Shown piece after piece: positions 1 through 64,000 of a stretch of DNA of 64,000 nucleotides. Made by a program: the position numbers and the translations under genes. The notes beneath the pieces were generated by a model. That model was not told the origin of the DNA, searched no databases, and saw nothing but the letters and a program-made list of their open reading frames with translations. Positions within the stretch are counted from its first letter, which is position 1; each line of letters starts with the position of its first letter. The stretch lies in NCBI RefSeq assembly GCF_050947875.1, contig NC_134568.1, forward strand, positions 211,115,632 through 211,179,631, in the 5' to 3' direction. The DNA comes from Dermacentor variabilis. Its lineage: Eukaryota; Arthropoda; Arachnida; Ixodida; Ixodidae.

Positions 1-1659
1 TCACTAAGCAAACAAGGCAGGTCAAGCACCAATCACAATACCAAGATAAGTGTGAGTGAAAACTTGTCTCAATAAGAATTTTATAGGTTCTTTTTTTTTA
101 GTATGACCACATACACAAGAAATAAGATTTTCTTAGATATTTGTGAGAACTATACCAAACTTCTGGATTCCAACAATTGTAAAAAAATATTTCTTTTTTT
201 TTTATAAGCCTGTGAAAACTTTTGCGTATCCTGCTATTCTTGGAAATTTTATGTGCTGCTACAAAAGAACAGACTTATCAGTAAATCTTGAGCAAAATTT
301 CACGCTTTCACTACATGTCAGCAGCTAAAGACATGCACATTTGCCACCAATGGAGTACGTGAAAGAGGACGTTGTCGCAGAACTATTCATTTTGACAGTA
401 TAAGAATCGCAGTACATCACAAATCCCTCCATTTTGCAAATACTTTCAAGCTAGTAGATGCTTTGTACAAGATAATAAGAAGACAGTGAGTGCAAAAATG
501 GGTGAGTATGCGGGATCAAAAGGCAGTCTGAAGAAGTCATGCACAGCACTGCTGCAATATTCCTGTGGGTGTTTCTTTCTGGAGGTCTTTTTGCAGGAGT
601 TTAAGTAACCATGAAGCCTGTTGTTTCATACATAGCCTTGGATACGTGTTCCGTCAACTTTGCTACACGGATTCATTGCATTCCTTAATACACAAATCAC
701 TACTTTTGCAGCCAACTACTGCATAGTCTTCCCTCTGCCATCCCACATTTTGCAGCCTGATTGGAACATAGCATGCTAGCAATCAGCCAGTTGCATTTTG
801 ACAGATAATCACAAAGTGACAGGGCAGAAGCAATAATGGTTTCCCATTTTTGTACTTTCGCCTGAGGTAACATGTGGCGTGTCGCCGAAAGTGCCATACC
901 ATTCCGCTAGAGCAAACTACTACTCCACGAAAAGGGTCTATAAGTGACAACCAATGGCTAACTTTTATGCACAGAACAGGCTAAATGCATGATTAGAGTG
1001 ATCAAATGACTACAGCAGTGACCACATGATTGTTGCATGATTTGTGTGCTCACTTATGGCAAGTATTGCCGAGTCTCGGAGTACGTGGCACATTTCACAT
1101 GCAGAAAAGGCTGCATTCAGTCCAGCGCCCATCATCAGTCTAATTCAGTGTCATCCGCTGTTCCTTTCAAATTAACCAGAATTTAAAGGTTTCACGTCAC
1201 ACCACAAAACTCGAAGCCTACTTTTCGTGTCTTCAGCAATGTATTATTGATTCTTCTGCTCTAGCTCCAGAGAACACACCTGAATGCTCTCACAACCGCA
1301 CAAAATGGCAGCACGATAACCATGAAAGACTAAACGACAGAACCCGAGTGTTCAGTTTTTTTTTTTCTTAATATAGCAAAAGTGAAGTCTTGGCACAGAT
1401 TATCACAATGTTGGCTAAATGTAGCAGGACCCCACAGTTTTAGCCTTTTGGCACTTTGGCACAGCAATCCCATCACTATACTTTTATTGTGAAGGAAGGT
1501 AAGGTGTGGAAACACGGACACAACAGAAGAGAACCAGCCAACACAAATGACGGCATTTGTGTTGTCTGGTTCTCTTCTCTTGTCTCTGTGCTTGCATGCC
1601 TTAACTTCTTTAACGATGAATCCCTGCCAACTAGCTCAACTTTCTGTGGTTTTAACACT
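1..1659. other. GTF2H4 intron 8 (left part), with a degenerate repeat copy
   Basis: No exon was recognised. Positions 600-905, read on the minus strand, resemble 28350-28620 (shared frame: [18 protein letters not shown] there, AVVGCKSSDLCIKECNE here). This is therefore an eroded copy of the same transposon family. A 42 bp-arm hairpin lies at 1508-1596. Confidence 0.4.
1508..1596. repeat. Short hairpin MITE remnant (about 42 bp arms)
   Basis: The left arm includes gaagagaaccagccaaca and the right arm tgttgtctggttctcttc. The arms are imperfect reverse complements around the centre near 1552. The shape is that of a palindromic miniature inverted-repeat element. Confidence 0.6.
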
Positions 1660-2130
1660 ATAACGCATATACTCGAGTAAGGGCCGCCCTCATGTAAGGG
1701 CCGCACCCCTACTTTGGAGGGCACAATTTTGGGAAAAAATTCAAAATGTCCCACTGGAAAGCGAAGTTAGTTCCGTTGCCACTAGATGACGTTAGCTGCT
1801 TTTTTTGTCGATGCCGTTCAGGCTGACGCAACTGCGCCATTATTTCTTTGTGTGGTGCGTCGTCTCGGCTGTTTTCGCAGTGTTTCCAGTCAGATCGGTG
1901 GCATTTCACCTCTAGAGAAGGGAGCCATTTTTGGGTGAGCATTGGTCAGGGACAATGGCCCAGCATCTCAGGTCGTTTACTGCAATGTTATGTCATTTGC
2001 ACCTCTCTTACCCTCTACTACAGTTGCGGAAACAGTAAAAACCTGTAGCGGGCCGTCATTGGCCCAATTCATATAAGAGCCGCACCCAGCCAAGGTTCTA
2101 GAAAAAAAAGTGTGGCTCTCTAGCTGCTTT
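1660..2130. repeat. Possible non-autonomous element with GGGCCGC-type ends
   Basis: The left end carries two copies of taagggccgc near 1678-1706. The right end has cgggccgtcattggcc and taagagccgcaccc near 2049-2090. Ends and target duplication are not certain. No coding sequence was recognised inside. Confidence 0.3.
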
Positions 2131-2758
2131 CATCATTTGCCTCCTTAATGAGGGAATCACTTACTTGCTGCTAAATTCTCATGAAATTATTCCTATACCA
2201 ATGTCACACAGGCATTTTGAAGGCCTTTGAATCAATGGCCTATTGGCTCGAACAGTTAAGTGCTGCTACACAACCAGTTTTGAAGACCATGAAATAAGTA
2301 GTCAATAAGGTCCAGAACTCTGTCAAAATCTCAAAGGCATTCAAGCGATAGGCAAAAGTCAACACTGTTGACCACTGTAAACATTATTGATGAGGGTCAA
2401 CAGCTTGTTTACACTAGCGAACCATAACAAACGCATCTGAAGAAAAAGAATAGAGTAGCAAGAAAGATTTATCACGTAAAAATAACTTATTATCCTGGAG
2501 CAACAAGCGAGAGTCCCCCACCATTGCAAAAACACTGCGGCTCCTGCAGCCAGCAGACTCAATGTTGCCAGAGTACTAAAACAAATATAACAACACTCCC
2601 TTACATTAAATCTTCTTGCCTTCGATTCTTCTAGCTTTTCAGTGTTTTGTAGGTTATTGCACTGCTTTTTGTTTGAGTAGTTGTACAATAACTAAATATT
2701 CTTATTACCCGAAATGTATTTCCCTTGTGCTACTGATGTTTCTTTTCATATATATACA

Positions 2759-3167
2759 GAGCTAGGATAAATGATTCATTTGTTTTGAAAAGGCTATATC
2801 TTGAGAAGTATTACATGCACACACATGAAAGATATACGAAAATAACCACAAACTCACCAAGTTTGTACTATGTTTACGTACCTTGTTTACGTACCCCATT
2901 ACCGCAATCCTTAGTCGAGCTCAAAGAATGCATCAGTGCTGAAATGCTGACAACTGACAGGACTATGCTACAAAATGTGTGGAATCAGCTCGGTTATCAT
3001 CTGGATGTGTGTTGCGTCACCAAAGCAGCATATATTGAACATTTGTAGAGGGTGTGTAAACTTGGTGAGCTTGTGGTTCTTTTCATTTATCTTTCATGTG
3101 TGTACATGTAATAATTTTGAAAATGTAGCCTTTTCAAAATGAATGAATCACTTATGCTAGCCCTGTA
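2759..3167 (+). mobile_element. 409 bp TA-flanked mariner-like MITE with transposase C-terminus remnant
   Basis: The terminal inverted repeats are about 100 bp long. The left begins CAGAGCTAGGATAAATGATT and the right, reversed, CAGGGCTAGCATAAGTGATT. Each is flanked by TA. Between them the frame 2902-3045 encodes LVELKECISAEMLTT, then VWNQLGYHLDVC and YIEHL, then stop. This is the C-terminal signature of Tc1/mariner-type transposases (VW..L.YRLDVCR....HIEHL). The catalytic DDE part is missing, so it can only move in trans. Confidence 0.75.
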
Positions 3168-4364
3168 CATTAATTGTGCTACCCTGCTGCAGCCGTCACC
3201 TTATGTAATGCCTTCTGGCCTTTTAAGGCTACAATAAATGAAATTAAATGGCATTTAGAAACCATACAAAAATGAAAATGTGTTTTTTAGACATTAAAAA
3301 TAATTTTTAATGCTGTTAAATTTTAGGTCACAACGCATGTACTACAGGTGCTTGGGTGTCAGGTTGACGAAACATTTGAACAGCCAGAGAGTTTGCTGCA
3401 TAACAGCGATACAACTCCTTTGAATCAATCAGCCAGTTGAGAGTTGAGAGTTGAGTTGAGTTCAAAGTTTGAGAACTTTGAAGGCTGTCGACTTAACATC
3501 TATTGAGAATAGCCCGTGTGACACAGGTATTAGAGTATTAAAAATTTTTAACGGTATATAACATATGTTTGCGCATGCAAAGTACACAAATTACAAGTGT
3601 GCGTAAAGATTATACAAAGTATGATTCATGCCTTTTCATTTATTTGCACGCAGTGTCGATAAAGCGCATGCATTTAACTTGTGCGTAGTCACTTCTGGGC
3701 ACGGAAATTATTCTGTATTTAAAATAAGACATGGCTCCGGGACCGAAAATCTGCCAAAAAATAATCTTTTCAGTCCATTTATTTTCATGTTTCTGATTCC
3801 GTCCTGCACCTGCTTGTAAGTTTCTATAAGCGTGTGTTGCCTACTTCCGGCATTACAGCAGTCCAAAGATGGAGTGGCATACCCTTGCCCTTTAAAGTAA
3901 TCAGCTTGTGAAGAATCAGACTGTGGAACGGTGAGTCACAAAAGTAACTCTTTATTACACGAACCTATGCCCACAAAAACAAGTAACACTCAGAGCACAA
4001 CAAAGCAGCGAGCGTGATCGTCGGAATCTGATCTATGGATCAGATGCGTCGGCTATTCATACGTGACTCACTGAACATTCCTGCGTAATTGCTAGTGCTC
4101 GCAAAAGTTCTAGAATGTACACTGCTATTCTCGTCACACATGCAATATGATTACACAAGGCTCGGCAACAACAGAAACGAGAGGTAGAGCCAGCGATAAT
4201 GTTAGAGAAACTTCCGTTACAGAAAGCCGCGTCTTGTGCTGGGCGATAACTTTGAACATTTGTTACCCGATGAAAGACAGTCACTGGGAAAATAAATAAG
4301 AATGTGTGACACTATAAAGAGATGAACCAAGAAAATGCAGCAGGACAACATGTTCCAAACTGAC
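3168..4364. other. GTF2H4 intron 8, no recognised content
   Basis: This stretch is AT-rich with a small GAGTT-type tandem repeat at about 3437-3462. I see no exon, RNA gene or transposon end that I can support. Confidence 0.3.
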
Positions 4365-4448
4365 CTTCCTTTGATAAACAAGTCCAAACTCCCTGAGATG
4401 CTGCAGGAACACTAGCAGGGATTCTGACATGCCTTCAGTGCTGTAATC
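4365..4448 (-). CDS. GTF2H4: GTF2H4 exon 8
   Basis: This is an 84 nt exon with acceptor cttctttttcag and donor AAG|gtcagt, both in phase 0. Its 28 codons read [18 protein letters not shown], then [10 protein letters not shown]. Human p52 has [28 protein letters not shown]. The following intron runs out of the window at position 1. Confidence 0.95.
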
Positions 4449-7400
4449 CTGAAAAAGAAGCATTCCAATTGCTTCCTCCCTCCCTGCCTATGGCAAAGAA
4501 TGACAACATCAATACTAGAAACATGTCACTACTTTCAAAGTTAGTCTGAGCACAGTACAATGAATATTGTGTAACAAGACTACAACTTTTTTTAACGTCC
4601 TATTTCACTTTCGTCAAGAGCAAATTTTTTTTTATATATAAAACATTTTCCCACTGCTTAGGAGGGCTTCAGCTGCGGAACAAAAAGGTACATTGGGGAA
4701 AGAGGGGGAACACAACGTTTATCTGCATATAAGACAAATAAACACTTGACATTTCGTCATAGAAGACCAAGCACCACCAAGAACTTCAGTACTCAAATGT
4801 ATTGCAAAAAGCAACTTTGACATACCAAAATTCAGAACACGACCTTATAATATTCACATATGCAGTTTTTCAATTTTACAGCATTGACTTTAACGAAAAC
4901 TGGTGGCTTGGTGTTCCACCAGTTTTTCAAAAATTAATGTAGTTGAGTGTGAAATCTTAGATCTCAGAAAGTGGCTATTAGTCGAACCTCGATATAACAA
5001 AGTTGTACTTACAGCGAAAAACTTCGTTAAATTGCAAATTTCATTAATTCGAGGTTTTGATGTTTCACCAGTAAAAATCATTTCACAAATTCCAAGAACA
5101 TTCCTGGTGGATAGTATCTTGTCAGCAATCACTTATACACAAATTGCAAGAAGGCTGGGCCACAATAGCGAGGTTATGAGTGCCAGCACACACGGTGCAA
5201 AGCGCGCCGAGGACAATGCATCGGCATGGCTCACAGCGTCCGAGATTATCAAGTTGTGTTGCGCGACACCATAAATGTTGGGCGCCATGGCTGACCACAC
5301 TTAGTGCCCACAGGCTTCATCAGGTGACATCCTCAAGTTAAAAATGAAAGCACAAAAAGATATGAATATTCATCCTGAGACAAAAAAAAATGCCACAGTT
5401 TCACCAGAAAGGAGAAGCATTGATGGCGATAGCAAAGAGACAACTACATGAAATAAGGTTCGTAGTTCTATTGGTGTCACGCACGCTCAGGCAAAATCTC
5501 GCTCAATGACCAAGAACACTAGCTATCGCAACACGAGCCCACTCTTCGCACCATGCCTCGAAAACTTGAGATTGCGCGACCGCCAACACTAGACACATGG
5601 GAACTAAATGCGCACCAAGGCACCAACCATCTTGGATTGGCCTTTGCATTTGAATAAATTGTCTGCAAGGTACAGCACGTGGCCCGCATATATGCGTAGC
5701 TACAGCAAGGGTAGATGAGAGGAGACGTGCACGCTAGGGGGAGAGGATGGATAGGTGCGTGTCCCCAACACATCCTAGATAGCACAAGGCGGGTGCACTT
5801 TGATTAATGACGTCATGCTACCTCGCCCGACTGTCACAAAATCTAATAGGGATGCTCCGAGTAAGTCACGGTGATTTTGACGTCACTACTTATATCACAC
5901 CGGGCATGGCAATGGAAATTTCAGTTCAAGTAGCTTGACGTCATAAAGCGGAGTGCACAGGCCTGCTATCTAGGAGGCGTTGACATCGCCCCCCCCCCTC
6001 CTCCTCTAATGTGTGCTCGGTAATGTCGCCACACTCTCACCTCTCCACCAGCCCCTTGTGCTGAAGGAATCGTCAGCTCTTGTGTTTCACCGAGCACTCA
6101 GAGCTGCCACGCACCCCACAGCTTCCGCAAGTTGTTGTGCGACAAGTAGCACTGCGGTATTTCTTGCATACTGCGTTCCAGTGTGCCCACTTTAATAGCA
6201 TTTGTGCTGCTCGAACTTTTCATGCAGAAGGACACTTGTAAATGGACTTTTTCTTCGGCTGACACTTTTATAGTTTTTTGCTAGATTTCCCTGCCCTACA
6301 TTCTCCAAGTAAATGCTTGAAATGGCCAAAACCTTGTTAAATCAAAACCGTGTTGAAAATTACTTCGTTAAATTGCAAAAAGAAAGGTTTTCAATGGAAC
6401 TAGGATCAGGAAATGAAAATAGTTTGTTACATTACAAATTTAGTTAAATCGAGGTTCGTTATAATGAGGTTTGACTATTAGCAAAATAAGAGTGCTGTGA
6501 ACAGGTCATTAATCGGGTTCACTTGATCTCTGATACGCTTCTGATTGCATTTCTTGAAGAGTGTTTTTGTCACAGACACAAACAGCTCAACAGGAGAAAC
6601 ACACAAAAAAATGTACCAATGAGCTTTACTGTTGCCTAAACTCTCACAAAAGCGCAGTGCGAGAATATACTAAACACATGTACCACAGCACATACCGTAC
6701 TGAACAAAGAATATTTTACAGTGAAAAATTCATTACCTTCCTTTAAAAAGCTGTCAGCAACTCTTTTGTTCTTTAGATACTGACCTACAAGATGTGCAGA
6801 GGAGACTGTTTTGTTTATTGCCACTGCCACAGCTCCACTCTCTATTTTGTTAATTTATTGGCTCATTGTAGCCTTCATTTTTGAGTTTGTAGGGTTTAGT
6901 GCATTTCATGCATGTATATACGTGTATCTGCACCATTTCTTTCTATTTGTCTTTCATCCCTCTTCACATCACTTTGCAGGCAATAGCTTTCACACTGTCA
7001 TCTTTCCTTAACCATCAACAGTGTCACTACAATTGTGGCAGACTGAGCGCTGGTTAGAAATGTGGAAGCTCAGCTAAGAATTGCAGTTTTTTCTTTTAAA
7101 AAATGCCAACTCTCCACAACAGTACACATCAACACTTGTCTATTGACTGCGCACTTTCAACTAGGATTGCTAGCAACCATCACGAGATATTTTAAGTAAA
7201 TAAGAACTTATTGAACTACATAAATTTAAATTGTATTTTAATTGAAATACTGTAAATTTCAAACTTATTTTGCAAGTCCTGACAAGATTAAATTAAGTCA
7301 ACTAATATTAAAAAAAAAACAAGTTTCTAGAAGCATTTTACTGCATATTTATTTACTATAGTTAGTGGTTACAGTATAACAAACACTTGCCGACCTGTGA

Positions 7401-10400
7401 GCATTTGAGTTGGCAAAATCCCGCAGACATGACCCATAGAAGGAGGGGTGGGGGGTGCTATGTGGGCTTTATTTTTTTAATTTGACCTGGGCGCTTACCT
7501 TTTGTGGAATAAATGCACAATTTATCCCACTGATTTACCTGTGGTTGCTGTACACAATCCGTAACAAACATGGAACAGCATTAAACTCGCAAGGAGTACA
7601 TTATTTTTGACATAACAGTTACTTCTTGAGCGACTTTTATGTTGCCAATTTTACCTGGTATATAAACTCGTCTGACTAAACATGCAGGAAGCAAGTATCC
7701 CTCTGTTGTCCTTTGATTGACTGAAGGTTTCTGAAAATATCTTCAGAGGGGGTAGGTGAAAATTTCCATGAATAGGATTTTTGCGTAAAATTTGATGCAA
7801 CCTTCATAAAATTGTAAAACAAGCCCAAATTCACAAACCTTACGAAAAATTCAGAACTAGCCGGTATAACAACAGCACTTCCTTCTCATTTCAACACTGT
7901 TAAATGTGTTTTTTTTTTTCTTATCTAGAAAAGACAAGTTGTACTCATTCATGCAAACGTCTCTCTGCTTTCTTTAACAAACTTTGCTTGTCAATTAATT
8001 CACTGCACATCATAAAGTTCACACATTTTCGTCAGCCGCTGCACTGCTTCTGTTAACATATTATACTATTCGAAACTTACATTTGAGCCAATGGATGCCT
8101 GTTCTCCAAAACAAGCGTCCTTCATTAATACCTTGGACAAATATAAAAAGATTAACTACATAATTAGCATGCCTTCAGAACCCTAACATATTGCAAAAGA
8201 ACTGAAAATTCACTGAACTGAAACTGAACTTTCATCATCGTCATCGTCATCATCCTACGTCCACTGCAGGATGAAGGCCTCTCCCAGCGATCTCCAATTA
8301 GCCCTGTACTGAGCCAACCGATTCCAACTTGCGCCTGCGAATTCCCTAATTTCATTCCCTCACCTAGTTTTCTGTCGTCCTTGACTGCACGTCCCTCCTC
8401 TTGGCAGCCATTAACTCTAATGGTCCATCGGTTATACCATACATAAATACACCTAAGTATTGGAACTGCAACGGCCAGCAGAAAAGCAAGCAAACAGAAG
8501 GCCCGAATTACCCTATGTCAATTTATTGAGGTTATCAAGAGAACAATAAAGAAATTATTACTACATTGACACACTTTTATTCACTAAATGAATCAGCAAA
8601 TCGTGTTTCTATTTTCCACAAGAACAGTGCAGAAGCTGCCAATTGTCATCTCGTAACTGATTAGCACTCACAGCGGGGAATGCCTCGCATCTTCCTTCAC
8701 AGCGAAGCTGCAGCACAAGACCCACATCTCCATCTGAGACATGCTTTTCACTGCCGTGTGCACACCCACATATTTTTTCGCCACTGAGATAATCAGCAAC
8801 AGCATTGCGATGTAGCCGGCAGGTTTGACGGAAGCGTGAAAGCTGCGGTAGAATCACTCTTAATCCTCTTCAGCTTCCGCCACATTTTATGCTGCACACA
8901 CATTGCACTGTGTTGAAATAAAACTACTGTTTGCTGCAATTGCTGCAGATGAAACCAAGGTTGCTACTGGCACGATCATGGACGGCGACCAAGCAGTTCT
9001 GATAGACATGCAGCCATCGTACACACCGAGTCAAAACAATTGTTTTCCGCAATCGCTGCAGACGAAACTGTGGTTGCTATCAATGCCATCGTGGGTAGCG
9101 ACCACGCAGCTGTGAAGGCACGCAGCCAAAGCAGTGTCATGTGCGGCGGTAAACTCAAAAATAAAGGCATGAACAGGCACGAAGCGTACGTTCCAATTGT
9201 TCCTGTATGGATTTCACTGATGACTATAGCAATGTGTATTCTGCTGCTTGTACTAGGTTTGAGGCTAGCGCTACTTTTGCTCTTTTACGTCGCACGTTTG
9301 CAGCGCTCCGCACTCGCTGCGCTCCGAGAGTTGTTAACCAGTGCGTGGCCAAATACATCCAATTAGTAAGTTTGTTGCCAATAAACAATGCATACACCTG
9401 CGAGAACAAGAGGACGAGTTTGAATTATGCAATTTGAAGCATTAACGAGGGACAAACTAGAGGTTTTACTTTAGTACTCACACTCCATTTATACTTATTG
9501 GTGCAATTGTAACTAACCGCAGCACTGCAGCTTTACACTCAGTTACAGGAGTAAAAAATAATGACAGCTTGACCACATATTCTGGCATGTGTAAGCCCAT
9601 TTGTCAAACCTCAAGACACATGCAAAAAGTGATTCCAATGAGAGCAGGTCGTGGAAATATAAAATGACTGTGCGACAGGGATACTAGAAATGTGGCAGCC
9701 CATTTTCCCAATTAAGACAAACAAGGCTCACACACTTCCCTATTTTTCAAACTTGTATAAACCTGCATACGCTTTTCAAAAATTGTATGGTATAGTTTTA
9801 ATTTGTTTAATGCGATCAAGCAAATAAACATATGTCTTGGCCCCCCAGCATCTTTAAGCCCACTTTTCAGAGAAAAATGTAAAATATGCGCGTGGTTTGC
9901 CTTTTTCAAGATACAAATTGCATGTATCAAAATGATTTAATTATTGAAGCATTATGCAAGAGAAAAGGCAAATTTGTTCAGTAAATTAAAAGCCACCCTA
10001 CCTTCCCAAGTGTGAGAAAACTGAGCTGGAAAAGGAAGGTCAGGCATTCCACCAGGTTCAGGCCTCTTGACTGCAGAGAAAGTAAATTTTACGCAACAGT
10101 TACCAACAAATGCTGTACGCTACGCTTCCAGGGCCATAGCATAACACAGGAATTTGTGAATACACAAAGATACGGCTGGCATGACTAGAGGCAATAATAC
10201 TTTTGGTGAATATACACACATGCATACATACATGCATGTAAACACATGCATGTACATACGTGCATGTACAGTGCTTATAGATCCAGACACAAACAATGGC
10301 GAAACTACTCCAATTATTTTTTGTTTTGAATATGAACAGCATTTACAACAGTGAATTAATTCAGACTCCAAAATGTAAACCTGGGACTATTCCATGCTTA

Positions 10401-13400
10401 GTAACTGGCTGCTGTGCAATTACCTCACACTTGCATGTAATTATACATAAAAGGCATTAGTTGCTGCTCTTGCTTTAATTTTTTAGCACTGTAGCACACA
10501 TGTACCAACATGCACACAAGGAACAATGCACTCACAGGAGCTGGTCATTAAAAAGTGAGACAGTAATCAATCATCGCAAATATGCACATACATTCATTCT
10601 GATAACATGACTAACTTCTACACCAAAGCAAAAACTAACAAGAATAACCTGAAAAACAAATGTCCAGCTTGCTGTTCCTAATAGATGACAAGTCAGCGAA
10701 AAGTGTCTGATAGAGCTGGTTTCAGGTAAAGAGAACCAATCCAGGTAAAGAGAACACATGTAATTCTTTTACAACACATTCAAAATCAAGCAGTCAGGAT
10801 TCTCACCTTCAGTCCATTTCATTGCAGTGCCTCTCAACTACTTCGCAATTGCCGAATATGTATTAACAATTACTGAACTGTATAAATTTCATCTAGTAAT
10901 CATATTGTATCGATCTCTTAATAACCCCTTGCCATGTAACATACCAAGTGGATTCAAACTTGTCAACGATAATACAACTGGATTTGCTTTCTATCACAAT
11001 TTGCTTTTAAGTTTTAATTCGAACTAACTACGGCAGACAAACAATCCACTTGTCTTGCATATCACTTTGGAATCACCTCCAGACTCACATCAAGCAAACC
11101 AGTGTGTTATCTCACTTCAAAAAGGAAGTTTTTTTTTTCTTTCTTATTAGATCACTGATTTATTCCTTCTCACGTTTCTCACACAAACACTTAGGCACTC
11201 AATTCTGAGTTATGCTTGTATAATATACTATATGTTACTGATATTCTGTATGTCCTTCTCATTTCTTTAGATATCATTTCCAAATAGTCTATAATATCTA
11301 TATTTTATTGTAGTATTATCTATCAGCATAGTCTCTATTATTATTTTGTATGTTAAAGCAATACAGTCGATCCCGGATATATTGAACTCAAAGGGGATCG
11401 CGAAATAGTTCGACATATCGATAATTAGAAATATAAAATATGGATGTCAAAAGCTTCTCTAACAACTCCACACATCTCAAGGCAGTTTCCCGATGTCGTG
11501 ACTAACGGGAACTTACCGATCTATGCCTCCAAGACGCATAAAAAAAACAAACAGCGCTATGACCAGAGCAATTTATTTCGGAAGAAAAAAATCTGTGACC
11601 TTTGCTTGCTTTTTCTTCTGCACTATCAAGTTCATTAAGCTGTCCTCAAGCTTGTTGACAGTGTCCAAATGAGAAAGGCCAGCTCCTTCCATTGTGCAGC
11701 AACAGCGGCGAATGACGCTGAAAGCTGATGCAAGTTCAGCTGCAGTGAATGGTGGTTGGTCCCCTTCGTCGGAACCTTCGCCGCTGCTAGAGCCTGCGTC
11801 CTCGTCACCCATGATGCCAGCCACAATCTCTGCGTCAGCGTGATACGCTACAGCTTGCACGTCGTCGTCAGCGCTGACGAAATCGCGTGCTGTAACGCCG
11901 CCTGGGATGGCCGAGAGCTCGCGAAAATGCCACGGCGACCGACGACTTGTTCTTGTCAGCCTCCACCCGTGGAATGATGTCCCCCTTTGTTGAAAAATCC
12001 AAATTCCTGCATTTTTTCGTGGCCATGGCTCTGGAACACGTGCCAAAAGCGGAAAGAAAAACGCACTGCACCACACGAGTCTCAAGCCTTCGCGTTGGCC
12101 TCGTGAATAAAAGGAACAAAGCGAATCGAAAGACGCACCGCTCCGCGTCTCCGCACTACCACAAGCCCAAGCTGCACTGACCTCGTTCGTCTCGCTGCAC
12201 CAGCGGTGCCAGCCAACCAAAACACAGGAAACGGGCGCCTGCAGTCAGCGTGGTTTCCCCCTCCCGCTTCCCTTTCACACCCAATCGCACTCCAAGTACT
12301 CCTTGTCACGTGCCTTCTACCCACACGCCCCTTTCTCAGAGTGCGGGGCGGCGCGCGTGACATCGCGGGAACATAGCGAGAGCTTCATGAGGAAAAGTGC
12401 ACTTGCGGGGGTAGGATGCGATGGGAGAAGCGCACTTGCCGGGGCGCAGCTCAGCACGGAGTCAATATGTCAATCGATACATCAATATGCCGATGCACAG
12501 TTCTATATGCGCGAACAATAGCGCTATACTTTTGCATGGGATTCCCAAGGGGATTTTTCAACTGTTCGATATAGGCAATAATTTGATATACAGTAGAACC
12601 CCGCTGTTACGTTCCTCACTGCTGCGTTTTCCCGGCTGCTACGTCGTTTTCATCCGGTCCCGGCATAGCTTCCATAGGATCCAATGTATAAGGAACCCCG
12701 CTGTTACGTCGTAGCTGTGAAAACGTTCCCGCATGATACGTCGCAACTTAGCCCCCCGAACCCGCCTGGGCTAAAGTAGTCAACGCGCTCCAACCGCCAT
12801 TTTGGCTTTTGACGAGTTTTGGCCGGGCTTGGCTATGGAACTGGCTGCAAGAAGCCGCACGCCAGTTCGAGAGGCCGCCATCGAACTGGCGTGCAGCTTC
12901 TTGCAGCCAGTTCCATAGCCAAGCCCGGCCAAAACTCACCAAAAGCCAAAATGATGGTCACATACGACAGAGGCGCTGCATACGACGACTACGTCGCCGT
13001 GGATGTTGTCGTCGTGACGTCAGAGTGTCAGAGCATCGCCGAGATCGTTGGAATCTGGGTCGCGAGTGAAGTCGCAGACTGCGATGCACGAGCCGCATGA
13101 TGCCGGGGAGTTGCCAAATCGTAGCTTTGGAAAAGCCGTCGCGGCTCTGGACCTCCTCCGCAGGTACGTCGCACCTCACAGCGACGCTGACAGCAATGCG
13201 CCTTCCAGGCTATTGAGAAACATGTGGTGATTCCTAGCGAGCGAAAGAAACGGCAAGCCACAATTCTGGACTTTTTTTTAGGTCCTAAGCGCACCCTGTG
13301 GAAATAAATTGTCTATAGTTGAAGCTGCACTTTTTTTCATTCATTTTCGGAGCTTTCCTCACTGTTGCATTTTCCCGGCTGTTACGTTTTTTTTCCCCGG

Positions 13401-16400
13401 TCCGGTGAAAAACGTATGAACGGGGTTCCACTGTATCCGGGTTTGATATATCTGGGATCAACTGTATCGCATACATTTACATATATTTGTACTTATGGAA
13501 TTAGATTGTATTTTTGTGTTTTTTGTATTGTCTGCTTTTACTGCCGTATTTACTCGCATAATGATTGCACTTTCTTGTCAAAAAAATTTACGCAAATTCA
13601 GGGGTGCGATCATTACGCGGGATTAAATTTCCCACGAAAAGAAATGATTTTTTTTTTCATCTCGCGTTTGCTGCAGGATGACAACAGATCATCAAATAGG
13701 CAGCTGCCGCAATATGTAGTGAGGGACGCCAAAACAAAAATGGCGACTGGCAGAGCAAGCCGAACGCGATTTTTTTTCTTCTTGTGAGTACATTTCGTGC
13801 ATTGAAACAGTTTCTACCGTATCAGTAATGAATAATATCATTAATAACGGCAACTTTGCGGCAATAACGTAGCCATGTTCACTTTGAGGGGACAGAAACA
13901 GATGGGTACACTTAGCTGCCAGTGACATAGAAACGCATGGCGGGCATACTGCGGAAATTGCGGCATTTTTCTTCGCTACTATCCTAATACAGCACGTTTC
14001 CGCCAAGGGTGGGCGAATATGTTAGCTGTGTTACAAGAGTCGGCGTATGAATAGGGCACACTTCTAATGTATCAGTGTAAACATGGCTACTATGGTTGCC
14101 GCTCGCAATTTGTTGCGTGCCCACGAGTGTAGACAGGAAGAATCGAAAGGCGCCTTTGCTGTTATTGTTGACCACAACCATTATAAAGCCTACACATAAT
14201 AAAGGAAAGTTTGGCTGTAGCTTTTTTTTTGTCATGGAAGTGCGGAAAAGTGATAAAAGGAATGAAATGGGGCATTTGCTTAAGAATGTTTGGTGCGTGC
14301 AGACCGCTTGGTTTGTCTTGAAGAGTTGTTTGTGTAGCATTCGACAGATGGTAAGCGCGATCATTATTGGCTAGACTTGGCACATAATATATTGCTGCGG
14401 CAAGTTCGGTGTGCGATCATTACACGAGAAATTTTTTAAAAATCGAATTTTGACGACAAAAGTCCATTTTGCCGACAAACTACAGGGGTACGATCATTAG
14501 GCGAGTGCGATCATTACGCGAGTACATACAGTATTTTATGCACCTCGCTCGTATTATCCTGCTGTAAAATATTTTTATTAGTTTTATGCACTAACAGGAG
14601 GTCCCCTTACAGCTTCATGCTCTGGGACCTCCTTCTGAATGTTCATTTATGGAACACATTTTGTAACTGAATAAAGTATTCTGATTCTGAAAGAAAAAGA
14701 TTAGTTTACATTTAGTATGATCAGTATCTTCACAGGAAGAGCCAGCAAGCTGCCATAACAACACTAGCATGTACACCTGCCTCTTTAACATGAACAAAAA
14801 AACAAGAGGTGCCAATGTACACCCCTTGTGTACAGAACATCAGCATGTACACAGCTCTAACAAATGAAGTACCAAAGTTAAGCCTGGCTACAATGAACAC
14901 CTTTGTAGCACTAAATACGTTCACTATATCAGAAGTTCACTATAATTCAACTTGCCCTCAAAACTGCCAATAAAGAACTGAACAAGGTACAGAAGAGATG
15001 CTTCATATCCAAAAATGACACACACTGCGCTTACTGGCAGAAATAGATGACCAAAGCATGGTTAAGTTGCGTTGACCCAGCAATGGCACTTAAAAGGGTG
15101 TCAACGTGTTGGACATTGTCTTAGGTGAAGCCCCTGGCTGAAGGCCTCCCCGTCCGTAATTTGCTGTGCCACTTGAAAATTGCTTCATCGATGATGTTCT
15201 CCAAGACATCTATGCCAATATTAGCCACGATAGCCTTCCAGTCTGTCTCACTTGTCAGCATGGCCTATATTTACCGCCTGTGTCCACAAAACTGAGCTGA
15301 TCTTTGCAGACAATCTCCAAGTAGAAGCAAATGCCAGCTTTCTGAATGCAGCTTATTCCTGAAGGCTTTGGGAAGAAAATGTCCTTGGGGCTCATAAACC
15401 TCTCACATCCCGATGCTCACATATACGTCTTGAAGGTCACAAACCATTTCAAGAGTGCTTCTTCAACACGTTTATATGTGGCCTGATTTAGCCGCTTCCA
15501 AGAACTGCAGCCACCATTTTTCACTTACAGTCATCCTTATCCTCCCTTTCTCCTTCAGTATGGTCAAGATCAAACTTTGACAATCCATATTTTTTTTTTT
15601 TGCGAATTTTGCGAATTTTGCAATCATGTCACAGCCATGATTGGTTGTGACACACAACTGCGTTGGCAGCGCATCTACAAGCCATAAATTAAAGAAAAAC
15701 TAAAGTCAATCAAGGTGCTGCACTGATTGGCTGCATTGTATGTAATGTAACATAGGGGCTCAGTGCAGTCGCATCCCTTCCCCTAGCTCGTTAAGGCACA
15801 ATCATGCCACGGTTCCTTCCATTTATTGTAACTGAACTAAGCAGGTTACCAGGTCGTTATAAGAGGTCAGCTCTCTCATAGGCTCCTCGCAAAACTTTTC
15901 GATTGTGGTTCACTGTTCATAGAGGATAATAATAATATTTGGGGTTTTACGTGCCAAAACCACTTTCTGATTATGAGGCACCATAGAGGATGGAAGTTCA
16001 CTTTAAATGGGATCGTTTTATGTGGGCTCGACTATAAGTGGAAAGCCTGCAAGCCAGTATGATGAAGGCAGCAAACAAGCTTTCCACAAAGCCTAGTTTT
16101 ATAGCAAAGAGCAGTCTTTCAGAAAACATTCAATTAGCTATGGAGCTGTGAAAACTACAGTAATCAGTAGCTACTGGCCTCTTTTGCACCACACCTCAGA
16201 AAGTTCTGCTCCTGCCGAGTGCCACAAAGCACGCCCGATCAGCAGTCTGGAGAGGGGGCTGGTGTCACTTGCTTCACCCACGTATGACATGATGAGACAT
16301 GACGACATGACATGATGAGTCAGCAGCGGTGCTACCATGGCTCTCACGTGCATTGCAAGTCATTTTCGAAGCGGTTTCATAGCACAGTAAGCAGCAGTAG

Positions 16401-19400
16401 CCTTGATCAGCAACAGCAATCTTATAACCAGCAGCAGCAATTGACCAAGATAGCTTTTCACTGTTTCAAGTGTTACTATCACAAATAGAACAAAGAGCTA
16501 CCGAACTTTTTTTAAGTTGAGCACAGGAGGAGGAGGAGGAAAGGATGGATAGTAGTACTGGGGTTGTATTCTTGACTGGTCACTTTTCAGGATAGTACGT
16601 ACTTCCCTTTCCGCACAATGTAACATCTAACACATCACTTCACTGGGAGTGACAGATGTCTTGAGGACAAATTCTATAACAATGCAACGTGAGAACATGA
16701 CTAGATGTGAGCATTTTTAGGCAAATCCACTTCTGCTGGCTTGGTCACTCAAAGTGTCTGTATCTGAATGTGTCTCAACTCAATACGTATCTGGAACTGG
16801 TTGAAAGGGCAAAACTTCTAGAGGATAGGAAAATAATGCCGCACAATGGAGCTCACAAGGTGCAATAAACTTGTTTTATGTTTCCTTCTAATATACTGCA
16901 TTTTAATCTCCTGATTTACAACACACAGTGAAAAATACAGCAGCGGCATATCATAAAGGGCCAGTATAATGCATACCTCCAGAGTGTCCAAGTACTGAAG
17001 TACAAAATGCCACACTTGGGAAGCTGTGTCCATCAGCAAAAACTGAAAGCCCTCCATTGTTATCAAAGGGGAGCTTCCTTCGCCTTCTTCCCTGCATTCA
17101 CATGATCCACTCATATAGCATGGGTGGAGACAGAGCAAGGAAACTGAGGAACTAGCAACACCTATACAAATCTCTCTTTTGCACTAAAGTATTTGTGAAT
17201 CACAATGATTGTTTGTTTAATATTGCAACACACTTTACACTAGCATGCACATAGATCACATTAGAACTTGTTATTATTACAAGGGGTACTGATATTTATC
17301 ACAATTCGCAGATTTCAGATACTATAAGATATAAGCAAGGACTGCACTGCTACTCGGGCTGAACCATCCATTCAACCTACGTAACTGTACTCATTACGCA
17401 ATAGCAATTGCCAAAATTGTGTTTTGAAGATAAAACCGCCTGAATTGCTTCACTGAAAATCTACTACTACTAGAAGAATCAACTACTCTTGGAATCGATG
17501 TGCAATGATTCCCAATTTATATTAAATGCAATGGCGGAGATTTCGAGCCTATTTTACTACTCAGTAAGTCTAAATGCAAGGTCATATAAGCTACTTCTCA
17601 CTTGCACAGTACCCTACATCCTGCACAATTCGCTACAACCAAGGGCTTAACTTCATAGAACCAAAGTAAGACTAAACAAGTCTTTGATGGCAGTTTACAC
17701 ACACTAACATGGACCAAACCTAGTGCAAAATGCTGCTTGATCCAACTTTCAGAATATGATGTATGTAAAAGCCCAGCCAGCTAATTAAAAACAAATTTCA
17801 CTGTGCTCTTCACTGGAACAACCTCTCTAATATTTGTCAATCCTCCAGTAATAGTTGATTTTCAATGAAACAACCCAGCTAGTTTTATTTTCAAAACACA
17901 AATTTCTTACTAAAGGTACCATGTGCTCACCATATAATACCATGGGCATTTTAGAAAACAGCAACACCTGCAGGAGAGACTTCATCGATGGCATGTGAAC
18001 CAGATGACAACCCGAAGAACTGTACGGCACAATGCATGCATTTTGCAGGGTTTAAAATTTTTGCAGTTCTAGACTGGCATTTCACACTTTATCCATTAAA
18101 CAGGCAGCAGCCTGCATAACTCACTACATGTCTACAAGTCAGGGTGCATGAATGAGATAATGCAGCTTTAATGAAATACTATTCAGCACGCCAACAAACA
18201 TAACCTCCCATGCTATGAAGTGCACTCGCCATGTTTAATGCACTGTTTGTATCTTGCTCCTTTTGCATTTTTACATATGTTGCAACGTTGATGTCAAAAA
18301 GTTGGGACCAAAATCATGAAAGTTTCATCACTGTCTTTGATTTCTGGCCATGCTTATGCCTTGCACTAGCAACACTGATATTCAGACTACATACAACAAA
18401 CTGCAATGGCTGATGAGAACATGAATAACCACAAATTTTACTTCATACTACGATTAAAAACAAGAAGCCAACAACTACTCCTTCAAGTAACCTAACACAA
18501 AAAGGTAGGTCAAAAAATGCGCTGCAAAACCAATAGTATAACTGATCGCATAGGTGTAGCTAAACAGAAGCTCGGAATATGATGTAAAGTCGCAATGAAT
18601 GCTTTCACCTCTTCAAAGAACAAGACCAGGGCTTCAAAAATCTATGAACATATCTTTGCTTGCAAATAATGATTATCATCCAAAGCCTTCGCTGTTCGAG
18701 TCTGCAAAATTACGGCAAAAATTGATGAGACAGCGCATTCAACCTTCTACCCAAGTTTGCATAGCTTCTGATGCATCCTACTACACACAAAATGTGTTCA
18801 GACTTCGCACATCAGGCATGCTGATGATGTGCTTTCAGAGCCAAAACAATAAACCCAACATGACTGCAACGTGCTCAGCCTGTAAGTTGTTGAAAGGAGC
18901 AAATCAGTTCTGCGGCAGCTGATCAGGTCGAGGAAGATTCATGAAAGGAAAAAATTGTCTGCAGATATTGTCTAAAAGAGACCCACATGAATTTAGTTTG
19001 TAGTTTCTTGCTACAGTTAGGTGGACAATTTTTAAAAAATTGTCTGCAGATATTGTCTAAAAGAGACCCACATGAATTTAGTTTACAGTTTCTTGCTATA
19101 GTTAGGTGGACAATTTTTTCCTTTCATGAAACTTCCTCCACTTTGCAAGTTTCTGCAGAACCGATTTGCCATTTTCAGCGTCCCTGTGCTTCGAGTTGTC
19201 AATTAGTTTGGCCTCGCTTTGCGATCTGCTGGTTTCCTGGTTAGCTTGGATGGCAGAGTGACCACTTCGACAAGCTGTTGGTCATGTGTTTAATCCTCAG
19301 ACCATGACAAATTTTTCTTTCAACTGCAAAACCGCAATGTATGGCAATTTTTCCCTTTCCTGTTGAAAGTGGCAATATGATCAGATGTTGCTGTCAGTGG

Positions 19401-22400
19401 AAACACTAAGAGAGGGCACTGCATGTCTGAGTTACACACAGAGATACAGTTTAACTAAGACTCTGAATTGGTCCCTACACTACATTCACTGTCTTTTTCT
19501 TATGCCCTGATTTACTAAGTTTGCAATCAGTTATAAGGATATCAGTATGTTTAACATTTAACCCTCAGAAAAATGAAATGAAACCTGCTTAAGAGGAAGC
19601 TTTAGCTCAGGCCCAACTACAACGCGGCCTATTCAAATACATGTAAAACGCAAAAACGTTTTTATGAGATAACCCCTGGACCGATTTTGATGAAATTTGT
19701 CGCATTTGAAAGAGAAAGTTAAATTCTAGTGACTGTTGGAAGCGGAATTTCGATTTAGGGCTTGAATTTTCTTAAAACGATTTTCAAATATTTGACCGTT
19801 TGAAAAAAATAGAAGCATGAAGTTTATAAATTCATAGCTCTGCATCAAGAACTGATATCGCGGTTCTGTAAATGGCATCCATTAGATCATTCAAAGCAGA
19901 CAAATTCAATATGTCATTTTACATCTTACGTGAATTTGTTATGTTGGTTACAACGGTTTTGCAAAAGTTGTATTTCTCTATTATTAAATTTTTTTATATT
20001 CATGTGTAACATATCAATTTTGTCCGCTTTAGATGTACTATTAGATGCAATTCACAGAATTGTATTATCATTTTTAGTGGTTAAGTTACAGAGTTGTAAA
20101 CTTGATAGTTTCGTTTTTTGAAAATTTTCGATTTTTGCCAATTTTTAACAAAAAATTGACAATCTAACTCAAAAATTCGAAACCAACAGTCACTAGATTT
20201 TAAGTTTGTCTTTTAAATGCAACAAACCTCGTCAAATTTGGTGCAGTGGTTGCCGAGAAAAACGAATTCTCCTTTTACATGTATTTAGATAGGAGCACTT
20301 GAGCTAAAGCTTCCTCTTAAACCCCAGTGGAAGACCCTGACTGAGCCATACACAAAGCACTTCTCTGAAGGTATGTTTGCTTCGCATGCTACTGACAAAA
20401 TTTCTGCCATTGGTAGCACTGTTTGCTTCACCTTCTCATGTCATGTGGCAGCTGCATGGTGCCTACAGAAAGCTGGCCTAAAGTTTGCCTTTGAAAGAAA
20501 CAAACGAGGGAAGTTCATGCCACTTGGGCCTGCGATTGTGTCTACCGTTGAATTTTTTACTACAATGCACAGGAATAGGAGTAAAGGAAAACAAATACAT
20601 TTAACAGCACACCGCAGAAAATATTTTACTTGAAGACCCCTCAGCTTTAGAAGCACAGCACCACTTCTAGCAAGGAAGGAAGGAAGGAAAGCAATTCTCG
20701 ACGTGATGTAGGCAGAAGACGTGACAGTCAAGGAAGCTGACGCGGCTTGGGAAATGATTGTAGAGTGACAGCTAAAAGCAGAAAAGTGCAGACACGAGCT
20801 TGAAGCTGAGAAGCACAGGCGAGAGGCAGCGCAATTGCACACTCTTAGGATGAAGGAGCTTGATCGGGAAATTCAAGTACTTCAATGGCAGCGAGCCCGA
20901 GGCTATTTTCATACCTTCAGGACAGGTGAAGATATCGTTATATTTCTCTCTGATTTTGAACGAGTGTGTAAAGAAGTGTCAGCCGCGATACGTGTCAGCC
21001 GGGACCTCTGGTCCAAGAATTTGGTCCTGTTGCTGCTGTCTAAAGCCACAAGTGTTCTGGAGTGATTGTCCAATGAAGAAGCGCAGGATTACAGCAGGAC
21101 TAGGAGGGCTCTGTTGAGCCCTTTTGAAGCTATAAGTCAGGCCGACTTCGGAGGCCAAGATGATAGCGACAACGCTGAGCTTGTTGAGGACAGACCGCCT
21201 ATTTAGATGGCTACTAGCTCAGGAGGCTTAGGAAATGCTGCGGTGCCACTGGTGAACACGTTATGTGACGAGCGTTAAAGCAATGTTGTTTCGCCATCTC
21301 GAGAGGCGGCTGTAGGAACAGTGGCTGGCAGTGGCTCATTTGATTTTGATGGCAGCTATAAAATGTGGCAAGTTGAGGAAAGACCTCAGGGCGAGCCGGC
21401 TAGCGCAGATGGCATCGGATGCAGTCATGTTCTGTCAGAGGCACAAACATCTAGCAATGACCATGAACCTAGCTTGGTTGTGCCGCTTAGAGCGATATCG
21501 TTGCAACGAGAAGGCAGTGTACCTGGGAGTACGAGTGCCAAGACCGCAAGCTTTGTCAGCCACGCCAAGGGCAAACGACGAAGGTGCAAGCCAAGATAGT
21601 CAGAGTCAGGCGGCGATACGAGCTGGGTCAAGTGCACCAACAGCCAAGACATTAGGAAAAAGCTGAGTGGGCTACATCCGAAGCTTCGGCAGTTGTCAAA
21701 ATCTAGAATAGGCGTGACGTGCGTCGAGAAAGGAAGAATTTCACAGAAATTCAGATGCCGCACATGCCACCTGTCCTCTGTGGTGTCAAGGCATTGCAGG
21801 CAGGGGAATGTAGCGAAATGTCGAGTATGCTCGAAAGTCTGATACAACAGCCACTCCCTTCCCGAGGGTAAGAAAGGTGACTGCCTAGAGGACAAAGGGA
21901 CAGCGTGCACGTGGGTCCGTGAATGCGCTGTTCTCCCAGAATTTTGAGGCTGCAGGTCGAAGGCTACAGGTGCTTCGGGCAACTCAGTTTTGTTCTTGTA
22001 TCACGATTGGACAGTGCGCAGAATCACAAATTTTCGACCCATTCGAGCGCATATGAAAGGGCGTCTTTGCACACACTGAGCGATACATGATACAGTATCG
22101 CCGACTCAGCGGCCATACAAAACAATGTGTTTTGTATCCACAGAAACCTTACCAGCTTATTGCATAGATATTAGTTAACACGTAGTGTTTCCACTTTTCG
22201 TCGCGTAAACACAGCGGTGCGTCATCTCCATCGGGCGGCCCGGCAGAACAACAAGCCTCAAAGATCAGAACGGCCTCCAAGCGCCCTGTGCGTTTGTGCG
22301 TGAAGCCACATCAACATCAACATCATTTCAGTGCCATGCTAGAGAGCGTTGTGGCATTGTGTAATGAAGGACTTGCATCATGCCGAAGCTCGGATAAAAA

Positions 22401-25400
22401 AGACACCGAGTGCTCAGCATAGAAGAAAAAATAGGCATCGTTCATGCTATCGAACATGAAACGAAGAAGTCGGCGCTGGCACACGACAAGGATCTATTGT
22501 TGGCTACGGTGGGTGGCATTTAGAATGCAAAGTTGCTTGGCAGCGCTGCTGTGACCGCGAAGAGATGGCTACGAGGTTTGACTTTTCACCATCGACAGTG
22601 ACCAGTAACGAGGACGATACAGAAAGCAACAGCACGGACGATTCAAGCCCGACAGTGGCAGAAGCTGCGCATTACGTCAGCCTCATGAATGCAATCACTG
22701 CGACGAGAACAGCACCCTGCAATGAAAAAGGCGCCTTGCGACTTCTGCAGCGCTACCGCCTGCATGCGCGGAGAACATGCAATGCCAACGAGGAATCTGC
22801 CATGCGTGTGCTTGACGACATGAGGGGAGTGGCTGAAAAGCTGGCTCGCAGCTTCAGTAATACCGGTGAACACTTTTGATCACGATCAAGCCCGATCCGG
22901 ATCGGAATTCTTGACCGCGACTGGCTGCCTCGTGCATCTTGCGCAAATGAGCCAATCATGAATGAGCCGACGACAGGCTGCTGTCATCGCTGCTAGGCCG
23001 CCGCGGCATCAAACGAAAATAATACTTTTGTCGCGCGAAGTGAATAAATACTGCACGTTTTTTCTCCCCTTTCATCACACTCTCTCCGAGTCCCGTTTTT
23101 GAGAGGAAAGTGGGCGATTTCATGCTATTTTAGTTAAGCAGTACTATTGTTTAGTACATACTTTTTCCGAGCTCCGGCCAACTACAGTTTAACAAAATTT
23201 CACTGTACTTTGAAAGCCCCTTCTGTTATTTGTCATTTTAATATTTATTTTCTTTTCTTCTTCCTTGCGTCAAGTTGAGTCGCGTGTTGAGTGTATGAAA
23301 ATGTTGAGATATCAAAAGCACATTGTTTTATAGTCTGGTCCTATCTGTTCGCAAGACAAATATTTTTTAGTTTGTTGAGTTTTTTACCGAGACCTGATTG
23401 CGGAATGCTCGAGTAGAGAAAGTGCCAGTTTTCTGTTTGTTTGTTGTATTTACGCATAAGTAGGCTAGGAAGAGCCTAAATGTTTAATTTTTATTGTGAC
23501 TTGATCTATATATTGTATACCTTAGTTGCAAGTGTCAGTGTAGAATTTAGGATCACCTTTGTTTTTATGTCGTTCACGTGAGTTTGAGTATTTGTTTCTT
23601 AAGACTGGTTAGAACCGTATTGTGCTCTAAAGATGTGGCACTTGGTTTGCCAAGCGCATTTAGACAGCACTGAGCGGAGGGCTATTTCGGTTGGCGGTTA
23701 CAGTTGTCAGATGCCATTCCGTACTTTTGCAAAGTGGTGCCCAACCGTACCGCTCAGCCTTTGCATCGTGTCTTTCAGTGGCAAAATTAAGTCATCTTCG
23801 GCAACCTTGGTCTTCACCAACCTGCCGACATTACAGTTGAGAATCGCTTACAACAAAATTATCATCTGTTTAACCCTGTCACGCGTTGACAATTAAGGAA
23901 AGGTACGTATTTAGAATTTTCTCTCAGATACATGTCTCGTGTTGTTCGGAAACCTTTTTTTTTTTTGTATCGTTTAGCGTAGTCACATTTCAGGAAGTGC
24001 TTTGTTTATTGATGTTGGTCTGGTGGTTTGAAGTGCATTCGAAGGGTGCTTGCTTTGGCCAGAGTGATTTGGCATTGTTGATTCTCGGTCGTTACGGTGG
24101 ACCTTCTCAGGGCCAAGCAGCAGGGAAGACCACCAGCAGAAAAAGCAGGAAAGCCTCTCCAATGAATCAAAGGCGTCGCTCAACTAGCGCATCCAACCGT
24201 CCGAGCTGCGTCGGGCAGCTCAACTTCTGGATGGATTGTCTGGCGGCGGAGGTGCTGTTGTGCCACACTGTGAGCCTTCATCGAGGCAACGGGCACTTCA
24301 CCCTCCCCACCTCGTTCTTCTGAAGTGGTTGCCCTTGGTGACAATGGGCAAAGTTCCAGGAAACCGCTGAACCCTTTCCATGGGTCAAACTGAGTAGTCC
24401 AGGGGCACAGAGCACCCCAACGAATCTATTGGCAGCCTTCAGAATTCCACAGAACTGCTGACCCTTGCTGTGGGGACCCGTTTTATGCAGCTTGGACTTC
24501 TCCTTCAACCAAAGAAGAAAGCTACGCGGTTAACGCCGGCACCGATCCTGCCTCGTTCTAATGACGATGGGACACCCAAAGTGGATGAAAGTGGATAATT
24601 TTCTGCAGGATCGTGGGATCGTTCCCCACCTGCAGAAAGTTGTTTTTTCATCCACTTTCATGGCCATCATCGTACGCGTAATGCGAAGACGTGGTATCGT
24701 TCCCCACCTGCAGCACGTTGCTTTTCATCCACTTTCATTGCCATTAATTTATCATTTCTTTAATTCAATTAGTAAGTACAGGTAATTTCCCGTTTTCCTA
24801 GGTGTCTTTGTTTGTTGGCTTCTCATGATAAGATGCTGGTTGTGTGGCCATTCAAAGGTGTCAGTTTTCACCCAAACATCCTAGCGAATTGATATTCCTT
24901 TGCCCTGTAGAAAAGAGCATGTGGTTTAAAATCCTAAACCAGCAATTTTCTTTTCCCCTGTGCATATTGCAATTTCTTGCATATTTCAGTTGGACTTGCA
25001 CCTTTCTCTTTTGCCATTTTTCTTATTTCTTGTTTAACTATACTGTACAGGCATTCACTAGTGCCATGCATCTTATTTAATTCTACGCTAAGTGTCATTT
25101 TATAACATATTTTATATCTTTTTAAAAGTAGCTAGTGCCAACTATATTTAGTCTTTAACAAGCTAAAAATTGTACTTTATCAAACATTTATACACTTGTG
25201 TTTCAAACTTGGTTCCACTTCTGAAGCACTAAAACATGATCCTACAAAAGTAGATAACTGTGTTCCAACCTTTTGAAAAGTGCCCGGCAATATTTTCAAT
25301 TAATCAATTAAACACCCTACATCGAAAGTGGTTAATCGATTAAAGGCTAAAATGATGAATTATTAATCGTTAATTGAATAACAAAATTAATCGACCATCC

Positions 25401-28400
25401 CTAGCTTTTGGGGGCCTTATCAAATATTTGGACCTATCTGCAGCCATGTCAATTAGTCCATATAAAAATGCACTATGTCATACAATATTTCGGCCACTAT
25501 TAGATAAATATTTCATGAAGAAAGTTCAGGAGTTCATGAAAGTCCATGCATGCCATTTTTCTGTGACATTGATAATTCTATCTGAAACTGTAGAGCTGCA
25601 TGCCTGTGCAGTGTCCCTACAGAATAAAGTCTGTGAATTTTTTTACAAACAATCAAGATCTTCAGTAATGAAGAAATTCTTAGTAATATTCACCAAACTT
25701 ACGTATTTTTTGGCTTCAACTGCAGTATTTTTCTCATCTTAAGGCTTGCAGGTATGAGGCTAGTTTAATCTAGATTTAGGCTAGATTTTTATTAAAGGAG
25801 GGATACAAAAATATTTCCATTCAAAGCTGCTGTTACAAGAGATTAAGCAGATACAATGAAAAAATATGACAGATGGCTTACGATTTCATAAGTCCAGCAT
25901 GGAGGAGTATCCGTACTGCATCTGCACTTATGCCTTCTGTTGTATGACAACCCACCATGAAATGAAGGACACACTGCAGCAGAGACAAAGGTGCAGTATG
26001 AAGTTGCGTAAACTGAGAGCAATGTGCACAATTATTTACCACACAAGAAGCAAAACCTGCAGAAGATCTACACCTTTGCCACCGCTAGCCTGCAACTTAT
26101 TTACAGAGCAATTATCTTCATTAAAGGGACACTAAAGAGAAAAAAATTATTTTAGCTATATTAGTAAACGAACTTTCAATGATACTGAGAAATCCACTCT
26201 TGCCGCAAGAAGAGGCCTGCTAAGCCAGAAAAGGTGCAATAACGGATGGCAAAGCCACGTTGAAGTTCCTGTGCACCAGCTCCCCACGGCATCATATATT
26301 TTGACAGCATTTGCACCCGCCGCGGTGGCCCAGTAGCAATGGCGCTGCATCGCAGACCTCAAGGTCACTGGTTTGATCCCAGCAGCAGCATTTCAATGAG
26401 AGGCAAAATTCAGAAACACTTGTGCACTCAGATTTAGCTGCACGTTAAGGTAACCCGGGTAGTCAAACTTAATCCAGAGTCCCTCAATAGGGCATGCTTC
26501 ATAATCAGATTGCAGTTTTGGCCCATAACATCCAGAATTTTTTTTAACATTGCTTGCTTAAGCTTGAGCGTAGTTCACTTATATTGGTAAGAGTGTATTA
26601 CAATGTATTCTTAAAGAGCCAGAAACTGAATTAAGCAAGTTTCAAGTACTTTTACTGAGCTACAACAGCCCAAATATCAAAAGATATATTGAGATCAATG
26701 ATGTAGAGCAGGGGTTTCAGAGCTACACACAAAAATGAAACTTTAACTTTCTTTTTCTCTAATAGTAATCAACCTCTCACCCTGTAATCAACAAAGATAG
26801 AGTTCTGAAAGAATACATTATTAGTGTTAACTGATTTAGTGTTTCGCTTTAGGGTCCCTTTAAAATCAAATTCACCCGTTCAATGGGGAAATTCTTTCAG
26901 TCGCAAATGAAGCGACCATAGCAGGGGCACAAAATAAAAAGAACAAAATGGCAAAGCAAATGACAGCCAATAAAATGTGCAGGCCCACAAGATACAGTAA
27001 GCTATATTTGACAGCACCTACATTTTAACACAATGTAGATTCTTTTTTTTTTTCTATGTAAAAATGTTTTAACATAAGCACCTCCCATCGTTCAGCAGCA
27101 TATTGGTCTAGGAAGGCTGCGTCTCTTCCATGCTTGTCCTTTTCAAGTACACTGTAAACAGCCCATGGCTTTCCGCTGTAAAACAAGCAACAAAAATGAC
27201 ATAAGTGTGGATGCGTCAAAGGCACATAGACTGCACTAGTGAAGCTAAACAGCAACACTAAATAAGTTTATACTGGCAAACTTTCTTTCAAAATTCTATT
27301 TCCACTTACATGTTAGGTGAAGGCTGATTACTAATGAAGCAAATAAAGGCCGAAACTTCACTTTGATAAATTTTATGTCCAAACTGTAGTTCAAAGTATC
27401 TTTTTTTTTAATTGGGCCGCTTCAGCACAGGAAAAGCACTCAGAACCTACATATGCAGTTGCACCTGTGGTACCACCAGAACGCACTGAAATCCTTGTTA
27501 ATTGCTAACAATTAAATAGTCCCGAGTAGATGCTGTCCATGACTTCAATGGTAGCTGCTGCAAGAACTTCAATGTGAAGCCAACACACGGCCTTTTCTTT
27601 TGCACATTTTCTAGCTTACCAAGGCTCCACTCTAAGCAAGGTTGAGCCTTTCAGCATCCAAGAAATGCACTTTGGCAATCTGCCTTTAATTAATATTTCC
27701 CTCCAACGCCACTTATCATGGTCCTGACAATGACTACTTGGTAGCTCTAATAATGCCTTGGACACGTAACACCAGTGCCGGTGAGAGCATATCTATACAG
27801 TACTCAGCGATTCAAATGCATTGATCCGACCACATGGCAGCCGGCAGTTTTTGGTGCCACTGGTGAGCACTGGGGGGCCAAGTGTAGTCACAGTGTGCCT
27901 AAAAGGCTCTCACTTTTATTGTACGCCACAATGCATAAGCTCAGTGTGCCCAGCACCAAATGGCGGTGCAAAAAGCGCCAGCAGTCATGCACTCCAAGTA
28001 TTGCATTTGAATCACTGTGCACTGTACATGCAGAGGAATGTATAAAATTTGGTTCCTACCTGTGCACATGCAAGACCACATGAAAACATGCATTATGTCA
28101 CCTTGTTTCTGAGGCCACTATGTGCTGCTACATTAAAGAGCCCCTCACCAAGTCTGGCCATTTTGAACTGACAAGCACAGCGCAGACAATGCGCATTCAC
28201 AATCGTGTCTGCTAAGAATTGCACCGCTATGCGACGCAGAAAGAGCAGAAATTTCAAACTAAACACTGTTTGCCTTTCTCCTCATAGGTGATGTGCTCCA
28301 AGACGGGGGGATGACACATATCAGCAAGTGTGCCTACGTACACGTATTGACCCTTTTCGCAGAGCAGTTTGTTCTTGGGAAACGAGATGGCGCTTTCGGC

Positions 28401-31400
28401 GGCGCGGCGCACATTGCCTCAGCGAAAGTGCACGAATACGAAACCATATACTCCGTAACAGCTTCAGCCCTGTTTCTGTGCGATCACCTCTTGAAAATGC
28501 AACTGGGTTGTCGGAAATGCTGTTGGAACAGCTGTTGGAAATGCAACTGAAGACGTGTGCTATGGTTGGCAGCAAAAATAGCGACTGGCACATTAAGGAA
28601 TGGAATGAATTTGTGTAACCAAGTTCATACACCACTGCTACATACGGACAGCCTGTGTTGCCAGCTCTCCTCAACGCATGACTATCCTCATGAATAAAAA
28701 TATTTCACTCATCTGCAAGGATTGTTTCGCTAACCTCAAAAAAAAAGAATTCAACCCCGGTATGTCAGCAAGAATGAGTACCGCTCATTAAACAATGACA
28801 AAGGAAATTTCGCATACATCCAAACTCGCATGCAAACTTACGCACACTCTTTCGCCAACATATCAAAAATATGTGAATGGGCACACACTTGAATCAATGC
28901 ACCAAAGCATGGGTGACAGCGACTACACCGTCAGCACATTAATCGTCGAAGCTGAATGTTTCGTGACAGTCCAGAGGAGTAAGCAAGTTATTAGTGATAA
29001 TTAATACATCTTTGCTACAAGCTGTAACAAAGTACAGAACAGTTACGTTCCAAGCCTTGTGTGTAGCAAGAACAAATCTATTGCAACTGAGCCTACCCTT
29101 GAGCGATCAGGCAGGAAATCATCAGATAGTGACCGCACCGACCAACTTCACTGAGAAACGTGAGAAGCCGCTGCTTCAACGCATTTGCCAAATAAAGAAT
29201 GAAGAGCAAAACACACTGATCCTGATTCAATTCATAAGTGGAAACTTCGGATAACTTGGAATACATTTTCAGCCTCTCTTAGAACAAGCACTATATACGC
29301 TGCTCATGCCATTTGAACAAACCTTAATTAGCTCCAAATGCGCTTTTACATGTCCTCTGAAGCTGTGGCCAAAGCTTCATGTCGTCCACCCAGCCAGCAT
29401 CTACGATATCTCCACAAACAGAGGTTTCCTCAGCCACACTGGGCATCAGGTACATCCATGGTAAACACAGAGGCAATGGAGGCAGCTGAAGCAAGCAATG
29501 ATTGCGTCACCGCGTGATCAAACATGGCAGCAGCCATGGGGTCGCAGCGAAGAGGGTCAATATGCTGTGACATCGCTCATAATGACACGTGACACTTAGA
29601 GAATTATTCAAGGCAACATCTGTTATTTGTGTAATATGTTGCTTCAACAGACGAATTAAAGTTTAGAGAAATAATAAAACACACAAACCAAATGTTTGCA
29701 TGTTTTCGTTTTACTTCCCACCACAGCAAGAGAGATGCATTTCCATTTTATCTGCTGGTTCCCATGTCATGCCATTGCACGAGCTGAGAGCCAAACTATA
29801 TCATTTTCAACCGTGTTTCAGCACTCTATCATGCTCTATGATCCCCTTGCATCTGCCTCAGTGTTCCTGTGGCACTGACTTATACCAGTAGTCAGGTGCT
29901 CCCGTGCAAAGCGCGCAAAATCGCGCGCTAGGCTCAACAAGACAAACACAACAGCTTGCGCGCGCGATTATCAGCGAAAGGGTCGCACAGGCAAAAAAGC
30001 AAGGAGAAAAATAAATGAAGACGGGGCCCATGATGTATGCATGACACGATCATCTAGCTCTGGTATGGGACAATGCAAGAAAGGGATTTTGCTTGCGAAG
30101 ACTAGACGGGGCAAGTGAAGAGAGTGTCCTTGATAGTGGTGACACTGGCCTCCTGAAATCATGGGTTCATGACACTGAAATATTTCTATCTCGGCTATTA
30201 ATGAACCAATTTGAAAAATTCTTGTGGCAGAACGCTCCTGAGAGGGCACAAAACAACTTCCAGCATATAACAAAAATTTGCTATTTGGCCTGGTGAGGGG
30301 CCCTTTTAAGGCATGGTTACCAGTCATACAAATCTTAAGATCAACTTAGCAGTTTTAGACATTAGTCAATTATAAGTGATACATAATATCATCAGTATCT
30401 ATAAAGAAAAAAATTAGGACAACTTGAACATTTTATGTCAGACTACTTCAATAACAACTATGTCATAACTCACAACAGAAGATTAATCCAAGTTTATTTA
30501 CAAAAAGGACGTTTCTCAGGCTATCGCCAGTGGAGAGTGCATGACAAATTATTTACTACTGATGAAGGGATGTAGAAATGTTGATATATAAGTACTTACA
30601 GAAAGGGCTGTGTATGAAATAGACACACATTTGAACTGAGTGAAACTAGAGCAAAACACCTCGAAATCCATGTAGGTCTTAAACAGTGGGTCAAACAGAA
30701 AAAATACAGGTTCGGTTCGGGTTCAAGCTACTTCAACTTTGTTTTGGTTCAGTTTCCAGTAATCGAAAGCTTTAACAGTTTGAGAACTGGTTCATTGTGT
30801 CAAACCAGTTGACAAGTCGGACCAGCCAACTGTTTCTGAGCCTCAGCATCCCACAGTGTCATGTGACATGGTGCACGTAGGCTATTAAACTAGTTTCTTG
30901 TGCACAAGTTTCTTATCTGGAAAATTTAGGGAATGATGTTGCTGGCAAACGGAAGACAAGACAATTTTTACGTAGTTTCCAGCAGGGAAATTTAATATTC
31001 CATAGCTACAGCAAAAAGATATGTTTCCTCTAGCTGTAACTCAAAATGCCTAACTTTATATATTTACCTCCTGACACCCAACTTTTGCATCTCAATTTGA
31101 GCAGATATGTATGAAGAAGAGTAACAAATATAGCGAATATGTGTTACAAGCTCAATGCAGAACAATCCTCTGTATTGCGTGCATATACTACCGCCCTTAA
31201 TCATGTCTGTTCCAATATAACTAATAGTCAAACCTCGATACATCGAACACGCATATACTTAAATATCACATATATCGAACACTTCCTATATCACCTGGAA
31301 AATTGCATGCATTTTTTATTTTTTATTTCAAACGGGGTCAGTCGTAAAATGGATATATCGAACTCCGCCACCCCAGACCACGTGCGCTCCGTTGACAGAT

Positions 31401-34400
31401 GGTGAGCTTTCCTGCAACACCCTCAAAGATAGCGGTGGCACAATGGGCATTCCTGACTGCTGCGATTGCACCGAGGGCGCCACTTGAATGTAGCGGCACA
31501 TGCACGCACCGGCTTGGCTAGTTTAACAACATCAACGATGCACTGCATTTACCGCACTGACTCCACCTCGGTGCCGCTGGATGGATGGATGTTACGAGCG
31601 TCCCCTTTGAAATGGGGTGGTGAGTTGCGCCACCAAGCTCTTGCTATTACACTGCCTAATGTCCTACCTAGGTTAAAAACGAAAAAAACGGAAGATGGTT
31701 TCCCATAACCTAATTTTCTGACCCCCTATTGTGAACTTCTGCTCTGCGCCTGCCTCGCCTCGCGAGGACTGGTGGTTTGCATCGACAAAAGCATGCAACA
31801 GCGCGCGCTCACTGGGCTCACTCATAGACACCTTGGCAGATGCCACTTTAAATTTTGTTAATGACGGCATTTCAAAATGCTTCGATTGACGGACTTGGAG
31901 ATCGCAACAGAAGTAGCGGCCAAACGAAGACACTGCCGAGGTTGATCCTGCAAGCGCTGATGTTTCCCTGTTCCCGACTTCAACTGAGGCTGTTGCTTTC
32001 GCCCTTCTATGCCGCTACTGCAGCGCAATAGCCGGCCAGTCACTTGTGGATCGTTTAGACAATGTTGAGGCCTTCATGTTTAAGCACGCGGCTGCCAATA
32101 AGAAGCAGGCTACACTGCTGCAGTACTTTCAACCAAATAAATAAATACTTTGTGCGAAGCTTTACGTGCGTATTACCTGCACCACGATTGGGGTGCTGCC
32201 TAGGCTAATTGTGTGCGGCGCAATAGACCGCGTGCTCACGGCAGACGAAGTCGGCGCGGCATAGGCTAATTACGCGCGGCGCAACCAAACGCGTGCTCCA
32301 AACAATGAACCACGATTGCGCCCTTGGTTCATTGATTGACTTGCAGAAGTTTCTATGCATGTTTTAGGTGATTGTATACATCGAATTCTGGCTATACCAA
32401 ACTATTTTGCGATCACCACACTGTTCGATATACCGAGGTTCGACTGTATATCTAATAAGTGTATGAAATTAGGTACCTAGATGTAAAATAAAAAATCCAG
32501 TAGTGCTGTGTAAATAAATGCCTGCTTTGGTTTTTGCATAATTTAATTGCTATTGCCAAAACACTGCAGGTAATAGTAAGATAGCTTCATGGTGAAATCG
32601 ACAAGTTAAACAACGAATTAAATCCTGAATTAATAACAGCAACTATATGTGTGGACAGAAGAAAAATCAGGCAAAATATTTTTGCACAAAGAAAGACTTT
32701 TCTCACTTAATGTGCAATGCAATGTCTATGAAGCAACAAAAAACTGTGCAGCACAACCATCATGGGGCAAAACTGAAAGGACATTGCTACAGAAAATCTA
32801 AGGAAAAAAATTTTGAATTAAATTGTGTTTTACGTGCATGTGCTCTTATTTTCTCCTAATTAGCGCAGTCAGCTTTCCTACATATTTATGGCTGCTGTTT
32901 AAGTTGCCTAAGTTAACGGCTGAACTATAATGTTGCAACACAATAGGCAAACCTTCGAAAGCCCTTGAAGAACGTTTCTTCCCAGCTAATACGACAGAGT
33001 TTGGGACTACAAGCATCTCGTACTAGGAGCCCACAATTTTGGGCATAATGCGCAACATCTTCTGCATACAAACGGCCTTGCAAGTCATGCTACAAATGGG
33101 ACAGGCTCAACTGTGAAACAAATGCTGTTTTGTTTAGAATGCCTTCCTCTGCTCCATAAGACCAAAAATGCTTGAACTGTTCTGTTCCGGACAGGTAACC
33201 GTCATTCTATTTTTCGGTTCAGGTTCAGTTCAGGTTCAGGCACATATCAAGAATACCAGTTTAGGTGTGGGTTTAGTTCAGGCCAATGTTTCAGTTCAGC
33301 ACCCTTGTTTTAAAGACATGCACTAATAGCCATGCAGATTTCCAGAGCCTAACAACAGTGCTTACCCTCCAAGGAGTGCTATCTGGATGTTCTTTCTAAA
33401 CACTGCACTTAACGACCAGCCTGGAAGTCCACCAGGAAGGCTGGAGTCTGTCCAAATGTGCAGTGCAGTGAGTGCCTCAAGTGCCTCCAAATGGTCTCTG
33501 CACAATTTCAACAGAGTGGAATGACTAAATCAACGGGGGGGGAGGGGTGGGGAGAACAAGGAAAACTGAATACTTCAAATTACAAATCAAAGGAAGACAC
33601 TTGATCTACATAGTGACGTAGGCAATCACATACTTTCAAGGCCAATGTTATGGTGGCTAGAGGAGTAGGTGTGCCGACCGACTCGTCTCGAGCGTAGTTC
33701 ACTACTTCTCCATATCACGTCGCAAAAATGATGCTGCGCTTTGTAGAACAGTAGAAATGTGCTGAAGAGCCCACATCTGGCACTTCTGGCAGACTGTGCG
33801 CAGTAAATAAAGCAGGCAGAGGGGGGAATTGTCATCAGTGGCCGTCAAGTTCGTGCAGTGATAGGTTACCGATGTCTGTTTTGTAATTCCGTGTTTAGAA
33901 GTTCCTGAAAGATTTGGAAGCATGCACGACAAAAATGTGAGTGCCAAGGTTAGTGGAAGCTCATCTCCGAGGACGAATCACCGGAGGTCACCTCAATTAA
34001 TGGCGACATTTCTGCTTCAAAGAAGATCAACATGTATACTTATTTCTTCACTCTTAACTATAGGTTAGGGGGCCTAAACCAGCATTGTTCTCGGCTCCAA
34101 CAAGAGCAAAAGTGGACATCAGCTCGGTAGCAGATGACACTTTTACCAACAGTTCCTCATGCGTAACTTCACCTAGGTGGTTAAAGAAGAGATGTTTACC
34201 GAAGATGCAATGATATAGTGCTTCCACTCATCTCTATAGTATGAAGCCCGAAAAAAGAAGAGAGAAACATTATTTGGGACTACGTTCACAAAATCACCAC
34301 GAATTCATGCTCGGAGAGGACACAAGATGCTGCAAATGAAGCTACCTGTGCAAATTGCAACAACTTCCAAGATTTCTGTGCTGGCACTTGCAGAGCTTGG

Positions 34401-37400
34401 CAGCACGTGCATTCTTGCCTCATGCTCACATAATCCGGCAGCGGCAGGTTCTAGGGCTACCGTATCTTCTGATGATCCAAATTAGACTACTATCACGCTC
34501 AATAATGTTCGATTGGAGGCACTTGTGTTTCTATACAAGGAACAGAGCTGCACCATAACTCTGCAGGAAAGATAAATTCACTTGTCAAAATATGCAAAAC
34601 GTTGCCTTCTACGGCATCAAATGTAGTAAACAATTTTGCACAAAGGTTTAAAAGAGGTGAACAACATCTACACTTAATTATACGAGAGCAATAGGTTTGA
34701 CTAGGTACAAGTGCAACATACTTGATCCAAACGGTTCTTACCCACTGTGATGGCTAAGTGGTTATTACTGTGCTGCTAAAGAAGAGGTTGTGAGTTCAAT
34801 AACCTTCTGTGACAGACACATTTTGATGGGGTCAGAATGCAAAACCATCGTGTATTAAGGTTAGGTGCATGTTAAAAAAACTTTGGGGCAGTCTCTCATA
34901 GCCTGTGTGGTACTTGCTTCTGAACATTAAACCTCATAATTTATTTATTCAAACAATACTTGGCTGTGCCGAATCTATGAAAAAAAAACTGTGAACCAGT
35001 TCTCAGCATAAAATTTCAAAATAACACCACACTTCTTCAAAACCACTTAATCTTTAGTACTATTTATATTCTTGCATAGAAGCTAGAAAAATCATTCCAG
35101 CACTTCGTATATTTAAGTGATAGCAAAATTCCCCATGCAGGCTTTGCTTGCACTGATCAGAATGGTATTTGAAGCTTACATCATAGCTGAAAACACTGGC
35201 ACAGATAACCTCCAACACACTCTGTCTACAGTGCATACGGACGACGACCCATGCAGGAGCACCGTTCTACTGACAGCAGCACCATTCTTGCGTCATGATG
35301 CAGAGAAGTGTTGAGCTACGCTCGGTCGGCACATGACCTACTAAACTCCAGACCTGCACAGATCTCCCTGCTCCAGCACACCTGGTCTAGCCCATACCTT
35401 TTGCCATTAGGGACAGAACACACAAGCAGACGCGAGTTATAACCTGTTCACTGTCGTCTGCTTCTGTGATCTGCTCCAGCTCTCAAGCCACTATTTCAGC
35501 ACGTCTTTAACCGTCTGTTTAGGCGATCGATCGATGATGAAAAATGCCGTTTGTCACATCGCATGTACATAATTAAGCAGACCCCCAACCACAAAACAAA
35601 AAGCCCTTGGCCAGTTATGCAAGTGGCTTTATCAGTATGTTTGTTATGATAAGCTAATATTTGGAGGTTAAATGTAGCTGGCAGTGCGTAGCAGGTGATC
35701 AGTTCCTATAAAATGATGTACAGACGATTGCAACAAGTTTTAGGAGTGGAACAGTCGGTAATTCACAACAAGTGACTGCAGTGCACTTGTTTGTTCCTGC
35801 TATCCATATCTCGTCTGTTTCCGCACTGTAGTCGCTTTCTTTATGGAGAATTGCTACTTCACTTATGATCGCGATCATGGTTGAGATGTTGCCCGTCAGG
35901 AAGTTCATGTAACAAAAGCATTGATTCTGCGTGATGCATCATACACCATCTTAAACAGCTTAGATTCAGTTTCATAAAAGCTTCACAATGCATATTTGGT
36001 GGGCCAAACAAACACGTAATCAATCACTTCATCTGTTAATTATTTTTCTTGTGAGCAGCAGCGCCAAATTTCAGCATAATTTGTTTACTGTTTTACATAT
36101 TATTACATAGCACTACATTGAGTACACTTAAACAATTTTTGACATACTAGTTGTCTTTACAAGAAATTGTCACATATGCTAGCAGTCTGCCACAGCAGAA
36201 GAGCAGGTGCGCACATGCCACCCAGCCGCCCGCCGAGTAGCAGACGAACGTCATAAAAGTGCCACCTAAGGTCACTGGATGAACGAGAGTGGGTGCAAGT
36301 GGCTCCCATAGAAGCCGGATATCTGTGCAGGTCTGGAGTTCCAGCAGGTCGTGGGTCAGCACACCTAATCCTCTAGCCACCATACCAATATGAAAGCACA
36401 GGCTGACTGACACAACTGACTTTAGCCAACAGTTTGTTGGGCATGTTGGTGATGCATAAGGCATACAGAATTGGAACACGATGGACGGGACAGTGCAGTG
36501 TGTCTGCTCCCATCCATCTCGTGTCCAACAGGTATAATGCGTATAATAAATGATTGGCTGAGGTTCAACTCTTGTAAACCTAGTTACCATGAGCGAAAGG
36601 TCTGTTCACCTAGGTTTTGCAAAGACTATGCACACAGTGTTTCATTAAAGTGAGGACACAGTCTTTCACACACATTACACACGCTGCCGAAACGGGTTGT
36701 CCATGAAGTCGCGGTGAAACCAGGCCGTCGCAGTCGAGCTTGCCGCCAGCCAAAGGGTGTGGTTCATCAAACGTTCATTGTGGCTGCTGTTGCTTGTATC
36801 TACGGCTTTGTCTCTTTCTCCTTGTTGTTATTCGTGTTGCTGAACGATGGCAGCGGTTGCAGTAGCTTCTATCTTCGGATGCTTCCGCGCTTGGCAGGCT
36901 TCTCTATAACATGCTAATCTGGCCTCCCTTTGCTCCGGTGTTTCAGCAGGCAACTTTGCCTTTGCTTGAGATCTCACAGCCTGCCGTCTAGCTATATCTA
37001 CTGGATTATTGAATTCAGCCTGTCACTTGCACTGAAGCGCACGCACAGACGACCCAGCCGGCCCGCCATCCATGGCAATACTGCGCGAAGAAGCGCCAGC
37101 GAAGCAGACATTAAACCCTCGCCTAGTCACGTGGTACCGCAGCAGCGAGGCTCTCTAGGTGGTATTGCAAGGCTCTGAGTGAGTGCAACTGCGACACCTC
37201 TACGCAGCGGATCCCATGGCATGACGTGACACCTGCCACATTTGCACTCCGGTGGCTCAACGTCATCATGACACGATGAATGACCTTGCGGGACATGGTG
37301 TAGTAGAGTTTTCATTCTAAAACAGCTGAAGTTCACAAATCTGGCAAGCATCATGAATGCTTCGTGAATGCAGCTGCTTCAGCATGCTAGGATACAGCAA

Positions 37401-39572
37401 TTCAGTTTCCCTTATAGCAACGACATGAATTATAATTGTATAAATTCAGCAGTGCAAAATGTCTTTATTCATGCAAGACGGGAAAATGACAGAAGTCTCC
37501 GATTCTCGCTATTGGCAAGTTCTGTTGTCAATAGGTGGCACGCAAGGCGACTCAATATGGTGCCCACAGAGCATATAGGAACCCCTGAGCACATGTGTAT
37601 GTCAGCTCATATTTGGCTTAGCATTTCAAGATGGCTCTACCTTTTTCACAATCACTGTCGCTAAGTGAGATCATGCACAACATAGACACCTCAGAAAAGC
37701 GAATACGGAGCATCACCGAAGGGGAAGAAGTCATGAAAGCCAAGTGCATTATTTCTTGTGGCGTGAAGGCCTACAGCGCATCATCTGTCACTGTGCAAGG
37801 GCTTTGCCTGCAGAAATCACGTCTGGCAGAAGCCGCACAGACTGGAGTTTATTTATGACCGAGAAGGTTCTATCAAGGTATGTTAACTTGTTCTTTTGGT
37901 TTTTCATCAAGCTAATTGCGATGGCCCACAAAGCCTACCTTTCGCGCAATGCTGTTTCGCGACAATGAGCAATTTTACTGCTGTGTGGTGTTCTGGAGCT
38001 GCTTTCACACATTGAGTTGTTATGAGCAGATATTTATATTCTATAGTTAAAGGAGGGATATCTCTAAGGTTATCCAAACTGTGATTTTTCAGACGTCTTC
38101 TTTGTATGTCGATATGCTAGCGCGTGCAGATGTAAGGAAAGCCAAGCCAGTTGTTTTATTTTTCGCTGGTGAAGTTCTATTATCGTTCGAGTGACTAGGA
38201 GTCATGACAGACACTTTTTGCACTCCCATCGTGAATTCAGTGTCTGTGTTATAAGTTCTACCAATTTTGTTTTCAGGGCCACTGTAGCTGCAAAGCGTGG
38301 CTGCACATTGACGCATGGGGTGCAGCCGAGAACATAAATGTATGCGTTTCTGGCGAGACAAGACAACGGCAACCACACTGCAGCCTGCTGCTGGTGAAGC
38401 ATAGTCCAATACTTACTATGCCACCCACATAGATCTACTGTAGCATTTCTCTCGAGCTGCAACAAAGTGCTACAAACATGTAAGTTTTTACCTTAAATGC
38501 TCGTGTATTGTTGTTGCACTGGCCACAAGTGCGCAGCTCAAGCTTGGCTGCGCGGCGGAGCACGGGGTGCAGCGAGAATGAAAACATTCGTTTCTAACGA
38601 AACAAGACACCGCAGCAACCACACACTACGAGTTGATGCAGGTGAAACCTGAGCAAATACTTCCGACGCTCACTCACATACCACATATACTTGGGATGAA
38701 AGCCAGCGGTGTTCGCGCTGCTGCAATACTGTCGCAAGCTTTATTTTTCTAACTAACACATCGATTCTCCATAGACAAACAAATAAAAGAATTCACATAA
38801 GAACTTTCATTTTCTTAACTACACGGCTTCAGAAGTCACTGTCGATGAAATGCGCAGTGGACACTTTTATCGGTGGTGTGACCCGCTTGCCAATTCGCAA
38901 CAACCCTTCTTTCTTCTATGCCGCATCTTTGGGGAACGAGTGGAGGTTCACTTCACTTGCCACAGCTGTTGGTGCATTGCAGCACGCAGCACATGCGATT
39001 GCTTCTGAATTTCACCTTGCACAAATGATGCATAAAAACAGATAATCAAGCTTACTGTCCGCCACGAAGAAAGCAAGCAAATGCGCTACCGCCGCGCCGC
39101 CTGCAGTTAGTTCGCTACTCTTTGAAAAAATATCACCGATGGCCGCTGGGTGGCGTGACAGTCTACGGAACTTGCGAATACGTTGTGACAACACGCTAAC
39201 CAATTAGCAATCAGAAGACACCTTAATTTGACGATGCAAGGGCATTTACTCATGCTAACGTAATCCATGCAAGTGGTACTTACTTGACATATTTTTGTTC
39301 ATTCCAAGATGAAACTACAGCTTGCGGTACAGGCTGTTCAACAAACAGCAATCGCATAATATAATGACGTGATATGATTGGCAGCTCTCTGTAACGAGAG
39401 CACATAATTAGACCACATCATTCAGCAGGACACAATCGCTATGACAACTATACCGAAAAACGGCCAGGCATGTCGCTGGATGAGTGTAGAGCTTGTCCAG
39501 CGTAGCCGGCGAAAGCGTTTTCAGGTACGCGTGCAAATCTCTGCACTTCAAGCCGGCTGACGTTAAACTCAT
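4365..39572 (-). CDS. GTF2H4: TFIIH subunit p52 (GTF2H4/Tfb2), 5' eight coding exons, C-terminus off the left edge
   Basis: This gene encodes the p52 subunit of TFIIH. In known systems p52 anchors and stimulates the XPB helicase in transcription initiation and nucleotide excision repair, in the nucleus. I joined eight minus-strand exons: 39454-39572, 39284-39388, 33366-33497, 27082-27175, 25882-25973, 16977-17091, 10002-10070 and 4365-4448. All have AG acceptors and GT donors, and every exon phase agrees with its neighbour. The sum is 810 nt, or 270 codons. The order and wording follow human GTF2H4, for example [52 protein letters not shown] and [15 protein letters not shown]. The human protein has about 460 residues, so the C-terminal XPB/p8-binding third is missing here. 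Its next exon was not found in 1-4364 and probably lies beyond position 1. Intron 1 is only 65 bp while the other introns reach about 9 kb, expanded by transposons. No frameshift or stop was seen in the exons. Confidence 0.95.
4979..6476. mobile_element. Tigger/pogo-like DNA transposon, non-autonomous (~1.5 kb)
   Basis: The ends are inverted: TAGTCGAACCTCGATATAAC at 4979 and gaggtttgacta at 6465-6476, each beside TA-type targets. Subterminal copies of ttcgttaaattgcaa occur near both ends. The interior has a GC-rich part (5480-6200) but no transposase domain was recognised. Confidence 0.6.
6477..8228. other. GTF2H4 intron 7, AT-rich, no recognised content
   Basis: Low-complexity intronic sequence. 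No splice-supported exon or transposon boundary was seen. Confidence 0.3.
8229..8450 (-). mobile_element. 3' fragment of an RTE-type LINE
   Basis: On the minus strand it ends with a (GAT/GATGAC)n-type tail (8231-8255 as catcatcgtcatcgtcatc on plus). It shares long words with the LINE at 48.6-49 kb and with 51968-52090, such as ccaactgattccaact-like and ctgcaggatgaaggcctctc. It is 5'-truncated. Confidence 0.7.
8600..9440. repeat. Diverged tandem duplication in an unrecognised repeat
   Basis: Two units of about 108 bp occur at about 8922-9022 and 9030-9120. Both read AAIADET-like words (tgcagatgaaac / tgcagacgaaac, then gcgaccaagcag / gcgaccacgcag). The surrounding sequence is GC-richer than the intron and looks like an old mobile element. 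The family was not identified. Confidence 0.35.
10002..10070 (-). CDS. GTF2H4: GTF2H4 exon 7
   Basis: This is a 69 nt exon with acceptor tttctctgcag and donor AAG|gtaggg, both in phase 0. Its 23 codons read [18 protein letters not shown] and then LTLGK. Human p52 has [23 protein letters not shown], a near match along the whole exon. It is too short to stand out as an open frame and was found by homology and splice sites. Confidence 0.94.
12591..13433 (+). mobile_element. Nested Tigger-like element with Tigger C-terminal remnant and long hairpin
   Basis: It is TA-flanked with ends CAGTAGAACCCCG and, reversed, CAGTGGAACCCCG. Inside, the plus strand reads [21 protein letters not shown] and further on [18 protein letters not shown] and [11 protein letters not shown] words (frameshifted). 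These are typical of Tigger transposase C-termini. It also contains a 74 bp-arm hairpin at 12797-12954. Confidence 0.7.
12797..12954. repeat. Near-perfect hairpin, 74 bp arms
   Basis: The left arm is 12797-12870, the 10 nt loop gaggccgcca, and the right arm 12881-12954. Only about 3-4 mismatches separate the arms. Because of the palindrome both strands show the same open reading words ([14 protein letters not shown]), which are not evidence of a gene. Confidence 0.85.
13541..14531 (+). mobile_element. TA-flanked non-autonomous DNA transposon, copy 1 (991 bp)
   Basis: The inverted ends are CTGCCGTATTTACTCGCATA and, reversed, CTGTATGTACTCGCGTAATG. Each end has further copies of tgcgatcattacgcg. 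A second copy lies at 61809-62780 in the opposite orientation. Open frames inside are not similar to any protein I recognise. Confidence 0.8.
14880..16040 (-). mobile_element. Degenerate Tigger-like remnant with SINE insertion
   Basis: The minus strand (about 15120-15640) shows scattered transposase words such as [35 protein letters not shown] and [13 protein letters not shown] with stops between them. These fit the CENP-B-type DNA-binding region of Tigger elements. Ends with ttcactat/ttcacttt words are poorly preserved. A SINE fragment sits at 15928-15981. Confidence 0.5.
15928..15981 (-). mobile_element. 5'-truncated Ruka-like SINE with 10 bp target duplication
   Basis: This reads in reverse as the SINE 3' part (gcctcataatcag, gttttggcacgtaaaacccc) with an (ATT)n tail. 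It is bounded by catagaggat at 15918-15927 and again at 15982-15991, a clean target-site duplication. Confidence 0.8.
16977..17091 (-). CDS. GTF2H4: GTF2H4 exon 6
   Basis: The acceptor gtgaatgcag precedes G, completing the Ser codon from exon 5. The exon reads [19 protein letters not shown], then [18 protein letters not shown], matching human [21 protein letters not shown]. The donor is GAG|gtatgc in phase 0. The exon is 115 nt with 38 full codons. The intron separating it from exon 5 is about 8.8 kb, and the next one about 6.9 kb. Confidence 0.94.
17092..18925. other. GTF2H4 intron 5, left part, no recognised content
   Basis: AT-rich intron sequence. The open frames at 17827-18030 and 18599-18922 show no domain or splice support and I treat them as chance. 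Confidence 0.3.
18929..19140. repeat. Inverted-repeat element with an internal 85 bp tandem duplication
   Basis: The outer arms gaggaagattcatgaaagg and cctttcatgaaacttcctc are reverse complements. Between them a unit of about 85 bp (aattgtctgcagatattg ... gttaggtggacaattttt) occurs twice with only about 4 differences. Confidence 0.8.
19593..20316. mobile_element. TTAA-flanked non-autonomous transposon, 724 bp (piggyBac-like target), reference copy
   Basis: TTAA sits on both sides (19589-19592, 20317-20320). The inverted ends are GAGGAAGCTTTAGCTCA and, reversed, GAGGAAGCTTTAGCTCA, followed by AT-rich subterminal inverted repeats. There is no open frame of note. A related copy at 42879-43792 differs by replacement of the segment equivalent to 20076-20133. 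Confidence 0.85.
20640..21215 (+). mobile_element. Retrotransposon gag-like remnant
   Basis: A charged coiled-coil stretch ([32 protein letters not shown]) precedes [18 protein letters not shown] and, across small breaks, the words [12 protein letters not shown] and [17 protein letters not shown]. This order is typical of the gag of Ty3/Gypsy-type elements in ticks. No protease, reverse transcriptase or LTR was found downstream, so it is an isolated, broken fragment. Confidence 0.5.
22380..23210 (+). mobile_element. Internally deleted Tigger/CENP-B-type transposon
   Basis: At 22390-22510 the frame [19 protein letters not shown] followed by [18 protein letters not shown] is a CENP-B-type N-terminal helix-turn-helix. 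At 22565-22876 the frame holds an acidic stretch ([17 protein letters not shown]), then [11 protein letters not shown] and [13 protein letters not shown], like Tigger C-termini. The catalytic domain between them is gone. The left end was not found. A right terminal repeat may lie near 23180-23210 (ttcactgtac). Confidence 0.6.
23211..24671. other. GTF2H4 intron 5, no recognised content
   Basis: No gene seen. The open frame at 23886-24323 has no recognisable domain. Positions 24571-24670 partly duplicate the SINE that follows (shared gttccccacctgcag and tcatccactttcat). Confidence 0.3.
24672..24830 (+). mobile_element. Second tRNA-like SINE family, copy 1
   Basis: Shares cgtaatgcgaagacgtgg, gttccccacctgcagca, cactttcattgccattaa and gtaagtacaggtaatt with 56296-56490. 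In the better copy, ggttagagcattgc and ggttcgttccccacc resemble boxes A and B of a tRNA. Confidence 0.6.
25882..25973 (-). CDS. GTF2H4: GTF2H4 exon 5
   Basis: The acceptor tctctgctgcag is followed by TGT GTC CTT CAT, giving CVLHFMVG. The exon encodes 30 codons and ends with LLHAGLMK plus TC, donor gtaagc. Human p52 has VLHFMVGSPS...LLSQAGLMKS here. The exon is only 92 nt. It lies 1.1 kb from exon 4, and that intron is mostly a TTAA-type transposon carrying a SINE. Confidence 0.94.
26126..26859. mobile_element. TTAA-flanked transposon of the AGGGACACTAAAG family with a nested SINE
   Basis: TTAA occurs on both sides (26122-26125 and 26860-26863). The inverted ends are AGGGACACTAAAG and, reversed, AGGGACCCTAAAG. 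The interior is interrupted at about 26311-26530 by a Ruka-like SINE. A second copy of the family is at 56855-57344. Confidence 0.8.
26311..26530 (+). mobile_element. Ruka-like tRNA-derived SINE
   Basis: It starts cccgccgcggtggcccagta (box A region), has box B-like tggtttgatccc, and ends with gttttggcccataacatcc. It lies inside the TTAA transposon. Confidence 0.85.
27082..27175 (-). CDS. GTF2H4: GTF2H4 exon 4
   Basis: The acceptor ttgcttgttttacag is followed by C, completing Gly, then [16 protein letters not shown]. The exon ends DQYAAERWE with the donor GAG|gtgctt. Reading past this donor gives a peptide unrelated to p52. Exon 5 resumes exactly at the conserved VLHFMVG, which supports the boundary even though the donor is not a strong consensus. 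The exon is 94 nt and ends in phase 0. Confidence 0.92.
28137..30305 (+). mobile_element. TTAA-flanked transposon of the AGAGCCCCTCACCA family, 2.2 kb
   Basis: TTAA lies at 28133-28136 and 30306-30309. The left end is agagcccctcaccaagtc; the right end, reversed, is aagggcccctcaccaggc. Near 28556-28616 the frame [18 protein letters not shown], followed by a stop and further Cys/His words, resembles the start of a THAP/C2CH-type zinc finger as seen in other tick repeats. A shorter relative is at 63076-63687. Confidence 0.7.
31227..32446 (+). mobile_element. Tigger/pogo-like transposon with C-terminal transposase remnant
   Basis: The ends are GTCAAACCTCGATACATCG at 31227 and, reversed, CAGTCGAACCTCGGTATATC ending at 32446, beside TA. 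At about 32000-32142 the words [15 protein letters not shown] (shown as [18 protein letters not shown]) and [14 protein letters not shown] then stop match Tigger C-termini. At about 31573-31735 there is a further repeat insertion beginning ggatggatggatgttacgag. Confidence 0.7.
32447..33365. other. GTF2H4 intron 3, GGTTC-rich patch
   Basis: Positions 33213-33310 carry repeated GGTTCAG words. A similar patch with ggttcggttcgggttc lies at 30708-30780 in the same orientation. They may be the two ends of an element into which the Tigger copy jumped, but inverted ends were not found. Confidence 0.3.
33366..33497 (-). CDS. GTF2H4: GTF2H4 exon 3
   Basis: The acceptor ttgaaattgtgcag precedes A GAC CAT, so the split codon AAA (Lys) forms with exon 2. 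The exon encodes 43 codons including [16 protein letters not shown] and NIQIALLG. Human p52 has LRIWHTQLLPGGLQG and LRIALLGG at the same place. The donor is GG|gtaag (phase 2). The flanking introns are about 5.8 kb (upstream in the gene) and 6.2 kb (downstream). Confidence 0.95.
34740..34951 (+). mobile_element. Ruka-like SINE
   Basis: Box A region tgtgatggctaagtgg, a 3' half with catgttaaaaaaactttggg, and the closing gaacattaaacctcataat identify a diverged copy. Confidence 0.65.
34952..39283. other. GTF2H4 intron 2: unassigned repeats only
   Basis: Positions 33640-33800 (reversed), 35200-35360 and 36300-36390 share words such as ggtcggcacac/ggtcggcaca and actccagacctgcacagat, so an unidentified repeat family is present. 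Positions 38271-38450 and 38521-38695 are a diverged tandem duplication (gagaacataaatgtatgcg / gagaatgaaaacattcg). No gene was recognised, including in the open frame at 36147-36590. Confidence 0.35.
39284..39388 (-). CDS. GTF2H4: GTF2H4 exon 2
   Basis: The acceptor ctctcgttacag is followed by A GAG CTG, which completes the split Arg codon and gives RELP. The exon contains [21 protein letters not shown], read as the conserved p52 'VMR.LF.EQP.PQA' block. It ends AA|gtaagt in phase 2. It is separated from exon 1 by a 65 bp intron. The 34 full codons fit the phases of both neighbours. Confidence 0.95.
39454..39572 (-). CDS. GTF2H4: GTF2H4 exon 1 (start codon exon)
   Basis: The ATG is at 39572-39570. 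The exon encodes 39 codons plus CG, which is completed to an Arg codon by exon 2. The N-terminus begins [17 protein letters not shown] and continues into HPATCLAVF, which aligns with the start of human p52. The donor is CG|gtatag. No further upstream in-frame Met was preferred, because conservation begins within about 8 residues of this one. Confidence 0.93.
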
Positions 39573-40700
39573 CACGATCACGTTCTGAAAAGTCCTATAG
39601 TCAGCTAACTCTATGCATAATTGCGACTAGAATGCACTACCTGCGACCGAACTCGACATGGCTGGCTCTCAACACTCACATACGCACGCTTTATCGAAGT
39701 GAACGCATGTGAACGGTAGCATTGTCGCATTGTGGAAGGGAGAAAAGGCGCACAGGAAAGCATCGAACAACGCTTGACTTGGCTTTCATTGCGTCCATGC
39801 AAGTGGATGTGAAAAACTGCTGGAGTGGATGATCCCGTAGCTTTCCACCACAAAACATGAAGCCATGCTGCCCCAAATAGAGCCTTGTCGGGTGGGGTGA
39901 TGTCCGCTTACAGATTAAATTATTTGGCTCTTTATTGTATATGCTAGGCTAATTATAAAATAAAAGGTGATTGTTTCCAACGAAAATAGTAACAATATTG
40001 ATGATTTTCTCTCGAACACAATATGCCGGTATATTTAGATTTCACACTTTCGCAGTAAAACCAGTACTACAGAGGTGCACGTAGATATAGTGAACTAGAA
40101 GGGGGTAGTAGGGTCAGGGAGAGCCCGCGAGTGTGGCATCTCACGTCGACGCCGCCAGATGGCGCCACTAGAGCATGGGCTGTACGGAACGCGAAACTCT
40201 GAGAGGCTATGTCTGAGCATTTTCCAGGTAGAGAAAGCCGTGTGCGCTTGGTATCACGCCGAAAAAAGAAAGCGCGCAGCTCCGTAGCATGTTTTCTGAA
40301 AACTTCCTCTGAAATTAAGACAAGGCGCAGAGAAAGGTGGAAAGACGGACGTTTTTCGAGCTTGCGTGAAAATAAAGCCGACCCAACGAGTGCAGACTAA
40401 CGGCCGCACAACGATGCGACTGATTTCTAAACTAAAAGCTCGCGAAAACCGTAGAAGAGGTAAATATGTGAATGGGTAAATTGCTTAATTCATTTGCCAT
40501 TAACAATTTTTATACAGGTCAGGACCCAATCGCATTCACAAGTTCAAGTGAGCCAAGCAATCGCGGCGCGTGCGCTAACACATTCGGAACAGAGGTCAGA
40601 TATGATGAGGTTTTATTCCTTTAACTGCGATTTTGTTTACGAAAGCATATATCCACTGAAAGCTAGGGAGTTAATCCTATGGTGATGCCACTATTATGCG
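39573..40700. other. GTF2H4 upstream region
   Basis: This should contain the GTF2H4 promoter and 5' UTR, reading leftward. I see no clear TATA box or initiator. Positions 40100-40200 are GC-richer (cgccgccagatggcgccac). Confidence 0.3.
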
Positions 40701-41820
40701 GACTCGTAGTGGTTACCAGGGATAGCGAAATTTCGCAACACAGCAAAATAAAGAGAACTCGTGGTGGCCACAAACAACTCTTTATTGGTACAAAAGATGG
40801 GCAGCTACTCCTTTCTCAAAGTGCATGGCTGCTACGAAAGAGGCACTATGAGGAACGGCTTATCTTCGCGTGCAATTTCTTTTTAGACGCGTTCCTGTCG
40901 CAATTGGTTGATCCCTTTTACATAGAAGTGCAGCCTGGTCAGCACATAGAACTTGGTCAACTCTGTTGTGAGCGCATCCTAGTGCTGGCTGCAGCCTAAG
41001 GCATAGCCGAAGTTCTCCTTCACTAGCAACATTACATCCACTATGCTGTCACTGCAGAGTTTCTGTGGGCTAAAGAACATGCACAGTGAAGATGTCCTCC
41101 AACTTCTTCACTGCCCTGAAAAGCTCCAGCGAAGGATATAACAACCCTCCCTTGTCGCATGTCACAGCGAACTCAGAGTTTCTGCTTTCCGTATTGGGGG
41201 TTTCCAAAAGAAAGGCCTTGCAAGACATGCAGTAATAACACTTCAGAAACTTTCGAGCAACATACCCTGCCATGTAATGTATTAGACGGTCGTCGCTCTT
41301 CTGCTCCACCAACTCTCTGTGCTCAGCACTGCAGGAATACTACGAGGCATGCGCTCGGCTGAAGGTTTCCTTCCTCAATGAGATGGTCGATTGCAGCAGC
41401 CCTGGCTTATTGTGCTGGAGCATCTTGCGCACTCAGGAGAGAACTCATTTCTCCACTAGCTCCATTAAGGTCAGCATTGCCTGAGCGTACTATTTTCGCA
41501 AAAGTTATAAAAGGATAGGTAACGACAATGAGAAACTGCGTTGGTGTTGGGTGGACATTAGACCCACATGATTGCCTGACTATAGCGAAAAAGTTTTCCA
41601 GCGAATCCTGGCTTAACCTGGATGTCATAATATACCTAAATCCCTGGCTGACACCATAATCCAGCAGTGATAATGTGCCGGATATCGTCACCTTTAGGCC
41701 ATCTGCAGTAGGATCGCTTAAAAATCCACCTAGTCTTTTAGCGTGTTTCGCACACAAACCGCACATGTTTCGTCGAGTTTTTTGTCTTGGCGGTGCAAGT
41801 TGCGTTCCCAAATTCGCCGT
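40700..41820 (-). pseudogene. P-element-like (THAP9-type) transposase remnant
   Basis: On the minus strand 41407-41811 encodes MTSRLSQDSLENFFAIVRQ and HPTPTQFLIVV, the conserved block near the C-terminal half of P-element/THAP9 transposases. After a frame break, 41070-41312 gives DDRLIHYMAGYVARKFLK, the 'YIAGW.ARK' motif. Further right-to-left fragments (DSIVDVMLLVKENFG, KFYVLTRLHFYVK) reach about 40850. The N-terminal THAP finger and most catalytic residues are missing, and frames are broken, so it is dead. Confidence 0.7.
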
Positions 41821-42414
41821 GTTTATTCGTCTTTTGATGCGGTGAACAACGGCTAGCTGCTTTTCTTTTTTGCACTTATATCCTGTTTCACAGCCGGGAG
41901 CGAAGCAGTGTCGTTGCCGTTGACGTTTCGACGTTCCTACTTCTCACGTGTTCGGCCGACTGCGCGCGAAACGGACTCGAACGGTAGGTTGAAACACCAA
42001 AAAGCAGTCAACGTCGCGAATCAAGCCCGCACGAAGAAGCGCGCGAAGCACATTATTCTATGGCGAAGCAGCGGAGGGAGCCAGCCCACGCGACTACAGC
42101 GCCGCCACCGAAATCCGCATCCCGTCCACACTCGCCGCCTCGCTGCAATGCATAGGGCGCTCCGGCTCCTGAGCCCACTGCCCCCTTCTAGAACACCATA
42201 ACGTAGATAAGTATCTGTCTGGTAAAAATAAGCCATGATTAACGAAGGAGGTTAATGAACTCGGGGGCAGTGTGCGAAAAGCGCTTACTCGCCATTTTTC
42301 TTGTTTATTTATAGTTTTACCGTGCCCCTCCTGTGCGGCTTCACCTCCGGGACATAATTTCTACTCCAGCATTTTTTTTTTTTTTTTAAAGAGAGACCAC
42401 TTTCAGAGACATCA

Positions 42415-42878
42415 CGCAACACTACAGATTGAACAGATGTAAATACCCACCACCGCACGCCAAACTAAACAAGAAACAGGCGGTTGCCTGGAGGCAATTG
42501 CAAACACACACATATCCTAACCCGGCGATCCTTCACCTCTGCTACCCCGACATTTATCCGTCCGACGACTGTAAAGCGTGCGGAGCCAGAGCGACGCTGC
42601 AGCACATGCTGTGGGCATGCGCCGGTAGCCAGCAGCAGGAGTTCCCGACGAACGGGATAGAAATGGCAGTCTCGCCATATTCTCTATGGTCTCGCACCGA
42701 GGGGCGCGTTGGGAGGCGGCCCTGCTCAGCCACGACCTCGCCGATCAACTGTGGGCCGTCCGGCACGCCGAGGAAGCCGCCCGAGTCCAAGGACTCGAGG
42801 CCGTCACCTAGGCTGGGGTGCTCATGGCCCCACCCCGCCCAAATCGCCGGACATTTTCAATAAAGTTTTCACTACTAC
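42415..42878 (+). mobile_element. 3' end of a non-LTR retrotransposon (I/Jockey-like LINE)
   Basis: The frame from 42429 reads PPPHAKLNKKQAVAWRQLQT, then LHLCYPDIYPSDDCKACG and LQHMLWACAGS. This Cys-x2-Cys...His...Cys end region follows RNase H in tick LINEs. A frameshift near 42700 moves the rest (RWEAALLSHDLADQLWAVR-like) to another frame. It ends in attttcaataaagttttc, a poly(A)-signal-like terminus next to the TTAA transposon. Confidence 0.65.
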
Positions 42879-43792
42879 CAAGAGAGAAACCTTAGCTCGG
42901 CCCAACTCCGACGCGGCCTATTCAAATACATGTAAAACGCAAAAACAGTTTTGTGAGATAACCCCTGGGCTGATTTTAATGAAATTTGTTGCATTTGAGA
43001 GAGAAAGTTAAATTATAGTGACTGTTCAAAGCGGAATTTCGATTTAGGGCTGAATTTTGTTAAAAATATTTTCAAAAATTTGAAAGTTTGAAAAAAAAAT
43101 AGAAGCACGAAGTTTACAAATTCATAGCTCTGCATAGAGAACAGATACCGCGGTTCTGTAAACGGCATCCATTAATTCATTGAAAGCGGACAAATTCTAT
43201 ATGTCATCTAATATCTTACGTGAATTTGTTACGTTGTTTACAAGGGTTCTGCAAAAGCTGTATAAATTTTTTGAGGTTCATGTGTGACATATCAATTTTG
43301 TCCGCTTTAGATGTACTATTAGATGCAATTCACAGTATAGTATTATCATTTTTCATTCACAAAACTTGTCTTCAGAAAAGTGACTAAACGAAGCAGGGCA
43401 CTTAAGTCCTGACAATGCAGTCTACGTTGACGATGAAATCGACAAAAGAGACGATGTCCTGACAGAAGAAGATAAGTTCTGTGTAAGTTTGGCACAAGCA
43501 TTTCCCGAAACAACGAAGCTAGCTCGTTGCATAAAAGCAGGCATCAAGGATAATGCTTCCAAGGAGTTCGTTGGCCCGTAGTAATAAGCACACATTAGCA
43601 ATGCAGCCAGTTTTTTGCCAATTTTTAATAAAAAATTGACGACTTAAATCAAAAATTTGAAACCAACAGTAACCAGTTTTCCATTTTTTCTTTGAAATGC
43701 AACAAACTTCGTCAAGCTTGATGCAGTGGTTGCCGAGAAAAACGAATTCCGCGTTTGCGTGTATATCAGAGCATCCGAGCTAAAGCTTCCTC
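42879..43792. mobile_element. Pack-type TTAA transposon carrying an inverted fragment of RNF26
   Basis: A copy of the 724 bp family at 19593-20316: shared cggcctattcaaatacatg, gagataacccctgg and gttgccgagaaaaacgaatt. It ends GAGCTAAAGCTTCCTC|TTAA at 43792-43796. The left end is eroded. The segment corresponding to 20076-20133 is replaced by 43356-43609, which is the reverse complement of RNF26 44042-44323. The element ends within about 80 bp of the putative RNF26 first-exon donor. Confidence 0.85.
43356..43609 (-). pseudogene. Captured, inverted RNF26 exon fragment (codons 16-110)
   Basis: Read on the minus strand, 254 bp align to 44042-44323 with about 13 substitutions, a 1 nt gap and a 27 nt deletion (44229-44255 missing, bounded by GTA on both sides). 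Shared runs include gttgtttcgggaaatgctt and catcgtctcttttgtcgat. It has no start or RING and carries early stops, so it is not a gene. Confidence 0.93.
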
Positions 43793-43796
43793 TTAA

Positions 43797-43994
43797 CCTC
43801 CTTGGCACAGTCGCTCGGTGTCGACGCAGTAGACAGCGCTACAGCGCTATCGTCAGCAACAGCATTTCAGGAGGTAAGTTGGTTCTTTAGAGAGTATGTG
43901 GAGGGTGGTAGTTGATTTTCGAAATCAGTAGTTTCGACGGTTTCGATGTTGTAACGTCTGCTGTGCTTTATGGTTAATTCGTGAATGAGCTGCT
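43797..43994 (+). promoter_or_regulatory. RNF26: Probable RNF26 5' non-coding exon, donor and short 5' intron
   Basis: Directly after the TTAA transposon end, the sequence carries a good donor, CAGGAG|gtaagt, at 43868-43879. This suggests a non-coding first exon ending near 43874, about 120 bp before the ATG. No strong acceptor is obvious in 43880-43994, so an alternative is that transcripts simply run through. No TATA box was recognised. Confidence 0.4.
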
Positions 43995-45020
43995 ATGAAC
44001 GTAATATCTGCCATTCTGTGGACATTCAGCAGCTTGACCGATGGCTGCATTGCTGCTGTGTGCTTATTTCTACGGGCCAACGAACTTCTTGGAAGCATTA
44101 TCCTTGATGCCTGCTTGTATGCAACGAGCGTGCTTCGTTGTTTCGGGAAATGCTTGTGCCAAGCTTACACAGAACTTACCTTCTTCTGTCAGGACATCGT
44201 CTCTTTTGTCGATTTCATCGTCAACGTAACCGACGCAATAGTCCATGGCAGTGTAGACTGCATTGTCAGGACTTTATATGCCGTGCTTCGTTTAGTGGCT
44301 TTTCTGAAGACAAGTTTTGTGAACGGATACAACGGAGTGGTCTCAACAGCATCTGAAGTTGTGTCGTCATGCCACAGTTTCGTGGCACTTCTGCTGAATT
44401 CAGTAGTACTGTTGTTGCAAATTCTGCCGTACCTTGCAGTTCAGGTTGGGCATTATGCGCTCTACGTTGTATCTGAGATCGCAATGTTCATTTTGACCTG
44501 TGTTATGGCGGCGGTTGGCTCCGTAGTGAGTGCGACCGTCACTACGGCTTGTGTGCTGTCGCAGTTTCTCTTCGGTCAGCCGGGAGACGTGTACACCGGA
44601 TTAGTAATCCTACTGCTGACAGCGATCATCTTGAAGATTGCTGTTCGTGCAAGAGCTCATCGAACCGTGTGGAGACGTGCCTTGCGTCTTGCCAACACCA
44701 TCACATATTGGAAGCCACAGCGGCGGCGGCAGTCCAGCGGAATGAGAGAAAGTCCATCGCCTCCTCCATTTACGATGACTTTGCGACGAACCACTGCACT
44801 ACGCAGGGACAGAATGAATCGCCTCGAGCAAGAACTTGAACAGGAACGAGAAAAACAGCTTTGCGTTGTGTGCCTAAATGAGGCACGTTCTGTCATCCTT
44901 CTGCCTTGTCGTCATTTTGCCCTGTGTACCCAGTGCCTTGGAACACTGTTTCAGCAGCAGCAACAGACATGTCCGATGTGTCGACATACTATTTATGAAG
45001 CAATTCCTGTGTATGCTTGA
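43995..45020 (+). CDS. RNF26: RNF26-like multi-pass membrane RING-type E3 ubiquitin ligase
   Basis: This 341-residue protein lies in a single coding exon. Residues 1-215 hold several hydrophobic segments (roughly 3-25, 64-84, 92-106, 125-150, 156-195 and 202-216), with no cleavable signal obvious. Residues 220-275 are basic and Ser/Pro rich. A short charged helix (LEQELEQEREK) precedes a C-terminal C3HC4 RING: C290, C293, C305, H307, C311, C314, C326, C329. The protein ends in a short conserved tail, IPVYA (human RNF26 ends NVYL). The architecture matches RNF26, an ER membrane E3 that in vertebrates organises perinuclear endosomes and modulates STING. The tick protein is shorter than the human one (about 433). 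The start ATG at 43995 is the first Met of the open frame. A probable non-coding 5' exon ends at 43874. Part of this exon (44042-44323, codons 16-110) is duplicated in inverse orientation just upstream. Confidence 0.9.
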   Translation: MNVISAILWTFSSLTDGCIAAVCLFLRANELLGSIILDACLYATSVLRCFGKCLCQAYTELTFFCQDIVSFVDFIVNVTDAIVHGSVDCIVRTLYAVLRLVAFLKTSFVNGYNGVVSTASEVVSSCHSFVALLLNSVVLLLQILPYLAVQVGHYALYVVSEIAMFILTCVMAAVGSVVSATVTTACVLSQFLFGQPGDVYTGLVILLLTAIILKIAVRARAHRTVWRRALRLANTITYWKPQRRRQSSGMRESPSPPPFTMTLRRTTALRRDRMNRLEQELEQEREKQLCVVCLNEARSVILLPCRHFALCTQCLGTLFQQQQQTCPMCRHTIYEAIPVYA

Positions 45021-47058
45021 ACATTTTCAAGAGCTGACTCATTTCCTTGCAAGTACTAGAGGTTTCAGGAAACCTTTTTTTTTTGTGTTGTTTTTATGCC
45101 TTTTGTTATGTGTTTGTGTTTTGTTATGCCTTTTGTGTTGCATCAATGTTTCAGAGCATGAACACATTTTGTGTACTGTGGTGCATACCCCACAATGTAA
45201 ATAGCAAGAGGAACGCTATCATGTTTGACATATACAGACTTTTTTTTGGCTTTGTGCGACGGCATTTAGCATTGACAGTGTTCCATCTGTATTGAAATGC
45301 CTGTGATGTACCTTATGTAAGACTGTGAAGGGTACGTTCAGTCGGCCACTGTGTGACTAGGATACAGCAGAACCCTGCTGTAGAAGTTTTATTCAAGCCG
45401 AGCAGGTTTCTATAGTACTGAATGAAATTTTTGTTAATTAGCTTGTCCATAAATGGCATGAACGTAGCTTAACCAACATGGGTTAGTTTTGTTGGCCCAT
45501 GCTGGTAAACTGGGCACGATGGGAGTATGCACAGCAGACTCCATGAGCTACCAGTGATGATTCAGTTAAACATTGCCCGGAAAAATGCTGCAGTGCATCA
45601 TTTGTCTTTATAGCCAATGCCAGTAGCTTGGTGATCGAACTTTCTTTGTTTGCTCCGATGGGGTACATTTCTGTTGCTTGTGTTTATGCAATGGGCTGTC
45701 TTGCTTTGGCTGTTAACTGCCTTGTGTCCAATTCTAAAGTAATATTTACAAATAGAAAGCAGGAAATTTAAGTGCATATAGTGTTTCATTCACTAAAAGT
45801 GGAGCATTACTGTTCATGACTTATTTATAGTGTTTTATAAAGGGACTGACAACTGATCAAAGTGTGTTACAAGATTATGAGGTAAATGAAAATAATGTAC
45901 TTTGTTTACATTAATAGAATCAAGACAGGATATGAGCCATTTAAGGTATGATTATCATTTTAAATTGGCACATTAATGTAAAACTGCATTCTTAACAACA
46001 CACTGCTGTGAAACTGATAAAACATTAGAGCCTCCTGCATGATCACAAATTGGTGTTAGTGACTTAGCTGTCATTAACTGCACTGCACTTTTTGTTTAAA
46101 AGTGTTTGTTATATTTTATATGCATTTGTAATATCAGTATGTACTGCAATGTAAAGAAAAAAGGTTTATGTTTACAATTGACGCTGTCTGTCATGGCAAT
46201 GACAGGAACAGCAGCATCCCTCATTGCATGGCAATGTGCAAAATTGGTTTTGTATGTGTGAGTTAGCAAGTCCTCCTCATTGTATTGTTATCTCCCAGTG
46301 AGATACAGAATGCCCATAATTTACCCGCTATGGTTACGTAGTGGCTTTGGCATGGCACTGCTATGCATGAGGTCAGGGAGTAGCAAGTGCATGTGTGTAT
46401 CATTAGAAATAATTCAGCAGTTCTGAAGGCATAAGTACAAAAGGATCATCAAAGTAAAAAAGTATATATTCTTGCAGCTGCACTTGGCTCCTGGCACAAT
46501 TTATGTCAAGATTTTGATGGAAGCCTAAGGACCGTGATGGTAAAAGCCGTAACGATGATGCCAACTACAGCAAAAAAGAAATGAGGTCATGTTGGCTTCC
46601 CTGACTCGTCAGCTCCCATCAGGGTAGCCAAAACATGTTTCTTTCATTTTTTTTTTTTGTGTGTGTGTGGTCAGGGTCTTTTTTATTTATTGTCAGAGTA
46701 CAATTGGGGGGCATCACACTTGCTTCTCTTTCCATCATAGGACTACACGTTCATGACTTCAAACATAAAGATTATTAATAAATATGTTCCAGGGTGTTTT
46801 CCACCCAGCTGCTTGTAGGGTTGGTCACTCAGGATGGTAAACATTCCACTACATTTTGAATATAGGTACCGTATAAAGATTAGTTGTCAGCCCCATTAAG
46901 CAAATGAAGCATAATGTTTTTTATTGTTGAACTGAGGGACATTTGATCTCTGCTGTGATGAGCAAAGTATTATTTTGGCATACAAAGAGTATTGCATTGA
47001 AAATCACTGCCATTTTAAGAAAATCTGTATATTGACCATGCAAGAGTGCATAGGCTTC
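45021..47058 (+). other. RNF26: Probable RNF26 3' UTR, AT-rich, no coding potential
   Basis: About 2 kb of AT-rich, low-complexity sequence without splice-supported exons or recognised repeats, apart from a short stretch near 45366-45420 vaguely like a Tigger terminal repeat. Length and position fit a long 3' UTR ending at one of two AATAAA signals. This is inference without transcript data. Confidence 0.4.
46777..46782 (+). terminator. Candidate RNF26 poly(A) signal AATAAA (proximal)
   Basis: AATAAA is followed by a GU-rich stretch (tatgttccagggtgtttt). It would give a 3' UTR of about 1.8 kb. It is one of two plausible signals. Confidence 0.35.
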
Positions 47059-47064
47059 AATAAA
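47059..47064 (+). terminator. Candidate RNF26 poly(A) signal AATAAA (distal)
   Basis: AATAAA at 47059 is followed by gtgtctgtccc, a U/GU-rich downstream element. It would give a 3' UTR of about 2.05 kb, just before a SINE at 47234. Confidence 0.4.
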
Positions 47065-47233
47065 GTGTCTGTCCCAAAAAGTGAGCCCCACTTTTCATGC
47101 ACATTGTTCCTGCCGGACTACATGCACCATAGCTTTATATGTCCATTGTAGCAAGTTCTTTGTTTGTTTGTTTTTTTGTACTGTACCTGACAATTTGTTT
47201 TGATATTTTATTTGGTTGTCTCCAAAACACTTT

Positions 47234-47475
47234 ACCTGCCATGATGGCCTAGTTGCTTTGTTGTCGCGCTGCTAAACCTGAGGGCACAAAATTAAATCTT
47301 GGCCGCTGTGGCCGCATTTTGATGTGGGCGAAATGCAAAAACACCTGTGTACCGTGTGTAGGGTGCAGGTTAAAGAGCCCCAGGTGATCACAGTTAATAC
47401 GGAGTCCCCCACTACAGCATGGCTGATAATCTTATGGTGGTTTTGGCATGTAAAATCCCAGAATTTAATTTTTTA
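47234..47475 (+). mobile_element. Ruka-like SINE
   Basis: Box A-like gccatgatggcctagttgc, then gcgaaatgcaaaaacacctg, gttaaagagccccaggtg and gtggttttggcatgtaaaat, in the family's usual order. Confidence 0.85.
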
Positions 47476-48599
47476 GAACACCTTAAGTGCATTGGTTTTT
47501 GTTTTTAATTAATTTTGGCACAGAAGCATTTCATCAGTGTGTCTTCCACTAACTTCCTGTGCAACATCTATAATGGCATCAACATAATTGCTGCTACACA
47601 TTTACATTAATAAGCAAGGTTTAGAGGGAATAAATTGCTAACAGTTGTTTCCCAGTCACATGGCAGTTTACATTGCCAGTGTCTTAGTTCATTTACCCCA
47701 AATTTTGCTGACCATTTGTATTGGCCATTTAGTTACGTAATTTGCACCTTCATAGCTTTCACTGTTCATTATGTTTGATCTTGTGTTTGGTCTTCTTTTG
47801 AATAGGGAAGTGCTTCATGGTTAGGTCTCTTTTAGTTTACTGCTAGCAGACATCAAAATTATGGTATGCTTAGTACAGGTTCCCTGAATAGGCTCAAAAG
47901 GTTTCTATATTCAATATCTTTCTCAAAAGCTTTCTGCAGTCACTTTGTTTGATTCCCAAATACAGTTTGGAGATTGTTAGGACTGTGTTTTAGGGAGGGA
48001 GGGCAAGAAGAGCTGTCAAATTGTGCACTTGCTTTTTAATAAAGGGGTTAAGCTATGAATTAAAATTGTCATACAGCTGATCACTGGTTACAATGAAAAT
48101 TATGGTGTGTGAGGAGAGTCAGTGTAAGGCAAACTGCCATAGTGAAGTTTGTATCAAGTGGCATGTGTATGTGTGCAGACCAAAAATTTTTGTTGAAAAG
48201 TTGTGTATAAAGACTTCGTGCAAACTTTGTGGTGGTGTTCTGCATATAGAACTATATTATCTCCAATAAACTCCATATGTTGTATATTTCTTAAATGCCT
48301 TGCATGTGAAAAAGCTGCAGGAATGACATCCCAAAAGAATTTATTGAAAGCATTAGTGGATTATCGATGGATTTATAAAGAGCAAGAAGTATGCCTTGAA
48401 GTTTTTGTATGGTTTTACTTTTCCTAGTATGCTGTACTGCATTGCCATGAATGGCGATGCTCGGTCCACTGTCGCTTAACCATGCTTTGACTTTCACTGC
48501 GACAAGCACTTCAGTTCTTGGAAACCAGGTTTCTCAAACAGACATAATGTAATGTCTGACGTAAGAGTTCTGTGGAAACTCGCAAGGTGTAGAGAAGAA
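47476..48599. other. Intergenic, no recognised content
   Basis: AT-rich sequence between RNF26 and the LINE. No exon or repeat end was identified. Confidence 0.3.
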
Positions 48600-51495
48600 A
48601 TTAATAAAGGGAAAATTAGACATCCACCCCTATCCTGCGCCAACTGATTCCAACTAGCGCCCGTGAATTTCCTGATTTCATCACTCCGCCTAGTCTTCTG
48701 CCGTCCTCGACTGCATTTCCCTTCTCTTGGTACCCATTCTGTAACCCTAATGGTCCAACGGTTATCTAACCTGCACATTACATGACCTCCCAGCTCCATC
48801 TTTTTCTCCTAATGTCAATTGAAATATCGGCTATACCCGTTTGCTCTCTGATCCAAACCGCTCTCCTTCTGTCTCTTAATGTTATGCCTAGCATTCTTCG
48901 TTGCATTGCTCTTTGCGCAGTCTCAAGCACTTGGTCTCAAGCTTCTTTTTCAATCTCCAAGTCTCTGCCCCATATGTCAGCACCAGTAAAATGCACTGAT
49001 TGTATATTTTCCTTTTCAATGATAACGGTAAGCTTCCAGTCAGGAGCTGACAATGTCTGCCCTATGCGATACAACCCAATTTTATTCTTCTATGAGTTTC
49101 CTTCTCATGATCAGCGTTCCCTGTGATTAGTTGACCTAGATAAACACACTCCTTCACAAACTCTAGAGATTGACTGCCAATCTGTTCATCATTATCTTTG
49201 TCTTCTGGATATTAATTTTCAACCCCACCCTTACACTCACTCTGTTAAGGTCCTGAATCATTTGTTGTAACTCATCTGCAGTGTTGCTGAATAGAACAGT
49301 GTCATCGGCAAACCGAAGTTTGCTGCGATCTTCACCGTCGATCCTTGCTCCTAAGCCTTCCCAGTTTAATAGCTTGAATACTTCTTCCAAGCACGCAGTG
49401 AATAGCATTGCAGAGATTGCGTCTCCCTGTCTCACCCCTTTCTTTATAGGTACCTTCCTACTTCTTTTGCGTAGAATTAAGGTAGCTGTGGAATCTCTGT
49501 AGATATTTTCTAAGGTATTTATGCAAGCCTTCTGCACTCCTTGATTACGTAATGCCTCCATGACTGCTGGTATCTCTACTGAAACAAATGCCTTTCGTAA
49601 TCTTATGAAAGCCAGATAGAGAGGCCTATTGTATTCTGCAGATTTTTCGAGTGCCTGATTAATGACGTAGATGTGATCCATTGTAGAGTATCCCTTCCTG
49701 AAGCCAGCCTGTTCCCTTGGTTGACTAAAGTCCAGCGTTGCCCTTATTCTGTTGGAAATAATTTCATGAATATTCTATGTAATACTGGGAGTAAGCTAAT
49801 GGACCTATAATTATTCTATTCTTTAACGTCTCCCTTCTTGTGTATTAGTATAAAGTTTGCATTCTTCCAGTTTTCTGGGACCATTGCAGTCGATAGACAC
49901 ATTGTATATAGAGCCGCCGGTTTTCCAACCATTATGTCTCCTTCATCTTTTATTAAATCGACTGTTATTCCATCTTCTTCCGCCACACTTCCTTGTTTCA
50001 TGTCTTGCAAGGCCCTTCTGACCACATCACTAGTTATAGGAGGAGATTCTGTATCCCGTTCATTACTGTTTCTAATGGAGGTATTTAGACTCCTCTGGGT
50101 ACTATACAGGTCAGCATAGAATTCTTCCGCTGTGTTTACTAGACCTTCAAGATTGCTGATAATATTACCCTGCTTATCTTTCGCTGCATAAATCTTGGTT
50201 TGTCCTGTGCCAAGTTTCCTTATCGCTGATTTTAGGCTGCGTCCATTCTTTACAGCTTCTTCAGTCTTTCTCACGTTATAGTTTCCAATATCACTTATTT
50301 TTGCCTTATTGATCAGTTTTGACAGTTCCGTGAATTCTGTCTTATCTCTCGAGTTTGACACTTTCATTCTTTATCATTTCTTTATTAGGTCCTTTATTTG
50401 GGAGAACTTGCCTGCTGGTTGCCTTGGTGCCTCGCCTCCCGCTTCAATTGCTGCCTCTGAAGCCAGCCTAGTTAATTACGGTTTCATTCATTCCCTCTAT
50501 GTCATCTTCATCTCTCTGTTCTAAGGCTTCATAGTATTTGTTTGCAAGTTCCAGCCTGAATTGGTATTGTTTTACCCTTTTGCATCTAGGTTGGCCTATT
50601 TCTTCCTGACCAATTTTACTCTCTCTTCAAACTGAGGTGAATCCTAGACCTCACTATCCTATGATCACTCCATTTTACCCTAACACTTCTACATCCTGCA
50701 TTTTGCTAGGATCGGCAGAAAGTATGAAATCAATTTCATTTCTTGTTTCACCATTAGGGCTTTTCCAGGTCCACTTTCTGTTGCTACGCTTCCTGAAGAA
50801 GGTGTTCATTATTCAAAGCTTATTCCTTTCTGCTAATTCTACCATCATCACTCCTCTAGCGTACCTAGAATCAGTGCCGTAGTTGCCAATTGCCTGTTCA
50901 CCCGCCTGCTTTTTTCCCCACTTTTGCATTGAAGTCGCCCATTATTACTGTATATAGAGTTTGCACTTTTCTCATCGCTGATTCAACATCTTCATAGAAC
51001 TGATCTACTTCCTCATCGCCGTGGCTGGATGTTGGAGTGTAGGCTTGTACTACCTTGAATCCATACTTCTTATTAAGTTTGGTTACGACTACGGCTGCCC
51101 TCTCATTAATGCTGTAGAATTAGTCAATTTTGCCCGCTATGTCCTTATGGATTAGGAATCCCACCTCGTATTGCTTCTTATCTGGGAGACCTCTATAGTG
51201 GAGGCCGTGGCCGTTATTCAGCAGTGTATAAGCCTCACCAGTTCTTCTAATCTCACTAAGGCCGATGATATCCCAAACAATGTTTGATAGTTCCTTGAAG
51301 AGTTCTGCTAAGCTAGCCTCACTCGAAAGAGTTCGGCTGTTTAAGGTTGACAGGGTCAGTTTCCATTGGCGGTCTCTCCATATCCAGAGATTCTTAGCAC
51401 CCTCTGCTGCATTACAGGTCTGACCGCCGCCTTGATCGGGTGCTCCGCAGCTGCTGGGGACTGAGGGCCATGGGTTAATTGTAGGAATCATCAGT
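48600..51495 (-). mobile_element. Degenerate RTE-type LINE (endonuclease and reverse transcriptase)
   Basis: Reading leftward: an APE-type endonuclease start (51491-51120, SEIRRTG, VGFLIHK), the endonuclease motif MGDFNAKVG near 50940, then linker frames at 50367-49816 ending ENWKNANFILIHKKGD. The reverse transcriptase follows with NNYRSISLLPV, then KGVRQGDAISAMLFTACLEE and LRFADDTVLFSNTAD (49681-49163), which includes the catalytic FADD. Many frameshifts and stops break it, so it is inactive. The 3' end lies near 48600. Confidence 0.85.
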
Positions 51496-51739
51496 ATTTA
51501 TTCATCAATATTCAATCAGTCATCACCATCAATCATTATCAATCATCAATACTTATTCCCACTTGCCTGTGGCAAGTGGGAATAAATATTGAGATAAGAT
51601 TTGGGATGGGCAAATTCGAAGATCTGTATCGCAAATTTTTTAATGATGTGAGAGCATAATTAGTTGCCAAAGATGGAGTAATTGAAGGCCAGGTGAAGAG
51701 TAGGGGCTTGTGCAGAAGCTATGAGAAAATTAACATAGG

Positions 51740-51970
51740 AGTGTGTCTTGAGTCTTCTGCCATCCTCAACTGCGCTTCCCTTCTCTTGGCACCCACTCTG
51801 TAACCCTAATGGTCCACTGGTAATCTAACCTACCCATTACATGACCTGCTTAGTTCCATTTCTTTCTCTCAATGTCAATCAAAATATTGGCTATCCCTGT
51901 TTGCTCTCTGATCCACACCGCTCTCTTCCCGTCTCTCAACGTTATGCCCAACGTTCTTTGTTCCATTGCT
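51740..51970 (-). mobile_element. RTE LINE 3' fragment, minus orientation
   Basis: Nearly the same as about 48690-48912, e.g. ttgctctctgatcca and gttatgcc.a.cgttctttg. It abuts a plus-orientation fragment at 51968. Confidence 0.75.
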
Positions 51971-52095
51971 TTGATGAAATTAAGAAATTCGCTGGCGCTA
52001 GCTGGAATCAGTTGGTAGCAGGACAGGGGTAATTGGAGATCGCAGGGAGAGGCCTTCATCCTGCAGTGGACATAAAATAGGCTGATGATGATGAG
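51968..52095 (+). mobile_element. RTE LINE 3' terminus, plus orientation with GATGAT tail
   Basis: Reads gctggcgctagctggaatca, gagatcgcagggagaggcc and tgcagtggacataaaat, then ggctgatgatgatga, the standard end of this LINE. It is head-to-head with the preceding fragment. Confidence 0.8.
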
Positions 52096-52186
52096 TCTAA
52101 GTGTTCCTCAAACACTGGAATGAAGACGAAGCTCATGCAGAAACAGTAATAAGGTTGGAGCAAGGGAAATGTCTTAAAACACCATA

Positions 52187-52570
52187 TCCACCACAGTGGC
52201 TTAGCGGCTATGGTGTTGCACTGCGAAGCACAAGGTCAAGGGATCAAATCCCAGCCGTGGCGGCCTCATTTCAATGGTAGCGAAATGAGGCCAGACAAGA
52301 AGGATGACAGGTGGGCATAGAAACGGGTAGGGCAGTTGAAAGGTGACCAATTAGTTTGTTAGGGTTGTATGAGAAATATTAGCAAACAGAATGTGATACT
52401 CAAATATTATTGCGCAACAACAAAGACTACTGCAAATATACACATACACTCGTGTACTGTGCATTGGGGGCATGTTGAACATGCCCTGGTGGTCAAAATG
52501 AATCCAGAGTCCCCAACTACGGCATGTCTCATGATCAAATCATGGTTTTAGCACGTAAAACTGCATAATT
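52187..52570 (+). mobile_element. Ruka-like SINE, interrupted
   Basis: The 5' half (ccaccacagtggcttagcgg, gggatcaaatcccagcc) lies at 52187-52290 and the 3' half (ccctggtggtcaaaatgaat, ggttttagcacgtaaaac) at 52440-52560. About 140 bp of unrelated sequence lies between them. Confidence 0.75.
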
Positions 52571-52574
52571 CAAT

Positions 52575-54130
52575 TCAGATGTACTTTCTTGAAAACGCTA
52601 CGCTCGTTACTTTCCTGTCGGGAATGCTATGTCATGCTGATAACGCGCATGGCGTTTGTTACTGGAAAGTAGCGGGTTCACCGCGTTAAGGAAAGGAAAT
52701 GCAGACAAGAACGATGACGATTATTGTTGTGTGGTGAATATACACCCCAAAGGGTGCAACTGTTCTTAGAGTGTACACTCTTAAGCAAAATTACACCCTT
52801 TTGCTACACAATGATCATCTGTCATCAACGGTCATCACCGGTCATCTGTCCTGTCGGCATTTCCTTTCTTTAACGCGGCGAGCCCGGTAAAGGGTGTAAA
52901 CTCCAAAGTGACTGGGAAGTACCAGGCTCGCAGCGCTAAAGAAAGGAAACGCGGGCAAGACGGATGACGATTATCGTAGTGGGACAAGATAAGCCCCAAA
53001 GGGTGTAATTTTTTTTAAAGTGCAGAGTGTGTACACTCTTACACTCGAAAAAAATGTTATATCCCTTGGGCTCTATATCTGCCACACAACAATAATCGTC
53101 ATCTGCCTTGCTTGCGTTTCCTTGAAAACGCCGCGCCCTCTACTTTCCTGTCGGCAATGCTATGTCATGCTGATAACGCGCATGCCATTCGTTACTGGAA
53201 ATTACTGGGCTCGCAGCGTTAAAGAAAGGAAACGCATCAAAGCAGATGATAATTATCGTTGTGTGGCAGATCTATATACACCCCAAAGGTGCAAACTTTT
53301 TTAGAGTGTATTGTTGTGTGGCAGATATACACCCCAACGGGTGCAAACCTTTAGAGAGAGTGTGTGGCAGATATACACTCCAAAGGGTGTAAAGATTTTA
53401 GAGTGCACTCTAAAAACAGTTGCATCCTTTGGGGTGTATATTTGCCACACACCAATAATCGTCATGGGTCTTGTCCGTATTTCCTTTCTTTAAGGCGGCG
53501 AGCCTGGTACTTTCGAGTAACGAACGGCATAATCGGCACACAACGATAATCGTCATCTGCCTTGATGCGTTTCCTTTTTTTAACGCTGCGAGCCCGGAAC
53601 TTTCCAGTAACGAACGGCACGCGCGTTATCAGAAGGGGCACTCCAACACTCTTAAAACGGTTGCACCCTTTGGGGTGTATATTTGTCCCACAACGATAAT
53701 CGTCATCTGCCTTGCTTGCGTTTCCTTTCTTGAAAGCTCGGCGCTCGCTACTTTCCTGTCGAGAAGCTGCGTCACACTGATAACGCGCATGCCGTTCGAG
53801 ACTGGGAAGTAAGAAATATTTACACCCTTTGGGGCGTATCTTGTCCCACAACGATAATCGTCATCTGTCTGGCCCGCGTTTCCTTTCTTTAACGCTGCGA
53901 GCCCGGTACTTCCCAGTCGCGAACGGCATGCGCGTTATCAGTGTGACGCAGCACTCTCGACAGGAAAGTAGCGAGCGCCGAGTTTCAAGCAAGGAAATAC
54001 AAGCAAGTCAGATGACGATTATCGTTGTGGGACAAATATACACCCCAAAGGGTGCAACCGTTTTAAGAGTGTATGGTGTTGTTTGGCAGATATACAGCCC
54101 AAAAGGTGCAACCGTCTTAAGAGTGCATGT
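52575..54130. repeat. Cluster of inverted modules (foldback-like element array)
   Basis: Three modules recur in both orientations: cacaacgataatcgtcat (about 9 copies, 52716-54030), caccctttggggtgtat, and tttcctttctttaacgc-gcgagcc with tactttcc(t/a)gt. A further word, ctgataacgcgcatgc, also occurs both ways. No open reading frame of sense is present. It resembles stacked terminal repeats of a foldback or other TIR element. Confidence 0.85.
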
Positions 54131-55906
54131 GTAAATGTGCAAAGGAGTAATGAAAATGTATTTCACCCCTTGGTACTTTAAAGAATAATTTTTAAAAACG
54201 AATAATAAAGGTAATGTATATTCTTTGTTTAGGAAAGAGCCTAACTGTTGATTCTGTTGCCCTTTATTGCCGAATAGACGGAACTTTTCTTCATGATGGC
54301 AACATTGAGCGAACAAAACCCATGCGAAAAGCGGCGAGCGGCGTATCTTGACTGAGGACCCGGAGCGATTAATTTTTGGTGCCACTGAGGAAAAACATTG
54401 CGCGTCTTTGGAGAAGAGAGCTGCGCTTCTAGGTTTAAACAGGTGAGAACCGGTACAGGGTATGTGTGATGAGTTCATTGAACGTTGAGTTGTTAGTGCA
54501 AACCAGCAAGGCAGAAACACGACACGCTAAGCCTAACCGCGACTATGCGCGCGGGACAAGTCTGTTTTAAAATGTGGTCGAAGACGTTACAGTGAAGAGT
54601 TCTAGTTTACGACAGTACATTAGTAAATAACCTGGTAGTCATTGCAAGTGTTGTCAGCGTGGTTGCAACCTTTGCAGTGTTATTGGGTTATGAACTCCAG
54701 CGATGTCTTGTGTAGGCAGACGTAGTTACAAATGCGCCTGCTAGTTTTCGTGCTACGTGAACAACCACTTGAGCAAAGTGCGAAGTGTGTAAAACTTTAT
54801 TCCGCGTATACGCTGCTTGATTGAGTTTGACTTTCGTGTACAGCAGTATGGTAAAAAAGCCGAATGCAGTAAATGCACTGCTGTAGAGGATAGTGAAGCG
54901 AAACGAAGGAAAGCTTCTTGGGCCCGGTTTTTATTTATATTTTTTTTTTTTACAGTTTCGATTCTCGGAAAGGGATTGAGAAGGCGCTCTCTTAATCTAC
55001 TAAATGGTGCCGGAGTGACGGTGTTTTTCTCAAGCAGGGATTGGCTCAAGGTGGTTATGGAAGTGCAACGTTTACCTGCACTCGGGAAAAATTGAGAGCT
55101 TCCTATCGGCGCCTATTCAAAACCAATCTCATGTTGGAGGCCTATTAATTATAACACTTTAGGTGGTGAATAATGCATCATAGTTTTCTTCGCCACCAGG
55201 TGGTCTCGTGGGAAAATAAAGAAAATGTTTGCAGACATATCAAACCAACGTACTCTGTAAACGTTTATTCATAGCAAATATTGCAGGCGGAGCTGTGCTT
55301 TCCCTGAATGTAAAGATTAAAGGTTTTGCCTACTAGATACTGCAAGTACACCTTGATTTGCACTGGCAAGCTCAGGCATGGTGTGACCTGTGTGGCTTTT
55401 CTTGGTAGCAGATTTATATATTTGTTAAATGCATAAAAAAGGTTATGTTTTGAAGGTGAGTTATGACTTTGTATACTACATAATGCAGCTTGATATTAAT
55501 TATGCCACAAGCATTTCGACCGATTTATTTTTGTTACATTGACTCAATCACCAGAACAAGTTCCTCCATTTGCATTGCTTGGTACATATCCTATGCTAGA
55601 GCATTATGTTGTAGATGAGTAAGCAACTTTAAAACCTTTGAATATTTAGAATGTGGAAGAGAATCGCCTGCTGACAATTCTGTGATCTGATATTGCAGTG
55701 TTACCTTTTCTGACTTGACACTCATGCCAGCACATCATAAAGATGGGAAGCCAGACAGCCCTTTGTTTCTAAATTTTACATGCTCATTTGCTAAATGAGT
55801 ACTTTTAGCCAATAAGTTTGACGTATTTCACTTAATGCATTGGTCATGTGTATCACATTAACCAGAGAACTGATGTCATGAAAATAGCAATGTAATATGC
55901 AGGGCC
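54131..55906. other. Intergenic, no gene recognised
   Basis: No domain, splice-supported exon or transposon end was seen. The open frame at 54817-55095 crosses a 15-nt T run and looks non-coding. Confidence 0.3.
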
Positions 55907-56103
55907 GGGATAACATAACACTAAATCAATCCGTTTTATTCAAAATCTGCCATTAGCCATCCATGTTAGGTCAAAATGGCTCGTGTTCACCGTATGGGTA
56001 GGGCAGCCACTATATGGGCGGTACCCGAGCCATTTTGACCTATCGCAGAGGGCTAATGACGGCTTTGGAATAAAAAGAGATTGGAATAGTTATCCTGTCC
56101 CAG
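55907..56103. repeat. Hairpin MITE of about 197 bp
   Basis: The ends gccgggataac and gttatcctgtccc are inverted. Internally, aggtcaaaatggctcg pairs with cgagccattttgacct, and cattagcc with ggctaatg. The whole element can fold on itself. Confidence 0.75.
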
Positions 56104-56295
56104 ATGTGAAAATAAGTAAGGCACGTGTACTGGTTGCAACATTAAATTTATAGTTAACATAGTTAACCATTAGAAAGATTTCGCTTGCACAAGGCAGCCA
56201 CATTTGTTTTGTAGTGATTTTGTCATGTTAAATTTGAAAACTAGACTCAAGAAATAATTTTTCTCTTAAAAAATGTAGGGAGCATTGATATACCG

Positions 56296-56490
56296 ATTGC
56301 TTTTGGCCTCGGGTAACTAAACATTGGTTAGAGCATTGCATGCATAATGCGAAGATGTGGGTTCGTTCCCCACCTGCAGCAAGTTGTTTTCTTCCACTTT
56401 CAGTGCCATTAATTTATCATTTCTTTAATTAGTAAGTACAGGTAATTTACCCTATGTTTTCCTTGGTGTCTTGTTTGTTGGCTTCTCATG
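56296..56490 (+). mobile_element. Second tRNA-like SINE family, copy 2
   Basis: aacattggttagagcattgc resembles box A and gtgggttcgttccccacc box B (TTCGTTCC). The 3' part is shared with 24672-24830. A tRNA-derived origin is inference. Confidence 0.7.
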
Positions 56491-56854
56491 ATATAAACAT
56501 TCTTCTGTGATAGTTCCACAATCTTTTCGCATAGATCTAGAGAGCAAACAAGAATAAATGAAGCAGCGCGATAAAACACGAAGGGTTTAAACAAGACGGG
56601 CATCCTTCCTGTTTACATAACTCCATATTTTTTTGTGCTGCCCAGTGTATACTTAAATAATTAACCAACTAGCCCAAACCAAAGTTTCATAGTGAACAAG
56701 AGAAGCCTCAGTCCAGAGCTGAGGCTTCCCCTGTTTACTCATTGATTACTCATTTAGTTTACCCATTGAGTATCCATCTTTTTGTGACCTGTAGTGCTTT
56801 GCATTAACTTGCAACTTACCATTTGACCTGTAATGCTGAAGTGCTTTGTATTAA

Positions 56855-57344
56855 ACGGACACTAAAGCAAAACATTACATCAGTTTAGACTGATAAAGAA
56901 TTCTTTGGAAACTCTGCTGACATTAATTTTGAAATGTTAGGTTGATTATTAAAAGGGAAAATGAAGGTCAGTTTCAGTTCTTGGATTTTGCACCGAGACC
57001 CTGATGCCGGTGTGTGTGTGTGTGAGGTCATGGATTTCAAAGTATTTTCATGTATTTGGGCCGTCTTGGCTGAGTAACAGTACCGAAACCTATGTTCAAT
57101 CTTTGGAACATAGTTTAGTCTAATGTTACAGCTAAAGAATTGACTGGGCCTTAGAAAAAGGCATCAAAATCTGTGGCATCATGGCGAGCTGGTGCAGGAA
57201 CTACAAGGTGGTGTCGTCACCAGTCTTTCATTTTTGGCCTTTTTCTGTCTTGCCAGGCGGCTTCTTGTGGTAAGAGTGGTGTTTTTGGTATTGTGGAAGA
57301 GTAGTCTACAAATACAGACGAAAAATTTTTCTCTTTAGTGTCCC
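56855..57344. mobile_element. TTAA-flanked transposon of the ACGGACACTAAAG family
   Basis: TTAA at 56851-56854 and 57345-57348; ends acggacactaaag and, reversed, gggacactaaagag. It is shorter than the copy at 26126-26859 because it lacks the SINE. Confidence 0.8.
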
Positions 57345-57348
57345 TTAA

Positions 57349-59130
57349 ATAACTGTTTCACTCAGCATTTGATCCTCCTCTTATCCTAAATTTTTACCAT
57401 GTTTTTCTTTTTTTTACTTGTATTTTTTGTTCATTTGTTCGGTTTGTCTTTTGTGCTGTGCATGTTGATCGTTCCATTTCTCTAGTCTTTTCCATGAGCT
57501 AGGCACATGTGACTGCTGTCATTGTAATGCTGTATTACCTTACATACTGTCATGAACAGTACTAACATGCATTTCTTACCTTCTTACCTTTGTGCTGGCA
57601 GCACCGGTATTGACCATTTTTATCTCCATCACTTCATGTTTTAGTGCTGCAGTATATTGAAGGAAACAATTTTGCCACTTGTTCTGCCTATGCACTGTTT
57701 GAGCAGTTACAATTGTAGAGCAGTATCAAGTACAGGTAGCCTGTTGTTTTGGTATATAGCTGGTGCTGCTGTCAGCAAATGTGGCAAAAAAAAAAGTAGC
57801 CTTCGTTCACTGATCTGTGTGCGGTGACATAGTAGCCTCATCCTAATGACAGTATGCTTTTGTACACTGAATCTCTTGAATGCATGATTCTGTGTTTGGT
57901 TATATAGTCACAGCTGTCTTCCACACTGGTTGATGATTGCCTCTCACAGATGTCATCAAATGTTCTGTTTTCACCGCCACTGATGTATGCTTTCAATCCA
58001 TCCTTTCTTGAACCATTTTCATCCATTTGTCTAATTTGTTCTAGGCATATTCGGGCCACTGTAATGTCTTGCTCACAAGGACACTGAGAACATTACACAC
58101 GGCTTCGATTCTGGTTTGCTCTTTATCTGCATTTTTTTTTGCTTATCGACTTTCTCTCCCTTCAATTCCTTTATTTTATTAGAACATGGATATATTTACA
58201 CTTTATTTAATACCAATGTCACACGGGTAATAGCTATTGATTCAACAGCCTCAAGGTTCTTGAAACTTTCATAGTTTCAGGGAGGGTGTTGCTATGCAGC
58301 AAAGCCTGTGACCATTGTTTCTATTTGTTACGTTATTGGCCTAAGGGTGGCAGCACCATTGCTTCAGTAGTCTGGATTGGATGCTACCATGAATAGAAAT
58401 CTACACAGTGATGCTTCTCTGTGTGCAATTTGGGCCATTTGATTTGTAATGAAGTACACTGATTGCAAGGAACTGGCAGTAAACTGCCCTTCAGCATCAC
58501 AGTATTATGTAACAAGTGCAGAATAATTCTACTTGAGAGAAGTGTAGACACGTGTAGGAGCCTTCTATGACATAGTTTATTTAAGATAAAAAACCAGATT
58601 AAGCATTGTTGAATATAAGTATTCTGTAGCCTTGTGACTGCAGACAGGTATGGCGATATATTGTAGACATTTGTTGGCTTAGCACATTCTGACATGCCAA
58701 ATATAAAGGGTACTTTTGGCTCATTGAATAATACTTTCCCCCTGCTGTCTTGTTTGCATTCTAAGCAACATTTGGATTGCTTTTGTTATGCTTGAAATTT
58801 GCTTTCATAATTCCAACTGCCTTCACACTTGCTTCCACATTATTTTTTTGTCATTTGCTTCACTTACCATGTGTTTCACACTGCCCCTTGTTCCACCACT
58901 GCACTTCTACTTTACATTGCAATCAGCATTCAGCATGTGGGTAAACCTCGCGGTGCATAAAGGTTGCATGAATGGAGGCATTACATGAGTGCATTTCTTT
59001 TGGCTAAGTATCGGAGTCTAGAGGGCGCAGTTTCATTGTGACAGATGTGTGTTGATTTTTAAATTTATAATTACATCAGTGGTAATGTTCTCTGTTCCAG
59101 GCACACGTAAATGCTTCTCATGTATTGGCT
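57349..59130. other. Intergenic, no gene supported
   Basis: The minus frame 57838-58059 follows an AG (attacag at 58060-58066) and reads QMDENGSRKDGLKAYIS, but nothing known matches and it has no partner exon. No other feature was seen. Confidence 0.3.
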
Positions 59131-59134
59131 TGTG

Positions 59135-59355
59135 AAGTGGCATCTGTGAAAGCAAAAATTCTGCTACTGAGCATGAGGTCGTCGGTTTGATTCCTGGCCG
59201 CAGTGGCCACATTTTGATGGTGGTGAAATGCAAGAACGCTGTTAGATTTGCCTGCAAGTTTAAGAGCGCCAGGTGGTCAAAATTAATTCAGAGCCCTCCA
59301 ATGCGCTGTCCCTGATCATCCAGTTTGCACTTTTGGGATGTTAAACCTACAATTT
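59135..59355 (+). mobile_element. Ruka-like SINE
   Basis: gtcgtcggtttgattcctgg (box B), gccaggtggtcaaaattaat and ttttgggatgttaaaccta occur in the usual order. Confidence 0.8.
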
Positions 59356-60490
59356 GTGGCGACAGTAATTTTGGTGCATCTCCCTGCAAGGTTTCTCTTC
59401 TGAAGAAACAAGTGCTAGAGCTTACCACTAAATATTTGCATGCATATTAAAAACATGCTCTCAGTGCTCATATGCGGGTTGTATACTAAAACTGACGATA
59501 TGACACTACTAAAACACACAGTATAATCGTCAGTGTCCATACTAAATGCTTTGAAAAATAGTGTGCAGTGCCAATGTACTAGTAATCCATTGGCTACCAA
59601 ATATGCATGCCATGTGGCCGTCCGTTCCGATTAATTTTATCCCGCATGTGCATTGTGCAAACTGCCTCTGTCGCGCTCAATATACATTGGTCAACAGTAT
59701 TAAATGCTGAAAAAGATCCAAACAAATAAGTTTTATTTCAATATGAAGCTGCACTTTTCAGTTCAGAACCCTATAACCAGTCGCGATACAAAGCTTGAGA
59801 AACACAAGCATGCATAGAGCAGCGCCGCTCATTTCATACATTCACCTGCTGTTGCTTTTTTCTTTCTCCCTTTTTGCAGTGCGCACTTTGCACTGCCATG
59901 ATGGATCTTGTTTGATAGGATTCTGCAGAATCTCACATGGGAACAGCACCCACTGTGCTGGTTGGAAGTCCATAGTATACCAGAATGCGTGTTACATACA
60001 AGCAAGCGTTCTAAATATATAAACTAAAAGAAAGAGACCATTCTGAAATGGACACCAGCTGCCATCAATTAATAACAATTCTAAACTTGCCCAGTGTATA
60101 CTGGCTGTAACGCCATCAACAAACAGGTTTTTAAACCAAGAATACCTACCACTAACATGGCGTATCACTGGCTTTTGCATATGGCCCTCATAGTGCCCGG
60201 CGATTTGCCGGCTTCGACAGCCAATGGGTTAAGGAACTAAACAATGCAGAACTGTGGAAGTTTGTTGCACAGGACTAACTTCTGCAGCGTCAGAATGTGC
60301 AAAATACTTGAATGGAACCTTGTGCCAGCAGTGTATGCCATGATGTGGTCCACTTGCTATAGGAAGGTGAAGTGTCATTGTGGTTATAGAATTGTGTTGT
60401 GCATTAACATATGTTCAAGGTTTATGGCCAAGAAAGGCTTTGCTGAAAACACGTAAAAGTAATTTTGGCAGTTTGAATAGGCTTTATTGT
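59356..60490. other. Upstream region / 5' intron of PRPF19
   Basis: The PRPF19 promoter or first non-coding exon may lie here or further left. I see no clear donor or core-promoter motif to fix it. Confidence 0.3.
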
Positions 60491-60525
60491 CCTTTTCAGG
60501 CTGACAAGACCTGGTGGCAGCAGCA
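60491..60525 (+). promoter_or_regulatory. PRPF19: PRPF19 5' UTR splice acceptor and leader
   Basis: A pyrimidine-rich acceptor, tattgtccttttcag, ends at 60499. It is followed by a 26 nt leader before the ATG at 60526. This implies an upstream non-coding exon and an intron in the 5' UTR. The promoter and that exon were not identified. Confidence 0.6.
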
Positions 60526-61302
60526 ATGTCATTCTGCTGCGCATTGAGCAATGAGACGCCAGAGCAACCGGTGGTGTCTCCAGCATCTGGAAATGTGTTC
60601 GAACGCCGTCTCATTGCGAAGTATGTCCGGGAACATGGCACAGACCCTATCAATGGCCAGCCACTGACAGAAGATATGCTTATTGATCTGAAGGTTGCTC
60701 CAATAGCCAAGCCACGGCCACCCTCTGCTACGAGTGTGCCTGCCTTGCTAAAGGCTTTGCAGGATGAGTGGGATGCTGTGATGTTGCACAGTTTTTCCTT
60801 GCGGCAGCAATTGCAGACAGCACGCCAGGAGCTTTCACACACACTGTACCAGCATGATGCTGCCTGCCGTGTCATCGCCCGTCTCACTAAGGAAGTGACA
60901 GCTGCTCGAGAGGCCTTGGCCACACTCAAACCCCAAGCTGCAGGTGGTGGTGCTGCTGCAGGAGCTGCTGTGGAAGCTGTGGCTATGGAGACGACTGAGG
61001 AGGCTGGTGGCATGACTGCCGAGGTGGTGCGCCGTCTGCAAGAGAAGGCTGCTTTGCTCACAGCACAGCGAAAGAAACGTGGCAAGGCCATTCCCGAAGA
61101 CTTAGCCAAGCCTGAAGAGCTTCGGGCCTACCAAACGTTGGGTTCACACCCAGGCCTGCATAGTGCTGGCCTGCCGGGCATCCTAGCCTTAGACGTGAGC
61201 CCAACTGACCGTATCCTCACAGGTGGCAGTGACCGAAATGCAGCTGTCTTCAATAAGGACACTGAACAAGTGGTAGCTGTCCTGAAAGGTCACACAAAGA
61301 AG
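60526..61302 (+). CDS. PRPF19: Pre-mRNA-processing factor 19 (Prp19), first coding exon, rest beyond right edge
   Basis: Prp19 is the U-box E3 ligase and core of the NineTeen complex, acting in spliceosome activation and DNA-damage signalling in the nucleus. The exon encodes residues 1-259. The U-box is at about 2-56 ([39 protein letters not shown]). The tetramerising coiled coil is at about 80-135 ([32 protein letters not shown]). An Ala/Gly linker is at 138-152, and a basic RKKRGK at 182-187. The first WD40 blade is at about 216-255 ([19 protein letters not shown]). The exon stops after GHTKK at AAG|gtaagc in phase 0, exactly where the family continues with V-(T/S)-S. A GTG 12 nt upstream is open in frame but the ATG matches the family N-terminus. 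No later WD40 exon was found before 64000, so intron 2 exceeds 2.7 kb. Confidence 0.97.
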
Positions 61303-61808
61303 GTAAGCTAGTTTGCACATAGTGTTACTTATTGTTTCTTATCCTTGCAAGCTGCTGCTTTGCCTGGAAGATATTTAGGTGCATTAATTTCATAAGACAA
61401 TGTGTGCTGCTCCTGATGACTTCTGCATTTCTTGGAAGAAAAGGTTGTTTGATAGTGTGCACCACTGACAGAGATTTAGTATTTGTCCACCAGTAGTGAC
61501 TGCAGGATCAAAGTGCTGTGAAAAACAACCTAGAACATTCTACAGCTAAACTTTGAGAGGCACAAAATGCAGGAGCAGGGCAAAACTTTTCTAGTGTCTA
61601 AGTTGTGTAGTTCTATATTGTTTCATTACGTGCATAGGTAGAGTCTGCACTTTGAAAGGTCTGCTTAGATTTCCTGCTACGAAATTAATCTTTTATAGTC
61701 CTGGTGTTCTGTGATGTTCTGTTAATTCTGGCAGTTGTTGAGGTGAGCTGTAAATTCTCACAGATGCACCAACAATATAGAGGTAGCATTCTCGAGCTCG
61801 AAGTTATA
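61303..61808 (+). other. PRPF19 intron following the first coding exon (start)
   Basis: The intron begins gtaagctagt. No WD40-type exon was recognised up to 64000. Confidence 0.6.
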
Positions 61809-62780
61809 CTGTATTTACTTGCATAATGATCGCACTAGCATAATATTTGCACCCCTGAATTTTGTCGTCAAATTTAATTTTTTTTAATTTCTTGTGTAAT
61901 GATCGCACCCCAAACTTGCTGTAGCGATATGTCTTGTACCAAGCCTAGCTAATAATGATTGCGCTTACCATCTGTAGAATGCTACGTGAACGACTCTTCC
62001 AGACAAACCAAACGGTCTGCACACACCAAACATTCTTCAGCAGATGCCCCATTTCATTCCTTTCATCACTTTCCGCACTTCCATGACAAAAAAAAAGCTA
62101 CAACAAAACTTACCTTTATTATGTGTAGACTTTATGAGGGTTGTGGTCAACAACAAAAAAGGTGCCTTTCAATTCTTCTCGTGTACACTCGTGGGCTCGC
62201 AACAAATCATGAGCGGCAATGATAGTGGCCACGTTTACACTGATACGTTAGAAGTGTACCCTATTTATACGCCAATGCTTGTAACGCAGCTAAGATATTT
62301 GCACCCACCCTTAGCGGAGACGTGCCGTATTAGGATAGCAGTGAAGACAAATGCTGCAGTCTCTGCAGCATGCCCGCCATGTGTTTCTATGTCACTGGCA
62401 GCTAAGCATGCCCATCTCTGTTTCTGTCCCCTCAAAGTGGTCATGGCTACGTTATAATTATTGTCGCAAACTTGCCGATATTAACAATATTATTCATTAC
62501 TGATACGGAAGAAACTATTTCAATGCACGTAATGTACTAACGAGAAGAAAAGAAATTGCGTTCGGCTTGCTCTGCCGGCCGCCATTTAGTTTTGGTGTCC
62601 CGCACTACATACAGCGGCAGCTGCCTATTTGTTGACCTGTTGTCATCCCGCAGCAAACGTGGGATGAAAAAAAAAGTTTTTTTCTTTCCGCAGGAAATTT
62701 CACCCATGTAATTTAACCCTGAATTTACATCAATTTTTTTTTTTTACAAAAAAGCGCAATCATTATGCGAGTAAATATGG
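61809..62780 (-). mobile_element. TA-flanked non-autonomous DNA transposon, copy 2
   Basis: An inverted copy of 13541-14531. The left end is CTGTATTTACTTGCATAATG; the right end, reversed, is CCATATTTACTCGCATAATG, each next to TA. Shared internal words such as atgccccatttcattccttt and cacttccatgac confirm it. The open frames inside are not genes. Confidence 0.8.
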
Positions 62781-63075
62781 TAATCACATTCACGAGACTT
62801 TGCGTGACTTGGCTAGAAAAGAAAGGATACCTTCAAGAAAAGATTGTCACTGAGCGTGTTCCTTCCCTTCCACATAATACTCGTCATTGGTAGCCACGGA
62901 TAGATGTGCGAGGTACTCACCGTTACACATAACCTGAACATGCTTTAATTGCCTTTTTTGCTTCTGTGGTGGAGCGTGCTATAGATTCCTGGTTTGGCTG
63001 TCTTGAATGTGCTAGCTGGATGCATCTTCCTTTGAAAGCATTCAATGCTTGTTCTGTAAAGCCTGTGTCTGTTAA
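62781..63075. other. PRPF19 intron, no recognised content
   Basis: Nothing identified. Confidence 0.3.
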
Positions 63076-63687
63076 AGGGCCCCTGACCAAGGTTGAGCAT
63101 CGCAAACAAAACAAGCGCACCGCGTATCACATGGTGGCCGTCGTGTTAGCAAAGCATGGAACTGCTGTGTGGCACTAAAGCGGTCAAAATTTCAAACAGA
63201 AGGCTGCGCACCCTTCATCTACGAAGCCGCACTTCGAGCAAGATAGTCAAGCTCACATGCACAAACGCCTCTACGCAAGATGCACTGCTTGCCGCATCAC
63301 CGACCCTGCCATATGACTTTGGTTGGTCATCCAATGTGGAGCATTCAACGTTGGCACTGGAAACGCACCTTGCAGCAAAGCAAAGGAAAATTTAAAAAAA
63401 AGAAGCAGTGCCCGTCATTGCAACATGTCGCTATCCCTTGGCTCCGGTATGGGAGAAGGCGGGGAAGCAATGCTGCTTGTGGGACTCTAGTTGAGGCAAA
63501 GGTGGAGAGTCTCCGTTGACACTTACGCTCGCCTCCTTGCGGAATGGTACCAGGACAGCTCAATTTCTTTTGTCTCCAATAGTGAATCAATTTGAAAATT
63601 TTTTTTTCATAAGAAGCTTCCTAGATGTTGCCACATCGCTTTTTATGTAACCAAAATTTGCAGTGGGGCCTGGTGAGAGGGGCCCTT
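63076..63687. mobile_element. TTAA-flanked transposon, short relative of 28137-30305
   Basis: TTAA at 63072-63075 and 63688-63691. The ends are agggcccctgaccaagg and, reversed, aagggcccctctcaccaggc. About 612 bp, non-coding. Confidence 0.75.
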
Positions 63688-63691
63688 TTAA

Positions 63692-64000
63692 GTTATGCCG
63701 TTGTAGATGTACCTTCATTATTCTGGTCTAGTCTTATGGTGCCTGTACATATTTTTTGTAGAAAGGTCACTTCTTACCCTCGGAATAGTTAGAGGCTTCT
63801 AATCTACTACCAAAGCGAAGCAGTTTAGTGAAAACTGCTTACACTGCTTCAGCTCGCCTAACATTAACCTCTCCTACACTTCTCTCTCCTTGATACCATA
63901 CCGTGCTAAGTCATACAAACCACTGTCTGCTAGTCCCCACACTTACTGGGCGTTTGAACTGCCTAGCTTCTAGCGATTCCACTAGCAGTTGTCTAGGCCA
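63692..64000. other. PRPF19 intron, no recognised content
   Basis: No exon or repeat end seen before the window ends. Confidence 0.3.

Follow-up and report, generated by a model that had tools for sequence, protein, structure and literature searches.

An inverted copy of part of the RNF26 exon within a TTAA-type element of the tick Dermacentor variabilis, probably captured by repair in place

In the 64-kb stretch of Dermacentor variabilis DNA analysed here (the window), a ~0.7-kb element with long TIRs and TTAA flanks lies just upstream of RNF26; about 54-58 bp of it have been replaced by an inverted fragment of that gene's exon. Our reading, to which we give roughly three chances in four, is that the TTAA element came first and that a later template-switch repair, acting in place, copied the RNF26 exon into it in inverted form. 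This would make it a capture of the Pack-TIR type. The features concerned are collected in Table 1.

Table 1. Positions of the captured fragment, its donor gene, the host element and its relative in the window.
Feature	Position	Strand	Basis and remarks
RNF26 codons 16-110, captured in inverted form	43356..43609	-	Alignment, repeat finder
Two junction bases, CA	43354..43355	.	Match neither the relative nor exactly the donor
Donor stretch within the RNF26 exon	44042..44323	+	Pairwise alignment and repeat finder
RNF26 coding sequence	43995..45020	+	ORF of 341 aa with C-terminal RING (Pfam); homologues
Candidate splice donor GTAAGT of a putative 5' non-coding exon of RNF26	43874..43879	+	By-eye reading of the sequence
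Left part of TTAA element	42880..43353	+	Aligns to 19591-20075, 86.9% by BLAST
Right part of TTAA element, including terminus and TTAA (43793-43796)	43610..43796	+	Aligns to 20130-20320
Uncaptured relative, TTAA at each end	19589..20320	+	Alignment, BLAST; body 19593-20316, 724 bp
Nested retroposon-like insertion in the left tip of the element, 483 bp	42397..42879	+	Bounded by 8-bp direct repeat AAGAGAGA
Probable left TTAA target-site copy, with the nested insertion now between it and the element body	42386..42389	.	Sequence

The captured fragment and its host element

Pairwise alignment of the captured fragment with the donor stretch gave 254 ungapped columns with 14 mismatches (94.5%), and thus bore out the earlier note, which had described an inverted copy of RNF26 codons 16-110 at about 94-95% identity. 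The captured copy differs from the donor by two gaps, one of 27 bp (donor 44226-44252) and one of 1 bp (donor 44273), and the repeat finder reported the arms 43423-43609/44042-44228 (187 nt, 95%), 43356-43405/44274-44323 (50 nt, 90%) and 43404-43425/44253-44274 (22 nt, 100%). Chance similarity to RNF26 was dismissed, since the local alignment score was 402, compared to at most 26 for 50 shuffles of the donor. Donor and recipient lie 432 bp apart in inverted orientation, with 245 bp between the end of the element and the donor. Only the adjacent RNF26 exon matches the fragment within the window (self-BLAST, matches >80 bp), and the capture is presumably single-copy. The captured copy has decayed: codon 46 is a stop, codon 93 contains a frameshift and codons 78-86 are missing. 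A protein search for the capture in other ticks, made with a 55-aa ORF spanning the left junction (43346-43513, minus strand), gave no candidate, a weak negative since ORFs of this kind are seldom predicted.

The left junction runs from element TTTTT through CA into the donor, and the right junction from donor CCA into element GTTTTTTGCC. No clear microhomology was seen at either junction in comparison with the single relative, and no poly(A) was present at the capture junctions. Both flanks of the fragment align to the relative, of which the stretch from 20076 to 20129/20133 has no counterpart in the upstream element, so that the replacement of about 58 bp claimed previously holds as a loss of 54-58 bp. 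Identity of the right part to the relative, measured from 43612, was 83.2% by BLAST.

The relative is a single long imperfect inverted repeat, with arms of ~308-322 of its 724 bp that are 78.6% identical over the best 112 bp. Its inverted termini are GAGGAAGCTTTAGCTC, both flanked by TTAA, and its predicted fold as ssDNA is -134 kcal/mol (z -13, 20 shuffles). The relative thus shows the combination of TTAA and terminal inverted repeats by which piggyBac elements are recognised, and a TA site combined with a longer terminus would look no different. The element is piggyBac-like by target site only, and on its sequence we take the class no further than "TTAA-type", non-autonomous. Two exact words from the element's conserved left part, a 27-mer and a 24-mer, had 0 matches each among virus and prokaryote contigs, where little was expected.

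The upstream element retains an intact right terminus (GAGCTAAAGCTTCCTCTTAA), while its left terminus, as judged without a family consensus, is degenerate and split by the nested insertion. Accordingly, the earlier note's description of a TTAA transposon stood on the right side, where TTAA is present, but not directly left of 42880, because the 483-bp insert occupies the left tip there. Copies of the direct repeat AAGAGAGA lie at 42389-42396 and 42880-42887, and the probable left TTAA beyond the insert adjoins a T-run, where TTAA is cheap, and is weak taken singly. Since the insert's ORF (42429-42863) had no Pfam match, "retroposon-like" is a reading from the layout of the insert. AAGAGAGAAAC at 34258 had been considered as the far end of the insertion and was dropped in favour of the 8-bp repeat at 42389, which directly adjoins the start of the insert. 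Further to the left is a 134-aa ORF (41407-41811, minus strand) with a Pfam TNP-like_RNaseH_C match (E 3e-11), which we take to be a piece of a P-element/THAP9-like transposase.

The donor gene was assigned by a protein search that returned 15 homologues, several of them without a name. The top match was an uncharacterised protein of Dermacentor andersoni (98% identity), and the homologues named in their sources include "RNF26-like" of Rhipicephalus sanguineus (80%) and "RNF26" of Ixodes scapularis. A scan of 43600-44050 with bacterial promoter and terminator models, which are not applicable to a tick, gave 0 sites. The window also holds the N-terminal part of a Prp19 gene (60514-61311, plus strand; U-box, Prp19 and the start of WD40 by Pfam). 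Several other repeats were observed: a ~930-bp pair in opposite orientations (13547-14464 and 61857-62777, 84.6% identical), a near-perfect palindrome of ~156 bp (12798-12953, 93% identical to its own reverse complement), an 85-bp tandem duplication (18949-19118, 96.5% identical), and a region of dense short direct and inverted repeats (52584-54127), of which the tandem-repeat finder resolves two arrays only, of 46 and 90 bp.

Age of the capture and order of events

Differences between the captured copy and the gene were polarised with an alignment of tick orthologues, in which 83 codons were compared, one of them a stop. The two differ at 8 amino acids. The window gene is derived at four of these codons, where the captured copy matches the nearest outgroup, P0003 (L at 25, F at 41, S at 95 and L at 97); a second outgroup tick, P0002, shares three of these residues, the exception being codon 41, where it carries S. 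At the other four (codons 21, 57, 62 and 102) it is the captured copy that stands apart, with I62 and T102 also found in distant ticks. The captured copy has thus kept outgroup residues that the gene beside it has lost. D. andersoni retains the captured state at codons 41 and 97. F25 is common to the window gene and D. andersoni and occurs also in the distant ticks P0007 and P0009, so the change at codon 25 can recur. At codon 95, D. andersoni has C; were this C encoded by TGT, a single base would separate it from captured AGT and likewise from window TAT, and C95 is plausible as an intermediate step between captured S and window Y.

The window gene and D. andersoni agree against P0002 and P0003 at 9 sites, and the captured copy joins them at 8. 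Two of those 8, sites 91 and 98, also agree in R. sanguineus and R. appendiculatus, leaving 6 informative sites. We then placed the captured copy in a tree of 8 rows (6 of the 15 RNF26 homologues, the window gene and the captured copy). In the best tree it is sister to the window gene plus D. andersoni (bootstrap 94/100, AU p 0.93). A position outside P0002/P0003 was rejected (AU p 0.004); pairing the captured copy with only one of the two, the window gene or D. andersoni, had lower support without being rejected (AU p 0.10 for either). By the tree and the AU results, the capture is younger than the P0002/P0003 split and probably older than that of D. andersoni.

The element differs from its relative at 46 of 461 positions on the left and 29 of 187 on the right (75/648 together, 11.6%), whereas the captured side of the RNF26 comparison carries 7-9 changes in 254. 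By this rough clock, which assumes two copies diverging from one master, the comparison suggests that insertion is older than capture.

Between captured copy and gene, adjacent mismatch pairs number 4, compared to 0.71 expected (p = 0.003, 20,000 permutations), and three controls, namely the two element-pair flanks and one other repeat pair of the window, were also slightly above expectation, though not significantly so (p 0.14, 0.11 and 0.19). When only captured-side changes are counted, 2 adjacent pairs remain among 7 changes (p = 0.009); adding the two unpolarised changes makes this 3 among 9 (p = 0.002). One of the adjacent pairs is GC>AA, a signature reported for polymerase zeta (PMC6633265, in the part consulted). 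We regard the excess as a lead, as it was noticed post hoc and steps in the gene account better for the pair at codon 95. Should other captures show it too, it would provide a test of error-prone polymerase synthesis during gene-fragment capture.

Probable in-place repair and its alternatives

The sequence of events that we favour would begin with a non-autonomous long-TIR TTAA element inserting just upstream of RNF26 in an ancestral Dermacentor-type tick. Later, a fork may have stalled or a break arisen within the palindromic body of the resident element, which is itself a plausible stall site. The growing strand would have jumped ~430-970 bp to the RNF26 exon, copied ~282 bp of it as an inverted stretch and gone back to the element, ~54-58 bp of which would have been lost in the process; the fragment decayed afterwards. 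If synthesis ran leftward, the strand would have switched from 43610 to 44042, copied to 44323 and returned to 43353. The template would by then already have been copied, making possible either a same-strand snap-back or a switch between fork strands, following the four-point logic set out in part of PMC7954356.

In-place template switching is the best-supported account because the donor lies 432 bp away and is inverted, the capture looks younger than the element, and adjacent substitutions are in excess. The breakpoints, which are internal to the element, with only ~54-58 of 724 bp gone, also support repair in place. Counting against it is the absence of clear microhomology at the junctions, whereas 190 of 281 unique Pack-TIRs (67.6%) have it in the portion of the animal survey used here (PMC8277862). 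The template-switch capture in a resident transposon proposed in the earlier note is therefore retained on the strength of the near, inverted donor and the order of ages, while the rarity attached to it was unsupported.

The same anatomy could have been produced by abortive gap repair after transposase-induced excision, that is, by transposition-dependent gap filling, with no spontaneous break or fork stall. This route likewise predicts a local donor, and the survey allows it as a possible minority route (PMC8277862). According to the same survey, however, it is expected with larger deletions and with breakpoints towards the element ends (PMC8277862), whereas here the loss amounts to only ~54-58 bp of 724 and falls within the right arm, and the element appears older than the capture. 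We consider excision an unlikely trigger.

There is a much slimmer chance that the fragment was captured in another copy and that the loaded element then moved upstream of RNF26, or that the fragment is present in many dispersed copies. The genome measures ~2 Gb (2.15 Gb for the D. variabilis assembly), and in it a loaded element would need to have landed, independently, 432 bp from its own donor; the other element copy in the window has no RNF26 fragment.

A further reading concerns function, and takes the inverted repeat to be a hairpin-RNA locus whose transcript over both arms yields siRNAs against RNF26. The repeat is long and, by its predicted fold, able to form dsRNA: the RNA hairpin is predicted at -564 kcal/mol for 981 nt, compared to a shuffle mean of -269 (n = 20), but long inverted repeats in general fold this strongly. 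A comparable arrangement is known from hp-ODox1 of Drosophila simulans, in which ~200 bp of host exon lie in the arms beside TE sequence (PMC10317233, in part). However, the candidate first exon of RNF26 ends downstream of the element, so that the ordinary mRNA probably lacks the left arm, and the captured fragment is decaying. We therefore hold a working hairpin locus to be highly doubtful. A fuller version, in which an error-prone capture before the D. andersoni split gave rise to a nascent self-targeting hpRNA locus and read-through siRNAs tune RNF26, would be just as long a shot; if true, the capture would mark an early stage of an hpRNA regulator coming into being, inside a transposon and beside its own target.

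Closely spaced inverted repeats are typical of foldback artefacts, but an assembly or library foldback is very unlikely, with next to no weight in our view, given 14 mismatches, a 27-bp gap, sharp joins inside a transposon, the tree position and outgroup residues lost from the gene, which a foldback cannot carry (9 random changes would recreate both key bases, at codons 25 and 95, with a probability of ~0.00015, the sites having been picked after they were seen).

Comparison with known systems

In place of the in-house expectation that gene capture by a small TTAA-type element, with its donor less than 0.5 kb away, would be unusual in an arthropod, animal genomes offer a known class: Tan et al. 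2021, in the sections of the paper used here, report 370 Pack-TIRs in 100 animal genomes, mostly single-copy, and an arthropod capture case, Ssk-FB4 of Drosophila melanogaster (PMC8277862). Those sections ascribe single-copy Pack-TIRs mostly to transposition-independent gap filling, and note that an uncaptured element is present in outgroups for 91 of 97 primate Pack-TIRs (PMC8277862). The tick element has the workings of a Pack-TIR, and we regard it as most likely one.

Seven Pack-TIR criteria were taken from the part of the survey's Methods used here (PMC8277862); the tick element agrees with three of the seven and conflicts with none. For an internal non-TE sequence of 100-5000 bp within the same TIR element, we found 254 bp; for an identity of >=90%, determined there by BLAT, we found 94.5% by pairwise alignment; and for a captured/parental length of 80-120%, we found 254/282 (90%). 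The Methods also require flanking parts that reach at least 10 bp of the element termini (PMC8277862), and no TE <100 bp from the parental copy, where, on the upstream side, the tick element ends 245 bp before the donor. They further ask for a unique best parental hit genome-wide, for which self-BLAST of the window (matches >80 bp) lists the adjacent exon only. Regarding retroduplicates, defined as intronless copies of multi-exon parents, the donor lies within one continuous ORF, so introns cannot tell a retroduplicate from a Pack-TIR.

The tick case resembles animal Pack-TIRs in its TIR element, its internal copied fragment (254 bp, compared to a median of 224 bp), its exonic content (13.4% of captures in the survey sections used) and its near cis donor, 0.43 kb away, where 160 of 281 unique Pack-TIRs (56.9%) have a donor within 15 kb (PMC8277862). 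It also shares a small internal loss of the element, with a gap of ~8% of the element compared to a median of 4.6% (PMC8277862, same sections), and a capture apparently after insertion. It differs from those surveyed in its tick host, its TTAA long-TIR element, its lack of clear microhomology and the insertion nested in one end. In the sections used, 87.2% of Pack-TIRs are hAT or TcMariner and none is reported in the survey's bird and insect reference genomes; the word piggyBac occurs 0 times in the main text (PMC8277862). Among the matches listed from the open-access literature, we found no report of a tick TTAA element that had captured a gene, which is no proof of absence from print.

Ssk-FB4 is similar in that arthropod gene sequence lies in a long-inverted-repeat (foldback) element, but it is multicopy, transposed and transcribed, whereas the tick element is not known to be any of the three. 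Plant Pack-MULEs likewise hold gene fragments within a TIR element; they belong to another superfamily and are often multicopy, while the tick element has its donor adjacent. Short-range template switch events are smaller than the tick event, in which ~282 bp would have been copied over a jump of 430-970 bp. The tick event is nevertheless like short-range template switch mutations, as described in part of PMC7954356, in having one inverted local stretch between two switch points, for which one fork is possible. Drosophila hairpin-RNA loci similarly place inverted host-exon sequence beside a TE, but the portion of PMC10317233 used here reports Dcr-2-dependent siRNAs for them, compared to a predicted fold only for the tick locus.

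The tick case is thus added to the animal Pack-TIRs, whose range it would extend by a tick host and, perhaps, by the TTAA type. An older state of RNF26 is preserved in the captured copy, and the capture probably lies on the stem of species with assembled genomes. Dermacentor assemblies include D. andersoni, D. albipictus, D. variabilis and D. silvarum (PMC12341941, in the part used), and the order from insertion through capture to decay is directly checkable across assembled species.
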